The translations under genes and the position numbers were made by a program. Below are positions 1 to 64,000 of a DNA stretch of 64,000 bases, one piece after another. Position 1 is the first letter of the stretch. Each line of letters opens with the position of its first letter. This DNA comes from Closterium sp. NIES-65 (taxonomy: Eukaryota; Streptophyta; Zygnematophyceae; Desmidiales; Closteriaceae): the NCBI GenBank assembly GCA_948144175.1, contig CANXME010002307.1, forward strand, positions 997,501-1,061,500. The letters are read 5' to 3'. The notes under the pieces are model-generated. The model made no database searches and was not told where the DNA came from. It saw only the letters and a list, made by a program, of their open reading frames with translations.

Positions 1-100
1 GCTAGGAGGGCCTTCTCGAGGAGGTCAACGGTGAGAGTGGTGGGGCGAACTGAGAGGAAGTGGTCCCTGACTACGCGAAGGGAGTCAGAGAGTCGGGTGA

Positions 101-607
101 CTATGTAGTAGAGGGTGATGTATATGGGGGGGGGGGGGGGGGGGGGTTCTTGGCGCAGAACTCAGCAGGAAGCGCAGCACGGTAGCGAGTGTCACTAGTG
201 CGGAGGTGCGTAATGAGGTCTGCAACTGTGGGGAAGGCAGCAAGGTCATGGAAGAGGTACGGTAGCATGAGGCGGCTCAGTGCAGCAGTGGCAGGTAAGG
301 AGTAGCGTGCAACTACAGCGTCGTACAAGGTCTGAGCACTCTTGTACTGGCTAAAGTGTGCACGCTCAGAGGTAGGCAGGTGGCGACGCACAGCAAGACG
401 TGCAGCAGCATCGCGTGTGGCCCACTGTGAGCAAACAGTGGCGTCAGCATCAGCAGCAGGGGCAGGAGAGGCACCAGAGGTGAGGTCAAAGAGGGAGAGA
501 CCGTCTGCCCTATCGCACTGTAAGAAAAGCTGTAGGACATCTACCCAGACGTCAAAGTCAATGGCCCGACCCTCTGCGTCGAAGGCGAGGACACTAGGGG
601 TAGCCAT
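101..607 (-). CDS. gag: Gag N-terminal part (UBN2-type copia Gag) of element A
   Basis: The start at 607 gives MATPSVLAFDAEG, the same start context as element K at 58125 and element H at 20565. The reading covers the N-terminal helical part of a copia Gag (UBN2/Retrotran_gag type). Conserved features are DVWVDVLQLFLQ near residue 20, YDAVVARYS near 95 and LITHLRTSDTRYRAALP near 130. The product would be the capsid precursor that assembles cytoplasmic virus-like particles. A run of about 20 G in the plus strand at 127-146 marks the C-terminal end of the visible frame. The rest of gag and all of pol lie beyond the left edge. Confidence 0.8.
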   Translation of the reverse strand: MATPSVLAFDAEGRAIDFDVWVDVLQLFLQCDRADGLSLFDLTSGASPAPAADADATVCSQWATRDAAARLAVRRHLPTSERAHFSQYKSAQTLYDAVVARYSLPATAALSRLMLPYLFHDLAAFPTVADLITHLRTSDTRYRAALPAEFCAKNPPPPPPPYTSPSTT

Positions 608-619
608 GACAGCAGTAGA

Positions 620-1380
620 CTAGCAGCGCAAACAGTAGGGTAAGGGCAGTGCAGTGGTAGAGGCGCTGCTCTTACCGGACAGGGCGGCTCGGGCGGCTCG
701 GCAGCAACTGCGGCTCGGCAACTCGGCGGCTCGGGCGGCTCGGCGGCTTGGACGGCACGGGCTGCTCGGGCGGCTCGGCGAATCGGCGGCTCGGGCGGCT
801 CGGCGGTCGGCTGCTGGGCGGCTCGGCGGCTTGGCTGCTCGGCTGCTGGGCGGCTCGGCGGCTGGTGTGGCTGGTGACGGCCGCGGTAGCAGTTGTAGGA
901 GCTGTGGCGACTGCTGCTGCAGAGATTGCGGTGGCTGCTGCCTCACGGACGGCGGCGGCCGGCCGCTAGGGGCCGCGAAGTGCGGCGGAGGGGCTGTGAA
1001 GGGCGGCACGAGGGGCCGCCGAGGGCGGCGACGGGCCGTGAAGAGGCTGCGGAAGGTGGCTCGAGGGGCCGCGAGGGGGCCGTAAGGGGCCGAAGGGCGG
1101 TGGGAGGAGGCCGTAAGGGCAGCGCGAGGGGCCGTAAGGGCAGCGCGACGGGCCGTAAGGGCGGAGCGACGGGCCGTAAGGGCAGCGCGACGGGCCGTAA
1201 GGGCGGCGCTAGGGGGCCGTGAGAGGGCCGCTAAGGGCGACGCGACGGGGCCGTGAGGGGCCTAGCAAGGGCGCAACGGTTGGGAGAGCACACGGGGCGC
1301 GACTCGGGCCGGAGCGAAGCGCGCTCCGGGCAGGAAAAAAATTCGTGGTGGTGGGCCCTAGGAATCGTTTCCACTAGGGA
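620..1380 (-). repeat. GC-rich minisatellite leader of element A
   Basis: This untranslated stretch between primer site and gag has two repeat zones: a GGCGGCTCGGGCGGCTCGGC-type repeat at about 670-860 and a GGGCCGTAAGGGC(A/G)GCGCGAC-type repeat at about 1080-1250. Open frames on both strands here come from the repeats and I do not consider them genes. The related elements H, K, L and M have leaders of the same kind but with different repeat units. Confidence 0.75.
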
Positions 1381-1395
1381 ACCTGCTCGATACCA

Positions 1396-1568
1396 TGAGA
1401 AGAAAGGAGGAATGAATGAACTATGAAACAGTTGGGTACAAGTACTAACCCTAATTGGGTTGTACCCCTTATGGGCTAGTACTAACCTAATTAGGGTTAG
1501 TACTATAAGGGTTATAGTACTAACCCCACTATACCCTACTCAAATGTGTAAGCTATAATGTTCTAACA
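1396..1568 (-). repeat. 5' LTR of element A (173 bp)
   Basis: In element sense it starts TGTTAGAACATT and ends TTCTTCTCA, matching the TGTCAGAACAT...TTTTCTCA LTRs of element K. It is about 37 bp longer than K's LTR because of an extra segment rich in TTAGTACT that forms a long inverted repeat (1497-1523). The primer binding site TGGTATCGAGCAGG follows directly at 1395 downwards. Confidence 0.85.
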
Positions 1569-2017
1569 GGCTGGTGGGCGCAGTCGTTGGCGTGGAGTCA
1601 ACCTGGGCGTCTGCGCTGTGCTCGTAATAAGGATGAGTGCACCAACCAGGTGCGCGCACCTGCAAAGCAGGTGCACCGTTGTCCAGTGGGTGCAATGCTG
1701 TGCAGCCGACTTGCTGCAGCGTTGGCACACCGTGGACTTGCAACGTTGGCAAGCCGCAACCTTGCTCTGCTGGAGCACGGTCGACCAAGTCGTGTTGGCA
1801 CGCGGTTGACCGTGCTGCTCTGGCAGTCGACCATCAGCCTTGCTATGTCTGATGTAGCCTTGCATGCCAACTTTGTTTGCTACCATCTTGAATCATTGTT
1901 GTCAACGTTCTCTTGTGAAACTCTTGCCAATTTGCTCCGTAAACTAGCAAGCAGAGATCACACCAGCACCCGTGCCTAGCCCATCGCCTAGCTTCCATTG
2001 TAGTTGTTATCTTTGCA
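1569..2017 (+). repeat. 5' LTR of element F (3' part only)
   Basis: GGCTGGTGGGCGCAGTCG at 1569 matches 14371 onward in F's 3' LTR. The two copies stay alignable through GTGCACCGTTGTCC and CCCGTGCCTAGCCC to an end in TTTGCA at 2017 (3' copy ends CCGCA at 14820). TGGTGCGGTGAG, the likely primer site, follows at 2018. The beginning of this LTR lies left of the inserted element A, outside the window. Confidence 0.8.
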
Positions 2018-2479
2018 TGGTGCGGTGAGAGTGGATGGCACACGAATTACGTTTCAGTATGGTCGACAAAGTGGTCAACTACCTATTGTATTCGAAGGCC
2101 GGCAGCTGTTCGGTAGTCACTATGGTAGGCGCCGTAGTAGATACGGGGGTGGTGGACACCCTGGAGGCATGGCTTGAGAACGCGAGGAGATGTCACGAGG
2201 CAAAGGAGTACGGCGACCTCAGCTGGGCAGTCGTCGAGGCTGGCATCTGCGCTGTGTGGGCGACAGAGCACCCTTCTTGGCCTTTCTCTCCTCGTCCGGT
2301 GAACACTGAGGGTGGCGTCGACGTGGGCGTCAACGCCGATGGTGGCCAAGTCAGCAGCAGTGCGGGAGGCACGTCGAGGCAGCGAGGTGTGATACACGCC
2401 GATGAAGTCGTCGGCGTTCAGGCGCGAGGAATGCGATCATCGGCGGCTGCAGGCTCCTTGCAGGGCGACGCTGCAGGAC

Positions 2480-3330
2480 GTTGAAGCGGATTATCGCCGA
2501 TGTCGGTAACCCACGTGACGGCGGGCGGGATTGCACCGAGCTACGACTACTTCAAGTTTATGCCAGACAGGATCTTGGTCACCTCACCGCTCGTCGGTCG
2601 ACCCAACTCACGTGGAAGGAGGTTGTTGAGCCTCAACTGGAGATGGCTGGGTTGATCAGCTTTGCTCGTGGCACCGTGGCGACGCCGGAGGACCTCGACT
2701 TGCGAGCACATTTTAGCGCCACGGAGCTGCTGACCTTCACGGTCATCATGCGGTGCTGCTCGCCGGCTGTGCAGATCGCCTTGAAATCTTGCAGGGAGTA
2801 CTTGGACGACGGCCACCGGGCGTGGAACTTCATCGAGTCAACGTACCAGGTCAACGACAACTTGTTCATCGCCCACCTCGAGGGACAGCTGACGCACCTG
2901 CGTATGGGCAACGAGGAGACGGCAACCGACTACTGCAACCAAGCTCGGCGAATTCTCGCCACCATAAGGATGGCCAACGCGCAATACTCGACGGCGCCGT
3001 ACATCACCCACATTATGCAGGGACTCCCGGGCAGCTACAACCTACTGAAGCAGCTGTCGATGGCGCCGAGCACGCGGGCGACACTCAACGAGGACACGTT
3101 GACCTCGTACATCTTGTAGGACAAGGTGATGCAGGAGGCCGAGCGGTCGCAGGAGCTCCTGGCACAGGTGAACTATGTCGCCCCGGCGAAGCAAGAAGGT
3201 CTCCTGGGGCAGCGCAGGGAGTCTGCCGGCGGTGATTGCAGTGGCTGGAAGCCGGCCAAAGAAGTCAACAAGAAGAAGTCGACCAAGGACAGCGGTCGAA
3301 GAGGAGGAAGTCGACGTCGGGAGTGCTAGC
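2480..3330 (+). pseudogene. gag: Gag region of element F
   Basis: Copia-type Gag. After a divergent N-terminal leader from 2035, the conserved UBN2-like core shows LDLRAHFSATELLTFTVIM, then HRAWNFIESTYQ, LEGQLTHLRMGNEETATDYCN and ITHIMQGLPGSYNLLKQLS. These are the usual landmarks of the helical capsid region. A basic, lysine-rich tail at about 3240-3325 leads towards the nucleocapsid part, where element C inserted (CTAGC duplicated at 3326-3330 and 9734-9738). The region belongs to a decayed element. Confidence 0.75.
3326..3330. repeat. Target site duplication of element C (left copy, CTAGC)
   Basis: CTAGC precedes the TGTTAGAG terminus at 3331 and is repeated at 9734-9738 after the terminus CATAACA. 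A 5-bp duplication is normal for copia integrase. Confidence 0.9.
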
Positions 3331-4174
3331 TGTTAGAGACTAAGGACGGAGTCTATGAAGATTAGGTGCCTAAATTTCTCAAAATCGTTGGTCTCTATTT
3401 CTGGACAGAATAGTCGATCTCACAAGAAACGCCGTCGACGAAAAGTTCACAGTCAAAACTTCACCAAACTCAACTATCATGTAGCCCTAGTCCGTGGCTA
3501 CAATTCCCAATTTGAATCGTATCAAGAGGTGAAGTAAATCTTGACTTATCAATTTCGGCGCACAAGGGGGGTATGCTGCCATAAGAACTTAACTCAATCA
3601 CAAGAGTCTCACACAAGTTCACACAAGAGAATTAGAGTAGCACTAAACCAGGTGGAAGGGATGAGGAGGACGAGAGGGAAGGTCCCAAGAGAGTCCCCAA
3701 CCAAGGAAACCCCATGCCACAAAATTCCCTTCCCCATAGGCAACCCAACTTTGACCTTTGTCACTATCCCAACCTCCACAATCCACCTCAACCCAACTTG
3801 CCAACCTGGTTTGGCACCTCCCAACCACTTGGCAGCATCTATAGTGATGTTGACGAATTTCCCAACCCCCAAAAGTCTATACCTTTTATGGAGTCAGCCC
3901 CACAACTTCCCATAGTCACCACAACCAAATGTCAAAAGTATACGAGCTTCCAGCATTCGTGCTCCAATTGAAGCGATACTTGGTTCGTCGGAAAGCTCTC
4001 GAGCAGAGGAGTCACTTCAGATATCTGCTCAAGCCAAATTACATTCACACACACTCAGAAAAACCAAACCACATCAAACACAAATTCTTGCACACGCTCA
4101 CACCACGCATGCAACGCACGAACATGTGATGGGAGGCAGACAAACGTGAATGCAAGTGATAGCATCACATAACA
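3331..4174 (-). repeat. 3' LTR of element C (844 bp)
   Basis: Plus-strand ends are TGTTAGAGACTAAGG and CATCACATAACA. It is matched along its length by 8868-9733. The sequence next to it inside the element (4175-4193) is AACTCCCCCTCTGGCTGCC, a polypurine tract on the minus strand. Confidence 0.92.
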
Positions 4175-4231
4175 AACTCCCCCTCTGGCTGCCTACCATC
4201 ATCCCACATGCCATAGCTCAATCATGCACCC

Positions 4232-5155
4232 TCAATGCACACTCATCGCAGCAAGCTTCATGCCCTTCCAATGCTCAGATTCAGCCAGGCGCTTGGTGAG
4301 AATGTCAGCCGCCTGCTGATGGGTCTTCACAATCTCCAGTCGCACCTCCTTGCCCAGGAGCCTCCTCACCCAGTGCCACTTGGGCATGATGTGCTTTGTC
4401 AGCCCATGAAGGCAGGCGTTCTTGGCAAGCTTCACTGCCGACTCATTGCCAATCTCCTCCAACAAACGCCTCAGCCACACCACCTCCTTTGCCCCATGAT
4501 GTTGGGCCATGTACTCTGTCTCACACGAGGACTGCCCCACCTCGTTCTGCTTCTTGCTGCGCCAGCTTACTGCACCACCTCCAAACAGGCACATATAGCC
4601 TCCAATGCTGGTGCCATCCGCCTTCACAGAGTTGAAGCTAGCGTCAGTGTAGCAAGTCAAGAGCATCTCCCCCTTGCTCAAATCAGTTGCACCCCTCTGC
4701 AGCCTCTGTCTCACAGCACTGTACTCCAAACCCACTGATGCCGTTGCACTCACATAGCAGACCAACCTCTTGGCCGCTTCCAGCTGCTCTTGACTGGGGC
4801 GTGAAACCATACTGGCAAGCCTGGATGTCGCAAAGGCAATGTCAGGCCGTGTGTGGTTAGCCGCATGGTCGAGTGCCCCAACCATGGAATGAAAAAGTTT
4901 CGTGTCACTCTCACCCACCACCTCCTCATCAGCACAGGGCTCTACAGTGAACCCCGAAGGCAGTGGGGTGGCTGGCTTTCCTCCATCTTGCAGCCCATAC
5001 TTCTCAGCCAGCCCCTCATAATACTTTCTCTTGTGCAACCTCAACACTCCCTTGTCAAGGTCCCTCTCCACATGCATCCCCAAATAGTACTTCACGTCTC
5101 CCATCTTGGAGCACCTAAACTGCATCTCAAGCATCTCTTCCACACGCTCAATCAT
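4232..5155 (-). CDS. pol: Reverse transcriptase C-terminus and RNase H of element C
   Basis: A 307-codon open reading on the minus strand. It begins in the RT thumb (QFRCSKMGDVKYYLGMHVER), continues through the connection (FHSMVGALDHAANHTRPDIAFA) and reaches copia RNase H. There the acidic residues lie in LTCYTDASF, SSCETEYMA and the region before KHIMPKWHWVRR, followed by ADILTKRLAESEHWKGM at the C-terminus. RNase H removes template RNA during cDNA synthesis in the particle. The polypurine tract and 3' LTR follow within about 60 bases, as is usual for copia. Confidence 0.85.
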   Translation of the reverse strand: MIERVEEMLEMQFRCSKMGDVKYYLGMHVERDLDKGVLRLHKRKYYEGLAEKYGLQDGGKPATPLPSGFTVEPCADEEVVGESDTKLFHSMVGALDHAANHTRPDIAFATSRLASMVSRPSQEQLEAAKRLVCYVSATASVGLEYSAVRQRLQRGATDLSKGEMLLTCYTDASFNSVKADGTSIGGYMCLFGGGAVSWRSKKQNEVGQSSCETEYMAQHHGAKEVVWLRRLLEEIGNESAVKLAKNACLHGLTKHIMPKWHWVRRLLGKEVRLEIVKTHQQAADILTKRLAESEHWKGMKLAAMSVH

Positions 5156-5159
5156 TGCA

Positions 5160-6307
5160 GACGACTCAGATTAGAGCAGGATGTTGTCCACATACACCAG
5201 GAGCATGAGAAACTGCTCCTTCTCTTGCAGCAGGAACAAGCTGTGATCACACTCACTCTTCTTGAAACCCCCAGCCAGCAGAGTCTCCTCTAACTTGTGG
5301 TACCATGCACGAGGAGCCTACTTCAGGCCATAGATGGCCTTCTTCAGCCTGCACACCCTGCCGCTCCCATCATCCAAACCCTCAGGCTGTAACATGTACA
5401 GCTCCTCCAGGATGATCCCATTGAGGAAGGCGGTGGTGATGTCCATCTGCTTCACCCGCCATCCACAGTTTGCTGCCATTCCCAATGACACCCGCAGTAT
5501 TGTGCCTTTCCCCACAGGAGCATAGAGCTCGTTGAAGTCCTTTCCCTTTGTCTGCTGAAACCCCTTAGCCACAAGCCTTGACTTGTAGCGCGTCAGCGCC
5601 CCATCAGGTCCGTACTTGTGCCTGGAAATCAGCTTAGAAGAAATGGCCTTCTTCCCAGGTGGCAGCTCACACAGCTCCCGCGTCTCACTCTCCAGCAGAG
5701 AATCATACTCCTCCTTCATACTCTGCTTCCACTTTTCAGCATCGGGCCCGCTCAATGCCTCAGCTAGCGTCTTGGGCTTAGGGACGGCTGCCCAGTAGCA
5801 GTGTGCTATCTCATCCTCATCACACTGCTCAGCCACACTCCCAGCCCTTACCACCTTTGGCTTGCCAAAGCTCGGATAGGTCAGCCGGTTAGGAGGGCGC
5901 ACATCCCTCCTAGGACGGTCAGCCGGACGTGCGGCACCTTGTGGAGCACCTTGCTGCTGCTGCGGCTGCTGCTGCTGCTGCTCCTCCACCTCAGGTTCTC
6001 CCCCATCCTCAGTAACCCCAGAGATCTCATTCTCAGAGACAGATTCCTGCACTTGCCTCGAAGGCCGCTGCACCTCATCGGCCTCAATGATCAGCGGTGT
6101 AGCAGGAAGCTTCTGCTGCTGCTGCTTCCACTCCTTGTAGTACAAGGACTCGAGGAACTTCACATCCCTCGACACAGTCAGCTGCTGGCTGGTCAAGTCC
6201 CAAATCAGCCAGCCCTTGTGATCCTTAGCAAGCCCCAAGTGCACACCCCATCTCCCAAAAGCTTCCGGTTTTCCCCTCTTTTCCTTAGGCACATGAAACA
6301 CCACCAT
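5160..6307 (-). pseudogene. pol: Integrase-RT linker and reverse transcriptase core of element C
   Basis: In element sense this starts with the integrase C-terminal part (FGRWGVHLGLAKDHKGWLIWD), then a glutamine-rich linker (poly-Q at about 5950-5990). RT follows, with RHKYGPDGALTRYKSRLVAKGFQ, FNELYAPVGKGTILRVSLGMAA, QMDITTAFLNG and RVCRLKKAIYGLK. The YVD catalytic segment lies at about 5185-5210. RT copies element RNA into DNA, primed by initiator tRNA-Met. The region is part of an element with a few breaks. Confidence 0.8.
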
Positions 6308-6309
6308 AA

Positions 6310-7330
6310 AGGCCGAAGGCTCTCAGCATGTTGACTGCTGGTGCACTCCCATACCACTTGGTGTAGGGGACCCACTGCTTGTCCCCCACAGTCGCCATCA
6401 CCTTGTTCTTCACAAGGGCGACCTGCCGCAGTGTAGTCACCCAAAACGGATCCGGCCGCCCTGCACGTCCAAGGAGAGTGCGAGCACCTTCCTGGAGGGT
6501 CTGGTTGAACCGCTCAGCCACGCCGTTCTGCTGAGGGTTGTAGGGCACTGTGAGCTGATGCTGGATCCCCTTCTTCTTCAGCACCGCCTCAAAATCAGCG
6601 CCAATGAATTCTCCTCCGTTGTCGGTGCGGATCACCTTCACCTTATGACCACTCTCCCTTTGAGCTCTCGGCATCCACTCCTTGAGAATAGCCGCTGCCA
6701 CCTCCCCCTTCGTCTTGAGAGGGTACACCCACACCGCACGCGTATGGTCGTCCACAATGGTCAGGAAATAGCGGCTGCCCAAGAGAGAAAGGGCCCTCGT
6801 AGGCCCCACCACATCCATGTGCACAAGCGCGAGTGGTGCTTTGGCTGGTCTTGTGCAGCTGCTGAAGGGAAACTTGGTGAATTTAGTCTCAAGGCAAGTT
6901 GGGCAGCTCCTAATCTCCTTCACAGCCCCCTTCACCTCCAACCCCTTCAAGCTCCCATCCTTCACCAACTTCTGCAGCATCGGAATGTTAATGTTACACA
7001 ACCTCTCGTGCCACGTCTCCCAATCGGCATCACCATTCTCAGATGAAGCCTTTGCCCATGCAGCGGTCGCATCCACACCAGCAAACACCTCACCATGTGG
7101 CTGCTGTGGCTGGTGCACCTTCTTGACTGCATCCAAGGCCCCATCAATTGGTGCAGTCTCCTCTCTTCCTACAGATGCCTTAGCCGTTGCTGCAGCCGCT
7201 GCCGTTGCTGGCGGTTTCCCATTCCAAGGGATGATGGGCAGCTGCCATAGGTCCTTGATGCAGCTGCTCTTCTCCTCCAAATCCCACAACAGCAACTTCC
7301 CAAGCTTTGCACGGCAGCTGGTTGGGCCGA
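6310..7330 (-). CDS. pol: Integrase (pre-integrase zinc domain plus rve core) of element C
   Basis: The minus-strand reading has the GAG-pre-integrase domain: TWHERLCNINIPMLQKLVKDG, then CPTCLETKFTKFPF. The rve catalytic core follows, with its first acidic residue in LVHMDVVGPT, the second in IRTDNGGEF and the glutamate in PQQNGVAERFNQT. That is a D,D-35-E arrangement typical of copia integrases, which insert cDNA with 5-bp target duplications such as those seen around C. The reading is open over most of its length. Confidence 0.88.
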
Positions 7331-7333
7331 AAG

Positions 7334-7777
7334 TCACTTTGGCCTTGCTTTTCTGCAGCCGGCGCACAGAGAGGAGGTTAGCGGACAAACCTTCAACCAA
7401 CAGCACATTCCCCAGCCCCACAAGCCCCCATTAGCTCCCATTACCTTGGCATTCCCCACACCAATCACAGGGAGCAAGGCACCTGAAGCGGCAGCCACAA
7501 ACTTTATCTTCCCAGGGGGCTTTACCTCGTCAAGCAAATCTGCCCGTGGGGTCATGTGACTTGTGCAAACTGAATCTATCACCCAGTGGGTGAGGGGGTG
7601 CATAACAACCTTCCCAACTGAACCCACATCACCCCTACTCCCTTGCACATCCTCAACCATGAGGAACATCCCAGGGTCGGCTTTACCTTGTGCACCATCT
7701 CCTTGTGCACCTGAACCTTGCACAGCACCACCTCGTGCACGTTCACCATAGGTGGCTTCATGCTCGGAGGCGCCCAT
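7334..7777 (-). CDS. pol: Aspartic protease region of element C
   Basis: The protease active-site context is HWVIDSVCTSHMTPRADLLDEV, the copia retropepsin region that in element G reads HWVIDTGAFMTMTNREDLLDEV. It is followed by KFVAAASGALLPVIGVGNAKV and the flap-to-C-terminal segment. The protease matures Gag-Pol in the particle. It directly follows the Gag zinc knuckle. Confidence 0.75.
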   Translation of the reverse strand: MGASEHEATYGERARGGAVQGSGAQGDGAQGKADPGMFLMVEDVQGSRGDVGSVGKVVMHPLTHWVIDSVCTSHMTPRADLLDEVKPPGKIKFVAAASGALLPVIGVGNAKVMGANGGLWGWGMCCWLKVCPLTSSLCAGCRKARPK

Positions 7778-8631
7778 CCCTCAGGCCGGCTGAAACACTT
7801 GAACCATGGGTGTCCAGCCTTCTTGCAGTACCAGCACGCACCCTCCATTCGGGTGCTCCCCCTACCACCAGAGCTCCCATGCCCCTCATTGTAGTCACCT
7901 CGGCCTCTCCCTCTGCCAAAGCCTCTCCCACGGCCTCAGCCTCTCCCTCCCCCTCTTCCTCCGCTGTCTCCTGCAGCTCCATTCCCCTCAGCAGTTTTGT
8001 TGGCAACACCACCTCCCGTGTGGCGCCTGCGGAAGTCCTCCTGCAGAATCTGCTGCCGTAGCCACTCACGCGTCCATTTGTCCTGCTGAACGTTGAGGGT
8101 GGGGATGAGGTTCTCCCACGACTTGTCTAGCACCGAGATGATCTTGGTGCACTGTTGCATATGCGATACTTCGCTGCCCGCCGCTGCCATCCTTGCATAG
8201 GTGTCCTTGATCTTGTCAAAGACCTGTTTCACATCATCTCCCGGTTTCATGGAGAGGGAAGCCAACTCCTTCTCCAACACAATCACCATCGGCAGTGTGT
8301 TGGGCTGAATCACGTCGCGTAGCAGCTTCCATGCCTTCGGTCCGGAATCATCCAACTCCACCAAATCCTTGATGTGCTAGAACATGTCGTTGTTGACCGA
8401 TTGGAGGATGAGGTCGTACAGCACCGCGCTCTTCTCAATCCATCGATCGCAGGCATCTCCTTCCCCCGGCATCTTCTCCTCTCCCATTGCAATTTTCAGC
8501 AGCTTGTAGCGCTTGAAGGTGCTCCGCATCCGCCCGCTCCATTCCTCATAGTTGGAGCCATCCAAAGCTTCGATCTTGGATGGTGGCGGTTCACTCCTCT
8601 TCTCAGCTGCATCTACACTCCCTTGATTCAT
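7758..8631 (-). pseudogene. gag: Gag with CCHC zinc knuckle of element C
   Basis: The start at 8631 gives MNQGSVDAAEKRSEPPPSKIEALDG and lies about 220 bases inside the primer site. Core motifs are LDGSNYEEWSGRM near residue 25, AWKLLRDVIQP and MQQCTKIISVLDKSWENLIPTL, all normal for copia UBN2 Gag. The C-terminal nucleocapsid has a CCHC knuckle, CWYCKKAGHPWFKC (about 7806-7847), of the standard C-x2-C-x4-H-x4-C spacing. A glycine/glutamate-rich spacer precedes it. Confidence 0.78.
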
Positions 8632-8849
8632 CTCCTCTGCTCTCAGTTAGAGGTTTCAGCTCCCTCCATTGCTGGTCACAATGTAGATCCACACAATCTT
8701 CACAAGTGTCGGCGCCAACAAAATTTTGGCAGAGTTTCCCCTTAGCGGAAGTCACATCCAACCTCTAGAACTCCACTTAGGCACGCCCACAGGCCATGGT
8801 GGGTCTAGGAGGGTCTTCACACTTCAGTAGAATCTCCACAAAGTCCTTC

Positions 8850-8867
8850 ATCAGCTCTGATACCACT
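8850..8867 (-). other. Primer binding site of element C
   Basis: The reverse complement reads AAGTGGTATCAGAGCTGA, containing TGGTATCAGAGC. This is complementary to the 3' end of initiator tRNA-Met and is the standard copia primer site. It lies directly inside the 5' LTR. Confidence 0.9.
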
Positions 8868-9733
8868 TGTTAGAGACTAAGGGCGGAGTCTATGAAGATT
8901 AGGTGCCTAAATTTCTCAAAATCGTTGGTCTCAATTTCTGGACAGAATAGTCGCGCTCACAAGAAACGCCGTCGACAAAACGTTCATGGTCAAAACTTCA
9001 CCAAACTCATATATGATGTAGCCCTAGTCCGTGGATACAATTCCCAATTTGAATCATATCAAGAGGTGAAGTAAATCTCGACTTATCAATTTCGGCACAC
9101 AGGGGGGTATGCTGCTATGAGAACTTAACTCAATAATAAGAGTCTCACAATTTTACACAAGAAAGTTGGAGTAGCAAGAAACCAGGTGGGAGGGAAGAGG
9201 AGAACGAGAGGGAAGGTACCAAGGAGTCCCCAACCAAAGGAAACTCCATGCCACATAGTTCCCTTCCCCATAGGCAACCCAACTTTGACCTTTGTCAATA
9301 TCCCAACCTCCACAATCCACCTCAACCGAACTTGGCCACAAATGCCAATCTGTTTTGGCTTCTCCCAACCATTTGGTAGCATCTACAGTGATGGGGACGA
9401 ATTTCCCAACCCCCAAAAGTCTGTAACTCATATAGAGTCAACCCCACAACTTCCCATAATCACCACAACCAAATATCAAAAGCATACGAACTTCCAACGT
9501 TCGTAACTTTCTTGTTCGTGCTCCGATCGAAGCGATACTTGGTTCGTCGGAAAGCTCTTGAGCAGAGGAGTCACTTCAGATATCTGCTCAAGCCAAATTA
9601 CATTCACACACACTCAGAAAAACCAAACCACATCAAACACAAATTCTTGCACACGCTCACACCCCGCATGCAAAGCACGAACATGTGATGGGAGGCAAAC
9701 AGACATGAATGCAAGTGATAGCATCACATAACA
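8868..9733 (-). repeat. 5' LTR of element C (866 bp)
   Basis: It pairs with 3331-4174. The copies share termini TGTTAGAGACTAAGG and GCATCACATAACA. The scattered substitutions (about 7 percent in the first 175 bases) and small indels date the insertion as moderately old. Confidence 0.92.
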
Positions 9734-9738
9734 CTAGC
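9734..9738. repeat. Target site duplication of element C (right copy, CTAGC)
   Basis: Second copy of CTAGC, directly after the LTR terminus at 9733. F coding sequence resumes here. Confidence 0.9.
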
Positions 9739-9951
9739 TGTGTAGCGACCCCGACCACCGCTCTTTTGAGTGCCCCGACCGCAGCGACTCAGACGACAAT
9801 GACGCCAAGGGGGGCCGTGGAAGGTCTGGCAGCCGTGGTCCTCGTCGAGGAGGAAACAAACCGCGTTAGGAGAAGCAGTCGACCACGTTAGCCTCGCGAA
9901 GGAGGCCGACTCCTCTTCTGGCGGCAAAGGGCGAGACGACAAGGAGGCGTC

Positions 9952-10296
9952 GTGCTCATTGGTCGGCGTGGTGGAGGCGACCGTCTCGCTGGCGAGGACT
10001 TCGAGGCGGTGGCGGCAGCTATGCAGGCAAACCCGGCGGTAATCTTACTCGATAGCGGTTGCTCGCACCACCTGATGGGGACGAAGGAGGTCTTCGTCGA
10101 TCTGGAGCCGTGCGGTGACGTGAAGCACGTGCGCGGCTTCAATGGGGCACTGCAGGACGTACAGGGCCGCGGCACTGTCGCTCTGAAAGGGGGGGCCGGG
10201 AAGCAGGTGCTCATCCTCGACGTGCTCTACGTCCCGCGCGTGCGCGCGAATCTACTTTCTCCCGGCCAGCTGAAAAAAAATGGCGTGAAGTTGTAG
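9952..10296 (+). CDS. pol: Aspartic protease region of element F
   Basis: Copia retropepsin: the active site is VILLDSGCSHHLMG at about 10040-10080, followed by LEPCGDVKHVRGFNG, GRGTVALKGGAGKQVLILDVLYVP and RANLLSPGQLKKNG. This is the usual copia run from DSG to the LLS motif. Its role is Gag-Pol processing. It follows the nucleocapsid remnant that restarts after element C. Confidence 0.82.
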   Translation: MLIGRRGGGDRLAGEDFEAVAAAMQANPAVILLDSGCSHHLMGTKEVFVDLEPCGDVKHVRGFNGALQDVQGRGTVALKGGAGKQVLILDVLYVPRVRANLLSPGQLKKNGVKL

Positions 10297-10311
10297 GAGA
10301 ATGGCGACGAG

Positions 10312-11450
10312 ATGCTGCTCGTCTCGGCGGCGGGAGAGGTGCTCGGCCATGCGACGTACACCGGGCGTGTCCTTTGCACCGACCAGCGTTCCTGCCCAAG
10401 GAGGTCGACGTCGCCCACGACGGAGGTCGTGGCCCTGCGTGCGATTGTTTCGGCAACAAAGTCGACGCCGGACAGGCTGCATGCGAGGCTTGCACATGTC
10501 AGCATGGACACCATCCGGAGCTTGGAAAAGAATGAGGTCGCCACTGGGCTGGACCTCAAGTCGGCGTCCGACGCTGACTCGCCATATGTTTTGTGCGTCA
10601 GCGGGAAGCTAGCGCGACACACCTTCCCCGACCAAGGCTCCGAGGCCGACGACGTGCTGGCTGTCGTGCACATCGACTTGTGCGGGCCGTTTCGCGTGAC
10701 TGCTAAGGATGGTAGCCTGTACTTCTTGCTGCTCAAGGACCGCAAGACCCACTACGTGTGGGTGAGGCCGGTCGCCAAGAAGTCGGACGTGCTGTTGGAG
10801 TTCCAAATGTGGCTGGTGTTGGTGGAGCGGCAGGCGAAGAGGTCGGTGCTGATGCTACGCTCCGACCGAGGAGGGGAGTTCCTCGGAAGGGCGTTCACCA
10901 ACTTCGTGGATGGCAAGGGGATCGTCCACAACCTGACCGGCCCGTACACCCTGCAGCAGATGGGCATGGCGGAGCGGCGAGATGCGGACGGTGGTGGAGT
11001 CGGTGCGGACGATGCTGCTGCACATGGGCGTGCAGCACCACTGGTGTCATCTCGCTCTGCGGCATGCTGTCTGGGTTCGCAACTACCTTGAGCGGTCGAC
11101 GCCGCCGCCGGGGACGACGCCATACCAGCTGCTCACCGGGAAGAAGCCGAACTTGTCGCTGGCATGGGTGTGGGGCTGCATGGCGCAGTTCTTGGTCCCC
11201 GAGTAGCAGCGTGGTGGAAAGTTGAAGCCGAAGGACGAATGGGGCTTTCACCTCAGCGTGTTGAAGGAGAGCAAAGGATGGGAGCTCCTGGACATTGCCG
11301 ACAACTGGGTGGTCCCCACGTCGGACGTGGTGTTCTACGAGGACATGTCACTGGAGGTGTGGAAGTCGGCATATGGGCCGGCATCGGGACGGACGCCAAC
11401 CACCCTGTAGACCGACACCCGGACAGCTACGCTCCCTTCGCTCGCCAAGG
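10312..11450 (+). pseudogene. pol: Integrase of element F
   Basis: Pre-integrase segment LHARLAHVSMDTIRSLEKN, then the rve core with DVLAVVHIDLCGPF (first acidic residue), SVLMLRSDRGGEFLG (second) and the MAERR glutamate region. The C-terminal target-binding part runs on to about 11400 (KPKDEWGFHLSVLKESKGWELLD). The coding sequence belongs to a decayed element. Confidence 0.8.
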
Positions 11451-11527
11451 TCGATGAGTCTGCTGCTGAGGACGTCGAGGATGTCCCCTCTCCCTCCCCC
11501 TCCCCTGTTTCTCCTGCCCCTCCCCTT

Positions 11528-12997
11528 GTGGCTGAACTACGTGGGCTGACTCCGCTGTCGGCCTCTAGCAATGAGGGGAGAAGTGGGACGCCGCCTTCGG
11601 CGCCGGCCGAAAGCATCGCCGGTGGCCGACGTGACAAGCGGCAAGTCGACATGCGTGTGAATTCGACGTTTGTAGGGGAGGAGCAGGCCGAGGAAGAGGA
11701 GCCGACTGTGGTGAAGTCGGCAGAGGGGGCAGTGGCAAGGCAGCAGCTGACAGGGGAGCAGGCAGCAGCGAAGCCGACTACGGAGCAGTCGGCAACTGCG
11801 CAGTCGGCAGGGGAGCTGACCGCAGGGGAGAAATCGGCCGGGACGCCGACTGTGGTGCAGCAGGACACTGCGGGTAGCGACGACCGTGACGATGGCGGGG
11901 ACGCTGAGGAGTCCACCGACAGTGATGTGGTGGAAGTCCAGGGTGGACCAGGGTGTACGGGCCGCCTTCGGAGGCCGCCTGACTTCTTTGTCCCCGCTGC
12001 CTTCACCACGGTGTACGACGTGGATGTCGACGACCTTGTGTACGACGACGCCAAGGACAATGAGGAGCTCAACCCCAACATGCACGCCGACCCCAAGCAC
12101 CGCTGGGACATCTCTACGATGTCGGTGAAGGAGGAGTTGGCTAGTTGGAAGGGTCCGGCGGTGAAAGCCGCCATGGAAGAGGAGATCTGCAGCCTCATCA
12201 ACATGGGCACCTGGGAGCTGGTCGAACGCCCGCCGGGAGTGAACATCATGAAGAACCGGTGGGTGCTGACGACGAAGCACCACAGCGACGACAGTGTCGA
12301 GCGCGAGAAGGCAAGGCTGGTCGTTAAGGGCTTCACTCAGGTGTATGGCGCCGACTATGACAAGACATTTGCGCCGGTGGGCAGCTACGTCACGCTAAGG
12401 ATCTTCCTCAGCATCGTCGCCGTCCCCAACCTCAACCTGATGCAGCTCGACATGAAGAATGCCTTCCTCCAGAGCAAGCTCGACCGGGTGCTGTACATGT
12501 CCCAGCCGGACTACTTCAAGGACGGAACCGGCCGGGTGTGCAAGCTGCTGAAGAGCCTGTACGAGCTGAAGCAGTTGCCGCTGCTGTGTTACTTAGCGCT
12601 CAACGATGTGCTAGTTGGCGCTGGGTAGAAGAAGAGCCAAGTCGACAAGGCCTTGTCCTTCAAGGTCGGCGACGACCAGATGGCCTGCTAGGTGCTGGTC
12701 TACGTCGACGACGTGCTCGTCGCCAGCAGCAGCACTGAGATGCTGAAGGAGCTGAAGGACCTGCTGGAGGTTGCCTTTGAGTTGCGCAAGATCTTGCCGG
12801 TGCAGAAGTACCTCGGGTTGGAGATTGTCCGCGATAGGTTGGCGGGGAAGGTGTGGCTGCACCGGCAAGGCTACGCCGACAAGCTGAGTAGGTGCTTCAT
12901 CAACATGGAGCAGACCGGGCACACCCCAAAGACGCCGGTCTCGGTCGACGGCTACACCGAGCTTACCTTCGACGACGAGGAGGCACAGGATCGCTAG
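11528..12997 (+). pseudogene. pol: Acidic linker and reverse transcriptase of element F
   Basis: The region begins with a linker rich in Glu, Ala and Ser (about 11560-11950). RT follows: MKNRWVLTTKHHSDDS, KARLVVKGFTQVYGADYDKTFAPV, MQLDMKNAFLQS, RVCKLLKSLYELK, the catalytic VLVYVDDVLVASS at about 12690-12730, and EVAFELRKILPVQKYLGLEI. These are the conserved RVT_2 blocks of copia elements in the correct order. Confidence 0.82.
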
Positions 12998-12999
12998 GA

Positions 13000-13710
13000 G
13001 GAGGAGTAACGGCAAAAGGCCAGCTCGCTGCAATTCGCGGCGACGATGACAAGGGCGGGCATCGCCTTCGCCTGCAGCAAGCTGGGGAGCGGTCTCACGT
13101 GAGGAGCGACCAGCACTGGCGTGAGGTCAATCGCTGTCTCTCCAATCTTGCCAAAACGCGTGACACTGCCCTGGAGTTCGGCGGTGGACCTGAGTCGCTG
13201 AAGCTGGTCGGCTACGTGGACGTCGACGACATCGGCAACAAGCAGAATCGGACAAGCACGGGCAGCTACGTGTTTGTCTACAGAGGGGCTGCAGTCTCCT
13301 GGTCGAGCCAGCGCATCAACTGCGCGACGTTGTCGTCGACCGAGTCGGAGTACGTGGCGGCCACCGAAGCCGGCAAGGAGGGATGCCGCCTTCGCTTCCT
13401 CCTTGCAAAGTTGCGGCAGCTAGACGCCGCGAAGCCGACTGTCCTGCAGATGGACAACAAGTCGGCTATCACGGTCGCCAAGGGCATGGGGTTGATGGGC
13501 AACCTCAAGCACATGGAGCGGTGACAAGCCTGGCTGCAGCACATGGCGAAGCGCGGGAAGTTATCGCTGAAGTACATCCCAACCGCTGAGTAGCCGGCCA
13601 ATTTCCTAACAAAGGTGCTGCACTATCCGGCCTTCAACTGGGGCTCCATCGCCATCGGCCAGGTACGCTTGGCCGACGTGGGCGACGGTGACGTCGACTT
13701 GCAGCAGTAG
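13000..13710 (+). pseudogene. pol: RNase H region of element F
   Basis: Copia RNase H landmarks: LKLVGYVDVDDIG, RTSTGSYVFVYRGAAVSWSS, TLSSTESEYVAATEAGKE, VLQMDNKSAITVAKG and the terminal NFLTKVL. It ends near 13710, about 500 bases before the polypurine tract. That is a longer gap than in elements C, H and K. Confidence 0.78.
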
Positions 13711-14212
13711 GTGCCATGCCCTCTTGCATGGCTGGTGTGCTGTGCTTGGGGTGCACGCCGACGAGCTATTCTCTGAGAAGTGCTGCCGTGTGGGCTGGGG
13801 GCCCAAGCGTGAATGCGAGAGGGGATTGTCAACGGAAATTGGGTGTGGCCTCGTCCCCGCTTGGGCGGAGCTGACCCCGTGGTCGGGTGTAAAGAGGAGT
13901 GCAGCCGACCTGCAGCAATGGGCGAGCTGGTCGATGAGGTGGTCGACCTGCACAGGGGCCACTGCAATGGCGCCAACTTTGGGAGGGCGCCAACTTCGGG
14001 AGGGCGCCAACTTCGGGTGGTCGATTTGGGAGGTCGACCTGTGGAGGGCGTCGACTTAGTGACGCCGACTTAGGGCAGCCGACTTGGGTGGTCGGCTGAC
14101 AGGTGTGCTGGTCGACCTGCAGCTGGTCGACCCGGATTGATGTCGACCTGGTGGTCGACTGAACCTGGTGGTCGACGAAGGAGAGGCCGTCGTTGACGTC
14201 AAGAGGGGAGAT
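13711..14212 (+). repeat. GTCGAC-rich untranslated spacer and polypurine tract of element F
   Basis: No gene is seen here. Between RNase H and the 3' LTR the sequence is built of degenerate units around GGTCGACCTG and GGCGCCAACTTCGGGAG; the latter occurs as three near copies at about 13970-14010. GTCGAC occurs repeatedly from 14030 onward. The tract AAGAGGGGAGAT at 14201-14212 precedes the LTR start TGAGGACGCC and is the likely polypurine tract. Confidence 0.65.
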
Positions 14213-14820
14213 TGAGGACGCCGAGCAGCTGGGCATTGAGCAGGAGGGCGCCGAGTTTGTGCAGCCGGTGGCCAACCGAGCCGGTCGACCAGGCCGTGGT
14301 CGACACTCGCGTACATCGCCAGGTGGAGTGTGCGAGGCCGACCTCGGGGGTGGTATCCCGAGGTCGCTGTGGCTGGTGGGCGCAGTCGCTGGCTTGGAGT
14401 CAACCTGGGCACCTGCACTATGCACGTGACAAGGATGAGTGCACCAATCAGATGCGCGCACCTGCAAAGCAGATGCACCGTTGTCCTGCGGGTGAAATGC
14501 CGTGCAGCTGACTTGCTGCAGCGGTGGCACACCGTGGACGTGCAATGTTGGCAAGCCGCGACCTTGCTCTGCTGGAGCGCGGTCGACCAAGTCGTGTTGG
14601 CACGCGATCGGCCATGCTGTGCTGGTAGTCGTGTTAGCATGCCTTGCTAGGTCTGATGTAGCCAACTTTGTTGCTACCATCCTGAATCATTGTTGTCAAC
14701 ATTCTTTAGTGAAACTCTTGCCAAATTGCCCCGTAAATGACTAAGGAACGAACGCAGAGATCACACAAGCACCCGTGCCTAGCCCGTAGCCTTGCTCCCG
14801 TTGTAGTAGTTGTCTCCGCA
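14213..14820 (+). repeat. 3' LTR of element F (608 bp)
   Basis: It starts TGAGGACGCC after the polypurine tract and ends TCTCCGCA. From 14371 it aligns with 1569-2017. The downstream neighbour at 14821 is sequence of element G's LTR. Confidence 0.75.
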
Positions 14821-15247
14821 GCTTTGAGTACAACTTTGAACATCCAAGTGTGGTTGGATTTGCTGACCTAGCTAGGACGTTTTCTATCCTTCTCTAGCCT
14901 TTCTCCCCTAGGACTCAACCTTCTGTGAGTTCCCAGGATGACCCAACCTCTTAAGAGTCCCCTAGGCAATGTTGTACTCACCTCTTCCTTGCATCAACGA
15001 AACTACACGTTTTTCACACAAGCTTACATTTTCGTTCACTGCATAGCGCATATACCTTTGATGAATCTAAGCAATATACCGTTGGAAATTAAACAACTGA
15101 AGCTAACTTCTATCCAAGTCTGAGCCTTGTATGTTATTGTGGCGAATTGTGACAGCGTTTTGAACAGAGACGGTTCGAAGTCATCAGATTCTGCTTAGGC
15201 AGTTTCATGGGCATCCGCGACCCCTACGTGGACTCTAGACTACAACA
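14821..15247 (+). repeat. 5' LTR of element G (3' part)
   Basis: It aligns with 27635-27991: shared blocks are GAACATCCAAGTGTGGTTGG, GACCTAGCTAGGACGTTTT and GCATCCGCGACCCCTACGTG. It ends TACAACA at 15247, and the primer site TGGTATCAGAGC lies at 15250. The first part of this LTR is displaced to the left by element F, outside the window. Confidence 0.82.
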
Positions 15248-15249
15248 AG

Positions 15250-15261
15250 TGGTATCAGAGC
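15250..15261 (+). other. Primer binding site of element G
   Basis: TGGTATCAGAGC, complementary to initiator tRNA-Met, two bases inside the LTR end. Confidence 0.9.
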
Positions 15262-15286
15262 TGTTCAAGTCTGTTCGTGGGTGAAT

Positions 15287-16011
15287 ATGGAGGCTCAAGG
15301 TTTTGTTTCAGCTGGTCCCAGCAGCAGTGGTGGTGTGAGAGGCGTTGGGGAAGCGAGAAGAGGTGTGGCAGGCGGGTCTACGGCGGCGTCCGTTTCAGCA
15401 CCAGCTAAGGATGATGTGAAGGCATTCAACTTAGAGAAGTTCTCTGGGGAGGATTGGGCATTGTGAAGCTTCTCTTAAATCATTATGGGCTGCTTGAGGT
15501 GATGGTTGGAGAATTGAAGAGGACTTCGAACGAAGGAGCGACCAAGGAATGGGATCGCCTTTCCAAGGATGGATTCTTCCTTCTCTCCCAATGCCTCTTA
15601 TCCAACCAGCTGCACCATATCAAGCATCTCATCAAGGAAGTTCAGTGTGGTCCTAAGGCATGGAAGATCTTGAAGGATGTCCATGCCTCAAGCAGCGAAG
15701 CAATGGTGGTGGTGCTCGAGCGACAACTCCATGCGGTGAAAATCAATGAGGGTGACGCGGTGCAAGGAGCGTTTGATCAACGCCGTGACCTCTATGTGAA
15801 TCTCTCTGCTGCTGGTGTGGATTACAATGAGATGATCAAGTGTGGCAAGGCTTTCTCCCTGCTGCCGGAGTCGTGGGGGCCCTTTGTGGTCAACCTCAAT
15901 GGCATGAAGGACTCGTGGTCCCTTGAATGGATTCGCGCGCAAGTTCTTCAAGAGGAGTTTCGGAGGAAGGAGCTGATCGCCGCTGCCGGTGAAGGTGGAG
16001 GCTCTGCTTAA
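15287..16011 (+). pseudogene. gag: Gag of element G
   Basis: I chose the ATG at 15287 (MEAQGFVSAGPSSSGG) because it is the first in frame after the primer site. Copia Gag landmarks follow: FNLEKFSGEDW near residue 55, MVGELKRTSNEGATKEWDRL, VQCGPKAWKILKDVHAS and KCGKAFSLLPESWGPFVVNL, with SLEWIRAQVLQEEFRRKE near the end. It is clearly related to element C's Gag. Confidence 0.78.
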
Positions 16012-16014
16012 GGC

Positions 16015-17650
16015 ATGAAGGGCCTCAAGGGGTGTGGCAGCAAGAAAGAGAAGGCCAAGGAAGGCTCTGGAGGGGAGCAGCATTCAGGAGGGAAGTGTGG
16101 CAACAAGGGAGGCATGCAGTGTGGCGGCAAGTGTTGGTATTGCCATGTGCAAGGTCACCCATTGTTCAAATGCCGCAAGCTACCTGACTGTTGGAGGCCT
16201 GGTCAGCCATCCATTGAGGGCTCCAAGGGTGTTCATGGAGCTAAGGGAGAAGGCATGGGCAGTGAGGAGGGCGATGGAGGTGCTGGCGGATACGACGGCA
16301 TCTCCCACCATGTAGGAGAGGCGTGCTCCGAGGACATGGTTGTGCCGGCCAGCAAGGTTGCTCTTCACCGCTCCTCCCATTGGGTCATCGACACGGGAGC
16401 CTTCATGACCATGACCAACCGAGAGGATCTACTGGACGAAGTAAGGCCATCAAAGGCAGCCACCATCGTTTCAGCCATGGGCCAAGTTGTACCCGTGCGT
16501 GGCAAGGGGAGAGCCATGTTCACAAGTGCGGATGGGAGGCTTGTGGGGCTGAAGCGTGTTCTCCTTGTTCCTGGATTGTGTGCCAACCTACTCTCTACCA
16601 AGGCCCTGAGTGAGGCAGGGCTGGAGATGGAGATGCTGGGCGCAAAGGTTTTCAAGGCAACTCTGGATGGGCGCGTGTTGTGGGACCTCCGAAGCGGCAA
16701 GAACATGCACCGGTCCATGTGGGAGATACCGGTGCTGCCATGGAAGGAGGCGGCTGCGCGCTTGGCTGCTGGAGATGTGAAAGGAGGGCATGTTAACCAC
16801 GTGGACAATGGAGGAGGTGGTGATGACAATGATGGTGGGCTCCTTGGGCATGGAGCTGTGCTACCAAGTGTAGCTCCTAGCACGGGTGAAACAGATTGGC
16901 CCACCGCACACCGTCACTTTGGCCACATGGCGCTACCTCAGTTGCAGCAGCTGTTTAAGGAGGAAAGATTGGAGGGGCTGAGGTTAAAGGGGGAACCCAA
17001 GGAGGTGGGTTCTTGTGAGACTTGCTTGACCAGCAAGTTCTCACGGTTTCCCTTCCATTCGGTGGAGGGGAAGTCAAGGGACCCAATGGAGCTCGTGCAG
17101 GGAGCCCTGTGTTCTATGACCATGGTGGATGCAAGACGAGGCTCACCTGGTCCTTTCCATTTGCAAAGAAGAGTGATGCTGCAAAGGTCATTGTTGAAGA
17201 GTGGCTGCCCATGGTGGAGTGAGAGAGTGGCAAGAGGATGAAGGCGATTCACAGCGACCGTGGTGGGGGTTCTTGGGAGCAGAGTTCCGGAGCTGGCTGA
17301 AGCAGCTTGGCATCAAGCAGTAGCTCACCACGGCCTACACCGCTCAGTCCAATGGCGTGGCAGAGAGAGCGAACCGGACCATCATGGAGGGCGGGAGAAC
17401 GATATTGGTGGACTCGGATCTACCCTTGCGGTTCTGGCCCCTCGCTATTCGCCATGCCACCGTCATCAAGAACCGAGTGTTGACCCATGTGGGAGAGCAG
17501 CATTGGGTCCCTATGGAGAAGTGGAGAGGCAAGAAGCCCCTGGTGGACATGCTTCGAGTCTTCGGGTGCATCGAATTCGTGCACGTCCCTAAGGAGAAGT
17601 GTGACAAGCTTCAAGTGGCGGCGGTGCGGGCTGTTCATTTGACACTTGCA
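16015..17650 (+). pseudogene. pol: Zinc knuckle, protease and integrase of element G
   Basis: The knuckle CWYCHVQGHPLFKC lies at about 16132-16173 with standard CCHC spacing. The protease active site is HWVIDTGAFMTMTNREDLLDEV at about 16380-16445, followed by GLKRVLLVPGLCANLLSTKALSE. The pre-integrase domain is HRHFGHMALPQLQQLF plus CETCLTSKFSRFPF. The rve core continues to about 17650, with VAERANRTIMEGGRT and AIRHATVIKNRVLTHVG near the end. Several breaks are present. Confidence 0.8.
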
Positions 17651-18285
17651 TAAGGGAGCAAAGGGTGGCTCATGTGGGACCCAAAAGCCAACACTGTCTT
17701 CACCACCAAAGATGCCAAGTTCGTAGAAGGTCTCATGTCAAGGAGTGGTTGGAGCGAGGGAGTAGCAAGGTCACCATTCCGCTTGGAATAGAGGTGGAAA
17801 CGAATGACCCACTTCTCATTCCCATCGAGTTCTTCCGAAGTGATGGAGGTGTCGCATGACATGTGAGCTGCTGAAGGGGAGGCAGCAGAGGTGGAGGTAG
17901 TCTTCCAGCAAGAGCAGGCCCCTATAGCTGAGAGAGGTGATGCCGAGGAGGAGGTGCAGCAGCCTGCACCATCCCCTACACTTCCACCAAGGTGGACAAC
18001 CCAAGGGAAGCGTGGTGCTGTCCGTGGTGGAGTTAAGGAAGGTGCAGCCAAGGAGAGGCCCGAAAGAGCTGCTCGCCCGAGGGATTTTCTCAAGTATGAA
18101 AGGTTTGGTGGTCCCAAGGCATTGCTGGTCCAGGAGGAGGAAGATGATGAGGAGAAGGGAGCCGAGGGACAGACGGAGCAGATTTGCTGCTTCGGAGTGA
18201 ACTTACCTCATGAACCGGCTTCAATGGAGGAAGCACTTGCTGGAGATGATCAAGAGGCTTAGCTGGCCTCAAGAGAAGATGAGTT
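17651..18285 (+). pseudogene. pol: Integrase C-terminus and glutamate-rich linker of element G
   Basis: Residual integrase C-terminal coding is followed by an acidic, low-complexity linker. It includes GDAEEEVQQPAPSPTLPP and the segment before RT, PRDFLKYERFGGPKALL at about 18075-18125. Linkers of this kind join integrase and RT in copia Pol and are poorly conserved. I see no separate gene. Confidence 0.6.
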
Positions 18286-18880
18286 TTAGAGCCACATGGA
18301 GAATGGAACGTGGACCCTCACCAATCTGCCCTCGGGAAGAAAGAGATTGGACTGCACATGGATATTACGTGTGAAGACCGATGCGGAGGGGAAGTTGGAG
18401 AGGCGCAAAACAAGCCTTGTGATCAATGGCTTCCAGCAGAAGGAGTAGGTTGACTTTAAGGAGGTGTTTGCTCCTGTTGCCAAGGCTCCTTTGCTCCAGG
18501 TGTTGCTAGCAGCTGCTGCTGTTTGCGGTTGGAAGGTGGAGCAAATGGATGTGAAGACAGTGTACCTCTATGGCGTGGTAGGTGAGGAGATCCATATGAA
18601 GCAGCCAAAGGGGTACGGCGATGGGAGCGGACGTGTTTGCAGGCTCAACAAGGCCATACATGGCCTCAAGCAAGCTCCAAGGTGCTGGTATACAAGGCTG
18701 GTGGAGGTGTTAGAAGCTCTTGGCTTCCAAGTTAGCGGGTGCGACGAGAGTCTCTTCATGACCGAGGGGGAGGAGGAGAAGGTGTTTTTCCTTGTCTACG
18801 TGGATGACATTCTCCTCTTCTCTCCATCCCTGGAGAGGATCAATGAGGTGCAAGGGAAGCTGAAGAAGACCTTTTAATGC
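18286..18880 (+). pseudogene. pol: Reverse transcriptase of element G
   Basis: RVT_2 blocks: FAPVAKAPLLQVLLAAAAV, QMDVKTVYLYG, QPKGYGDGSGRVCRLNKAIHGLKQAPRCWY and the catalytic FLVYVDDILLFS at about 18790-18825. The order is normal. The sequence belongs to a decayed element. Confidence 0.8.
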
Positions 18881-19748
18881 AAGGCCCTTGGACCAGTGGG
18901 GTATTACCTTGGTCTTCACGTGGAACGGGACGGGGTGAAGGGATGGTTGAGGCTTCACCAACATAAGTACCTTGCAGCCATGGGGGAGAGGTATAGGCTG
19001 GAGGAAGGGAGGAGTGTGAAGACTCCTCTACCGTCAGGGTTTCAACTACACCTTGATAAAGAGGAGGGTGAGGTGTTGGAGCCCGAGTTGCAGCGTCGGT
19101 TCCAGTCAATGGTTGGGAGCTTGATGTATGCTTCGGTCAACACTCGCCCCGATATTGCGTTCTCGGTTTCGTAGCTGGCTCGTGTGGTGTCTGGGTCCCT
19201 TCAAGAGCACCTTGATGCAGCAGAGAGGCTGATGAGGTACTGCATGGCAACCTCAAGGGTGGGGCTGCATTATTCAGTCCATGGGCAGCTGAAGCAAAAG
19301 GGAGTGGAGGAGGTGAGCATGAAGATCGGTGCACCTGCAAGGCGTTGACACTTGTACCTCTCGTGCTTCACCAATGCTACCTGGGCAAGTGACATGAGTG
19401 ATGCAATATCCCATGGTAGCTATGTATGCTGTGTTGGAGGGAGTCCAGTGAGCTGGAAGTCTAAGAAGCAAGGGGAGATAGCTCACTTATCAACGGATAG
19501 CGAGTACATGGTGTTGTTTTATGGGGTCAAGGAGGTGGTTTGGATGAGAAGATTGCTTTAGGAGTTGGGGCAGGAGCGAGAGGGTCCTACACCTGTGTTT
19601 TGTGACAGCCAAGGAGCAATTGCAATGGCTCGCAATGCTGCGCTGCATGGGCTGAACAAGCACATGCATATCAAATGGCATTGGGTGAGGAAGGAGGTGA
19701 AGAAGGGCACGGTCTCCTTGCACTACATCAACACTACCAAGCAACCTG
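18881..19748 (+). pseudogene. pol: RT thumb and RNase H of element G, interrupted by element H
   Basis: Thumb and connection segments (YYLGLHVERDGVKGWLRLHQHKY, FQSMVGSLMYASVNTRPDIAFS) are followed by RNase H (GSPVSWKSKKQGEIAHLSTDSEYM and VFCDSQGAIAMARNAALHG, then KHMHIKWHWVRKEV). Element H is inserted near the RNase H C-terminus. The remaining codons lie at 26914-26990 (FLTKRLAEYQHWN). Confidence 0.8.
19744..19748. repeat. Target site duplication of element H (left copy, ACCTG)
   Basis: ACCTG directly before the LTR start TGTCAAAC at 19749. The partner is 26909-26913. Confidence 0.88.
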
Positions 19749-19879
19749 TGTCAAACATTATATATGTTGTGCTTGTTTAGGCTACAGTTGGTTAGCCTAT
19801 ATGGGGTACACAATTCTATGGTTAGGTACTTGTACTGATTTCACTTTGGTTCATTCATTCCTGTTCGTTCATTTCAACA
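19749..19879 (+). repeat. 5' LTR of element H (131 bp)
   Basis: It starts TGTCAAACATTATATATG and ends CATTTCAACA. The primer site TGGTATAGAGCAGG starts at 19880. The 3' copy at 26816-26908 is nearly identical but lacks about 38 bases near its end. Confidence 0.9.
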
Positions 19880-19899
19880 TGGTATAGAGCAGGTCCTTC

Positions 19900-20564
19900 G
19901 CTAGGACCGTTTTTTAGGGCCCACCACTACCTACCTACTACGCCCTAGGGCGCCTCGTTCTTCATGGCCCACTAAGGCCCCGCGACCCGCCCCTTAGCGA
20001 CCTAGGCGCCGCCCCTCAAGGCCCCGTCGGCCCACGCGCTCACCCCTTAAGGCCCCGCGCTCGCCCCTTAGTGACCGCGTCGGCCCCGCGATCGCCCCTA
20101 ACGGCCCCGTCGGCCCCGCGCTCACCTCCCTAGAGGCCCCCGTCGGCCCCGCGCTCGCCCTTAGCGGCCCCTTACGGCCCCGCGCTCGCCCCTACAGGCC
20201 CCGAACGGCCCCGCGCTTGCCTTTAGCGGCCCCTTACGGCCCCGCGCTCGCCCGTAGAGGCCTCGAACGGCCCCGCTCTCGCCCCTAGAGGCCCCGAACG
20301 GCCCCGCCAGAACGAGCCACCCGAACCGAGCCGCCCAGCCCGAACCGAGCAGCCCGAACCGAGACGCCCAGCCCGAACCGAGCCGCCCAGCCCAAACCGA
20401 GCTGCGCCGCCCGAACCTAGCCGCGCCGCCCTTCCCGAGCTGCGCCGCCCTACCTTAACTGAGCCGCGCCGCCCGTACTGGACCGAGCCGCCCTACCTGA
20501 GTCGCACTGCCTACTGTTTTTGGGGTGCACCTACTGCTACTCTACTGCTACTCCTACTACTGCT
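19900..20564 (+). repeat. GC-rich repetitive leader of element H
   Basis: Untranslated stretch with two repeat zones: GGCCCCGCGCTCGCCC(C/T)TA-type units at about 19970-20310 and CCGAACCGAGCCGCCCAG-type units at about 20320-20500. No gene is called. It occupies the same place as the differently composed leaders of A, K, L and M. Confidence 0.75.
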
Positions 20565-21821
20565 ATGGCTAGCCCTCCTGTGCTAGCTTTCGATACTGAG
20601 GGCCGCACAGTGAAGTTCCAAACCTGGCTAGATGACCTACACCTCTTCCTACAGCTCACTGCCAAGGAGGACATCTCACTGTACGATCACGCCCTAGGTC
20701 ATGCTACTGCTCTTGCTACTACTACTGACAGCACCACCCACTCACAGTGGCAGACTCGTGACGCCCACGCTCGCTTCGCTATTTGCAACTCCCTGCCGAT
20801 AGATGAGCGCGAGCACTTTGGGCAGCACAAGACTGCACAGGCAGTGTACACTGCTGTTGTTGCCCGCTACTCCTCACCAGCCTCTACCGCACTAGGCCGT
20901 CTCTCTCTTCCCTACCTGTTCCCCGACTTAGCCTCTTTCCACACAGCTGCTGACCTCATTACGCACCTCCGCACTAGTGAGGCTCGCTTCCGCGCCGCCA
21001 TGCGTGATGAGTTCCTTGCCAAGAACCCACCCCTGGTCCGGCTCACTCTCTACCTCCTAGTCACCCGCCTCCCTGACACTCTGCGCTCAGTCAGGGACCA
21101 CTTCCTAGCTCGCTGCCCCACTGAGCTCACCATTGCCCTCCTCGAGAAGGAACTCCTTGTAGCTGAGGCTAGCATAGTCGCTGTAGGTGCCTCTCGTGGC
21201 GACCCCCGTACCCCGTTCTTTGAGGGGTGTTCTCCTTCCCCCCTTCTTCCCTCTATCGCCTCTGCTGCTGCTGTTGACCTCCTTGGTGCTGAGAAGGTCG
21301 GGACTGCGTCTGCTTCGAGCGGGCGTCGCAGCGGCAAGGGCAAAGGGGGCAAGGGCGGTGGCGGTGACAGCGGGGGAGGCGGTGGTGGGGGCGGTGGCGG
21401 CGGTGGGGGTGGTGGCACGACTGGAGGGGCTAGTGGCAGCGGTGGGGGTGGTGGCGGCAGCGGCGGGGGAGGTGGCAGAGGCGGAGGCGGTGGTGGGGGT
21501 GGCGGTGGACGCGGCGGCGGCAGGGGTTGGGGTGGTCGAGGACGTGGCGGCGGCGGTGGTGGTCGTGGAGGCGCTGGCGGTGGCCAGGGCCAGCAGCACA
21601 CTCCGTCGCCCCAAGAGGTCCGTGAGTGGTACTCTCAGCACGGGGGGGAGGGGGGGGGGGGGGTGGCTTTAGCTGCACGTACGTCATCCGCACTGGTGAC
21701 CGCACTGGTCAGCCGTGTGGGGGACCGCACGCCACACAGCGCTGCTTCGCTCGTCTCAACGACGCTTGGCGTGTTCAGTTCCCTCAAGCCACTAAGCTGC
21801 CTCGCTGGGTTGATCTCCTGA
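20565..21821 (+). CDS. gag: Gag of element H, with glycine-rich region
   Basis: I take the ATG at 20565 (MASPPVLAFDTEGRT) because it matches the starts of A and K; an upstream in-frame ATG at 20520 is less likely. The N-terminal UBN2-like domain shows VKFQTWLDDLHLFLQL, FGQHKTAQAVYTAVVARYS, LITHLRTSEARFRAAM, RLPDTLRSVRDHFLARCP and LLEKELLVAEASIVAVGASRGDPRTPFFEG. A basic stretch (GRRSGKGKGGKGG) leads into about 80 residues that are mostly glycine (about 21350-21590). QEVREWY follows at about 21611-21631, and then a zinc-knuckle-like cysteine/histidine cluster at 21674-21745. Confidence 0.82.
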   Translation: MASPPVLAFDTEGRTVKFQTWLDDLHLFLQLTAKEDISLYDHALGHATALATTTDSTTHSQWQTRDAHARFAICNSLPIDEREHFGQHKTAQAVYTAVVARYSSPASTALGRLSLPYLFPDLASFHTAADLITHLRTSEARFRAAMRDEFLAKNPPLVRLTLYLLVTRLPDTLRSVRDHFLARCPTELTIALLEKELLVAEASIVAVGASRGDPRTPFFEGCSPSPLLPSIASAAAVDLLGAEKVGTASASSGRRSGKGKGGKGGGGDSGGGGGGGGGGGGGGGTTGGASGSGGGGGGSGGGGGRGGGGGGGGGGRGGGRGWGGRGRGGGGGGRGGAGGGQGQQHTPSPQEVREWYSQHGGEGGGGVALAARTSSALVTALVSRVGDRTPHSAASLVSTTLGVFSSLKPLSCLAGLIS

Positions 21822-23533
21822 AGAAGGGGATTGATATCTATGCTCTAGACTTTGATGCTATTCTCACTGCTATGTATGTGATGTCTACTAGTGGAGAGGG
21901 TGCTGAGTACCTGAGTGTCCCGCCCGACCCGGGCATTAGGACTAGTGCGTCTGCCGCTCCAGGTACTCGCGTGTCTGCTACCCCAGGTGCTGGTGAGGCA
22001 GCTGCTCTAGGTGCTTGTGCGTCTGCCCCCCCTGGTACTGAGTCGACTGCAGCACTGCATACCTTCACACTGGACTTAGGTGCTTCTCCCTGCTTCTTTC
22101 GTGACCGCACTGCCCTTGAGCCACTTGCTCGGCCAGTTGCTGTCTCCCTCGCTGACCCCTCTGGGGGTCCGGTCATTGCGACCTCCTCCACTGTCCTTCC
22201 CTGTCCTGCGGTCCCATCGAGCAAACTGTCAGGTCTCCACCTCCCCTCGTTCTGTACAAACTTGGTGGCAGGTTGTGAACTCCAGGACGGGGGTGTTCAC
22301 CAGTTCACCCTTGCCTACGAGCGAGTGACACACTGCACGTGTGCTCGTACGGGCCGCCACTTGGCTACCTTCACTCGGCAGCCGGGGTCGGACCTGTACA
22401 CACTACCTTTTGAATCCCCTCAGGTCGCTGCGTTTGCGTCTACGTCCGCGTCAGGTCAGCTGTCTGCCCCCTGCTCGTGTCGCTCTCTGGCGCACGAGAC
22501 TGTCCTCTGGCACCACCGACTTGGCCACCCGTCTGTGCAGCGCCTTCGTGCCATGCACTCCCGGTGCCTTGTCTCTGGTCTTCCCAGGGTCCTCCCTCCC
22601 CTCCCACCCTCGCCTGCTCCTCCCTGTCTTCCCTATGTTGAGGGGCGGCAGTGCGCCGCTCCTCACTCCTCCTCGTTTCCCCCGACGACTGCTCCCTTGC
22701 AGACGCTCCACATGGACGTGTGGGGCCCAGCCCGCGTCCGTGGTCAGGGTCAGGAGAGGTACTTCCTGATAGTTGGTGACGACTACTCGCGCTACACCAC
22801 GGTCTTCCCCTTGCGCACCAAGGGTGAGGTCCCTGATGTCTTGATCCCTTGGATCTGCAGAGCCCGTCTCCAGCTCAGCGAGCGTTTCCACTCGGACTTT
22901 CCTGTCCTGCGCTTGCACTCTGACAGAGGTGGTGAGTTCTCCTCCGGCCTCTTGGAAGCCTACTGTGCTGAGCACGGCATTGAGCAGTCGTGCACGCTTC
23001 CGGCCTCTCCACAGCAGAATGGGGTTGCGGAGCGCCGCATTAACCTGGTCATGGAGGTCGCCCGTACCTCCTTGATCCATGCGGCTGCCCCCCACTTTCT
23101 GTGGCCATTTGCGGTCCGGTACGCTGCGTATCAGCTCAACCTCTGGCCCCGTGTCTCCTTGCCGGAGACCTCGCCCACACTGCTGTGGACGGGGGAGGTT
23201 GGCGATGCGTCGCGTTTCCGGGTCTGGGGATCTCAAGCTTTTGTCCGCGATACGTCTGCGGACAAGCTCTCCTCCCGTGCTGTTCCCTGCATCTTCCTCG
23301 GCTTTGTCCCGGACGCACCTGGTTGGCAGTTTTACCACGCCACCTCGCGCCGAGTCTTGCCCTCCCAGGACGTCACTTTTGACGAGTCCGTCCCCTACTA
23401 CCTCCTCTTCCCCTACCGCACTGCCCCGCTCCCCCCCCCCGCCTCTCTTCTTTGCGCCAGATGCCGCTGTCGTAGACCCACTCCCCCCTCAGGGTGCCGC
23501 TCCCTCAAGTGTGTCTCAGGTAGACCCGGTTGA
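21674..23533 (+). CDS. pol: Zinc-knuckle-like motif, protease and integrase of element H
   Basis: A cysteine/histidine cluster with spacing C-x13-C-x3-H-x4-C sits at 21674-21745 and is followed by RLNDAW. The protease region has LHTFTLDLGASPCFFRDRTALE (about 22055-22120). Pre-integrase: ETVLWHHRLGHPSVQRLRAM (about 22497-22556) and CLPYVEGRQ. Integrase core: LQTLHMDVWGPARVRGQ (first acidic residue), LRLHSDRGGEFSSGLLEAYC (second) and QQNGVAERRINLVME (glutamate). Then DAPGWQFYHATSRRVLPSQDVTFDES towards the C-terminus. It is open over more than 600 codons. Confidence 0.85.
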   Translation, partial: CTYVIRTGDRTGQPCGGPHATQRCFARLNDAWRVQFPQATKLPRWVDLLKKGIDIYALDFDAILTAMYVMSTSGEGAEYLSVPPDPGIRTSASAAPGTRVSATPGAGEAAALGACASAPPGTESTAALHTFTLDLGASPCFFRDRTALEPLARPVAVSLADPSGGPVIATSSTVLPCPAVPSSKLSGLHLPSFCTNLVAGCELQDGGVHQFTLAYERVTHCTCARTGRHLATFTRQPGSDLYTLPFESPQVAAFASTSASGQLSAPCSCRSLAHETVLWHHRLGHPSVQRLRAMHSRCLVSGLPRVLPPLPPSPAPPCLPYVEGRQCAAPHSSSFPPTTAPLQTLHMDVWGPARVRGQGQERYFLIVGDDYSRYTTVFPLRTKGEVPDVLIPWICRARLQLSERFHSDFPVLRLHSDRGGEFSSGLLEAYCAEHGIEQSCTLPASPQQNGVAERRINLVMEVARTSLIHAAAPHFLWPFAVRYAAYQLNLWPRVSLPETSPTLLWTGEVGDASRFRVWGSQAFVRDTSADKLSSRAVPCIFLGFVPDAPGWQFYHATSRRVLPSQDVTFDESVPYYLLFPYRTAPLPPPASLLCARCRCRRPTPPSGCRSLKCVSGRPG

Positions 23534-23539
23534 GCCTGT

Positions 23540-24617
23540 TAAGGTAGCTGTCGACTCTCGACCTTCTACGGGTGCGGAGCCTGGAGGTGCTGAGCCTGGG
23601 GGTGCTGAGCTTGGGGGTACTGAGCCTGGGGGTGCTGAGCCTGGGGGTGCTGAGGCTGGGGGTGCTGAGCCTGGGGGTGCTGAGCCGCAGAGTCCGATGT
23701 CTGGGGGTTCTGAGTCTGGAGGTCCTCAGCCTGAGAGTTCTACACCTGGAGGAGCTCTCTCCTCGGAGCAGCTGCGTGAGTGGTATCTACAGTACTGCAG
23801 CCTTAGGAGAGGTAGCTCTGGAGCTAGGCGTACTCCTGGGACTGGTGCTAGTGCTTCTCCTCCTTGCCGGGAGCTCCCCTCCCGTGAGCGGATCCGTGAG
23901 TGGTACGAGCAGCGCTGCACTCTTCGGATTGGCGCGCCTGGTGTCGCGGACCCCACTGCTGCTGGTGGTGCTGCTGCTGCTGGGGACTCTACTATTTCCG
24001 CTAGTGCTGCGGCCCCAGAGGTTGCAGCTACTTCTGGTGCTGCGGACCCGAGCGTTGGAGCTACGGCTGGTGGTGAGGACCCGGACGCTGGTGCTGCGGA
24101 CCCGGGCGTTGGAGCTGCTGCTGGTATTGAGGACCCGGGAGTTGGAGCTGCTGCTGGTGCTGAGGACCCGGGCGTTGGAGCTACTGCTGGTGCTGAGGAC
24201 CCTGGTGCTGGTGCTGTTGCTGGTGCTGTGGAGTCGGGTGTTGGAGCTGCTGCTGGTGCTGAGGACCCGGGAGTTGGAGGTGCTGCTGGTGCTGAGGACC
24301 CTGGCGTTGGTGTCTCTGCTGGCTCTGGAGTCGCTACACGGCAGCGGCCGTACTTTGTTCCGCTCCTTCAGCAGGTTCTTGGTCTCCCGCCTTAAACCGG
24401 TCCTCCTCCTCCCTTAGAGTGTCCATAGCCTGTCCAGTCACAGTTACAGTTACAGCCGGCCTCCCCACTGCCTGCTCTGTCTCCCGACAGTAGTCCTACT
24501 GGAGGTCTTGGTGAGCGTCGTGAGCCTGCGTCTCGCCCTGCGTCGTCTGTCCGTGCTGCTCGCACTAGTGGTCGCGGTTCGCGTCAGCGTCCTCCTCCTG
24601 TCCTTGGCACGCACTGG
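23540..24617 (+). repeat. Integrase-RT linker of element H with 15-bp and longer minisatellites
   Basis: A 15-bp unit, CCTGGGGGTGCTGAG and variants, is repeated at about 23575-23690. In frame it codes for repeats of Glu-Pro-Gly-Gly-Ala. Two further copies of the REWY motif follow (about 23767-23790 and 23888-23910). Then comes a longer repeat coding for Ala-Gly-rich units with GAEDPGVGA (about 24050-24330). The linker is much longer than in C or G. It likely sits between integrase and RT in Pol, but its role is unknown. Confidence 0.75.
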
Positions 24618-26603
24618 ATGTCTCTGCGTCCGTCCACTGCTCCTCTGCGTGCCCCTTTGCCTTCTCCTCCTGAGTCTTCTCTTCCTGCTCTTGCCGACCC
24701 GGAGTTGGACTCTCTTTGTGCTGCCAGTCCTATTGTCACGTGTCTCCTTGCTACGGTCGTCGGTGACCCTTCCTTTGAGTCCACTGCTGCGTCTGCCCTA
24801 GTTGCTGAGCTCGTCGACTTTGCTGCTCGCTGTTGTATAGACTACGCTGCTAGTCTTGTTGCTGAGTCTGAGTCTACCTGTACTCCGTCCGTCGGGGGTG
24901 AGTGTGCTCTTGGCACGGACGTCCTTGAGGACAGGCAGGAGGAGTTCCAGTGCCTGGCCGCTGCTTCACCTCATCTCGTGTCCGTACTGCTTACCCCTGA
25001 GGGAGACCCGGATGCATTTGACATCCCGACTCCGCGCTCTTACGCGGAGGTGATAGAGGGTCCCTATTCTTCACAGTGGCAAGCAGCTATGGATGCAGAG
25101 AAGGCTTCCTGGAAGTCCACAGGCACCTACGTTGATGCAGTCCCCCCTCCTGGGGCGAACATCGTCAGTGGCATGTGGATTTTCAGGGTAAAGCGGTCGT
25201 CGGGTTCTCCGCTTGTCTTCAAGGCGCGTTACGTTGCTCGTGGCTTCAGTCAGCGGCAGGGAGTTGATTACTTTCAGACCTTCTCTCCCACCCCGAAGAT
25301 GACCACTCTTCGGGTAATGCTGCACGTAGCTGCTTACCGTGACTACGAGCTACACTCTCTTGACTTCAACACTGCTTTCCTGCAGAGCAGCCTGCACGAT
25401 GAGATCTGGCTGCCCCGCCCACTTGGCTTCACTGGGACTTTTCCTTCTGGCACCCAGTGGAGCCTCCGGCGGCCAGTCTACGGTCTCCGCCAGGCACCGC
25501 GTGAGTGGCACGACACACTGAGGACGACGCTTGCGGCTCTTGGGTTTGCTCCCTCTAGTGCTGACCCGTCGCTATTTCTACGCACCGACACTTCTCTGCC
25601 GCCGTTCTACATCCTCGTGTACGTCGACGACTTGGTCTTTGCCACAGCTGACACTGCTGGACTCGCCCACGTGAAGTCCGAGCTGCAGAAGAGACACACG
25701 TGCACAGACCTGGGTGAAGTGCGCAGCTACCTTGGCTTGCAGATAACCCGGGACAGAGTACGCCACACCATCACCCTGACTCAGTCACACATGGTGCAGC
25801 AGGTCCTTCAGCGCTTCGACTTCACGTACTCCTCGCCTCAGGCCACTCCTCTGCCTACTCGTCACTCGCTCTCAGCTCTGCCTTCGGATGAGTCCGTAGA
25901 GTCGAGTGGCCCATACCCAGAGCTTGTTGGCTGCCTCATGTACCTGATGACCTGCACACGACCTGACCTTGCATACCCTCTTAGCATTCTCGCACGCTAT
26001 GTTGCTCCTGGGGGACACCGACCAGAGCACATGGCTGCAGCGAAGAGGGTGTTGCGCTACTTGTGCAGTACGTCGGGCATGGGGCTAGTGCTTGGAGGGC
26101 GGAGTCCAGTGGTCCTCACTGGTCACGCAGACGCTTCTTGGGCTGACGACCAGGCTACGCAGCGGTCGTCACAGGGTTACACCTTAAGCCTTGGTTCCGG
26201 CTCTGTTTCGTGGCAGGCTACTCGCTCGTCTTCTGTTCTCGGCTCCAGTTGTGAGGCTGAGATCTACGCAGGGGCCATGGCTACTCAGGAGCTTTGCTGG
26301 CTCACCTACCTGCTGACCGACCTTGGAGAGTCGCCTCGTTCTCCTCCAGTCCTATACGTAGACAACAAGGCCATGCTGGCCTTGTGTCGAGAGCAGAGAC
26401 TGGAGCACAGAACAAAGCACATTGCTCTCAGCTACTTCCTTGCTTGTGAGCTACAGCAGCGTGGTCAGTTGCGGCTTGCGTACGTGACCTCTGAGGCCAA
26501 CACTGCTGATATTTTCACCAAGGCACTTGCGCCTTGTGATCATCAGCGGTTTTGTACTCAGCTGGGTCGTGTACCTGCCTTGCCTCACTTGCTCACCTCT
26601 TGA
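24618..26603 (+). CDS. pol: Reverse transcriptase and RNase H of element H
   Basis: Open over 661 codons. RT blocks: WQAAMDAEKASWKSTGTYV, FRVKRSSGSPLVFKARYVARGF, QTFSPTPKMTTLRVMLHVAA, LDFNTAFLQSSLHDEIWL, YGLRQAPREWHDTLR, and the catalytic ILVYVDDLVFATAD at about 25610-25650. RNase H: VVLTGHADASWADD, SSCEAEIYAGAMATQELCW, VLYVDNKAMLALCREQRLEHRTKHIAL and ANTADIFTKALAPCDHQRF at the end. All catalytic blocks appear in order. Transcription would start in the 5' LTR. Confidence 0.9.
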   Translation: MSLRPSTAPLRAPLPSPPESSLPALADPELDSLCAASPIVTCLLATVVGDPSFESTAASALVAELVDFAARCCIDYAASLVAESESTCTPSVGGECALGTDVLEDRQEEFQCLAAASPHLVSVLLTPEGDPDAFDIPTPRSYAEVIEGPYSSQWQAAMDAEKASWKSTGTYVDAVPPPGANIVSGMWIFRVKRSSGSPLVFKARYVARGFSQRQGVDYFQTFSPTPKMTTLRVMLHVAAYRDYELHSLDFNTAFLQSSLHDEIWLPRPLGFTGTFPSGTQWSLRRPVYGLRQAPREWHDTLRTTLAALGFAPSSADPSLFLRTDTSLPPFYILVYVDDLVFATADTAGLAHVKSELQKRHTCTDLGEVRSYLGLQITRDRVRHTITLTQSHMVQQVLQRFDFTYSSPQATPLPTRHSLSALPSDESVESSGPYPELVGCLMYLMTCTRPDLAYPLSILARYVAPGGHRPEHMAAAKRVLRYLCSTSGMGLVLGGRSPVVLTGHADASWADDQATQRSSQGYTLSLGSGSVSWQATRSSSVLGSSCEAEIYAGAMATQELCWLTYLLTDLGESPRSPPVLYVDNKAMLALCREQRLEHRTKHIALSYFLACELQQRGQLRLAYVTSEANTADIFTKALAPCDHQRFCTQLGRVPALPHLLTS

Positions 26604-26815
26604 CCTTGCTTGTACTGTTACATATATATATTCTCCTGCTCTTGCTTCTCTAGCCTTATATATATATGTACTCCTGCATGTGAACTGGCCTTGTGGCCTT
26701 GAACTTGTGCTCGGAATGTGTGGTGACTCTGTGATCCACCTTGAGCTTGCTTTGCTTTGCTTTACTTCACTGGTCTTGTGACCCCTAGTTCTTCCCCACT
26801 TCGCCTATGGGGGTG
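26604..26815 (+). other. 3' untranslated region of element H with TATATA tracts
   Basis: Between the RNase H end and the 3' LTR lie two TATATATA tracts (about 26623-26630 and 26658-26667), then a block containing GTGAACTGGCCTTGTGGCC and GTGATCCACC(C/T)TGAGCTTGC. It ends in CTATGGGGGTG, the likely polypurine tract. The same block occurs in K, L and M. Confidence 0.7.
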
Positions 26816-26908
26816 TGTCAAACATTATATATGTTGTGCTTGTTTAGGCTACAGTGGGTTAGCCTATATGGGGTACACAATTCTTGGGTTAGGTACTCCA
26901 TTTCAACA
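26816..26908 (+). repeat. 3' LTR of element H (93 bp)
   Basis: It starts TGTCAAACATTATATATG after CTATGGGGGTG and ends CATTTCAACA, followed by ACCTG (26909-26913). Outside the shorter stretch near its end it differs from the 5' copy at about three positions. Confidence 0.88.
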
Positions 26909-26913
26909 ACCTG

Positions 26914-27047
26914 CAGATTTCTTGACCAAGCGGCTTGCAGAGTATCAGCATTGGAACTGTGCCACCTTGTGTGGCATGTCCTTTAACTGAGGGAGGCAGC
27001 TTCAGGGAGCAGCTAAGGGATGAATGAGAGCAGGATAAGGGGGAGTT
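26914..27047 (+). pseudogene. RNase H tail and polypurine tract of element G
   Basis: The C-terminal Pol residues of G continue here on the far side of element H (FLTKRLAEYQHWN at about 26918-26957). A short 3' UTR follows, and the polypurine tract GGATAAGGGGGAGTT lies at about 27033-27047, directly before the LTR. Confidence 0.78.
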
Positions 27048-27991
27048 TGTTGTGCCAACACACTATAGTGGCACGGTCATCGCACTCCCATTTGGCCTAC
27101 AAGCCTGCTCAACTTCTTGAATTTTGTGGGGTGGTGCTTCAACATGCCTTCATCAAACCCGCAAAGCTTCAGGATTTTTAAAGCAGTTGACAAGGCATGA
27201 CAATATTTTAAGTTTCAAGACTTATGGCATCCCTGAAGTGTGTGTTACTCATTTCTGGTAACACCCGAGTTGACCATTTCGGCTGCTGACTTGTCTGACA
27301 AACTCTGATTGGTCTGAAAATTGGTGAGGAAGTTATGTGATGTCTTTTGCAGTTGCTGACGAAGTTTTATGACAACCCTGAATCGGAGCAGCGCGTGACA
27401 GCTGTCGAAATTCATTGTTCCGTAGTCATGGTGCACTGTTGGCAGCATTTCCTTTGCCACCCTTTCATTGTTGTCATGCCAATGGTGTAGGGACACAAAA
27501 TGAGACAAGAAGAACTGGTGTTCAAGTGGGACTCTACCACCCTCTTTTTGAGAAGTGTGGTCTTCCTGGAAGCAACTTGCAAGAGGGTGCAAGTGGGAAG
27601 ATAAGCTGACTCATAGTTGGCCTGACTCACTCTTGGTAGCCTTGAGTATAGCTTTGAACATCCAAGTGTGGTTGGCTTTGCTGACCTAGCTAGGACGTTT
27701 TCCATCCTTCTCTAGCCTTTCTACCCTAGGGCTCAACCTTCTCTGAGTTCCTAGGAGGACCCAACCCAAGTCCCCTAGGCAATGTTGTACTCACCTTTTC
27801 CTTGCATCAATGAAACTACATGTTTTTCAGACGAGCTTATATTTTGTTTACTGCATAGCGCATACACCTCTGATAAAAGCCAGCAAGATACAGTTGGAAA
27901 GCAGACACTTGAAGCTAAGTGCTATCCAAGTTTGAGCCTCGTATGTTATCATGGGCATCCGCGACCCCTACGTGGACTCTAGAATATAACA
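27048..27991 (+). repeat. 3' LTR of element G (about 944 bp)
   Basis: It starts TGTTGTGCCAACAC after the polypurine tract and ends AGAATATAACA. Its last 360 bases align with the 5' copy at 14821-15247. The first 590 have no partner in view because element F displaced them. No gene is seen inside. Confidence 0.8.
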
Positions 27992-28990
27992 CAGCAAGAC
28001 TCGGGATGAACAATAATGGGATTTGGAGGAGGTGTTCCGGGACTTGCAGTATAACTGACTGATTACGAAGGGCTCTATGTGCGAGTTCTTACAGTCGGAG
28101 CTGGAGTTCCTGGGGCATGTAGTTTCAAGGGAGGGCATTAAAATTGACCCTCGCAAAGTGACAGCAATTTCCCAGCGGAAGCCGCCTACGAACATCATGG
28201 AGGTGCAGAGTTTTTCGGTTTCATTGACTACGTCCGCCGTTTTGTACTGAATATGGCGGGGGTTACCAAGCCATTAACCGATCTTCTGCACAAAGGCGCA
28301 CTATTTCTATGGGGGGAGAGAGAGCAGTTGGCCTTCGACAAACTCAAGATTATTTTGAGTTCACCCCCAGTACTTTGGCTGGCAGATCAATCTTGACCGT
28401 TCGAAGTCGTGACAGACGCCAACAATTTCGCCATCGGCGCTGTCCTGCTACAGGATTTGGCAACGGGCTACAGCCAATCGCGTACGAGTCACGAAAGATG
28501 CAGCCACCCAAGCGCAACTACCCAGTACACAACAAAGAGAAGCTCGCCATTGTGCATGCATTTCGTACTTGGCGCTGTTATCTCACGGGAGCCGACGTCA
28601 CAATCAGGACAGACCACAAGTCATTACACTATATGCGCAACCAAATACAGCTCAACTCGCGACAAATCAGGTAGCTCGTCTATCTCGAATCGAATTTCCG
28701 TTACACCATCACGTAGAAGAAGGGCGCCAACAACATCGCCGATGCCCTGATCCGCCCATCAATGCAGATCGCAGCTGTACTAATCACCCATTTCAACCCG
28801 CTTTTATCAGGACTGTTCACCCACGAATACAAAACCAACCGCTTCTTCAAGAAAAATCTACACCTTCGGGTCACTACGCTGCACGTGAACTATAGCCTAA
28901 AAGTCGGTACGAACCAAGTTTGGGTCCCGTCCTACCAACCCTTATGGGAGTTGCTGACGCAGGAGGTACACGACTTGTCAAAACTCCTGC
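27992..28990 (+). pseudogene. pol: RT C-terminal part and RNase H of gypsy element I
   Basis: Landmarks in order: KCEF-type segment with ELEFLGHVVSREGIKIDPRK (about 28075-28155), YVRRF with KPLTDLLHKGALFLWGE, and the RNase H first acidic block VVTDANNFAIGAVLLQD (about 28405-28455). Then come YPVHNKEKLAIVHAFRTWRCYLTGADVTIRTDHKSL and NIADAL near 28735. The region ends in the integrase-leading segment EVHDLSKLL. This order is typical of Ty3/gypsy, not copia. Confidence 0.82.
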
Positions 28991-29097
28991 TGCTACCCTC
29001 TCCTCGCAACTAGGTCTTCTCCTTTTTCTCAGTTCTTTGCCTTCAGGCTCTTTGGCTCCTTAACTAGCTTCTCCCTCTTCCCAGCATGCCCATTCAC
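28991..29097 (-). repeat. Extra copy of element J's 3'-end sequence outside its left LTR
   Basis: About 105 bases (CTACCCTCTCCTCGCA... to CCCATTCAC) are repeated at 29495-29602 on the other side of the LTR at 29098-29472. A normal insertion gives only a 5-bp duplication, so this arrangement is irregular. Confidence 0.75.
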
Positions 29098-29472
29098 TCA
29101 AGATTTGGATCTACTGTCTCAGCGCTTAGCTAGCAGGAGGAATCAAACCCTAGCTCGGCTAACTCTACGTCCAGGCCTGGGTCTCCCTAAGGTGCTTGTG
29201 TGAAATGGCTTCATGAAGCAGGTTACCAAATTGCTAATAGGTAGATTTTAGCAAAAGTGAAAACATGCGCACAAGCATCGAGCTAGTTTACTCCCACTAG
29301 CCTAAGTACTACAACAGAGTTACCGTTGGTTGCAACGGTGCCCTTTTTCACTTCCCTAGCTTGACTTTCCCACTTTTCCACAAGTCCAAGAATTTCTCTT
29401 TCTACAGCATCTTTCGCTACTCTATTAGTCATGAAGTTATATTGTGCACACCTACTCCTACAATTAAATTCA
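29098..29472 (-). repeat. 3' LTR of element J (about 375 bp)
   Basis: It aligns with 36183-36559: shared blocks are CAAGATTTGGA, GCCTGGGTCTCCCTAAGGTG, ACCGTTGGTTGCAACGGTG and CACCTACTCCTACAATTAA. The mismatches (estimated near 10 percent) indicate considerable age. Confidence 0.85.
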
Positions 29473-29589
29473 TGATAGCCGTCGGAATTCCAAATGCTAC
29501 CCTCTCATCGCACCTCTATCTCCTCCCTTTTCTCAGTCCTTTGCCTTCAGGCTCCTCAGCTCCCTAACTAGCCTCTCCCTCTTCTTAGC

Positions 29590-30642
29590 CTACCCATTCA
29601 CTTGCCCCCTCCTCGGCTTCTGGGAGTCTTCCACTGATTGCTGATGGACTCCTCCTCTGGGCTGCTGCTCTCCCACTCGTTCTCCCTTGCTGAGTCTTGC
29701 TCTGGCCATGTTGGTGCGGTGGTCCACCTTCTCCTGCTCTTTATCGCTCACCATAACGACCACCCCTGACTCTTTCACCTCCTTTACCTTCCACATCTCC
29801 AAACTCAAGCAAATATCCATCATGTCATGTTTCACTTGTTTTAGATACACATCCTCCCCTGCCCACAGGGCCTTCTCCTTCCCCTCAGGCTCCCTTTCCC
29901 TCCTCTTCTTATACCTCTGTGCGTTCCGCAGCTGAGCCACGTGGAGGTTCTCCAAAGCTGCTGGCAGGAGCTCCCGCAAATATCTTGCCCTTGCCTCCGC
30001 CAGCCCCACCCAATCCTCCACCTTCTCTACGCTCACCGTTGCCAAGAGTATCCTGGAGGCGTCTACTGGCAGGATCGGTTCAATCCTGAGTAATGAGTAG
30101 TACGGGGACAGGTTTTTGAGTGCGGCCTGTTTGCTGAACCGGTAGCCTGCTACTACCCATGGTAGCCTCACATCCCAGTCCCGCTTAAACTGCTCTCCGT
30201 AAGCCTTCAGCCCCCTTTTAACCGTCTACACGAATCTTTCCATCAGGCCGTCACTCTGCGAGTGGTACCGCAAAGTACGCCTATGTGTAATCCATGTCTT
30301 CTACAGTAGCTTGTCAAATTCCCCCATGAACTCCGTCCCTTGATCCGTCAGAACTTCCCCACATGCCCCGAATCTCGTGAGCACGTGCTCCTCGAAGGCT
30401 TTTGCAATCCTGGCCGAATTCTTGTTCGGTAATGCCAGCACTTGTACCCATTTACTACCATGCTCGATCATGATCACAATGTACCTCTTCCTCCTCCGGC
30501 TCAATGGCATCTCTTCTGCAAAATCTAGAGACCAGCAGTTGCTGCTGTTCTTTTGTAACTGTTCTTGGTGCCAGCGATAGTGAGCTCCCCTTTCCTTGGC
30601 TCTTTCACTCACTAGTTTGGTCTCTCCGGTCTTCCCTTGCAC
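29590..30642 (-). pseudogene. pol: Integrase of gypsy element J
   Basis: The rve core has the first acidic block NCWSLDFAEEMP and YIVIMIEHGSKWVQVLALPNK, and the second block EVLTDQGTEFMGEFDKLL (about 30301-30360). The C-terminal part (ENLHVAQLRNAQRYKKRREREP, DVYLKQVKHDMMD and VVMVSDKEQEKVDHRTNM) is the basic region that in other gypsy elements precedes the end of Pol. No chromodomain is visible here, unlike in element I. The domain order RT then integrase marks Ty3/gypsy. Confidence 0.78.
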
Positions 30643-31970
30643 CTAGTCTAACACCTCTTTATCGTCCCATATATATTCCGGTCCCTTCCGAGGAGCCTTC
30701 CGCGCCCCTTCCCCATCGATCTCTCTTACCAGCGCCACCAAACAGGCAGAGGGTCTCTCAGGCGGCGGGTTCCGGGAAAGCACATCTACATGTTGCCAGA
30801 CCTTCCCCTTCGTAAGAACTGTAATTAGCCTTCGCCGGATTACAGCTGCGGCTGGCAAAGGCTACCACCTTCTCTTCTCCATTCCTATGTTGACACAGAA
30901 CTGCCCCCATGCCCAAACTGCTTTAGTTGGTATACATTGTGAATGGATCCGCTTTGTTTGGTATGGTCAGCACCGTCGCCGTTTTGACTGCCCTCAGCAA
31001 AGCCCCCAAGGCCTCCTGCTCGCAGTCTACCCATTGCCACTGCTGCTCCTCTCTCAGTAACCAGTTCAGTGGAGCCGCCGTCTTGCTGAAGTTCGGTATG
31101 AACTTCCGGTAGTAGTTGAGGAACCCCAGTACTTCTCTGAGTGTGATGTGATCCTTTGGAGGAGGAGCCCAGTCTAAAACCTCCACCTTTGCCTGTTGGA
31201 TTCCCACCGTCCCTCCCTGCACTTCAAATCCCAAGCACTTCACTGTGGTGTTCCCGAAATTACACTCCTTCGGGTGGCACGTGAGCCCCGCTTCCCTGAT
31301 AGCCTCCAAGGTGGCCTTCACGTCTTGCACGTGTTGCTCGGCGGTCGGGCTGAAGACAATGACGTTATCGATACAGCAGGCCACTACTGGAATTCCCCTC
31401 AACACCGCATAAATGGCTTGCTAGAATATGCCTGGGGCGTTCTTTGGGCCGAATGGCATGAATATCCATTCATACAGCCCATCCCAGCCATGGAACGCCG
31501 TCTTCTTCTGGTCCTGAGGTCTTATCGGATTTGGTTGAATCCCTGCCTCAAGTCCAAGGTGGATAACATGGTTGCCCCTTGCAGTTTTTCAAAATTTTCC
31601 TCAGCTGACTGCATCGGGTACCGATCAGCTACGGTAACATTGTTCAGGCCCCCGATAATCGCCACACATTCGCTTTGCCGAGACCTCCCCTGTCAGATCC
31701 TTCCTCGACGCTACCACTCTGGCCGTAGCATAGTCACTCTCTGTCCGTTGAATTAGCCCTGCAGCCATCAGCTCTGCACATTTCTCGACGCAGACGTCCT
31801 CATCCCCAGGGCTCATGCGGCACTTCTGCTGATAAATGGGCACTTTGCTTGTCAAATCGATCTTCATCTCCTGAATCGTACACCTCCTCAGCTCTTGCAG
31901 CATATACGTGAAGGTCCCTTGGTGCTGCCGTAAGATCTCTTGCATCGCCGCGGCTGCTTTGCCAGTCAAT
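30643..31970 (-). pseudogene. pol: Reverse transcriptase and RNase H of gypsy element J
   Basis: The N-terminal RT part has CTIQEMKIDLTSKVPIYQQ, CAELMAAGLIQRTESDYA and a CGDYRG block. The palm has VVACCIDNVIVFSPTAEQHV at about 31325-31390. Then follow GLTCHPKECNFGNTTVKCLGFEV, VLGFLNYYRKFIPNFSKTAAPLN and WVDCEQEALGALLRAV. The RNase H remnant ends in HVDVLSRNPPP at about 30770-30800, the usual gypsy junction to integrase. Confidence 0.8.
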
Positions 31971-32147
31971 CCCTTCCCCAGGGCCCAGTCTTCCTCTGGA
32001 CTCTTTCTTTCTTCTCCTCCTTCCCTTTCTCGGGCTTAGGCTGGTCCTGCCCTTCCCCTTTCTCTTCCCCTTCCTCCAGGGCCAGGTAGGCCCATCCCTC
32101 CACCACCCGATCTTCGTATCTCTCTTTGATCTCCTCCAACGCCCTAC

Positions 32148-32961
32148 GTGTTGGTGCAACCTACGGTTTGCACTCGTCTTGTTGTCCATGTGTGTGCATG
32201 CATGTGTGAATGGAATGGTATGAGGGCATGGGATAATATATATTTCATGCTTATAATAGTGTGTGCATGTTGAGTCATGATGCTGAGTGTGTGTGTGTCG
32301 AGTCAATAGCGAGTTATCGCTCGTCGCGTGTCACGCGGTCGTTTGTGTCCCGTGCGCGGTTTCTATTTTGCCGTGTGTCTCGTGCTCCGTTTCTATTTTG
32401 TCGTGTGTGTGGAACGTTTGGCGTGTCACAGGTGTGTGCAGCAGACCCATCAAGAACTCAAGAATGAGATTGTGGTGAAGAACCAGAGCCTTGGTGTCAA
32501 GATTCAAGTAATCGCGAAGCCCGCGAAAAGGGTACACCTCAAGATATTGAAGATAGTTACATTACTTTGTGTAGTGTAACATTTCACTTGGTGTAGGCCC
32601 TAGTGAAGGGTAGTTTCGAGACCCTTCGTGGTTGGGGACAGTGTGGCACTATTCCACATCATTGTACCTCGGCTCTTGGGGTTTGTAGGAGCTGGGAGTC
32701 ATTCCCAACTCGTAACTCTTCCTATCTTGTGTTCTAAGACTAAAGTGGCTGCCATAGTGCCGTTCGTTCAAACCAGCACTGTGTTGTCAATACTTGGTAA
32801 AATCGTGCGACCTACATTACCTATTGTAGGCGACATTAAGACGCTTCAGATCCAAGTTGAATCAGGTCGTTTGAAGCTGTGACCAGAACGCTATGAACGT
32901 TTAAAGCCGCTGTGCAAAAATCCGATTGTGCACTCTATCTTTCGTTTTAGGCACATTGAAG
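32148..32961. mobile_element. Unclassified 814-bp insertion in element J
   Basis: CCTAC at 32143-32147 and again at 32962-32966 bounds a segment unlike its surroundings: AT-richer, with GTGTGTG runs at about 32287-32300, and without the minus-strand coding pattern of J on either side. Its ends, GTGTTGGTGCAACC and GGCACATTGAAG, are not inverted repeats of each other, and it has no poly-A tail. No gene is called inside. A solo LTR or a small retroposon of unknown family is possible. Confidence 0.6.
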
Positions 32962-33049
32962 CCTACTGTGACTATAACACTGCGATGCCATTCCATCGTT
33001 TCGAATTCCCTGTTCCTCTTGCTCGCCACGATGTCCCGTTGCAACTCCT

Positions 33050-34025
33050 TCACCTTGGGATGCATGCGGATGGTCTCGATCAGCTAGGTCATCACATTCA
33101 CATCGATGGCTCACCCCTATGCTGCCCAGCGCTGGCGTTCCATCACTTCCGGATGCGCGGTAGCTTCCCAAAGATGTCCCATGGCCACCTCCCTCTCATT
33201 GGCCGTGGGCTGCTCCCACCAGCCTTTCTGCACATCATAGATCATCCCCGAGCTCGACAAGTCGCCTTCCATCACAAAACCCCTCGCGTATTCCCTGCTA
33301 CAATACCAGCATAGGTAATGCTCGCTGCAGTTTCCCTGGTTCGTAGCACTGCTACTGCGACAGATAATCAGGGCTAGTGACTGGAGCCGGCATGCGATTC
33401 AGCTCCAAAATATCACTGACCAGACGTGGTTCCGGCCTCTGCATCTGCGCCAACGAGTACCTCAGGGACGCCGTGGAGATGCCATTTTGCCAATATTGCC
33501 GCCGCCGATGCACCCTGGAGCCCAGCTGAGCTGCATCACCCAGCACCCCTCGCCCGAACACTTCAATGATCTCGTCAAAGGCTTGCTTCACTGGTTCTCG
33601 CCGGGCTTCCACCAGGTCCACATTCTCTAAGATGTAAAGCACCTCTCCTTACCGCCTCTGTATCATCTCCAGAACCCGTTTCAGATCTTGGAAGGAGGCT
33701 CCCCTGGCATCTTCCATCCCCCTTCCCTCTCCCGCTCGCGAATACCCCTGGCATTCCCACCCTGGCACAACCAGGTCTACCGGTCCCCATCTTTCCAATG
33801 TCCCCTCTGTAATTTCCCTCACATCGTGTACTCCGGCCTCCCTCTCCCTCGGAATCGGTGATTCCAGCTAATCTGGGTATGCTTCCATCAACATCAGAGC
33901 ATGGTGCTAAGCCATCTTCCGCACGGCCGGGTCTCGCTCCACATGTATCCACTTCTTGACCAAGCATCTCGCCCGTAATGTTGCTGCTAACCCTCCGTCA
34001 ACTCGACGATATAAATGGCTCGCTC
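33050..34025 (-). pseudogene. C5 cytosine-specific DNA methyltransferase-like domain in gypsy element J
   Basis: Seen on the minus strand, in the order of C5-methyltransferase motifs. A motif I-like AIYIVELTEG (about 33997-34026) and VERDPAVRKMA (about 33911-33945) form the AdoMet side. GPVDLVVPGWECQGYSRAG (about 33731-33787) holds the catalytic cysteine in the position of the family's PCQ loop (codon 33751-33753). LENVDL (about 33613-33632) corresponds to the ENV motif. DAAQLGSRVHRRRQYWQN (about 33484-33537) is the motif VIII region, NEREVAMGHLWEAT (about 33161-33203) motif IX and AIDVNVMT (about 33087-33110) motif X. The full length, about 310 residues, fits one catalytic domain. It follows the protease directly and precedes RT. 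The reading is decayed. A working enzyme of this family would transfer methyl groups to cytosine in DNA. The assignment by motif is strong; the subfamily is not resolved. Confidence 0.82.
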
Positions 34026-34640
34026 CAGAGTCGACACTCGGCTCACCCTCTCCCTTAGAGGGGGAAGCTCACCTCCCGTCACTTGTCGTTCCACTCTCCG
34101 CTCGTATTCTTCGCCATACCGCTCCAAGGACCACTCGTCCAGTTCCTCGCTTAGGTCTGTCTTCTGCACGCGATAGGCTTCCGGCGGCTCTTGTCTTACG
34201 AATTTCACGGGTAATGTCCCCACCGAGCTTTCGGGGTCCCAGTACTGTACCGGGTACAACACTTTCTTATGCCAGGTGCAGATAGTCGCCCCGACCTTAT
34301 ACAGAAGCTCCATGCCCACCAGGACGTCGTAGTCCTCCGACTCAAATACCCCATACTGCAAGCGGATGCAACATTCTTTGTCGGTTTCAGGCAACAGCAC
34401 CACCTCTATCAGTCATTTTGTGTGGGGCATCCACTTAGGCTCCCTTCCTTCTGCGGACATCAATAGGATTCCTCGCTCCACCACTTTTCCCGGCAGATCC
34501 AGCTTCAACTGCCTAGCGAGCCCTTTCCCGATCAGAACATTGTTTGCTCTGGTGTCGAGGATCGCCTACCGTATAGGCAACCCCCCCACCGTTAGGCTCC
34601 CATTTTCTGCGATAAGCACTGATGCCTAGTAGACCAACCT
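33987..34640 (-). pseudogene. pol: Aspartic protease region of gypsy element J
   Basis: The reading shows the active-site neighbourhood at about 34530-34570, then NVLIGKGLARQLKLDLPGK. A C-terminal half with YDVLVGMELLYKVGATICTWHKKVLY at about 34255-34335 matches the DVLLGMxxL landmark of gypsy retropepsins. An arginine- and glutamate-rich tail (about 34060-34160) links it to the methyltransferase-like domain without a spacer gene. Confidence 0.72.
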
Positions 34641-34935
34641 CTCGTTGGGATGCCTCTGCATATCACCGGCCACTGCACAACTTCTCTGGATAATCCTCCG
34701 GTTCTGGCCACTCGTAGCGCCATTCTCCTGCGATTGACTGTTGTGTGGTCGTAGATCAATCTCGTCTCGCCCTCTGGGTTAGGCCATCACTGCGTACTCC
34801 CGTCAGTAATCGTCCTCCCCCTCTTCCTCATCCTCTTCTTCCTCGTAGGCCATTATCGCTCTTGCCTTGCCCTCAGCCGTGGGTCGGAACTTCTCAAGCC
34901 TCAGCTGCAGTTTCTTAACCTTGGCCTGTAACTCT

Positions 34936-36127
34936 TCACGTGTTGCCCCCAGCTGCTCTCGGTTTGCTGTAGCATTCCTCCTTGCGGTGAACCCGCTTGC
35001 CGCATTGCTCGAAGCTGAGCGCCTTGGGGCAGTCCCTCAAGTGCCCCACTTCTCCACAGGTATGACAAACCCTGTCGTTGCCACGTCGATTCCTGCTGTT
35101 ATTGGCTTCTGGCACCGCTGCGGCGGCCCAACTTGTCTTAGCCCGCCCCCGTCCTTCGTTATCTTCCAAATCCAGCATCCGCTGCACGTGCTCCAACCGC
35201 TTGGCTATCCCGTACACTTCCTTCAACGTGATATCGGCGCTGATGCCGTACACTGTAGTTCGCACGACATTCCGCAGCTCATTTTTGAGACCTCTCACGA
35301 ACTTCCGCACCAGCAGCCGTTCATCCTTGTTCTCGAGGTCTTCAGCCAGCTCCCGAAGTCGGCAATAATATGCAAGGATTGGCTCATCTTTCTTCCGTCG
35401 GAAATCCTGGAATTCCTCCACTCGCGCCTTACTCTGTCCCACAAATTCTTTCCGCAACATTTGAAGGAACCTGGCCGTACGGTTATCGATCTCCCCACAC
35501 GCTTGTTCTTCTAGGATCTCGTCCCGCACCATTCGAAAGTAGGTTTCAGCTTCCCACGCGAGGGTCCCCAACATCTTCTGGAAGAATTCACAGGGGTCGT
35601 ACCCGTCCCGCTCCCAACAGTACTGCAACATCTCTAGTTGCATAAGGTAATTTTTCAAGCTCGGACCCACTCCTTGGATGCCGGTGTACCTTTCCGCCAC
35701 TTCCACTTTCGGCAAATTCACCGACTTCCAGTGGGTCCTGGTAGTTGACGCGTCCCCGGTTCTGTTCTTCGAGTGTGCCGCAACGCCGCTCGCTACTAGC
35801 TCCCTTCTCATAAAGGTCTCTGCTCCTCCGACCTTCTCCCCTTGTCAGTCCATTCTTGGCATGGCTGTCCGCGACGTTCGTTCTTCTTGTCTCTGCCAAC
35901 ATGCCCGTGCTTCCGTCGCCCACCTCGTATCCGATAACCCCTCGCCTAGATCCGACGCGACATAACGATCCCGTTCCATAGTTCTCTCTGCTGCTCGGGC
36001 TCATTGTTGTGGGGTGTGGTACGCCGGTGACGCCGGAGTCGGCGGTCTCGTATCCACCCTTTGTTCCGTGTGAACCGTGTGCGTGCACGAGCTCGGCGCT
36101 GCTCTTGTTACTCCCGTCTTGTCCCAC
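34936..36127 (-). pseudogene. gag: Gag of gypsy element J
   Basis: Retrotrans_gag features: FFQKMLGTLAWEAETYFRM, RFLQMLRKEFVGQSKARVEEFQDFRR, ILAYYCRLRELAEDLENKDE and VRKFVRGLKNELRNVV. A nucleocapsid with knuckle CHTCGEVGHLRDC (about 35035-35075) and a second, less regular cysteine cluster follow. The 5' LTR is about 60 bases upstream in element sense. Confidence 0.78.
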
Positions 36128-36182
36128 AAGCGTGTCCGCAATTGCTCTCTACTATTCATCGGCGGTAACTTGCTTGTGCGTT

Positions 36183-36559
36183 TGTCAAGATTTGGAGATA
36201 CTGTCCCAGCGCTCAGCCAGCAAGAGGAATTAAACCCTAGCGCGGCTGAATCTACGTCCAAGCCTGGGTCTCCCTAAGGTGCTTGTGTAAAATGGCTTCA
36301 CAAAGCAGGTTACCAAATTGCGAATAGGTAGAGTTTAGCAAAACTGAAAACAAACACACAAGCACCGAGCTAGTTCACTCCCACCAGCCTAAGTACTACA
36401 CCAGGGTCACCGTTGGTTGCAACGGTGTTTTTTTTCGCTTCCCTTGCTTGACTTTCCCACTTTCCCACGAGTCCAACATTTCCTCTTTCAACAGCATCTT
36501 TCGCTACTCTTTTAGTAGTGAAGTGATATTGTGTACACCTACTCCTACAATTAACTTCA
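36183..36559 (-). repeat. 5' LTR of element J (about 377 bp)
   Basis: Plus-strand limits are TGTCAAGATTTGG and CAATTAACTTCA, pairing with 29098-29472. Element I sequence resumes right after it at 36560. Confidence 0.83.
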
Positions 36560-37839
36560 TGACGGACTCCAACCTCTCTAGGTATTTCGGCACCGACAAA
36601 ACACTAAAGCTGCTGTAGCGGCATTATTATTGGCCCGACATGTGTCGGACATGCAGCGCGTTACGTGACAGCTTGCTCAATCTGCCAAGTTATGAAGTCG
36701 TCGCAACAACGCCCAGCTGGATTGCTGCAGTCCCTCGAGCCACCCGAATGACCGTGGCAACAAGTGACGATGGATTTTTTCATAGGGCTGCCCGCTAATG
36801 CAAATGACAACGACTCGGTGCGAGTCGTCGTTGACCGCCTAACAAAAATGACGCATTTCGCACCATGCCGCATGACGATCACAACCAAAGAAACTTTGTA
36901 GCTATTCATCTCGACCGTTGTACGAACGGGTTACCTTCGGCGATCATCAGTGATCAAGATCGGATATTCACGTCAAATTTCTGGCAAGAGATGTGGGCAC
37001 AATATGGCACCCGCCACAGTTTTTGTCATCATACCACCCGCAAACCGACGGTCAGACAGAGCAAAGAAATCAGACAATGGAGAAGTTGATTCGCACGAAT
37101 TGCCCCCACTTGACCAAGTGGGAGGACTTGCTCCCAATGCTGGAGTTTGCAAATAACAACGTACGCTCTGCGACGACCAATCGGTCACCATTTTAATTCA
37201 ATTACGGGATAGACCCCGTGGTACCCTCTTCAACGGCCCCCGACAACCCGGTACCACGATCCTAACAGTTTGTATCAGAACTTCAAGCATCCCGCGACAA
37301 AGTAGCCTAATTCGTTCGAAAGGCTAACACTTTCGCCAGCCGCTACGTTGACAGGCATCGAAGGAATTTACATTTCCACGACGGGAAAATGGTCCTTTTG
37401 GACACGAAAGTTTTCGGATTGCCCCAGCCCACAAAATTGCGTCCCTGCTACATGGGACCCTTCCGCATCATCAAGATGATGACACCTATCACGGGAAATT
37501 CCTTCTACCGGATGACTAAAAGGTTCACGACACTTTCCGCATCAGTCTGCTCTGCCATTACGTGACTCCGCAGTTGTCCGATATCGCCCGCCCCAGCCCT
37601 GCGTCAAGTGTCCAACCTGTGGCAGAACCGACACTGCAACTTGTGAAAATTCTAGCTCATCGCATTCGTGCGACACCCGCAGGACGCCAAGTGGATTTCC
37701 TACTCCGTTGGGTGGATCGCACAAGCGAAGATGACACGTTGGTCCCAGCTAACTCACTACAAGGCCACTCAGTCTTATGGGATTTCCTTTCACGCCGACG
37801 CATGCCTGATATCGATCACCTTTCTTAAAGGGGGGGTTG
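36560..37839 (+). pseudogene. pol: Integrase, chromodomain and polypurine tract of gypsy element I
   Basis: The integrase zinc-binding segment has FGTDKTLKLLQ and HYYWPDM (about 36587-36645). The core begins at DFFIGLPANANDNDSVRVVVDRLTKMTHF (about 36774-36860). The tail holds PANRRSDRAK-type and PMLEFANNNV segments, then a region leading to a chromodomain-like block, ILAHRIRATPAGRQVDFLLRW and VDRTSEDDTLVPANSLQGH (about 37645-37770). In chromoviruses this block reads histone marks and steers integration. The polypurine tract AAAGGGGGGG lies at 37827-37836. Heavily decayed. Confidence 0.78.
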
Positions 37840-38120
37840 TGTTAGGAATTTTGCCTAATTCCTTACCGAGGCATCCCATACGCGTACAACTCCAACTTCC
37901 AGAGTTCAAGCTCGGTCCGACAACCTCGCCTTCCGAACGTCCCTTGCGTTGCCTTCAGGTTTTCAAACCCCACGCCTACACTTGACCATGTTCGGTCCCG
38001 CGGCCCCAGCCTAGCTAGACTTCGCTATATCAATGCTAGGCCTCATCATTTTGCCAGTAGTTGTAATCACTACCGCGATATTGCATTTCTTTGCACTCTC
38101 TTCTTATACAACTCCTAACA
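37840..38120 (+). repeat. 3' LTR of element I (281 bp)
   Basis: It starts TGTTAGGA after the polypurine tract and ends TCCTAACA, giving an 8-bp perfect terminal inverted repeat. The matching 5' LTR is outside the window. Confidence 0.8.
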
Positions 38121-39834
38121 ACAAGAATGACAATCACTGAATGATGATACATTGAAGGTGACGAGACCTAAATAGGGGAAATCATAGCTAGGCAGAGAGG
38201 TCGGATGGCTCGGTGACAGGGCTGTCGATTCAAGAGTTTTTTCTAGGAAAGCCCGTTTTTCTTATGGGCTGATTTTGAGGAATAGGGGTCTCAGCCCGGA
38301 TCCGTCAAGGGCTGGTTCGGGGCCTTTCCCTGATTTCCCGGATCAGGAGTATAGTAGCACTGTGAGTTGCCCAAGTTGCCAGTCTTCTCCTCCTGCTCTC
38401 ATCCTCCCTGTATCTCCCACAAGCTATTTACTTAGGCATGAAAGAACTTTCTTGTATTGATGTTATAGTTGTAATTGCAAAACATTTCCAAATCGGTTCG
38501 TCTCCTCATAGTTCCAAGTACTCACACTAGACTCGCAACACGGACACCCAACGTGGCGAAGAGGAAATTTGCCCCATCGGTTCACACTAGTAGTACTACA
38601 TGAAAAACGACCACCTCGGAAGTGCTTTGTGTTTGTTCACACGAGTCAAACGACTTCTTTGCTGACGATGTTTTGCCCTACGACCCCCCTCCTCCCCTCC
38701 CCAACCCACTTCCTCCCTTGCTGTAGGTATGCAAATGAGTTGTTAGCACACTCCTTCCCGCTGCTAAGTAATAGGTTGACATGCGCCTTTGTGCCATAAG
38801 GGCTCACGTACATTTTTGTAGGAAGCCCGGTTTTCAAGTTTTTAAGTTTACCTGTGCCCGTGATCGTTAAGGGCTAAAAAATAGTCATCTTCGCGAAAAT
38901 CAGGACCAAACTTCGAGCAGCTCAGAACTCAAAGTGTTGGTCCCAGGGACTTTGACAGGCCTGCTCAGTGATGTTGCGATTAGGGCGGGGCCGACCCGGG
39001 AGTGGTTGGGTGCGACAAAATAGGCCGAACGTGATGGTCGCGTGGCCCTCGGGATGTACTCGCCAAAGTGCGAGTACAGTAAGGAATTGTAATTCGTTAC
39101 ACTCTCCCAAAGTGCGAGTACAGTAAGGAATTGTAATTCCTTACACTCTCCCACCTTGCAAACATGACTCCCTCATAACTAGAAGAGTCCCTCAATACCA
39201 AATACGACGTTGTTCTTCAGTGTAGCTGCATCTGACGGCTGACATTGCCTTTAATGAAGTAGAGGTTGGAGTTGAGGTAGTTGATATAGTCAGATGTCGA
39301 TCTGACAGACACGGATAAACTGTCCCAAATAGATTTGAAAGTTGGAATGGGCCGTTGATCGAGCAGGTATAGATCTGATTGTCAGAAGCTGACGCAAAAT
39401 GGGAGGGAACCTGCTGACGCGAAAATCAATCGCGATAAATGAGGAGCCGTTGAATTCAAAGAATCGATCGCAGTCGTCTGCTGTGCTGCTGCATCCTGAC
39501 AAGGTCAAGAATAGTGCTGAGAACGCCGAAGGAAAATAGTGCAGCGCACTTTCTCCCCCAAAGAAACTGTCCAGAAAATGTTTCTCAGCTACACCGAAGA
39601 AAAATCCAACAAAACCAGGTGTAAGTTCCACGTAGAATAGCGTTGAGCATAGAAGTCCACGCAAAAACGCGTCGGTGTGGAAAAGTCAATAATGAAACTA
39701 GGTGTAACGTGCCCAAAATTCTTTGAGGGTGAACCCGTAGGAACAGACCAGAAACCGTGACAGAAAATCTGCGTTGCTCGAACCGTCAAAGTTTGTCGTC
39801 ACACCACCAAAACTTTTAGTGGTGCCTTCCGCAG
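38121..39834. other. Unassigned sequence between elements I and L
   Basis: No retroelement protein, RNA gene or convincing host gene is seen here. The longest minus-strand opening (39290-39664) has no recognisable motif and I do not call it. The stretch includes a 44-bp tandem duplication (39063-39150) and a short hairpin at 39802-39824 (CACCAC...GTGGTG) near the place where element L begins. It may be host intergenic DNA or part of an older, unrecognised element. Confidence 0.5.
39063..39150. repeat. 44-bp tandem duplication
   Basis: Two adjacent copies (39063-39106 and 39107-39150) starting CCAAAGTGCGAGTACAG and differing at one base. Each contains the near-palindrome AAGGAATTGTAATTCCTTA, which is perfect in the second copy. 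Confidence 0.92.
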
Positions 39835-40480
39835 CTGTGCAGCCTCTGCGCGACCGCGTGCCGCCCCTGCAGGCCCTCGCCGCCCACGCGCAGCCTCTGC
39901 CCGACCGCGCACCGCCCCTGCAGGCCCTCGCCGCCCGCGCGCAGCCTTTGCCCGACCGTGCGCCGCCTCATCTACGGCCAGCCCGCGCCCTGCACCACCC
40001 CGCACCCGCCCTTGGGGCAGCCGCCCCTGCCCTGCCCTGCCGCCGTCCCGCCTGCAGCCACCGTCGCGGCCCCGCCGTAGCCGCCGTCGCACCTGCAGCA
40101 GCCGTCGCGGCTCTGCCCCGCCGCTGCCACCATCGCAGCCCTGCCTGCAGCCGCCGTCGCGGCTCCGTTGAAGCCGTCGTCGCGGCTCCGCTGCAGCCGC
40201 CCGTTGAGTGCCTGTCGCCGCCTGTTGAGCGCCTGCCCACCGCCTCCGCTGGCATCTGCCCTACCCGCCTCTGGCGAGCACCTGCCCTACCCGCACTACC
40301 CGTACGCCTGCCTTGCCAGCGCGCTGCCGCGAGTGCCGCGCCTCACTGCCTACCGAGCCGCGCCGCCTTGCCCTACTGAGCCGCACTGCTCTGCCCTGCT
40401 GCTACTACTATTCCAGCTATCACTACTACTACTACTGCACTGCCAATCCTGCTGCTGCAGCTGCTACTGGCGGTGGCCAG
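39835..40480 (+). repeat. GC-rich leader of element L
   Basis: It carries repeats of GCCCCTGCAGGCCCTCGCCGCC (about 39865-39960) and then of the CTGCAGCCGCCGTCGCGGC type (about 40050-40200). The first repeat type is also found in the leader of element M (about 50440-50530). No gene is called, although frames stay open on both strands. Confidence 0.7.
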
Positions 40481-40915
40481 ATGCAGCTCCAGCGACGTCC
40501 GCGTGAGTCCCTCACGCCCCAGCAGCTTTGTGAGTGGTACACTAGTTGGGGTTGTAGGGGTGGACGTAGTGGGATTCGCCCTGGAGCAGGTCGTTTGGGA
40601 GCTTCTCGCAGTGGCCAGCTGCAGCTGCAGCGGCGTCCGCACGAGACTCTTCCGCCCTAGCAGCTTCGTGAGTGGTACGCTAAGAGTCGAGGGTCTCGGA
40701 GTACCGTTCGCTTCCCGTACGTCATTCGCACATGTGATCGGGCTGGTCAGGCTTGCGAGACGATTGGTCACACACAGTCCCGCTGCTTTGCCCGTCTGAG
40801 TGACGCCTGGCGTACCGAGTTTGGCGACGAGGCTCAGCTCCCCACGTGGCTGGAGCTGCTTAGGCAGAGGGTCGATATCTTTGCTCTTGACAATGATGCT
40901 ATTCTCACTGCCATG
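40481..40915 (+). pseudogene. gag: Gag C-terminal segment of element L with two REWY motifs
   Basis: Two tandem modules of about 135 bases each carry QLQRRP(R/H)E and an R/C-EWY box (about 40520-40545 and 40655-40683). They are followed by the cysteine/histidine segment (about 40712-40790, ending SRCFARLSDAW) and TEFGDEAQLPTWLELLRQRVDIFALDNDAILTAMYA. The same arrangement occurs in element M at 51614-52057. The UBN2 domain is not seen upstream. Confidence 0.72.
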
Positions 40916-42510
40916 TATGCATTGTCTACTAGTGCTGCGGGTGCGTGTTACCTGTGTGTACCGCCTGACCCAGGTATAGAGTCTGCTACTCTCGGTGTTG
41001 GTGAGGCTGCTGCTCTAGGTGCCAGTGCGTCTGCTACCCTCGGTACTGGTGAGGCTACTGCTCTAAGTGCCAGTGCGTCGGCTGCTCCAGGTGCTGGTCA
41101 GTTTGCTCTCTCAGGTACTGCGCCGACTAAGGCCTTGCACACCTTCACGCTTGAATCAGGTGCTTCCCGCTCTGTCTATCGTGACTCCACCACGCTCACA
41201 CCTCTGCGTCGGCCGGTGGCGATCTCCATGGCAGACCCCTCTGGGGGCCCAGTCTTTGCGCACTCCTCTACGGTTCTGCCGTGCCCGGTGATCCCGTCTG
41301 GCTCACTGTCGGGTCTTTACCTCCCCTCGTTCTCTACGAACTTGGTGAGTGGTGCTGACCTCCAGGATGCGTGGTTTGACCAGTTCATTCCTAGAGGTCA
41401 GCTGGTGACCCACTGTACTTGCTCCCGGACTGGTCGGCACCTGGCCACTTTCACCCATGCACCTGGCTCGAGCCTGTACACGCTAACTACTGAGTCTCCT
41501 CAGGTAGCTGCGTCTGCGTCCGCGTCTGGTCCGCTAGCGGCCCCCTGCTCGTGCCGTGCTCTTTCGCACCGGACCCTCCTTTGGCACCACCATCTTGGTC
41601 ACCCTTTGGTGCAGCGCCTTCGTAGCCATGCACCGCCGTCTCCTGGTCTCTAGCCTTCCGGAGACTCTGCCTCCTCTCCCACCCTCCCCTGCCCCTCCCT
41701 GCCTTCCCTGTGTCGAGGGGCGGCAACACGCCGCTCCTCGCTCCTCCTCGTTCCCCGCGACGACGTCTCCCTTGCAGACCCTGCACATGGACGTGTGGGG
41801 CCCAGCCCGCGTCCGTGGACAGGACCACGAGTGGTACTTCTTGCTGGTTGTTGACGATTACTCGCGTTACACAATGGTCTTCCCCTTGCACACCAAAGGT
41901 GAGGTCCCTGATGTTTTGATCCCCTGGATCCGCGTTGCCTGTCTCCAGCTCCGCGAGCGGTTTGGGAGAGAGATTCTCATCCTGCGTCTGCACTCTGACA
42001 GAGATGGAGAGCTTTCCTCCAACCTTCTGTAGAGCTTTTGTCGTGGGGAGGGCATTCGCCAGACTTTCACGCTTCCGGCCTCTCCGCAGCAAAATCGGGT
42101 TGCTAAGCGCCGCATTGGCTTGGTCATGGAGGTCGCTCGTACCTCCATGGTCCATGCGGCTGCCCCCCATTTTCTGTGGCCGTTTGCGGTCCGCTATGCT
42201 GCGCATCAGCTCAACCTCTAGCCCCGTGTCTCCTTGCCGGAGACCTCGCCCACACTGCTGTGGACGGGGAAGGTTGGCGATGCGTCGCGTTTCCGGGTCT
42301 GGGATTCTTGTGCCTTTGTCCGCGATATCACCGCGGACAAGCTCTCTGCCCACGCTGTTCCGTGTGTCTTCCTTGGCTTTGTCCCTGACGCCCCTGGCTG
42401 GCAGTTTTACCTCCCCACCTCGTGCTGTGTCTTCCCCTCTCAGGACGTCACGTTCAACAAGTCGGTTCCCTTTTACCGTCTCTTTCCCTACCGCACTACC
42501 CCTCTCCCCC
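40916..42510 (+). pseudogene. pol: Protease and integrase of element L
   Basis: Protease context KALHTFTLESGASRSVYRDST (about 41133-41190), then AISMADPSGGPVFAHSSTVLPCP and SGLYLPSFSTNLVSGADLQDA. Pre-integrase LLWHHHLGHPLVQRL (about 41577-41622). Integrase core LQTLHMDVWGPARVRGQ, VVDDYSRYTMVFPLHTKGEVPDVLIPWI, the second acidic block near 41995 and the glutamate segment near 42090. Then DAPGWQFYLPTSCCVFPSQDVTF. Several breaks. Confidence 0.8.
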
Positions 42511-42529
42511 CCCCCGCCGCTCTTCCTCG

Positions 42530-43960
42530 CTCTAGGTCCTCCCCAGGTAGACCCCTTCCCTATTCCCGGTCCTGCTCCTTCAGGTGTGTCTCAGGTAGAC
42601 CCTCCTCCCTTGCTTGAGCCGGTTGAGGTCAGTGGTGACTCAGGTCCTGTTGGGGGAGGTTCTGCTCGGGGTGCTGCTTTTGGGGGTGCTGAGCCTGGGG
42701 GTGCGGAGCCTGGGGGTGCTGAGCCTTGGGGGTGCAGAGTTTGGGGGTGCTGAGCCTAGGGGTACTAAGTCTGGGGGTGCTGCACCTAGGGGCGCTGAGG
42801 CGTCTAGTGAGCAGTCTCCCTGGAGCGGTCGTCTCTGTAGTCACTCCGCTAGTGCCTCGCCGTAGCACTCTCGTCGGCGTCTCCCTCTATCCCCACAACA
42901 GCTACGTGAGTGGTACGTCAGCTGTCAGGGTCGCGCTGGTGGAGCTGGAGGCTCTGCTGCGGGAGGCGCTGGGGTTGGAGGCACTGGAGATGGCACTGTC
43001 CCTCTCTCCCCACAGCAGCTGTGTGAGTGGTATGTTCGTTGTCAGGGTCGCGCTGCTCGAGCTGGGGGCCCTACTCCGGGAGGCGCTGGAGCTGGTGACT
43101 CTACTACTGGAGGTGTTTCTACCGGAGTTCCTAGAGCCGCTGGTCCCAGAGGTGCTCGTACTGGAGGTACTTGAGCTTCTGGGGCTGGAGGTACTGCTGG
43201 ACCTGGAGGTGCTGCTGTCGACTCTGAGGTAGGAGGCCCTATAGTTGGGGGTGCCGGTTCTGGGGGTGCTGCTGCTGATGGCGCTGGTCCTGGAGGTGCT
43301 GGTGCTAGAGCATCTAGAGCTGTTGGAGGTGTTGGCGCTGAAGATTCTGGAGCTGTTGAAGGTGCTGGTACTATAGGTGCTGGCGCTGAAGGCTCTGGAG
43401 CTGCTCGAGGTGCTGGCGCTGGAGTTTCTGGAGCTGGTGGAAGTGCAGGCGCCGGAGGAACTGGCAGTGGCGGTTCTGGAGCCGCTGGTGGTGCTGGTAC
43501 TGGAGGTGCTGGCGCCGGAGGTTCTGGAGCTGCTAGAGGTTCTGGAGCTGGTGGAGGTGCTGGCGCTGGAGGCGCTGGTGCTAGAGGTTCTAGAGCTGCT
43601 GGAGGTGCTAAAGCTACTGGTGCTGGTGGCACTGCACAGCCGCGACTGTTCTTCGCTCTGTCGTCGCCTTCGTCTCTGCCACCACCTGACACTGTGCTTC
43701 GTCGAGTTCTTAGTCTCCCATCTTCTATTGGTCTTCCGTTACAGCCTCGCTCACCGCTGCCTGCTCCTTCTCCTTACACTGAGCAGACAGGAGGTCTTAC
43801 TGAGCGTCGTGCGCCTGCGTCTCGTCCTGTCTCGCCTGTTCGCGCTGTCCGCACTGGTCCTACTGGTCGTCATGTTCCTCGTGAGCGTCCGCCGGCTATC
43901 CCCGGCACACACCTCATGGCCCTGCGTCCTTCCTCTGCTCCGCAGCGTGTTCCCCTGCCA
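42530..43960 (+). repeat. Integrase-RT linker of element L with minisatellites
   Basis: The 15-bp unit GGGGGTGCTGAGCCT is repeated at about 42665-42800. REWY modules follow at about 42895-42915 and 43015-43035. Then comes a long GGAGGTGCTGG(C/T)GCT-type repeat (about 43100-43640). The frames kept open on both strands come from repeat composition. Confidence 0.7.
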
Positions 43961-44149
43961 TCCTCTCATGCGTCTTCTCTGCGTGACGTTCCAGACCTTG
44001 CGTCTGGCAGAGCTAGCCACGGTTGTCACTAACCCGTCGTTTGAGACTGCTGCTGCGTCTGCCTTCTTCACTGAGCTTGTTGACTTTGCTGCTGCATGTC
44101 GTCTAGACTACGCAGCAAGTCTTATCTCTTTGTTTGAGTCTGTTTGTCC

Positions 44150-45606
44150 TCCGTCCGTCGGGGGTGAGTGTGCTCTTAGCACGGACGTCCTTGAGGACAG
44201 GCAGGAGGACCTTGAGTGTCTTACAGCCGCTGCGCCTCATCTCATGGCCATGCTGCTTGCCCTTGAGGGAGACCCGGATGCTCTAGACATCCCGATCCTG
44301 TGCTCTTACGTTGAGGCGATTGCGGGTGAGTACTCCTCTCAGTGGCAGACAGCCATGGACGGAGAGATGGCATCCTGGAAGTTCTCGGGCACTTACGTCG
44401 ACGAGGTTCCCCCTCCTGGGGCGAACATCGTCGATGCCATGTGGATTTTCAAGGTGAAGCGGCCGCCGGGTTCTCCGCCTGTCTTCAAGGCTCGTTATGT
44501 TGCTCGAGGCTTCAGCCAGCGGGAGGGAGTTGACTTCTTCAAGACCTCCTCCCCCACCCCAAAGATGACCACTCTTCGGGTGCTACTGCACGTTGCCGCT
44601 CAGCGTGACATCCTCGCGTACGTCGACGACTTGGTCTTTGCCACTGCTGACACTGAGGCTCTCGCCCCGGTGACGTCCGAGCTGCAAAAGAGACACACGT
44701 GCACAGAGCGGTGAGCTGTGCAGTTACCTTGGCTTGCAGGTCACCCGGGACAGAGCACGCCGCACCATCGTACTGACTCAGTCACACATGGTGCAGCAGG
44801 TCCTTCAGCGCTTCGGCTTCACCTAGTCCTCGGCACAGGCCACTCCTCTGGCTACAGGTCACTCGTTCTCACCTCCACCTTCAGACGAGTCCGTAGAGCC
44901 GAGTGGTTCTTACCCAAAGCTAGTTGGCTGCCTCATGTACCTGATGACCTGCACTCGTCCTAACCTTGCATACCCTCTTGGCCTTCCGGCTCGTTACGTG
45001 GCTCCTGGTCGGCACCGAAAGGTGCACATGGACGCTACTAAGAGGGTGCTGCGCTACTTGTGCAGTACATCGGGCATGGGGCTCGTGCTTGGAGGACGGG
45101 GCGACGTTGTTCTCACTGGGCACTCTGACGCTTCTTGGGTTGACGACCTGGTTACGCAGCGGTCGTCACACGGTTACACATTCCGTCTTGGCTCTGGCTC
45201 TGTTTCTTGGTGGTCTACACGCTCGCCTTCTGTTCTTAGCTCCAGTTGTGAGGCTGAGATCTACGCCACAGCCATGGCTGCACAGGAGTTACGCTGGCTC
45301 ACCTACCTGCTGACCGACCGGAAAGAGCGGCCTCGTTCTCCTCCAGTTCTGTACGTAGACAACAAGGCCGCCATTGCCTTGTGTGAAGAGCACAGACTAG
45401 AGCACAGACTAGAGCACAGAACGAAGCACATCACTCTGCGTTACTTCCTTGCTCGAGAGTTGCAGAAGCGTGGTCAGCTTCGTCTTGCTCACGTGGCCAC
45501 TCGGGCCAACACTGCTGGTATATTCACCAAGGCACTTCCGTCTGGTGATCATCAGCGTTTCTGTACTTTGTTAGGCCTTGTGCCCACGTTTCCTCACTTG
45601 CTGTAG
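44150..45606 (+). pseudogene. pol: Reverse transcriptase and RNase H of element L
   Basis: RT segments: WQTAMDGEMASWKFSGTYVDE, FKVKRPPGSPPVFKARYVARGF, SSPTPKMTTLRVLLHVAA, the YVDD block at about 44615-44645 and CSYLGLQ-type thumb. RNase H: VVLTGHSDASWVDDL, SSCEAEIYATAMAAQELRWL, VLYVDNKAAIALCEEHRL and ANTAGIFTKALPSGDHQRF (about 45506-45562). Order is as in elements H, K and M. Decayed. Confidence 0.8.
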
Positions 45607-45832
45607 ACTTGTCTTGTACTATGATCTATATATATTCTTGCATGCTTGCTCTGCTAGGTAGAGATCATTGTGCTGTTGTTGTTGCATATATACCTCTGCA
45701 TGTGAACTGGTCTTGTGGCCCTTTGCTTGTGCTCAGTTTGTGTGGTGACGTTGTGATCCACCCTGAGCTTGCTTTTCTTCTCTTGACTGGTATTGTGACC
45801 CCTTGCTCTCCCCCAATTTGCCTATGGGGATG

Positions 45833-45966
45833 TGTCAAATCATATGTATGCTATATATGTTTAGGCTATAGTGGGGTAGCCAATATGGGGTACAGCCCCT
45901 TTTAGGGTTTCATACTTGTACCCAACACCTTCCTAGTTGATTCATTCCTGCTAGTATGTTCGAACA
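45833..45966 (+). repeat. 3' LTR of element L (about 134 bp)
   Basis: It starts TGTCAAATCATATGTATG after CTATGGGGATG and contains the clade core TAGTGGGGTAGCCAATATGG, then TTTAGGGTTT (45901-45910). By length and sequence it ends at TTCGAACA. The right end is an estimate, because no 5' copy is available. Confidence 0.72.
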
Positions 45967-46200
45967 ATGACTACAGAGAATATGAAAAGACATAACTAAC
46001 AGCTCCTGCTGCTGCTGTTGCGGTTCGATACAGCTGCGACTCGGGCAACTGCTCAATAACGAATCAGTTGTGTGTCCTTACTGTCGCACGGCCTTTTGGC
46101 GATTCAAAGCTGGCTAGCCTTTGACCTTTGCTTAACCTCCTGTTGTTACATTTTGTCAACCTCTTCGGTTGACTCGCTATTGCTTCGCTGTAGTTCGCCT
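45967..46200 (-). repeat. Left portion of element N's 3' LTR (probable)
   Basis: This non-coding stretch adjoins the CGCCT target copy of element O. It is continuous with 47484-47543 on the other side of O, which ends at the polypurine tract of N. Its left limit against element L is not resolved. No gene is seen. Confidence 0.5.
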
Positions 46201-46420
46201 TGTCTAAATATGTTGGCATATTTTGTATAATCGTTTGAAGGTGTAGTGTAGTTATTGCTTCATTGTTGGTGGTGCACCTCTTGTTCTTGTTCTCTCACCT
46301 AAATGTTCCTTGTTTGCTATAGTGAAACCCTCTTTTGCTTGACAAACAACTCTCTCGATACTCACCCTTCCTGGCTAAACCCTAGGTCACTAAGGTGTGA
46401 GTTTTGAGGCTTCTCTGACA
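46201..46420 (+). repeat. 5' LTR of element O (220 bp)
   Basis: Pairs with 47258-47483. Shared blocks include GTTTGAAGGTGTAGTGTAG and GTGAAACCCTCTTTTG. Differences are about eleven substitutions and a 6-bp indel. Confidence 0.92.
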
Positions 46421-46519
46421 TGGTATCATAGCACGTAAATTCCTGCCCTGCTGTTTTTAACTACCCCATGGGCCCACCACGGATCTCTCGTTTTATCCTG
46501 CCCGTCGTGTGCCCATTGT

Positions 46520-46795
46520 GCACGTCGATTTCTGCCCGATGCGCGCCCCAGGCTCGCATCGGTTCTTGCCTAATGCGCGCCCCGGGCGCGCATCGGTTCC
46601 TGCCCGATGGGCGCCCCGGCTGCGCGTTGGTTCCTGCCCGATGGGCGCCCCGGCGGCGCGTTGGTTTCTGCCCGATGCGCGCCCCGGCTGCGTGTCAGTT
46701 CCTGCCAGATACGCGCCTCGGCTGCACGTCGGTTCCTGCCCCATGCGCGCCCTGGGTGCGTGTCGGTTTTTGTCAGCCGCGCGCCCCGTGCGCCC
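46520..46795. repeat. 34-bp minisatellite in element O, about 8 copies
   Basis: A unit of the type CGATG(C/G)GCGCCCCGGCTG, with spacing of 34 between successive ATG(C/G)GCGCC blocks (46541, 46575, 46609, 46643 and 46677). Since 34 is not a multiple of three, frames rotate and stay open. The long plus-strand opening at 46509-47273 is therefore not taken as a gene. Confidence 0.85.
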
Positions 46796-46876
46796 TGCTG
46801 TAGTGCGCACCCGGCTGCTCCCCACTGCGCATGCATCTGCAGCCGTGGAGCAGCCCCTATTCCTCCCCACCATTTA

Positions 46877-47125
46877 CCCCCCCCCCCCCCCTCTCCTTGC
46901 TGCTCGTGCAGCAGTTTTGGGGGGGGGGGGGGGGGGGGGGGGGTGGGGGGGCGGAGGGTGTGAAGGGAAAGCTGCACCTAAAGCGCCAGCCTCCTCCCTT
47001 TCCTTGCCGCGCATGCAGCAGTTGGGGGGGGTTGAGGGCGTGATCCAACTGCAGCATCTGCCACCACGCGTCCTCTCTCTCCTCAGTGCCGCTGCTACTG
47101 CTGTTGGGGGGGGGGGTTTGAGGGG
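46877..47125. repeat. C-run/G-run repeat cluster in element O
   Basis: 15 C at 46877-46891 and 25 G at 46919-46943 flank CTGCTCGTGCAG, so the single strand can fold into a long C/G hairpin. Two further diverged units, CAGCAGTTGGGGGG (about 47015-47030) and CTGCTGTTGGGGGG (about 47098-47113), follow at roughly 90-bp intervals. Confidence 0.8.
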
Positions 47126-47257
47126 GTGGTTTGAGTCTAACTGCAGCATCAACCGCTTTCTCCTCTGCTACTTTGCCCTTTGCTACTTCCGCTGCACTCT
47201 TGGTGTATCCCTTCAAGGGGCGTTTTACACTATCTCCTCCAAACAATTATGGGGGCG

Positions 47258-47483
47258 TGTCAAAATATGTTAGCATGTTTTATATAATCGTTTGAAGGTG
47301 TAGTGTAGTTATTGCTTCATTGTTGGTGGTGCACCTCTTGTTCTTGTTCTTGTTCTCTCACCTTTATGTTCCTTGTTTGCTATAGTGAAACCCTCTTTTG
47401 TTTGCCAAACAACTCTCTCGATACTCACCCTTCCTAGCTAAACCCTAGGTTACTAAGGTGTGAGTTATGAGGCTTCTCTGACA
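47258..47483 (+). repeat. 3' LTR of element O (226 bp)
   Basis: Starts TGTCAAAATATGTT after GGGGGCG and ends TTCTCTGACA, followed by the target copy CGCCT. Confidence 0.92.
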
Positions 47484-47543
47484 CGCCTCGCTTACGACTC
47501 AGTGTTTTGACACATAAGAAGCGTAAACTACAAGTTTACAACA
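47484..47543 (-). repeat. Start of element N's 3' LTR
   Basis: In element sense it begins TGTTGTAAACTTGTAG at 47543, directly after the polypurine tract (reverse complement of ACTCCCCTTCAC at about 47542-47555). It continues leftwards across element O. Confidence 0.7.
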
Positions 47544-49063
47544 CTCCCCTTCACTTCTGGAGTGTCATTGTTGGTGATGTGGCCTTGTCCAGTTAGCAGC
47601 ATGCAGTACGCGAACTTTTGCTTTCCGAGTTTCTTGGTCATGAAATATGCTGCCATCTCGGATGTGGAGTAGTAGGATAGCTCGAGTCTTCCCTTCTCGA
47701 TCTCATCCTTCACGTAGAAATATTGCAATGCGATGTGCTTCGTTCGGTTCGCGAACCCGTTCTTGTTCGCTATGCGAATTGCTGACTGATTGTCGCAGAA
47801 GAGGGAGAAGCTGGGTAACTGGGCCGGCTTTGCTTCTTCCAGTAGTTTGCAAAGGTACAATCCTTCCTTGGTGGCTGAGTAGAGTGCGATGTATTCTGCT
47901 TCAGCTGAGGAGAGAGCAATTAGCTCTTTCTTGCTCGACTGCCACAAGATAGGACCGATAGGCTTGAGTCGGTAGATATAGCCGGTGCGTGACCGCATGT
48001 TGTCGGAGTCGCCAGCATGGTCAGCATCCAAGTAGCCGATTAGTTTAGGCGTCGAAGTTCCGGTTTTGTGGTAGGTTAAGCCAATCGTTGGTGTGTTGAC
48101 GAGGTAGTGCAGTGCGCGATCGAGTTCTGCCATGTGCTCTGCGTCAGGCTTCTTGAGATAGGTGGTGAGTTGGCTCGCTGAGTATGACAGGTCCGGTTGG
48201 CAGGTGACGGCTGCGAAGAGTAGGCATCCCATCTTTCGCTGGTAGTCACGTATTCCGGCAAATCCGAGCGGAGCGGAGGCTTCTTTGTGGTTTCCGACGG
48301 TGTAGTGGTACGGCATGGAGATGGCGGCTGGGGTTAGTCCAAATCGCTTTGCGATAGTGTCGGCGTATTTTGCGGCGCTGAGGTAGATCACGTTCTCCCT
48401 GTCTTGTATGTTGAGTCCTAAGTACTGCATTACGGTAGAGGAAAGGGTGAGTGTAAGGTCCCGTTGTAGCTCCCCTTTGAACCAAGTCGTGATGCTGTCA
48501 GTGGAGCCTATGTAGAGCAAGTCGTCTACATAGACGATGAGTAGGATGTATTCAGCTGCTTTTGTGAGTCGGTACGTCCCTTGGTCATGTGGTAGTTGCC
48601 GGAAGCCGATGAGGATTCGTCGGGCGTGCAGATATTGCTGCCACAGTCGTGGAGCTTGCTTGATGCCGTACAAGGACATTAGCAGCTGACAGACTTGATT
48701 AGGGTCTGTGTCGAATCCGTGTGGTTGTTCGACGAAAATCTCAGCGTCGACGGGAGCGTAGAAAAATGCGTTAGCCACGTCGATTCGGCAAAGTTTCTTC
48801 CGCTTCATGGCGGCCATCGCGAGGAGGATCCGGAGGGAGGTGTGTCGACTGACCGATGCAAAGGTCTTGGTGAAGTCTCGTCCGTGTTCTTGGTCGAAGC
48901 CGCGCACGACCCATCGTGCTTTGAACTTAACAATCGTTCCGTCTGCTTTGCTCTTCACAAAGAAGACCTGTTTTCCGGTGAGTATAGTCTTGTTGCGTGC
49001 CACTCCGATGGGTACTATCTTCCAAGTGTTGCGTTCTTCCAACGCCTGTAATTCTGTGTCCAT
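47544..49063 (-). CDS. pol: Reverse transcriptase and RNase H of element N
   Basis: Open over about 511 codons on the minus strand. RT: MDTELQALEERNTWKIVPI, FFVKSKADGTIVKFKARWVV, TFASVSRHTSLRILLAMAA, CRIDVANAFFYAPVDAEIFV, MSLYGIKQAPRLWQQYL and the catalytic ILLIVYVDDLLYIGS (about 48495-48540). RNase H: LIGYLDADHAGDSDNMRSRT, ALSSAEAEYIALYSATKEG, LFCDNQSAIRIANKNGFANRTKHIAL and MAAYFMTKKLGKQKF near the end. The motif set is complete and in order. The amino-acid sequence is well diverged from the H/K/L/M clade. Confidence 0.88.
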
Positions 49064-49958
49064 GGCTTTGCGCCATTTTTCTTTGTGCTCCCCCCCCAGA
49101 GCCTGCTGAACTGTAGTAGGCTCCTTTGGCGGCGATGCTCTGTGGACGGCGGTGACGAGGCCGAGTATCTGCAGTCCACTTTGTGAGAGTCGGAGGTCTT
49201 CGGGATAAGCTACTTTGTTTCCCGCTTCTGGATCAGGTAAGAGAATGGGTCCTATGCGTTCGAGATGTTGGTGTTGGCTGGTTGAGGTGTAATGTAACCG
49301 TTGTCGGCAAAGTGGTAGTAGACTTCGGTGTTGATGCTTTCGCGAGGGTTATCAACGTCCATCGGGACGTCGACCGAGCAATAGGGAAGAGGTCCGGCTT
49401 CTTCCGATGCTCCGTCCATGTTTTGATCGTCCTAGTCAGCCTCATCTGCTGCCGAAACGAAGGCTCGGTCACCATGAAATCCGCTCGTGGGGTCTCGTTC
49501 TGCTTCCAGGTTGTGCAGGTACATTTGAAGGGTGAGTAGTTCGTAGAAAATCACGTCACGTGCTGCCACTGTTTCCTTTGTGTGGACGTCGAAGATCTTC
49601 CATGCGTTGTAGTATTTTTCAATGCCCAGGTGTAGTCCCCACTATGCGCGTTGGGACAATCGGCCGGCTCGTGCAGTCGAGGGTCGGTACTGTACCATGC
49701 AGCCAAACACTCGTAACATTTTTGTGCTGCCCAATTTTCCTGTCCACAGCAGATGCGGTAATGCGTTGTTTGGAAGCGATGATGATAAGAGCAAGTTGTG
49801 CAGCAGCACAGCATGGTTTATTGCCTCGGGCCACTGGTGGTTGGGTAGCCGCATGCCACATAGCAGCTTGCGCATGGTGTTCTGGAGGGTGCTATTCATT
49901 CTTTCTGCCACACCTTGCTTTTGATGGGCGTAAGGAAGAGAGATGAATTGCTTGAAGC
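49064..49958 (-). pseudogene. pol: Integrase C-terminal part and linker of element N
   Basis: In element sense: the catalytic glutamate region AERMNSTLQNTMRKLLCGM (about 49850-49911), NHAVLLHNLLLSSSLPNNALPHLLW and KMLRVFGCMVQYRP (about 49680-49720), then a threonine- and proline-rich linker (about 49230-49475) before RT. Element M is inserted upstream (in element sense) at 49958/56983. The coding is in a fossil element. Confidence 0.78.
49954..49958. repeat. Target site duplication of element M (left copy, GAAGC)
   Basis: GAAGC before the LTR start at 49959 and again at 56983-56987. Confidence 0.92.
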
Positions 49959-50088
49959 TGTCAAATGTTATGTCTACTACAATTTGTTTAGGGTGTAGTG
50001 GGGTAGTTACTATGGGGTACAGTAAGTTTAGGGTTTCCTACTTGTACCCAACTCTTTCCTAGTGCAATCACTCTTGTTCATTCTGACA
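49959..50088 (+). repeat. 5' LTR of element M (130 bp)
   Basis: TGTCAAATGTTATGTC...CATTCTGACA, with the clade core TAGTGGGGTAG and the telo-box-like TTTAGGGTTT at 50027-50036. Confidence 0.93.
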
Positions 50089-50109
50089 TGGTATCACGAG
50101 CCTAGGTTG

Positions 50110-51605
50110 CCACCTAGGACCGCTTACTCCTACGGGCCCACTATTCCGCTAGAAGCGCCCTCGTGCGCCCTACCTTACGTGCGCCCTCGTGCGCCTTTCT
50201 CTGCTAGTGCGCCCTCGCACGCCCCGCCCTTCGTTCTGCCTGCGCGCCGTCCTGCAGCCCTCGCGCTGCCTCCTGCTGCCCTAGGCCAGTGCGCCGCCCC
50301 TGCAAGCTAGTAGGGCCCTCGAGCTGCCCCTGCAGGTCCGTCAGGCCCCCGAGCCGCCTCTGCAGGCCGGTCGGGCCCCTGAGCCGCCTCTGCAGGCCCG
50401 TCAGGCCCGAGAGCAGCCCCTCCAGGCCCGTCAAGTTGGCGCGCTGCCCCTGCAGGACCACGCCGCCCGCGCGCAGCTTCTGCCCGACCGGGCGCCACCC
50501 CTGCAGGCCCTCGCCACCCGCACGCAGCCTCTGCAGGCCCGTCAGACCAGCACGCGACCCCGTCAGGTCGCAGTCGCGGCCCCGTCAGGCCGCAGTCGCG
50601 GCCCCGTCACGCCGCAGTCGCGGCCCCGTCACGCCGCAGTCGCGGCCCCGTCAGGCCGCAGTCGCGGCCCCGTCAGGCCGCAGTCGCGGCCCCGTCAGGC
50701 CGCAGTCGCGGCCCCGTCAGGCCGCAGTCGCGGCCCCGTCAGGCCGCAGTCGCGGCCCCGTCAGGCCGCAGTTGCGGCCCCGCCCTGCCGTGACGCGACC
50801 CCGCCAGCCCTGCAGCTGACGCGGCCGCGCCCTCTTGCTGACGCGGCCGTGCCCTGCTACTGACGCGGCCGCGCCCAGCTGCTGACGCGACGTCGCCCCT
50901 GCCCGCCGCGTCGCCCTGCTCGCCGCGTCGCCCCTGCCCGCGGCGTCGCCCCTGCCCGCCGCGTCGCTCTGCTCGCCGCGTCGCCCCTGCCCGCCGCATC
51001 GCCCTGCCCTACCCCGAGCCGGGCCCTTGGAGCAGCCGCCCCTGCAACAGCCGCCCCTCAGCAGCCACCTCTGGAGCAGCCACCTCTGGAGCAGCCGCCC
51101 CTGCAGCAGCCGCCCCTGACCCCTGAAGCGGCTGTCCCTGCAGCAGCCGCCCCTGGCCACTGGAGCGGCCGCCCTTGCAGCAGGCGCCCCTGGCCACTTG
51201 AGCAGCCGCCACTGCAGGAGCCGCCGCTGGCCTCTGGAGCAGCCGCCCCTGGCCCCTAGAGCAGCCGCCACTGCAGCAGTCGCCCCTGGCCCCTGGAGCA
51301 GCCGCACCTGCAGCCGCCCCTGGTCCCTGGAGCGGCCGCCCCTGGAGCAGCCGCCATTGCAGGAGCTGCCCCTAGCCCCTGGAGCAGCCGCCCCTGCAGC
51401 AGCGACTGTCGCGACCCTATCCCTGCCCTACACCAGCTGTCGCGGAGCTTCCTGCCGCGGTCACGGCCCCGCCCTGCCGGTGTAGCGGCCCCGCAGTCGC
51501 CTCCGTCGTGCGCCTGCCCTTCCCACCACTGGTGAGCACTGCCCTGCCCCTGCTGCTACCACTACTGCTGCTCCTGCTGCTTTTGCTTCTACTACAGCTC
51601 CTGGT
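50110..51605 (+). repeat. Minisatellite leader of element M (1.5 kb)
   Basis: Successive repeat zones: TGCAGG(C/T)CCGTCAGGCCC types (about 50300-50540), a 22-bp unit GCAGTCGCGGCCCCGTCAGG in about 10 copies (about 50570-50790), GCCCCTGCCCGCCGCGTC types (about 50880-51000) and GGAGCAGCCGCCCCTGCAGC types (about 51030-51400). Frames remain open on both strands because of the composition. I call no gene. Confidence 0.78.
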
Positions 51606-51613
51606 GTGGCCAG

Positions 51614-52057
51614 ATGCAGCTCCAGGGCCGTCCGCCTCTGTCCTTCACGCCCCAGCAGCTTCGTGAGTGGTACGCCAATTGGGGTTGTCGGGGTGGCAGT
51701 AGTGGGAGTCGTCCTGGAGTGGGTAGTTCGGGAGCCTCTTGTAGTGGCCCTGTGCAGCAGCAGCGTTATCCGCGAGAGACTCTTTCGCCCCAGCAGCTTC
51801 GTGAGTGGTACTCTCAGAGTAGAGGGCCGCTGAGTAGTGCTCGCTGCCCGTACGTTATTAGCACGGGTGTCCAGACTGGTCAGCCTTGCGGGACGCGTGG
51901 TCACACAGAGTCCCGCTGCTTCGCCCGTCTGAGCGACGCTTGGCGTACAGAGTTTGGCGACGACGCTGAGCTCCCCGACTGGGTGGAGCTGCTTAGGCAG
52001 AGGGTCGATATCTTTGCTCTTGACAATGATGCTATTCTCACTGCAATGTATGCATAG
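51614..52057 (+). CDS. gag: Gag C-terminal segment of element M
   Basis: Two REWY modules (PQQLREWYANW at about 51650-51680 and PQQLREWYSQS at about 51790-51820) precede a C-x13-C-x4-H-x4-C cluster (51845-51919) and the conserved FARLSDAWRTEFGDDAELPDWVELLRQRVDIF. The latter matches the segment just before protease in H and K. It probably acts as the nucleic-acid binding part. No capsid-type UBN2 domain precedes it; the leader is found there instead. Confidence 0.75.
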   Translation: MQLQGRPPLSFTPQQLREWYANWGCRGGSSGSRPGVGSSGASCSGPVQQQRYPRETLSPQQLREWYSQSRGPLSSARCPYVISTGVQTGQPCGTRGHTESRCFARLSDAWRTEFGDDAELPDWVELLRQRVDIFALDNDAILTAMYA

Positions 52058-52090
52058 TCTACTAGTGTCGAGGGAGCCTGTAACCTGTTT

Positions 52091-54532
52091 GTGCCGCCTG
52101 AACCCGGTATTCAGTCTGCTGCTCCAGGTGCCGGTGAGGCTGCCGCTCTAGGTGCTAGTGCGTCTGCTGCCCCTGGTCCTGGTGAGGTTGCTGCTCTAGG
52201 TGCAGGTGTGTCTGCCGCTTCAGGTGCTTGTGAGTCTGCACCTTCAGGTACTACGTCTACTGAGGCACTGCACACCTTCACACTGGACTCAGGTGCTTCC
52301 CACTGTTTCTTTCGCGACCGCACTGCCCTCGAGCAGCTCCCTAGGCTAGTTGCTGTCTCCCTGGCTGACCCCTCCGGGGGTCCAGTCCTTGCGACCTCCA
52401 CCACTGCCCTCCCTTGTCCTGCTGTCCCGTCCGGCACACTGTCGGGCCTTTACCTCCCCTCTTTCTCTACGAACTTGGTGGCGGGTTCTGCGCTCCAAGA
52501 CGCGGGTGTTCACCAGTTCGCCCCTGCCTACGAGCGTGTGACACACTGCACGTGTGCCCAGACGGGTCGTCACCTGGCTACCTTCACTCGGCAGCTGGGG
52601 TCGGACTTGTACACACTGACCACTGAGTCCCCTCAGATAGCTGCGTCTGCGTCTGCGTCAGGTCAGTTGTCCGCCCCCTGCTCGTGTCGCACCCTCTCGC
52701 ACCGGACGGTCCTCTCCCACCACCGCCTTAGGCACCCTTCGATGCAGCGCCTTCGTGGCATGCACTCTCGTTTCCTTGTCTTTGGTCTCCCCAGGTCACT
52801 CCCTCCCCTGCCACCGTCCCCTGCCCCTCCTTGCCTTCCCTGTGTCGTGGGGCGGCAGCATGCCACTCCTCACTCCTCTGAGTTCCCCCCGACGGAGGCT
52901 CCTCTGCAGACCCTTCACATGGGCGTGTGGGGCCCAGCCCGCGTCCGTGGACAGGGCGGAGAGCGCTACTTCCTGCTGGTAGTTGACGACTACACGTGTT
53001 ACACCACGGTCTTCCCCTTGCGCACCAAGGGAGAGGTCCCTGCTGTCTTGATCCCTTGGATCCGCGCTACTCGTCTCCAGCTGGAGAGGCGCTTTCGCAC
53101 GGAGTTTCCCGTCCTGCGACTGCACTCTGACAGAGGTGGTGAGTTTTCCTCCGGCCTCTTGGAGGCCTTCTGTCATGGGGAGGGCATTAAGCAGACGTTA
53201 ACGCTTCCGGCCTCTTCTCAGCAGAATGGGGTTGCTGAGCGCCGCATTGGCTTTGTCATGGAGGTCACTCGTACCTCCTTGATCCATGCGGCTGCTCCCC
53301 ATTTTCTATGGTCGTTTGCGGTACGGTACGCCGCGCATCACCTCAACCTCTGGCCCTGTGTCTCCGTTGCACTGCGTTGGACGGGAGCGGTTGGCGATGC
53401 ATCTGTGTTCTCTGTCTGGGGATCTCGTGCCTTTGTCCACGATACGTCCGCGCACAAGCTCTCCTCCCGTGCCGTTCCATGTATCTTCCTGGGCTTTGTC
53501 CCTGACGCGCCTGGTTGGCAGTTTTACCACCCCACCTTGCGGCGTGTCTTCCCCTCTCAGGATGTCACGTTTGACGAGTCGGTCCCTTTTTACCGTCTCT
53601 TCCCCTACTGCACTGCCCCGCTCCCCCCTCCGCCGCTCTTCCTCACGCCAGGTGCTGCTTTGGTAGACCCCCTGCCTCCCCAGGGTCCTGCTCCCTCACG
53701 TGTTTCCCTGGTAGACCCGGTCGAGCCTGTCGAGGTAGCTGTCGACTCTGGTCCTGCGCGAGATTCTGAGCGTGCTAAGCATGAGTGTGCTGAGCCTGAG
53801 CGTGTTGAGCCTGGTGGTGCTGGGTCTTGGGGTACTCCGACTGGGGGTGCTGAGCCTGGGGGTGCGGAGACTGGGGGTACTGAGCCTGGGGGTGCGGATA
53901 TTGCGGGTGTTGTCCCTAGGGGTGCTGAGTCTGGAGGTCCTGAGCCTGGGGGTGCTGCGCCTGGGGGCGTTCTCTCTTTCCAGCAGCTGCGTGAGTGGTA
54001 CTCTTGGTACTGTCGCCGCCGTCGTGGTGCTGTGGGAGCTGGAGGTGCTACTGGAGCTGGAGCTGAGGGCGCTGAGCCTACTGGAGTTAGTGTTGCTGCT
54101 GACCCTCGGGTTGGCGCTGGAGGTGCTGGAGCTACTGGTCCTGGAGGTGCTCGTACTGGTGGTACTGGAGGTGCTGGGACTAGGGGTGCTACTGGAGCTG
54201 CTAGAGCTGGTCGTGCTGGAGGTGCTGCTGGTGCTGCTGGCGGTACTGGAGCTGTTGGAGCTGCTGGTAGTGCTGCTGGTACTGCGGCTGGTGCTGCTAG
54301 AGGTACTGGTGCTGTTGGAGGTGCTGCTAGTGCTGGTCTTGCTGGAGGTGCTGCTGGTGTTGCTGGAGGTACTGGAGCTGCTAGTGGTGCTGAGCGAGCT
54401 GGAGCTGCTGCTGGGGGTTCTGGTGCTGTCTCTACTGGTTATGGGGGCACTTCACGACCACAGTCGTACTTCGTTCCCCTTCTTCAGCAGGTTCTTGGTC
54501 AGCCGCCTCCTCCTTGTCCTGCTCCCTCCTAA
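52091..54532 (+). CDS. pol: Protease, integrase and repetitive linker of element M
   Basis: Open over 813 codons. Protease: LHTFTLDSGASHCFFRDRTA at about 52268-52330. Pre-integrase: TVLSHHRLRHPSMQRLRGM and CLPCVVGRQ. Integrase core: LQTLHMGVWGPARVRGQ, VVDDYTCYTTVFPLRTKGEV, LRLHSDRGGEFSSGLLEAFC and QQNGVAERRIGFVMEV, then DAPGWQFYHPTLRRVFPSQDVTFDES. From about 53780 a 15-bp repeat codes for GGAEPGGAETGG-like units. A REWY module lies at about 53983-54005, and the end is a long Gly-Ala-Thr repeat to 54460. The length of the Gly-rich tail is remarkable for a copia Pol linker. Confidence 0.85.
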   Translation: MPPEPGIQSAAPGAGEAAALGASASAAPGPGEVAALGAGVSAASGACESAPSGTTSTEALHTFTLDSGASHCFFRDRTALEQLPRLVAVSLADPSGGPVLATSTTALPCPAVPSGTLSGLYLPSFSTNLVAGSALQDAGVHQFAPAYERVTHCTCAQTGRHLATFTRQLGSDLYTLTTESPQIAASASASGQLSAPCSCRTLSHRTVLSHHRLRHPSMQRLRGMHSRFLVFGLPRSLPPLPPSPAPPCLPCVVGRQHATPHSSEFPPTEAPLQTLHMGVWGPARVRGQGGERYFLLVVDDYTCYTTVFPLRTKGEVPAVLIPWIRATRLQLERRFRTEFPVLRLHSDRGGEFSSGLLEAFCHGEGIKQTLTLPASSQQNGVAERRIGFVMEVTRTSLIHAAAPHFLWSFAVRYAAHHLNLWPCVSVALRWTGAVGDASVFSVWGSRAFVHDTSAHKLSSRAVPCIFLGFVPDAPGWQFYHPTLRRVFPSQDVTFDESVPFYRLFPYCTAPLPPPPLFLTPGAALVDPLPPQGPAPSRVSLVDPVEPVEVAVDSGPARDSERAKHECAEPERVEPGGAGSWGTPTGGAEPGGAETGGTEPGGADIAGVVPRGAESGGPEPGGAAPGGVLSFQQLREWYSWYCRRRRGAVGAGGATGAGAEGAEPTGVSVAADPRVGAGGAGATGPGGARTGGTGGAGTRGATGAARAGRAGGAAGAAGGTGAVGAAGSAAGTAAGAARGTGAVGGAASAGLAGGAAGVAGGTGAASGAERAGAAAGGSGAVSTGYGGTSRPQSYFVPLLQQVLGQPPPPCPAPS

Positions 54533-56716
54533 GAGTGTCCTCCGCCTGTCCAGTCGCTGTCACAGCTACCGCCTGCCTCGCCACTCCCTGCTCCTTCTCC
54601 CTACACTGGTCCGACAGGCGGTCTTACGGATCGTCGTGAGCCTGAGTCTCGTCCTGTGTCGCCTGAGTCTCGTTCAGCGTCACCTGTTCGTGCTGCTCGC
54701 CCTGGTCGTCGTGTCCCACGTCAGCGTCCTCCTGCTGTCCCAGGCACTCACCAGATCGCGCTTCGTCCTTCCACTGCTCCACAGCGTGTCCCGCTGCCTT
54801 CTCCTCCTGCGTCCTCTCTTCCTGCCCTTGCTGACCCGGAGTCTGACTCTCTTCGTGCTTCTAGTCCTACTGTCACGCGTCTCCTGGCCACTGCTTTCAC
54901 TGACCCTTCCTTTGAGTCAGCTGCTGCGTCTGCCTGAGCTGCTGAGCTTGTCGAATTTGCTGCTCACTGTCGTCTAGACTACGATGCGAATCTTGTTGCT
55001 GAGTTTGAGTCTGAGTGTGTCTCTCCTCCGTCTGTCGAGGGTGAGTGTGCTCTAGGCATGGAGGAGTTTGCGTCCTTGCGGACAGGCAAGGGAGTTTGAG
55101 TGCTTTGCCGCCGTTGTACCTCATCTCGTGTCCATGCTGATTGCACCTGAGGGAGACCCGGATGCACCAGACATCCCGACCCCGCGCTCTTACGCTGAGG
55201 CAATCGCGGGTGAGTACTCCTCTTAGTGGCAGTCAGCCATGGACGCAGAGATGGCATCCTGGAAGTCCACTGGCACTTACGACGACGAGGTTCCCCCTAC
55301 TGGGGCGAACATCGTCAGTGGCATGTGGATTTTCAGGGTGAAGCGGCCGCCGGGCTCTCCGCCTGTCTTCAAGGCTCGTTACATTGCTCGAGGCTTCAGT
55401 CAACGAGAGGGAGTAGACTTTATTTAGACCTTCTCCCCCACCCAGAAGATGACCACTCTTCGGGTGCTACTGCACGTTGCAGCTCAGCGTGACTATGAGC
55501 TTCACTCTCTTGACTTCAATACAGCTTTCTTGCAGGGCAGCCTATACGAGGAGATCTGGCTGCGCCGCCCTCCTGGCTTCACTGGGTCGTTCCCTCCTGG
55601 TACCCAGTGGAGCCTCCGGCGGCCGGTCTACGGTCTCCGCCAGGCACCACGTGAGTGGCACGACACACTGAGGACTACACTTGCGGCTCTTGGGTTCGCG
55701 CCTTCTACTGCTGACCCGTCGCTGTTTCTGTGCAATGACACTTCGCTGCCGCCGTTCTACATCCTCGTGTACGTTGACGACTTGGTCTTTGCCACTGCTG
55801 ACACTTAGGCTCTCGCCCTGGTGAAGTTGGAGCTGCAGAAGAGACACACGTGCACAGACCTGGGTGAACTGTGTAGCTACCTTGGCTTGCAGATCACCTG
55901 GGACAAAGCACGCCACACCATCACACTGACTAAGTCCCACATGGTGCAGCAGGTCCTTAAGCGCTGGTCCTCGGCACAGGCCACTCCTTTGGCTACAGGT
56001 CACTCGCTCTCAGCTCCACCTTCAGACGAGTCCGTAGAGCCGAGTGGTCCTTACCCAGAGCTAGTTGGCTATCTCATGTACCTGATGACTTGCACTCGTC
56101 GTGACCCCGCGTACCCTCCTGACCTTTTGGTCGGCACCGAAAGGTGCACATGGATGCTGCTAAGAGGGTACTGCGCTACTTGTGCAGTACATCAAGCATG
56201 GGAACCTTGCTTGGAGGGAGGAGCTCAATTGTCCTCACTGGGAACTCAGACGCTTCTTGGGTTGACGACCAGGCTACGCATCGGTCGTCACAGGGTTACA
56301 CCTTCAGCCTTGGCTCTGGTTCAATTTCTTGGCGTTCTACACGTTCGTCTTCAGTTCTCAGCTCCAGTTGTGAGGCTGAGATCTACGCCACAGCCATGGC
56401 TGCACAGGAGTTACGCTGGCTCACCTACCTGCTGACTGACTTCGGAGAGCGGCCTCGTTCTCCTCCAGTGCTGTACGTCGACAACAGGGCTACCATTGGC
56501 TTGTGTGAGGAGCACAGACTGGAGCACAGAACGAAGCACATCGCTCTACATTACTTCCTAGCTCGAGAGTTGCAGCAGCATGGTCAGTTTCGTCTGCGTT
56601 ACGTGGCCACTCGGGCCAACACTGCTGATATATTCACCAAGGCACTTCAGTCTGGTGATCATCAGCGTTTCTCCACTATGCTAGGGCTTGTGCCCACTTT
56701 TCCTCACTTGCTGTAG
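54533..56716 (+). pseudogene. pol: Reverse transcriptase and RNase H of element M
   Basis: RT blocks: MDAEMASWKSTGTYDDEVPP (about 55239-55298), FRVKRPPGSPPVFKARYIARGF, MTTLRVLLHVAAQRDYELHS, LDFNTAFLQGSLYEEIWLRR, YGLRQAPREWHDTLR and ILVYVDDLVFATAD (about 55760-55803). RNase H: VLTGNSDASWVDDQ, SSCEAEIYATAMAAQELRW, VLYVDNRATIGLCEEHRLEHRTKHIAL and ANTADIFTKALQSGDHQRF. Complete motif order; a few breaks. Confidence 0.85.
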
Positions 56717-56852
56717 GCTTTGCTTGTACTCTAATCTATTTATATATATATATACCTGCATGCTTGCTTTGCTAGGTAGACATCACTGTGTTGTTTGCCA
56801 TCCTTGACTGGTCTTGTGACCCCTTGCTCTCCCCCAATTTGCCTATGGGGTG
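56717..56852 (+). other. 3' untranslated region of element M
   Basis: Holds a TATATATATATA tract (about 56739-56752) and CTTGACTGGTCTTGTGACC, and ends CTATGGGGTG before the LTR. It is a shortened version of the block conserved in H, K and L. Confidence 0.65.
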
Positions 56853-56982
56853 TGTCAAATGTTATGTCTACTACAGTTTGTTTAGGCTGTAGTGGGGTAG
56901 TTACTATGGGGTACAGTAAGTTTAGGGTTTCCTACTTGTAACCAACTCTTTCCTAGTGCAATCACTCTTGTTCAATCTGACA
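56853..56982 (+). repeat. 3' LTR of element M (130 bp)
   Basis: Same ends as 49959-50088, about 4 substitutions. TTTAGGGTTT at 56921-56930. Followed by GAAGC (56983-56987). Confidence 0.93.
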
Positions 56983-57122
56983 GAAGCCTCTCTCTACCAG
57001 GTACTGCTTGAACCTCTATGACTGATATTCCCCTCCCCCGTCCAACTGGAAGCTTTTTCAGCTTCACTCCTGATTCCCCTTCTGCAACTGGAAGCCAGGC
57101 GATGAAGGCTTCGAAGGCCATG
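56983..57122 (-). pseudogene. pol: Integrase segment of element N between elements M and K
   Basis: The minus-strand reading MAFEAFIAWLPVAEGESGVK (about 57060-57120) continues the integrase core that resumes at 63823. CCATG at its right end is the target copy of element K. Confidence 0.75.
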
Positions 57123-57258
57123 TGTCAGAACATCATAGCTGATGCATTTTGTGTAGGCTATAGTGGGGTAGCCCATAAGGGGTACAACCCAATTAGGGTT
57201 AGTACTTGTACCCAACTCTTTCATAGTTCATTCATTTTTTCTCGTTCTAGTTTTCTCA
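57123..57258 (+). repeat. 5' LTR of element K (136 bp)
   Basis: TGTCAGAACATCATAGC...GTTTTCTCA with the core TAGTGGGGTAGCCCATAAGG and CAATTAGGGTTAGTACTTG. The primer site TGGTATTGAGCAGG starts at 57259. Confidence 0.93.
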
Positions 57259-57319
57259 TGGTATTGAGCAGGTTCCCTCGTGGGAACTGTTCCTAGGGCC
57301 CACCGATTCGATTTTTTTT

Positions 57320-58110
57320 TCTTGCCCGGAGCGCGCTCACCCCTTGCCCGAGTCGCGCTCCCCTCTCTCGATCCCGTCGCGTCGCCCTAGCGGCTGCGTC
57401 ACGCCGCCCTAGCGGCCCCGTCGCCTACCCCGCGGCCCCGGCGCCGCCCTTCCCGGCCCCGACGCTGCCCTTCCCGGCCCCGGCGCCGCCCTTCCCGGCC
57501 CCAATCCGCCGCCCGGCGACCCCGTCGCCTACCCCGCGGCCCTGGCGCCGCCCTTCCCGGCCCCGATCCGCCGCCCTGCGACCCCGTCGCCTACCCCGCG
57601 GCCCTAGCGCCGCCCTTCCCGGCCCCGATCCGCCGCCCTGCGGCTCCGTCGCCTACCTCGCGGCCCCAGCGCCGCCCTTCCCGGCCCTAACGCGGCCCTT
57701 CCCGACCCGGCCCCGCCTCTGCTGGCCCCGTCGCCTACCTACGGCCCCGGCGCTGCCCTTCCCGGCCCCGTCGCCTACCTTGCGGCCCCGGCGCCGCCTC
57801 TGCCGGCCCCGCCGTCGTCCCCACGCGGCCCCGCCGTCACCACCGAGCCGCCGGCGCCGCCGCCTGCTGCCGAGCCGCCGCACCACGCCGAGCCGCCCGA
57901 GCTGCCGAGTCGCCGAGCCACCCGAGCCTCCGAGTCGCCCGAGCCGCCGAGCCGCCCGAGCTGCCGGAGCCGCCGAGCCGCCTGTGCCGCCGAGTCGCCG
58001 AGCCGCAGTTGTTGCCGAGCCGCCGAGCCGCCGAGTAGCCCGAGCCGCCCTGTCCGGTAAGAGCAGCGCCTCTATCAATGCACTGCCCCTACCCTACTGT
58101 TCGCGCTGCT
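57320..58110 (+). repeat. GC-rich repetitive leader of element K
   Basis: Units of the type CGGCCCCGGCGCCGCCCTTCCC, some combined with GCCGCCCTGCGACCCCGTCGCC, repeat at about 57415-57790. Then CGAGCCGCCGAGCCGCCCGAG units follow at about 57840-58050, which are the reverse complement of the repeat in element A's leader. No gene is called. Confidence 0.75.
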
Positions 58111-58124
58111 AGTCTACTGCAGTC

Positions 58125-59260
58125 ATGGCTACCCCTAGTATCCTCGCTTTTGACGCTGAGGGCCGGGCTATTGACTTTGACATCTGGCTAGATGATCTGC
58201 AGCTTTTCCTACAATGCGATAAGGTAAACGATCTCTCCCTCTTTGACCTTACCTCTGGCGCCTCTCCTGCCCCTACTGCTGATGCTGACGCCACTGTTCG
58301 CTCACAGTGGGCCACACGCGATGCTACTGCACGTCTTGCTGTGCGTCGCCACCTGCCTACCTCTAAGCGTGCGCACTTTAGTCAGTACAAGAGTGCTCAG
58401 ACCTTGTACGACGTTGTCGTTGCACGCTACTCCTCCCCTGCCACTGCTGCACTGAGCCGCCTCATGCTACCGTACCTCTTCCCTGACCTTGCTGCCTTCC
58501 CCACAGTCGCTGACCTCATTACACACCTCCGCACTAGTGACACTCGCTACCGCGCTGCGCTTCCTGCTGAGTTCTGCGCCAAGAACCCCCCCCCATGTAC
58601 ATCACCCTCTACTACATAGTCACCCAGCTCCCTGACTCTCTGCGTGTAGTCAGGGACCACTTCCTCTCAGTTTGCCCCACCACTCTCACCGTTGACCTCC
58701 TCGAGAAGGCCCTCCTAGCAGCAGAGAAGAGCATAGTTGCTGTAGGAGCCTCTCGTGGTGACCCTCGCACCCCCATCTTTGAGGGGTGTTCCCCCTCCCC
58801 CCTCCTGCCCTCTGTTGCCTCTGCTGCTGCGGCCGGCCTCGTTGGTTTCGAGTCGGTCGGCGCTGCGTCTGCCCCGAGCGGGAGAGGCCGCACCGGCAAG
58901 GGCAAGGAAGGCAAGGGCGCTGGAGGGGCTAGCGGGGGTGGCGGAGGTGGCGGTGGAGGCAGTGGAGGGGGTGGGGGTGGTGGTGGGAGTGGTTGCGGGG
59001 GTAGAGGTGTAGGTGGCAGCAGTGAAGGCGGAGGCGGCGGCGGCGGTGGCGGTGGGAGCGGAGGTGGCGGAGGTGGCGGAGGTGGAGGAGGCGGCGGCGG
59101 AGGAGGTGGAGCTGGTTGGGGTGGCGCTGCGCAGAGGGTCGGCTCCGATGGTGGTCAGCGCCAGCAGCAGCAGCAGCAGCAGCAGCAACGCACGCGTGAC
59201 ATCCCCCCCCCTCAGCAGCTCCGTGAGTGGTACGCTGCACGCGAGCGGGGTGGGGGTACT
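58125..59260 (+). pseudogene. gag: Gag of element K (UBN2 domain and glycine-rich region)
   Basis: The start at 58125 gives MATPSILAFDAEGRAIDFD, as in elements A and H. UBN2-like landmarks: FDIWLDDLQLFLQ, HFSQYKSAQTLYDVVVARYS, LITHLRTSDTRYRAALPAEF, then QLPDSLRVVRDHFLSVCP and LLEKALLAAEKSIVAVGASRGDPRTP. A basic GRTGKGKEGKG and a glycine-rich stretch (about 58920-59115) follow, then poly-Q (about 59163-59190) and PPQQLREWYAARE (about 59207-59240). The capsid and nucleic-acid binding regions are thus both represented. Confidence 0.83.
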
Positions 59261-60480
59261 GGTCCGTGCACCTACGTCCTACGCACCGGCGACCGCGTGG
59301 GTGAGCAGTGCGGCAGTGCGCACTCCACCCAGCGCTGCTTTGGCCGCCTGACGGACGCTTGGCGTCACCAGTTCCCTGAGGCCACTGAGATCCCTCGCTG
59401 GGGCGAGCTGTCTAGGGCGGGAGTAGCTGTCTTTGACCTTGACTTTGATGCTATTCTTGCTGCCATGTATGATGTGACTGTTAGTGATGAGGGTGACTGT
59501 TACCGGTGTTTTCCGCCCGACCCGGGCATTGAGACTGCTGCTCTAGGTGCTGGTGAGGCTACTGCTCTAGGTGCTAGCGAGGCTGCTGCTCTAGGTGCTG
59601 GTGTGTCTGCGCTCTCAGGTACTACGTCGGCTTCGGCCTCCCACACCTTCACACTTGACGCAGGGGCTTCTCGCTCCTTCTTTCGAGACCGTACCACACT
59701 CACGCCGCTTGGTCGGCCAGTTGCAGTCTCTCTGGCAGACTCCTCTGGGGGTCCTGTCCTTGCTCACTTCTCCACTGTCCTCCCGTCTCCGGCGGCCCCC
59801 TCTAGCACCCTGTCTGGTCTTTACCTCCCCTCGTTCTCTACGAAATTTGTGAGTGGTGCTGACCTACAGGATGCGGGGGTTCACCAGTTCACTCCTGCGA
59901 GTCAGTGGGTGACCCACTGCACGGACGCTCGGACAGGCCGACACCTGGCCACGTTTACACGTCGGTCGGGGTCGAGCCTGTACACACTGACCACTGCGTC
60001 TCCTCCCACTGCGTCTGGTCAGGTAGCTGCGTCGGGTCAGGTGTTTGCTGCAGCGTCCAGGTCTGGTCCTGAGTCTGCCCCCTGCTCGTGTCGCCTCCTG
60101 TCTCACGAGACTCTTCTCTGGCACCAACAACTTGGTCACCCCTCCCTGCTTTGTCTCCGAAGCATGGCCTCCCGTGTCCTTGTCTCTGGTCTTCCCCGGT
60201 CCCTCCCTCCCCTTCCTCCGGGGCCTGGCCCTACCTGCGTCCCCTGTGTCGAGGGGCGGCAGCGGGCTGCCCCTCACTCCTCCCAGTTTCCTCTGACAGA
60301 GGCCCCGCTGTAGACGCTTCACATGGACGTGTGGGGCCCGGCCCACGTCCGTGGACAGGGTCACGAGCACTCCTTCCTGCTGGTGGTTGACGACTACTCG
60401 CGTTACACCACAGTCTTCCCCTTGCGCAGCAAGTGTGATGTCACTGAGGTGTTGATCGACTGGATCCGCGCAGCTTGTCT
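59261..60480 (+). CDS. pol: Zinc-knuckle-like motif, protease and first part of integrase, element K
   Basis: A C-x13-C-x3-H-x4-C cluster at 59267-59338 is followed by RLTDAWRHQFPEATEIPRWGEL and DLDFDAILAAMYDV. Protease: SHTFTLDAGASRSFFRDRTTLTPL (about 59640-59710), then LYLPSFSTKFVSGADLQDAGV and GRHLATFTRRSGSSLYTLT. Pre-integrase: ETLLWHQQLGHPSLLCLRSM and CVPCVEGRQ. The integrase core starts LHMDVWGPAHVRGQ at about 60317. Largely open. Confidence 0.83.
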
Positions 60481-61130
60481 CTAGCTCATGCGGAGCTTCG
60501 GCTCGGACTTTCCTGTTCTGCGTCTGCACTCTGACAGAGTCGGAGAGTTCTCCTCTGGCCTTCTGCGAGCCTACTGTCGTGCACGAGGCATCCGCCAGAC
60601 CTTCATGCTTCCGGACTCTCCACAGCAAAATGGGATTGCTGAGCGCCGCATTGGCATGGTCATGGACGTCGCCCATGCGTCCATGATGCATGCGGCTGCC
60701 CCCCATTTTCTGTGGCCGTTTGCGGTCCGGTACGTGGCGCATCAGATCAACCTTCAGCCCAGGGTCTCCATGCCACAGACCTCCCCAGCCTTGTTGTGGA
60801 CGGGGAAGGTTGGTGATGCGTCTGCGTTCCGTGTCTGGGGATCTCAGGCGTTTGTCCACGACTTGTCTGCGGAGAGGCTGTCCCCTCGTGCTGCTCCTTG
60901 CGTCTTCCTGGGTTCCCCCCTGACGCGCCAGGGTGGCAAATCTACCACCCCACCACTTCTCGTGTTCTATCCTCCCAGGACGTCACGTTCAACGAGTCCG
61001 TCCCCTACTACCGTCTCTTCCCCTACCGCACTCCGTCCCTCCTCCTGCCACCGCTCTTCCTTGTGCCAGGTCCCCCCCCGATAGACCCCCTCCCCCCTCA
61101 GGATCCTGCCCCTTCAGGTATGTCCTGGGT
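60481..61130 (+). pseudogene. pol: Integrase core, second part, of element K
   Basis: The second acidic block VLRLHSDRVGEFSSGLLRAYC (about 60518-60580) and the glutamate segment QQNGIAERRIGMVMDV (about 60625-60670). Then HAAAPHFLWPFAVRYVAHQINLQP, GDASAFRVWGSQAFVHDLS and DAPGWQIYHPTTSRVLSSQDVTFNES (about 60910-60990), the region leading to the linker. Confidence 0.82.
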
Positions 61131-61830
61131 AGACGCTGTTGAGCCTGTCAAGGTCGTTGGTGACTCTGGTGCTGCTGAGGGTGCTGAGCCTGGGGGTGCT
61201 GACTCTTGGGGTGCTGAGCGTGTGGGTGCTACCCCTTGGGGTGCTGAGCCTGAGGGTACTACGACTGGGGGTGCTGAGCCTAGGGGTGCTGAGTCTTGGA
61301 GTGCTAAGCCTGGGGGTGCTACGCCTGGGAGTGCTGAGCCAGAGGGTGCTGAGCCTGGGGGTGCTACGCCTAGAGGTGCTGAGCCTGGGGGTGCGGAGCC
61401 TGAGGGAGCTGGGCCTGCTCGTGTGGCGTCTAACGGTGCTGTGCCTGGCGGTTCTCTGGGTGCTTCGTCTCGCCGGGAGCCACTCTCTCCACAGGAGCTA
61501 CGTGAATGGTTTGCCCGGCGCTGGAGGCGAGCTGCTAGAGCTGGAGGTGCTTCGGGTACTAGAGGTTCTACTTCTGCTGAGGGTGCTGGTGTCGCGGGTC
61601 CCGGAGGTGCTCGTACTGGGAATACTGGAGCTGCTGGGCCTGCGGGTACTTTTGGAGGTGGAGCTGCTGCGGGTGTTGGCGCGGAGGCTACTGCTGTCGG
61701 TCCTGGAGGCGGTCCTACGGGGGGTACTACTGGTGCTGCTGGAGGTACTGGAGCTGGAGGTGCTGCTGGTGCTGGTGCTGCCGCTGGGGGTACTAGTGCT
61801 GTCCCTGAGGACAGGCAGGAGGAGTTCCAG
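61131..61830 (+). repeat. Integrase-RT linker of element K with 15-bp minisatellite
   Basis: About 17 copies of a 15-bp unit of type CTGGGGGTGCTGAGC at about 61170-61425 code for Glu-Pro-Gly-Gly-Ala-like repeats. PQELREWFARRWRR follows at about 61490-61530. Then a GGTGCTGGAG-type repeat (about 61560-61800) leads into EDRQEEFQCLAAASPHLVS, the segment before RT shared with H and L. Confidence 0.78.
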
Positions 61831-63483
61831 TGCTTGGCCGCTGCTTCACCTCATCTCGTGTCCGTACTACTTACCCTTGAGGGAGACCCGGACGCACTTG
61901 ACATCCCGCCTCCGCACTCTTACGCGGAGGTGATAGAGGGTCCCTACTCCTCTCAGTGGCAGGCAGCTATGGACGCAGAGATCGCTTCCTGGAAGTCCAC
62001 AGGCACCTACGTTGACGACGTTCCCCCTCTTGGGGCGAACATCGTCAGTGGCATGTGGATTTTCAGGGTGAAGCGGCCGCCGGGTTCTCCGCCTGTCTTC
62101 AAGGCGCGATACGTGGCTCGTGGCTTCAATCAGCGGCTTGGAGTTGACTACTTTCAGACCTTCTCTCCCACCCCGAAGATGACCACTCTTCGGGTACTGC
62201 TGCACGTAGCTGCTTACTATGACTACGAGCTACACTCTCTTGATTTCAGCACTGCTTTCCTGCAGGGCAGCTTGCACGAGGAGATCTGGCTGCGCCGCCC
62301 ACCTGGCTTCACTAGGACTTTTCCTCCTGGCACCCAGTGGAGCCTCCGGCGGCCAGTCTACGGTCTTTGCCAGGCACCGCGTGAGTGGCACGACACACTG
62401 AGGACTACACTTGCGGCTCTTGGGTTTGCTCCCTCTACTGCCGACCCATCGCTGTTTCTGCGCACCGACACTTCTTTGCCGCCGTTCTACATCCTCGTGT
62501 ATGTCGACGACTTGGTCTTTGCCACAGCTGACACTGCTGGACTCGCCCACGTGAAGTCCAAGCTGCAGAAGAGACATACGTGCAAAGACCTGGGTGAACT
62601 GTGTAGCTACCTTGGCTTGCAGATCACCCGGGACAGAGCACGCCGCACCATTACTCTGACTCAGTCACACATGGTGCAGCAGGTCCTTCAGCGCTTCGAC
62701 TTCACGTACTCCTCGCCTCAGGCCACTCCTCTGCCTACTCGCCACTCGCTCTCAGCTCTGCCTTCGGATGAGTCCGTAGAGTCGAGTGGCCCGTACCCAG
62801 AGCTTGTTGGCTGCCTCATGTACCTGATGACCTGCACACGACCTGACCTTGCATACCCTCTTAGCATTCTCGCACGCTATGTTGCTCCTAGGAGACATAG
62901 TCAGGAGCACATGGCTGCAGCAAAGAGGGTGTTGCGCTACTTGTGCAGTACGTCGAGCATGGGGCTTGTGTTTGGAGGGCAGAGTCCAGTGGTCCTCACT
63001 GGGCACGCAGACGCTTCTTAGGCTTACGACCAGGCTATGCAGCGGTCGTCACAGGGTTACAACTTCAGCCTTGGTTCCGGCTCTGTTTCGTGGCAGGCTA
63101 CTCGCTCGTCTTCTGTTCTCGGCTCTAGTTGTGAGGCTGAGATCTACGCAGGAGCCATGGCTGCTCAGGAGCTTCGCTGGCTCACCTACCTGCTGACTGA
63201 CCTCGGAGAGCCGCCTCGTTCTCCTCCAGTGCTGTACGTAGACAACAAGGCCATGCTGGCCTTGTGTCAAGAGCAGCGATTGGAGCACAGAACGAAGCAC
63301 ATTGCTCTCCGCTACTTTCTTGCTCGTGAGCTGAAGCAGCGTGGTCAGCTGCGTCTTGCGTACGTGGCCTCTGAGGCCAACACTGCTGATATCTTCACCA
63401 AGGCGCTTGCGCCTTGTGATCATCAGCGCTTCAGTACTCAGCTGGGTCTTGTGCCTGCCTTGCCTCACTTACTCACCTCTTGA
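61831..63483 (+). pseudogene. pol: Reverse transcriptase and RNase H of element K
   Basis: RT: MDAEIASWKSTGTYVDDVPP, FRVKRPPGSPPVFKARYVARGF, FSPTPKMTTLRVLLHVAA, LHSLDFSTAFLQGSLHEEIWL, YGLCQAPREWHDTLR and ILVYVDDLVFATAD (about 62490-62535). RNase H: VVLTGHADAS, SSCEAEIYAGAMAAQELRW, VLYVDNKAMLALCQEQRLEHRTKHIAL and ANTADIFTKALAPCDHQRF (about 63376-63432). All catalytic blocks are present. The sequence is close to element H. Confidence 0.87.
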
Positions 63484-63686
63484 CCTTGTTTGTACTGTTA
63501 CATATATATATACACCTGCTCTTGCTTGTCTAGCCTTTTATATATATATATGTACTCCTGTATGTGAACTGGCCTTGAACTTGTGCTCGGAATGTGTGGT
63601 GACTTTGTGATCCACCCTGAGCTTGCTTTGTTTTGCTTGACTGGTCTTGTGACCCCTTGTTCTCCCCCACTTTGCCTATGGGGGTG
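63484..63686 (+). other. 3' untranslated region of element K
   Basis: Two TATATATA tracts (about 63502-63510 and 63539-63551), then GTGAACTGGCCTTG, GTGCTCGGAATGTGTGGTGAC and GTGATCCACCCTGAGCTTGC, ending CTATGGGGGTG (likely polypurine tract) before the LTR. Same block as in H. Confidence 0.72.
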
Positions 63687-63822
63687 TGTCAGAACATCAT
63701 AGCTTATGCATTTTGTGTAGGCTATAGTGGGGTAGCCCATAAGGGGTACAACCCAATTAGGGTTAGTACTTGTACCCAACTCTTTCATAGTTTTTCCATT
63801 TTTTCTCGTTCTAGTTTTCTCA
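63687..63822 (+). repeat. 3' LTR of element K (136 bp)
   Basis: TGTCAGAACATCATAGC...GTTTTCTCA, about 4 differences from 57123-57258, followed by CCATG. Confidence 0.93.
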
Positions 63823-64000
63823 CCATGTCGCGACTTGGAAGATTGAGGTGCTAGGCGTATCGGGTGGCGGCGGCGATGAACGTGATGACGTTGTTGTATG
63901 CTCCTTGTTCGCTTTTGCGAGCATACAGTATGTCGCTGTAGACTTTCTCTAATGGTGCATATGCTGGTGCGTTTGGGTTGTGGTGAGAGACGAATGGCTG
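63823..64000 (-). pseudogene. pol: Integrase core of element N (window end)
   Basis: The minus-strand reading contains PLEKVYSDILYARKSEQGAY and NVITFIAAATRYA (about 63849-63960), the first part of the copia rve core with the first acidic residue in YSDILY. The protein continues past the window edge. The element has been split here by K. Confidence 0.75.

Follow-up and report, generated by a model that had tools for sequence, protein, structure and literature searches.

In Closterium, a large family of Ty3/gypsy retrotransposons encodes a polyprotein composed of gag, zinc knuckle, protease (PR), a DNMT3-like methyltransferase (MT), reverse transcriptase (RT), RNase H and DDE integrase (IN), and element J, found on the minus strand of the window (the whole 64,000-nucleotide stretch of DNA that was analysed), is a dead copy of it. 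That the J domain is a C5 methyltransferase placed between protease and RT can be regarded as practically certain, and we are highly confident that the family has long had the MT, under selection, and did not receive it by a late insertion. The ends of the relatives suggest that the family is likely to insert from circular cDNA, the DDE integrase cutting a palindrome within the long terminal repeat (LTR), and the full explanation, the circle cycle included, seems to us quite probable.

The methyltransferase domain of element J

Element J is composed of the following parts, listed from its 5′ side:

36565..36568, minus strand: target-site duplication AGTC, 5′ side
28976..36564, minus strand: element J, whole proviral unit A1-gag-PR-MT-RT-RNaseH-IN-B1-GC-A2-B2 (repeat pairs, comparison with intact relatives, 4-bp duplication)
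36186..36564, minus strand: repeat A1, 88.6% identical to A2 over 378 bp
34939..35844, minus strand: gag remnant with zinc knuckle, open for 302 aa (matches fetched relatives)
34275..34620 (about), minus strand: aspartic protease remnant, DTRA for DTGA (matches relatives at 46-71%; Pfam protease match at the same place in intact L009)
33047..34007 (about), minus strand: DNMT3-like C5-cytosine MT domain, broken (PF00145, homologues, PDB DNMT3A, shuffle control, stops)
33730..33762, minus strand: catalytic loop GWECQGYSRAG (motif IV with its Cys; 13/13 aligned relatives have the same Cys and Gln)
32160..32975 (about), minus strand: stretch of ~0.8 kb between MT and RT, taken as a secondary insertion (gap against L025 and L027)
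30926..31928 (about), minus strand: reverse transcriptase remnant (PF00078 partial, 23.2 bits, below the cut-off of 29.6; 72% alignment to L025)
29705..30534 (about), minus strand: DDE integrase remnant (PF00665, E=2.2e-7, 31.5 bits against a cut-off of 32.6; alignment to L027)
29603..29611, minus strand: probable polypurine tract (PPT) GAGGGGGCA, directly before B1 (motif shared with relatives)
29480..29602, minus strand: repeat B1 (self-comparison; end set by comparison with relatives)
29473..29484, minus strand: decayed palindrome at B1-GC-A2, CGACG-GC-TATCA (core GACAGCTGTC in relatives)
29099..29477, minus strand: repeat A2 (self-comparison)
28976..29098, minus strand: repeat B2, 84% identical to B1 over 108 bp (A2/B2 joint blunt by eye)
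28972..28975, minus strand: target-site duplication AGTC, 3′ side

The pairs given by self-comparison are 36185-36562 with 29098-29475 for A and 29495-29602 with 28991-29098 for B. J starts with CGTCATG, where the relatives have TGTC, and the copy is an old one, because its A1 and A2 are separated by a K2P distance of 0.13. The gag piece gave no match in the Pfam scan. Between protease and MT there is a linker (~34010-34275) that is common to the relatives, and the ~0.8 kb stretch on the other side of the MT is taken as a later insertion, foreign to the original element, since it is absent from L025 and L027; with the linker before it and the insertion after it, the MT does not occupy the entire protease-RT gap, contrary to what had been supposed. 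Two 30-bp tandem copies are located inside that stretch (32344-32403), and tandem arrays are also present elsewhere in the window, at 24002-24352 and 42638-43636, with spacings of 33 and 15 bases.

All six C5-MT landmarks named in the original prediction are present in the minus-strand translation of J. VELTEG, a remnant of motif I LELYGGIGTGLAA, lies in the open frame 34412-33990; VERDPAVRKMA, GWECQGYSRAG, LENVDL and DAAQLGSRVHRRRQYWQN lie in the frame of 33984-33359, and NEREVAMG and AIDVNV in that of 33290-33047. Motifs IV, VI, VIII and part of X are kept, and motif I is frameshifted. The J copy is dead, a fossil as the prediction had called it, because its MT contains two frame changes, one at motif I and one near 33290, and at least six stops, three in 33984-33359 and three in 33290-33047.

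A PF00145 search had been named in advance as a test that could refute the methyltransferase identity, and it returned a significant match: the central frame of J (33984-33241, with X at stops) scored 29.5 bits (E=6.6e-7; cut-off 22), and neither the N-terminal nor the C-terminal piece was matched by PF00145 in the same scan. A profile built from the MT of 13 relatives, without J, reached 289 bits in one real frame and 81 in another, and the top score among 1200 frames of 200 shuffled versions of the J segment (shuffled in two-base blocks) was 8.2 bits, which rules out a chance match. Relative L045 was aligned to J by tblastn with E=3e-146, protease and MT combined, in different frames. The domain was thereby confirmed where it had been placed, at 33050-34025, but its limits had to be corrected to about 33047-34007. 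The predicted algal host agrees with the MT homologues of J, since all 11 found at E<=1e-3 are Closterium proteins (NIES-53, NIES-54 and Naga37s-1), 46-75% identical, which points to a host that is Closterium or closely related to it.

The family in the Closterium genome

The assembly searched comprises 874 Mb in 2400 contigs, and the PF00145 profile gave there at least 123 scored matches, of 901 candidates. Twenty loci, picked from the 123 for long frames and variety, were fetched; gag, PR, MT, RT and IN follow each other in that order in 16 of them, and in five (L009-L013) one uninterrupted frame of 2134-2321 aa runs from gag to integrase. In the L009 frame Pfam recognises zinc knuckle, aspartic protease (828-923), DNA_methylase (1060-1115), RVT_1 (RT at 1455-1605), RNase H, Integrase_H2C2 and rve, and the intact relatives L009, L011 and L020 score 29.5-31.2 bits against PF00145. 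The element is assigned to Ty3/gypsy by its protease followed by RT-RNaseH-integrase with H2C2 and rve domains; its ends are not a pair of plain direct LTRs, the 5′ end holding A only. The prediction that a Ty3/gypsy element bears the MT between protease and RT was upheld in J, and the relatives have the same order. As for the exceptions, L017 is without a gag match, L025 without gag and protease matches, and L026 is without integrase and part of RT; L028 is a PPCQ exon with no element match, which looks like an exon of a host methyltransferase gene. Locus L021 (G000:C995) is a tandem array with a period of 7064 bp and three PF00145 matches, in which 2837 bp are repeated at 100% identity, and contig C382 holds two PF00145 matches 7088 bp apart.

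A sample independent of the MT was obtained with the RT piece of J as query. At least 150 matches, of 8542 candidates, were scored (59-76% identical, J itself aside), 20 loci were taken across the ranking of the 150, and 1.5 kb upstream of RT was read. A search for related copies without the MT was the other refutation test named in the prediction, and the MT was found upstream of RT in 17 of the 20, a protease match preceding it within the fetched piece in 15 of these 17 (not in L052 and L062). Among the 17, the fetched piece ends inside the MT in two, and for L044 and L045 the best single match is partial. L056 has the C-terminal part of the MT only. L058 has an in-frame MT deletion that starts just before the catalytic Cys, and a frame of 1212 aa is still open, as was read in L063 (G000:C1144:533500-542000), where the MT remnant is fused in frame to the RT side; loss of the MT may be tolerated, since this frame is kept without the catalytic half of the enzyme. 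L059 has neither protease nor MT, the catalytic loop of L060 was not found, and L064, with no gag, PR or MT match, looks rearranged and not ancestral.

Ka/Ks was calculated by the Nei-Gojobori method for 11 pairs, in five of which the MT Ks is saturated, with one more at 3.2. The selection argument is carried by two pairs, L012/L018 (MT Ka/Ks 0.08 at Ks 0.147, RT 0.11) and L014/L019 (MT 0.09 at Ks 0.191, RT 0.10), because the others are too distant, too close or less clear: too little divergence separates L012 from L015 and L014 from L017 (MT and RT of L014/L017 both give 0.63), and L013/L023 shows an MT Ka/Ks of 0.21 at Ks 0.051 and an RT value of 0.07. Distances in the MT and RT trees agree (Mantel r=0.906 for 15 elements, 0.928 for the 10 from this genome, p=0.0001 each), in samples that contain close copies and are hence non-independent; L009, L014/L019 and L077 are placed differently by the two trees, with weak support in the MT tree. 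The sampling by RT only, the Ka/Ks values and this agreement are the reasons why we regard the MT as old and selected. The notion that a host or viral methyltransferase gene entered one old gypsy copy, by chance or as a secondary insertion, for which one could point to at least one secondary insertion beside the MT of J, can be practically dismissed in view of the 17 RT-picked relatives, the five copies with MT in one open frame with gag and pol and the matching distances, the RT-only sampling being in our view its refutation.

Class and possible task of the enzyme

Across 13 divergent members no change is seen in the catalytic Cys or the Gln that follows, in the Glu of ENV, in the His-Arg-x-Arg (motif VIII) or in the motif X residues Gly and Asp, and in these relatives motifs I, IV (Cys), VI (ENV), VIII (RxR) and X, as we take these MT columns to be numbered, stand in the order of C5 methyltransferases. 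The solved enzymes closest to the MT profile are DNMT3A chains (8te1_A, E=2.1e-24), then DNMT3B, with further matches to 4onj (1.1e-13; a 'DNA methyltransferase' that is presumably a DRM), HhaI (8.2e-11) and DRM2 (1.3e-9). The assignment to the DNMT3 class is thus made among solved enzymes and by the unrearranged motif order, motifs I to X of the catalytic domain of DNMT3A and DNMT3B following each other as in the family MT. Plant DRM is described in PMC5890265 as having a rearranged motif order, unlike the family MT. Unlike DNMT3A and DNMT3B, the polyproteins scanned gave no PWWP or ADD match.

In classical C5 methyltransferases the catalytic loop reads SPCN or PPCQ, with Pro preceding the catalytic Cys. 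This is the loop of DNMT3A and DNMT3B, whereas many members of the family have GWECQ. Among the 59 proteins with a readable catalytic motif, of 92 examined, the residue before the Cys is Glu in 43 (WEC), Pro in 15 (14 WPC, 1 PPC) and Ser in one, and Glu in place of Pro beside the catalytic Cys could weaken catalysis. The MT domain of intact L012 was modelled by AlphaFold with a mean pLDDT of 90.9 and a pTM of 0.91.

By analogy with the proposal made in the discussion of such elements in PMC5890265, that their cDNA may be methylated, the MT might methylate the new cDNA or the circle before insertion, a serious possibility that falls a little short of an even chance. Invariant catalytic residues over 13 members are expected if catalysis matters. 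The ratio of observed to expected CpG is alike in J (0.75), in the window (0.72) and in 13 relatives (0.70-0.82), so that by this ratio neither J nor the 13 relatives show special CpG decay or any sign of self-methylation. It is also possible, though we lean against it, that the MT is kept for another task and serves to silence or open up the target site, to methylate RNA, or as a structural or DNA-binding domain. The Klebsormidium domain expressed in yeast showed no methylation, a result that the authors themselves call inconclusive in their account of it (PMC5890265), and this would suit another task, as would the Glu next to the catalytic Cys in most of the proteins and the PHD finger of two relatives (P0020 and P0021), which could read chromatin; against it stands the lack of any change, across the 13 divergent members, at the catalytic Cys, at the Glu of ENV, at the RxR and at the motif X residues.

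Proviral ends and the proposed circle model

A plain LTR element was rejected when self-comparison of J revealed split repeats. Intact relatives start with TGTC (A1) and end with GACA (B2), and the arrangement A1-ORF-B1-GC-A2-B2 was found in eight fetched loci and read from end pieces in three more. A stretch beginning with ACAA, which is probably the primer side, follows A1 directly or after at most 10 bases (ACATACAA in L014), and GAGGGGGCA, probably the PPT, precedes B1 in 14 of the 14 relatives printed. The B1/A2 junction GACA-GC-TGTC (GACAGCTGTC) is exact in 15 of the 16 copies read, J aside, L018 having one substitution. Exact 4-bp duplications accompany the TGTC...GACA ends in 15 of 16 copies (11/11 with split repeats, 4/5 of the form A-ORF-B), and J agrees with the family in its AGTC duplication; when the right end was shifted as a control, duplications appeared in 2 of 384. 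The repeat-free A-ORF-B form accounts for 5 of the 20 fetched loci (L010, L012, L013, L019, L022).

The A2/B2 joint is variable. It is blunt in L015, L033, L017 and J, longer by one base in L009, L018, L024 and L029, by two in L016 and by eight in L023, the single and double additions seen being +A, +T and +AA; in L011 and L020 10 nt of A are lost and extra bases are gained (in L020 GGGGCA, which is PPT sequence), and in L031 8 nt are lost at a 7-nt microhomology. These counts of gained and lost bases depend on the placement of the primer side, which was set by position and the shared ACAA. The joints of L017, L024 and J were read by eye, and the A1 end was taken from L015 for L029, L031 and L033 and from L014 for L017. 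Since L015, L029, L031 and L033 form one subfamily, 97-100% identical in A and B, the joint differs among close copies, and their B1/A2 and PPT/B1 joints are the same.

The following cycle would produce such copies. Reverse transcription, bounded by the probable primer side behind A and by the PPT in front of B, would yield a linear cDNA, B-GC-A ... B-GC-A, with B-GC-A as its LTR. Joining of the cDNA ends would give a circle and, with it, the variable A/B joint; the DDE integrase would then cut the palindrome GACA-GC-TGTC within the LTR, the GC being dropped, and the opened circle would be inserted with 4-bp duplications. A two-LTR circle cut at the other palindrome would become A-ORF-B-GC-A-B, and a one-LTR circle A-ORF-B, although recombination between B1 and B2 after insertion could be another source of A-ORF-B copies. 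The 7064-bp tandem units of C995 fit an origin from circles or from recombination. Against the circle model speak L010, which has no target duplication, and L014, which ends at A2 without B2, no duplication being seen by eye.

The variable A2/B2 joint could instead reflect slips of RT at strand transfer, the provirus arising from linear cDNA that already carries B2. Extra A/T and PPT residues could indeed appear at priming or strand transfer, but the normal gypsy scheme yields no B after A2, and the microhomology deletion of L031 and the eight added bases of L023 look like end joining, so that this explanation is unlikely. It is quite improbable that A-ORF-B-A-B is the product of a DIRS/PAT-type cycle, with recombination rather than the integrase bringing a circle into the genome. 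The repeat order is that of the split direct repeats of DIRS elements, and the description of the Klebsormidium element in PMC5890265 says the same of its repeats; yet Integrase_H2C2 and rve occur in the three frames of this genome that were scanned, and 15 of 16 copies combine TG...CA ends with an exact 4-bp duplication, the kind that DDE integrases make. Tyrosine-recombinase elements are not known to leave a target duplication. Split direct repeats are thus the one DIRS/PAT character found, absence of duplication and a tyrosine recombinase being the ones that were not, and a tyrosine-recombinase DIRS element was rejected, the frames scanned having an rve integrase and no tyrosine recombinase.

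Circular cDNA as an integration substrate has been proposed but disputed for retroviruses. Extending the circle model, we lean towards a whole green-algal Ty3/gypsy lineage with a rotated LTR, in which insertion would require circular cDNA, the provirus would be a two-LTR circle opened away from its joint, and the MT would act on the circle. If this rotated-LTR reading is true, here is a DDE-integrase retroelement with the circle as its normal substrate. If the circle model is true, the formation of circles and the cutting of the palindrome by a DDE integrase can be read base by base from young insertions, and the old question of circular cDNA as integration substrate becomes directly testable in an alga.

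Relation to known elements

The MT-bearing gypsy element is an already known kind. Precedents for the capture of such enzymes in dinoflagellates and a charophyte alga, named in the original prediction, are real, namely Symbiodinium and Klebsormidium elements described in PMC5890265 (2018). KnitGypsy-Dnmt3 of Klebsormidium nitens is described there as a Gypsy element with Dnmt3 domains in Pol, domain Ka/Ks < 0.2 and repeats 'the same as that of a DIRS retrotransposon'. By this published description it resembles the Closterium family in its charophyte host, its DNMT3-related domain in Gypsy Pol, purifying selection and DIRS-like repeats, and belongs to the same kind. It differs in that the published text on it gives no target duplication, palindrome, circle model or domain order; the main text of PMC5890265 contains no words starting with circular, palindrom or split, and its one passage on target-site duplications concerns LINEs. 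SymbioDIRS-Dnmt3 and SymbioLINE-Dnmt are likewise retrotransposons with captured C5 methyltransferases, and the former has A-coding-B-A-B repeats as in Closterium, but, as described, they possess a tyrosine recombinase or an endonuclease in place of the DDE integrase and have a dinoflagellate host; their authors regard the Symbiodinium acquisitions of MT as separate (PMC5890265).

The integrase of prototype foamy virus is reported to cut the palindrome at LTR-LTR joints of circles (PMC1180852), which is like the family model in that a DDE integrase would cut a palindrome in circular cDNA before insertion. The foamy virus palindrome is the LTR-LTR joint itself, as reported there, whereas that of the Closterium family lies inside the LTR, the joint being elsewhere and the provirus a rotated unit. 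Cutting of a palindrome by HIV-1 integrase is the subject of PMC1905944. DNMT3 members in retrotransposons of streptophytes and dinoflagellates, with the LTR ones called Copia, are mentioned in PMC12344493, and PMC9998398 cites the 2018 paper, its pertinent passages adding nothing further on MT-bearing elements.

The open-licence PubMed Central literature yielded no account of Closterium gypsy elements with an MT, of insertion of gypsy elements from circles cut at a palindrome, or of the second architecture described below (RT-RNaseH-MT-IN-PHD). What is new is therefore the wider spread, this second architecture, and the A-ORF-B-GC-A-B proviruses with TGTC...GACA ends, 4-bp duplications, the B-GC-A palindrome and a variable A/B joint. 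The literature found describes MT capture by gypsy in one charophyte genome, and here it is met in another charophyte lineage, in a large family with full-length open copies, which allows the part played by such enzymes in a transposon to be studied on many copies.

Relatives beyond this genome

The search with the MT region of L009 gave 14 proteins, eight from Closterium and six from ENA/JGI, the latter probably from metagenomes. In P0018, P0019 and P0022 the MT follows the protease, and in P0018 and P0019 it also precedes RT; P0020 and P0021 have the second architecture, RT-RNaseH-MT-IN, ending in a C-terminal PHD finger that was present in these two only. An alignment-based MT search gave 76 proteins, a few among the weakest being bacterial methylases, and none of the 11, 14 and 76 matches of the three MT searches is a named Klebsormidium protein. 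One of the proteins, P0041, is labelled Chrzof1, which we read as Chromochloris, a chlorophyte; P0020, P0021, P0033, P0041 and P0056 form one clade of the MT tree (0.998), and P0020 and P0021 one clade of the RT tree (0.999). Related forms occur in the Chrzof1-labelled protein and in ENA/JGI sources, with the enzyme at two places of Pol.

The search of viral contigs turned up 12 weak matches, short segments of 27-55% identity, and that of genome contigs six weak matches to Streptomyces or Saccharothrix and one real relative, L077. The latter is a eukaryote-like retroelement whose contig, CADCWO010000201.1, is assigned to a cyanobacterial MAG, and P0034 bears the label of an Obscuribacterales (bacterial) MAG; both placements look like contamination. 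L077 is distant (MT 42%, RT 45%), and the 9182 bases fetched from its contig have the same 24-base sequence at both ends. In L077 a GGGGGGGCA is followed about 100 bp later by GACAGCTGTC, past the end of the pol frame, a position that would be between the end of pol and the gag side if the contig closes into a circle; ten 10-base palindromes are present in the locus, and just one of them has the GACAGCTGTC sequence. Since so distant a relative carries GACAGCTGTC after its pol frame, the end layout of the family seems to be old.
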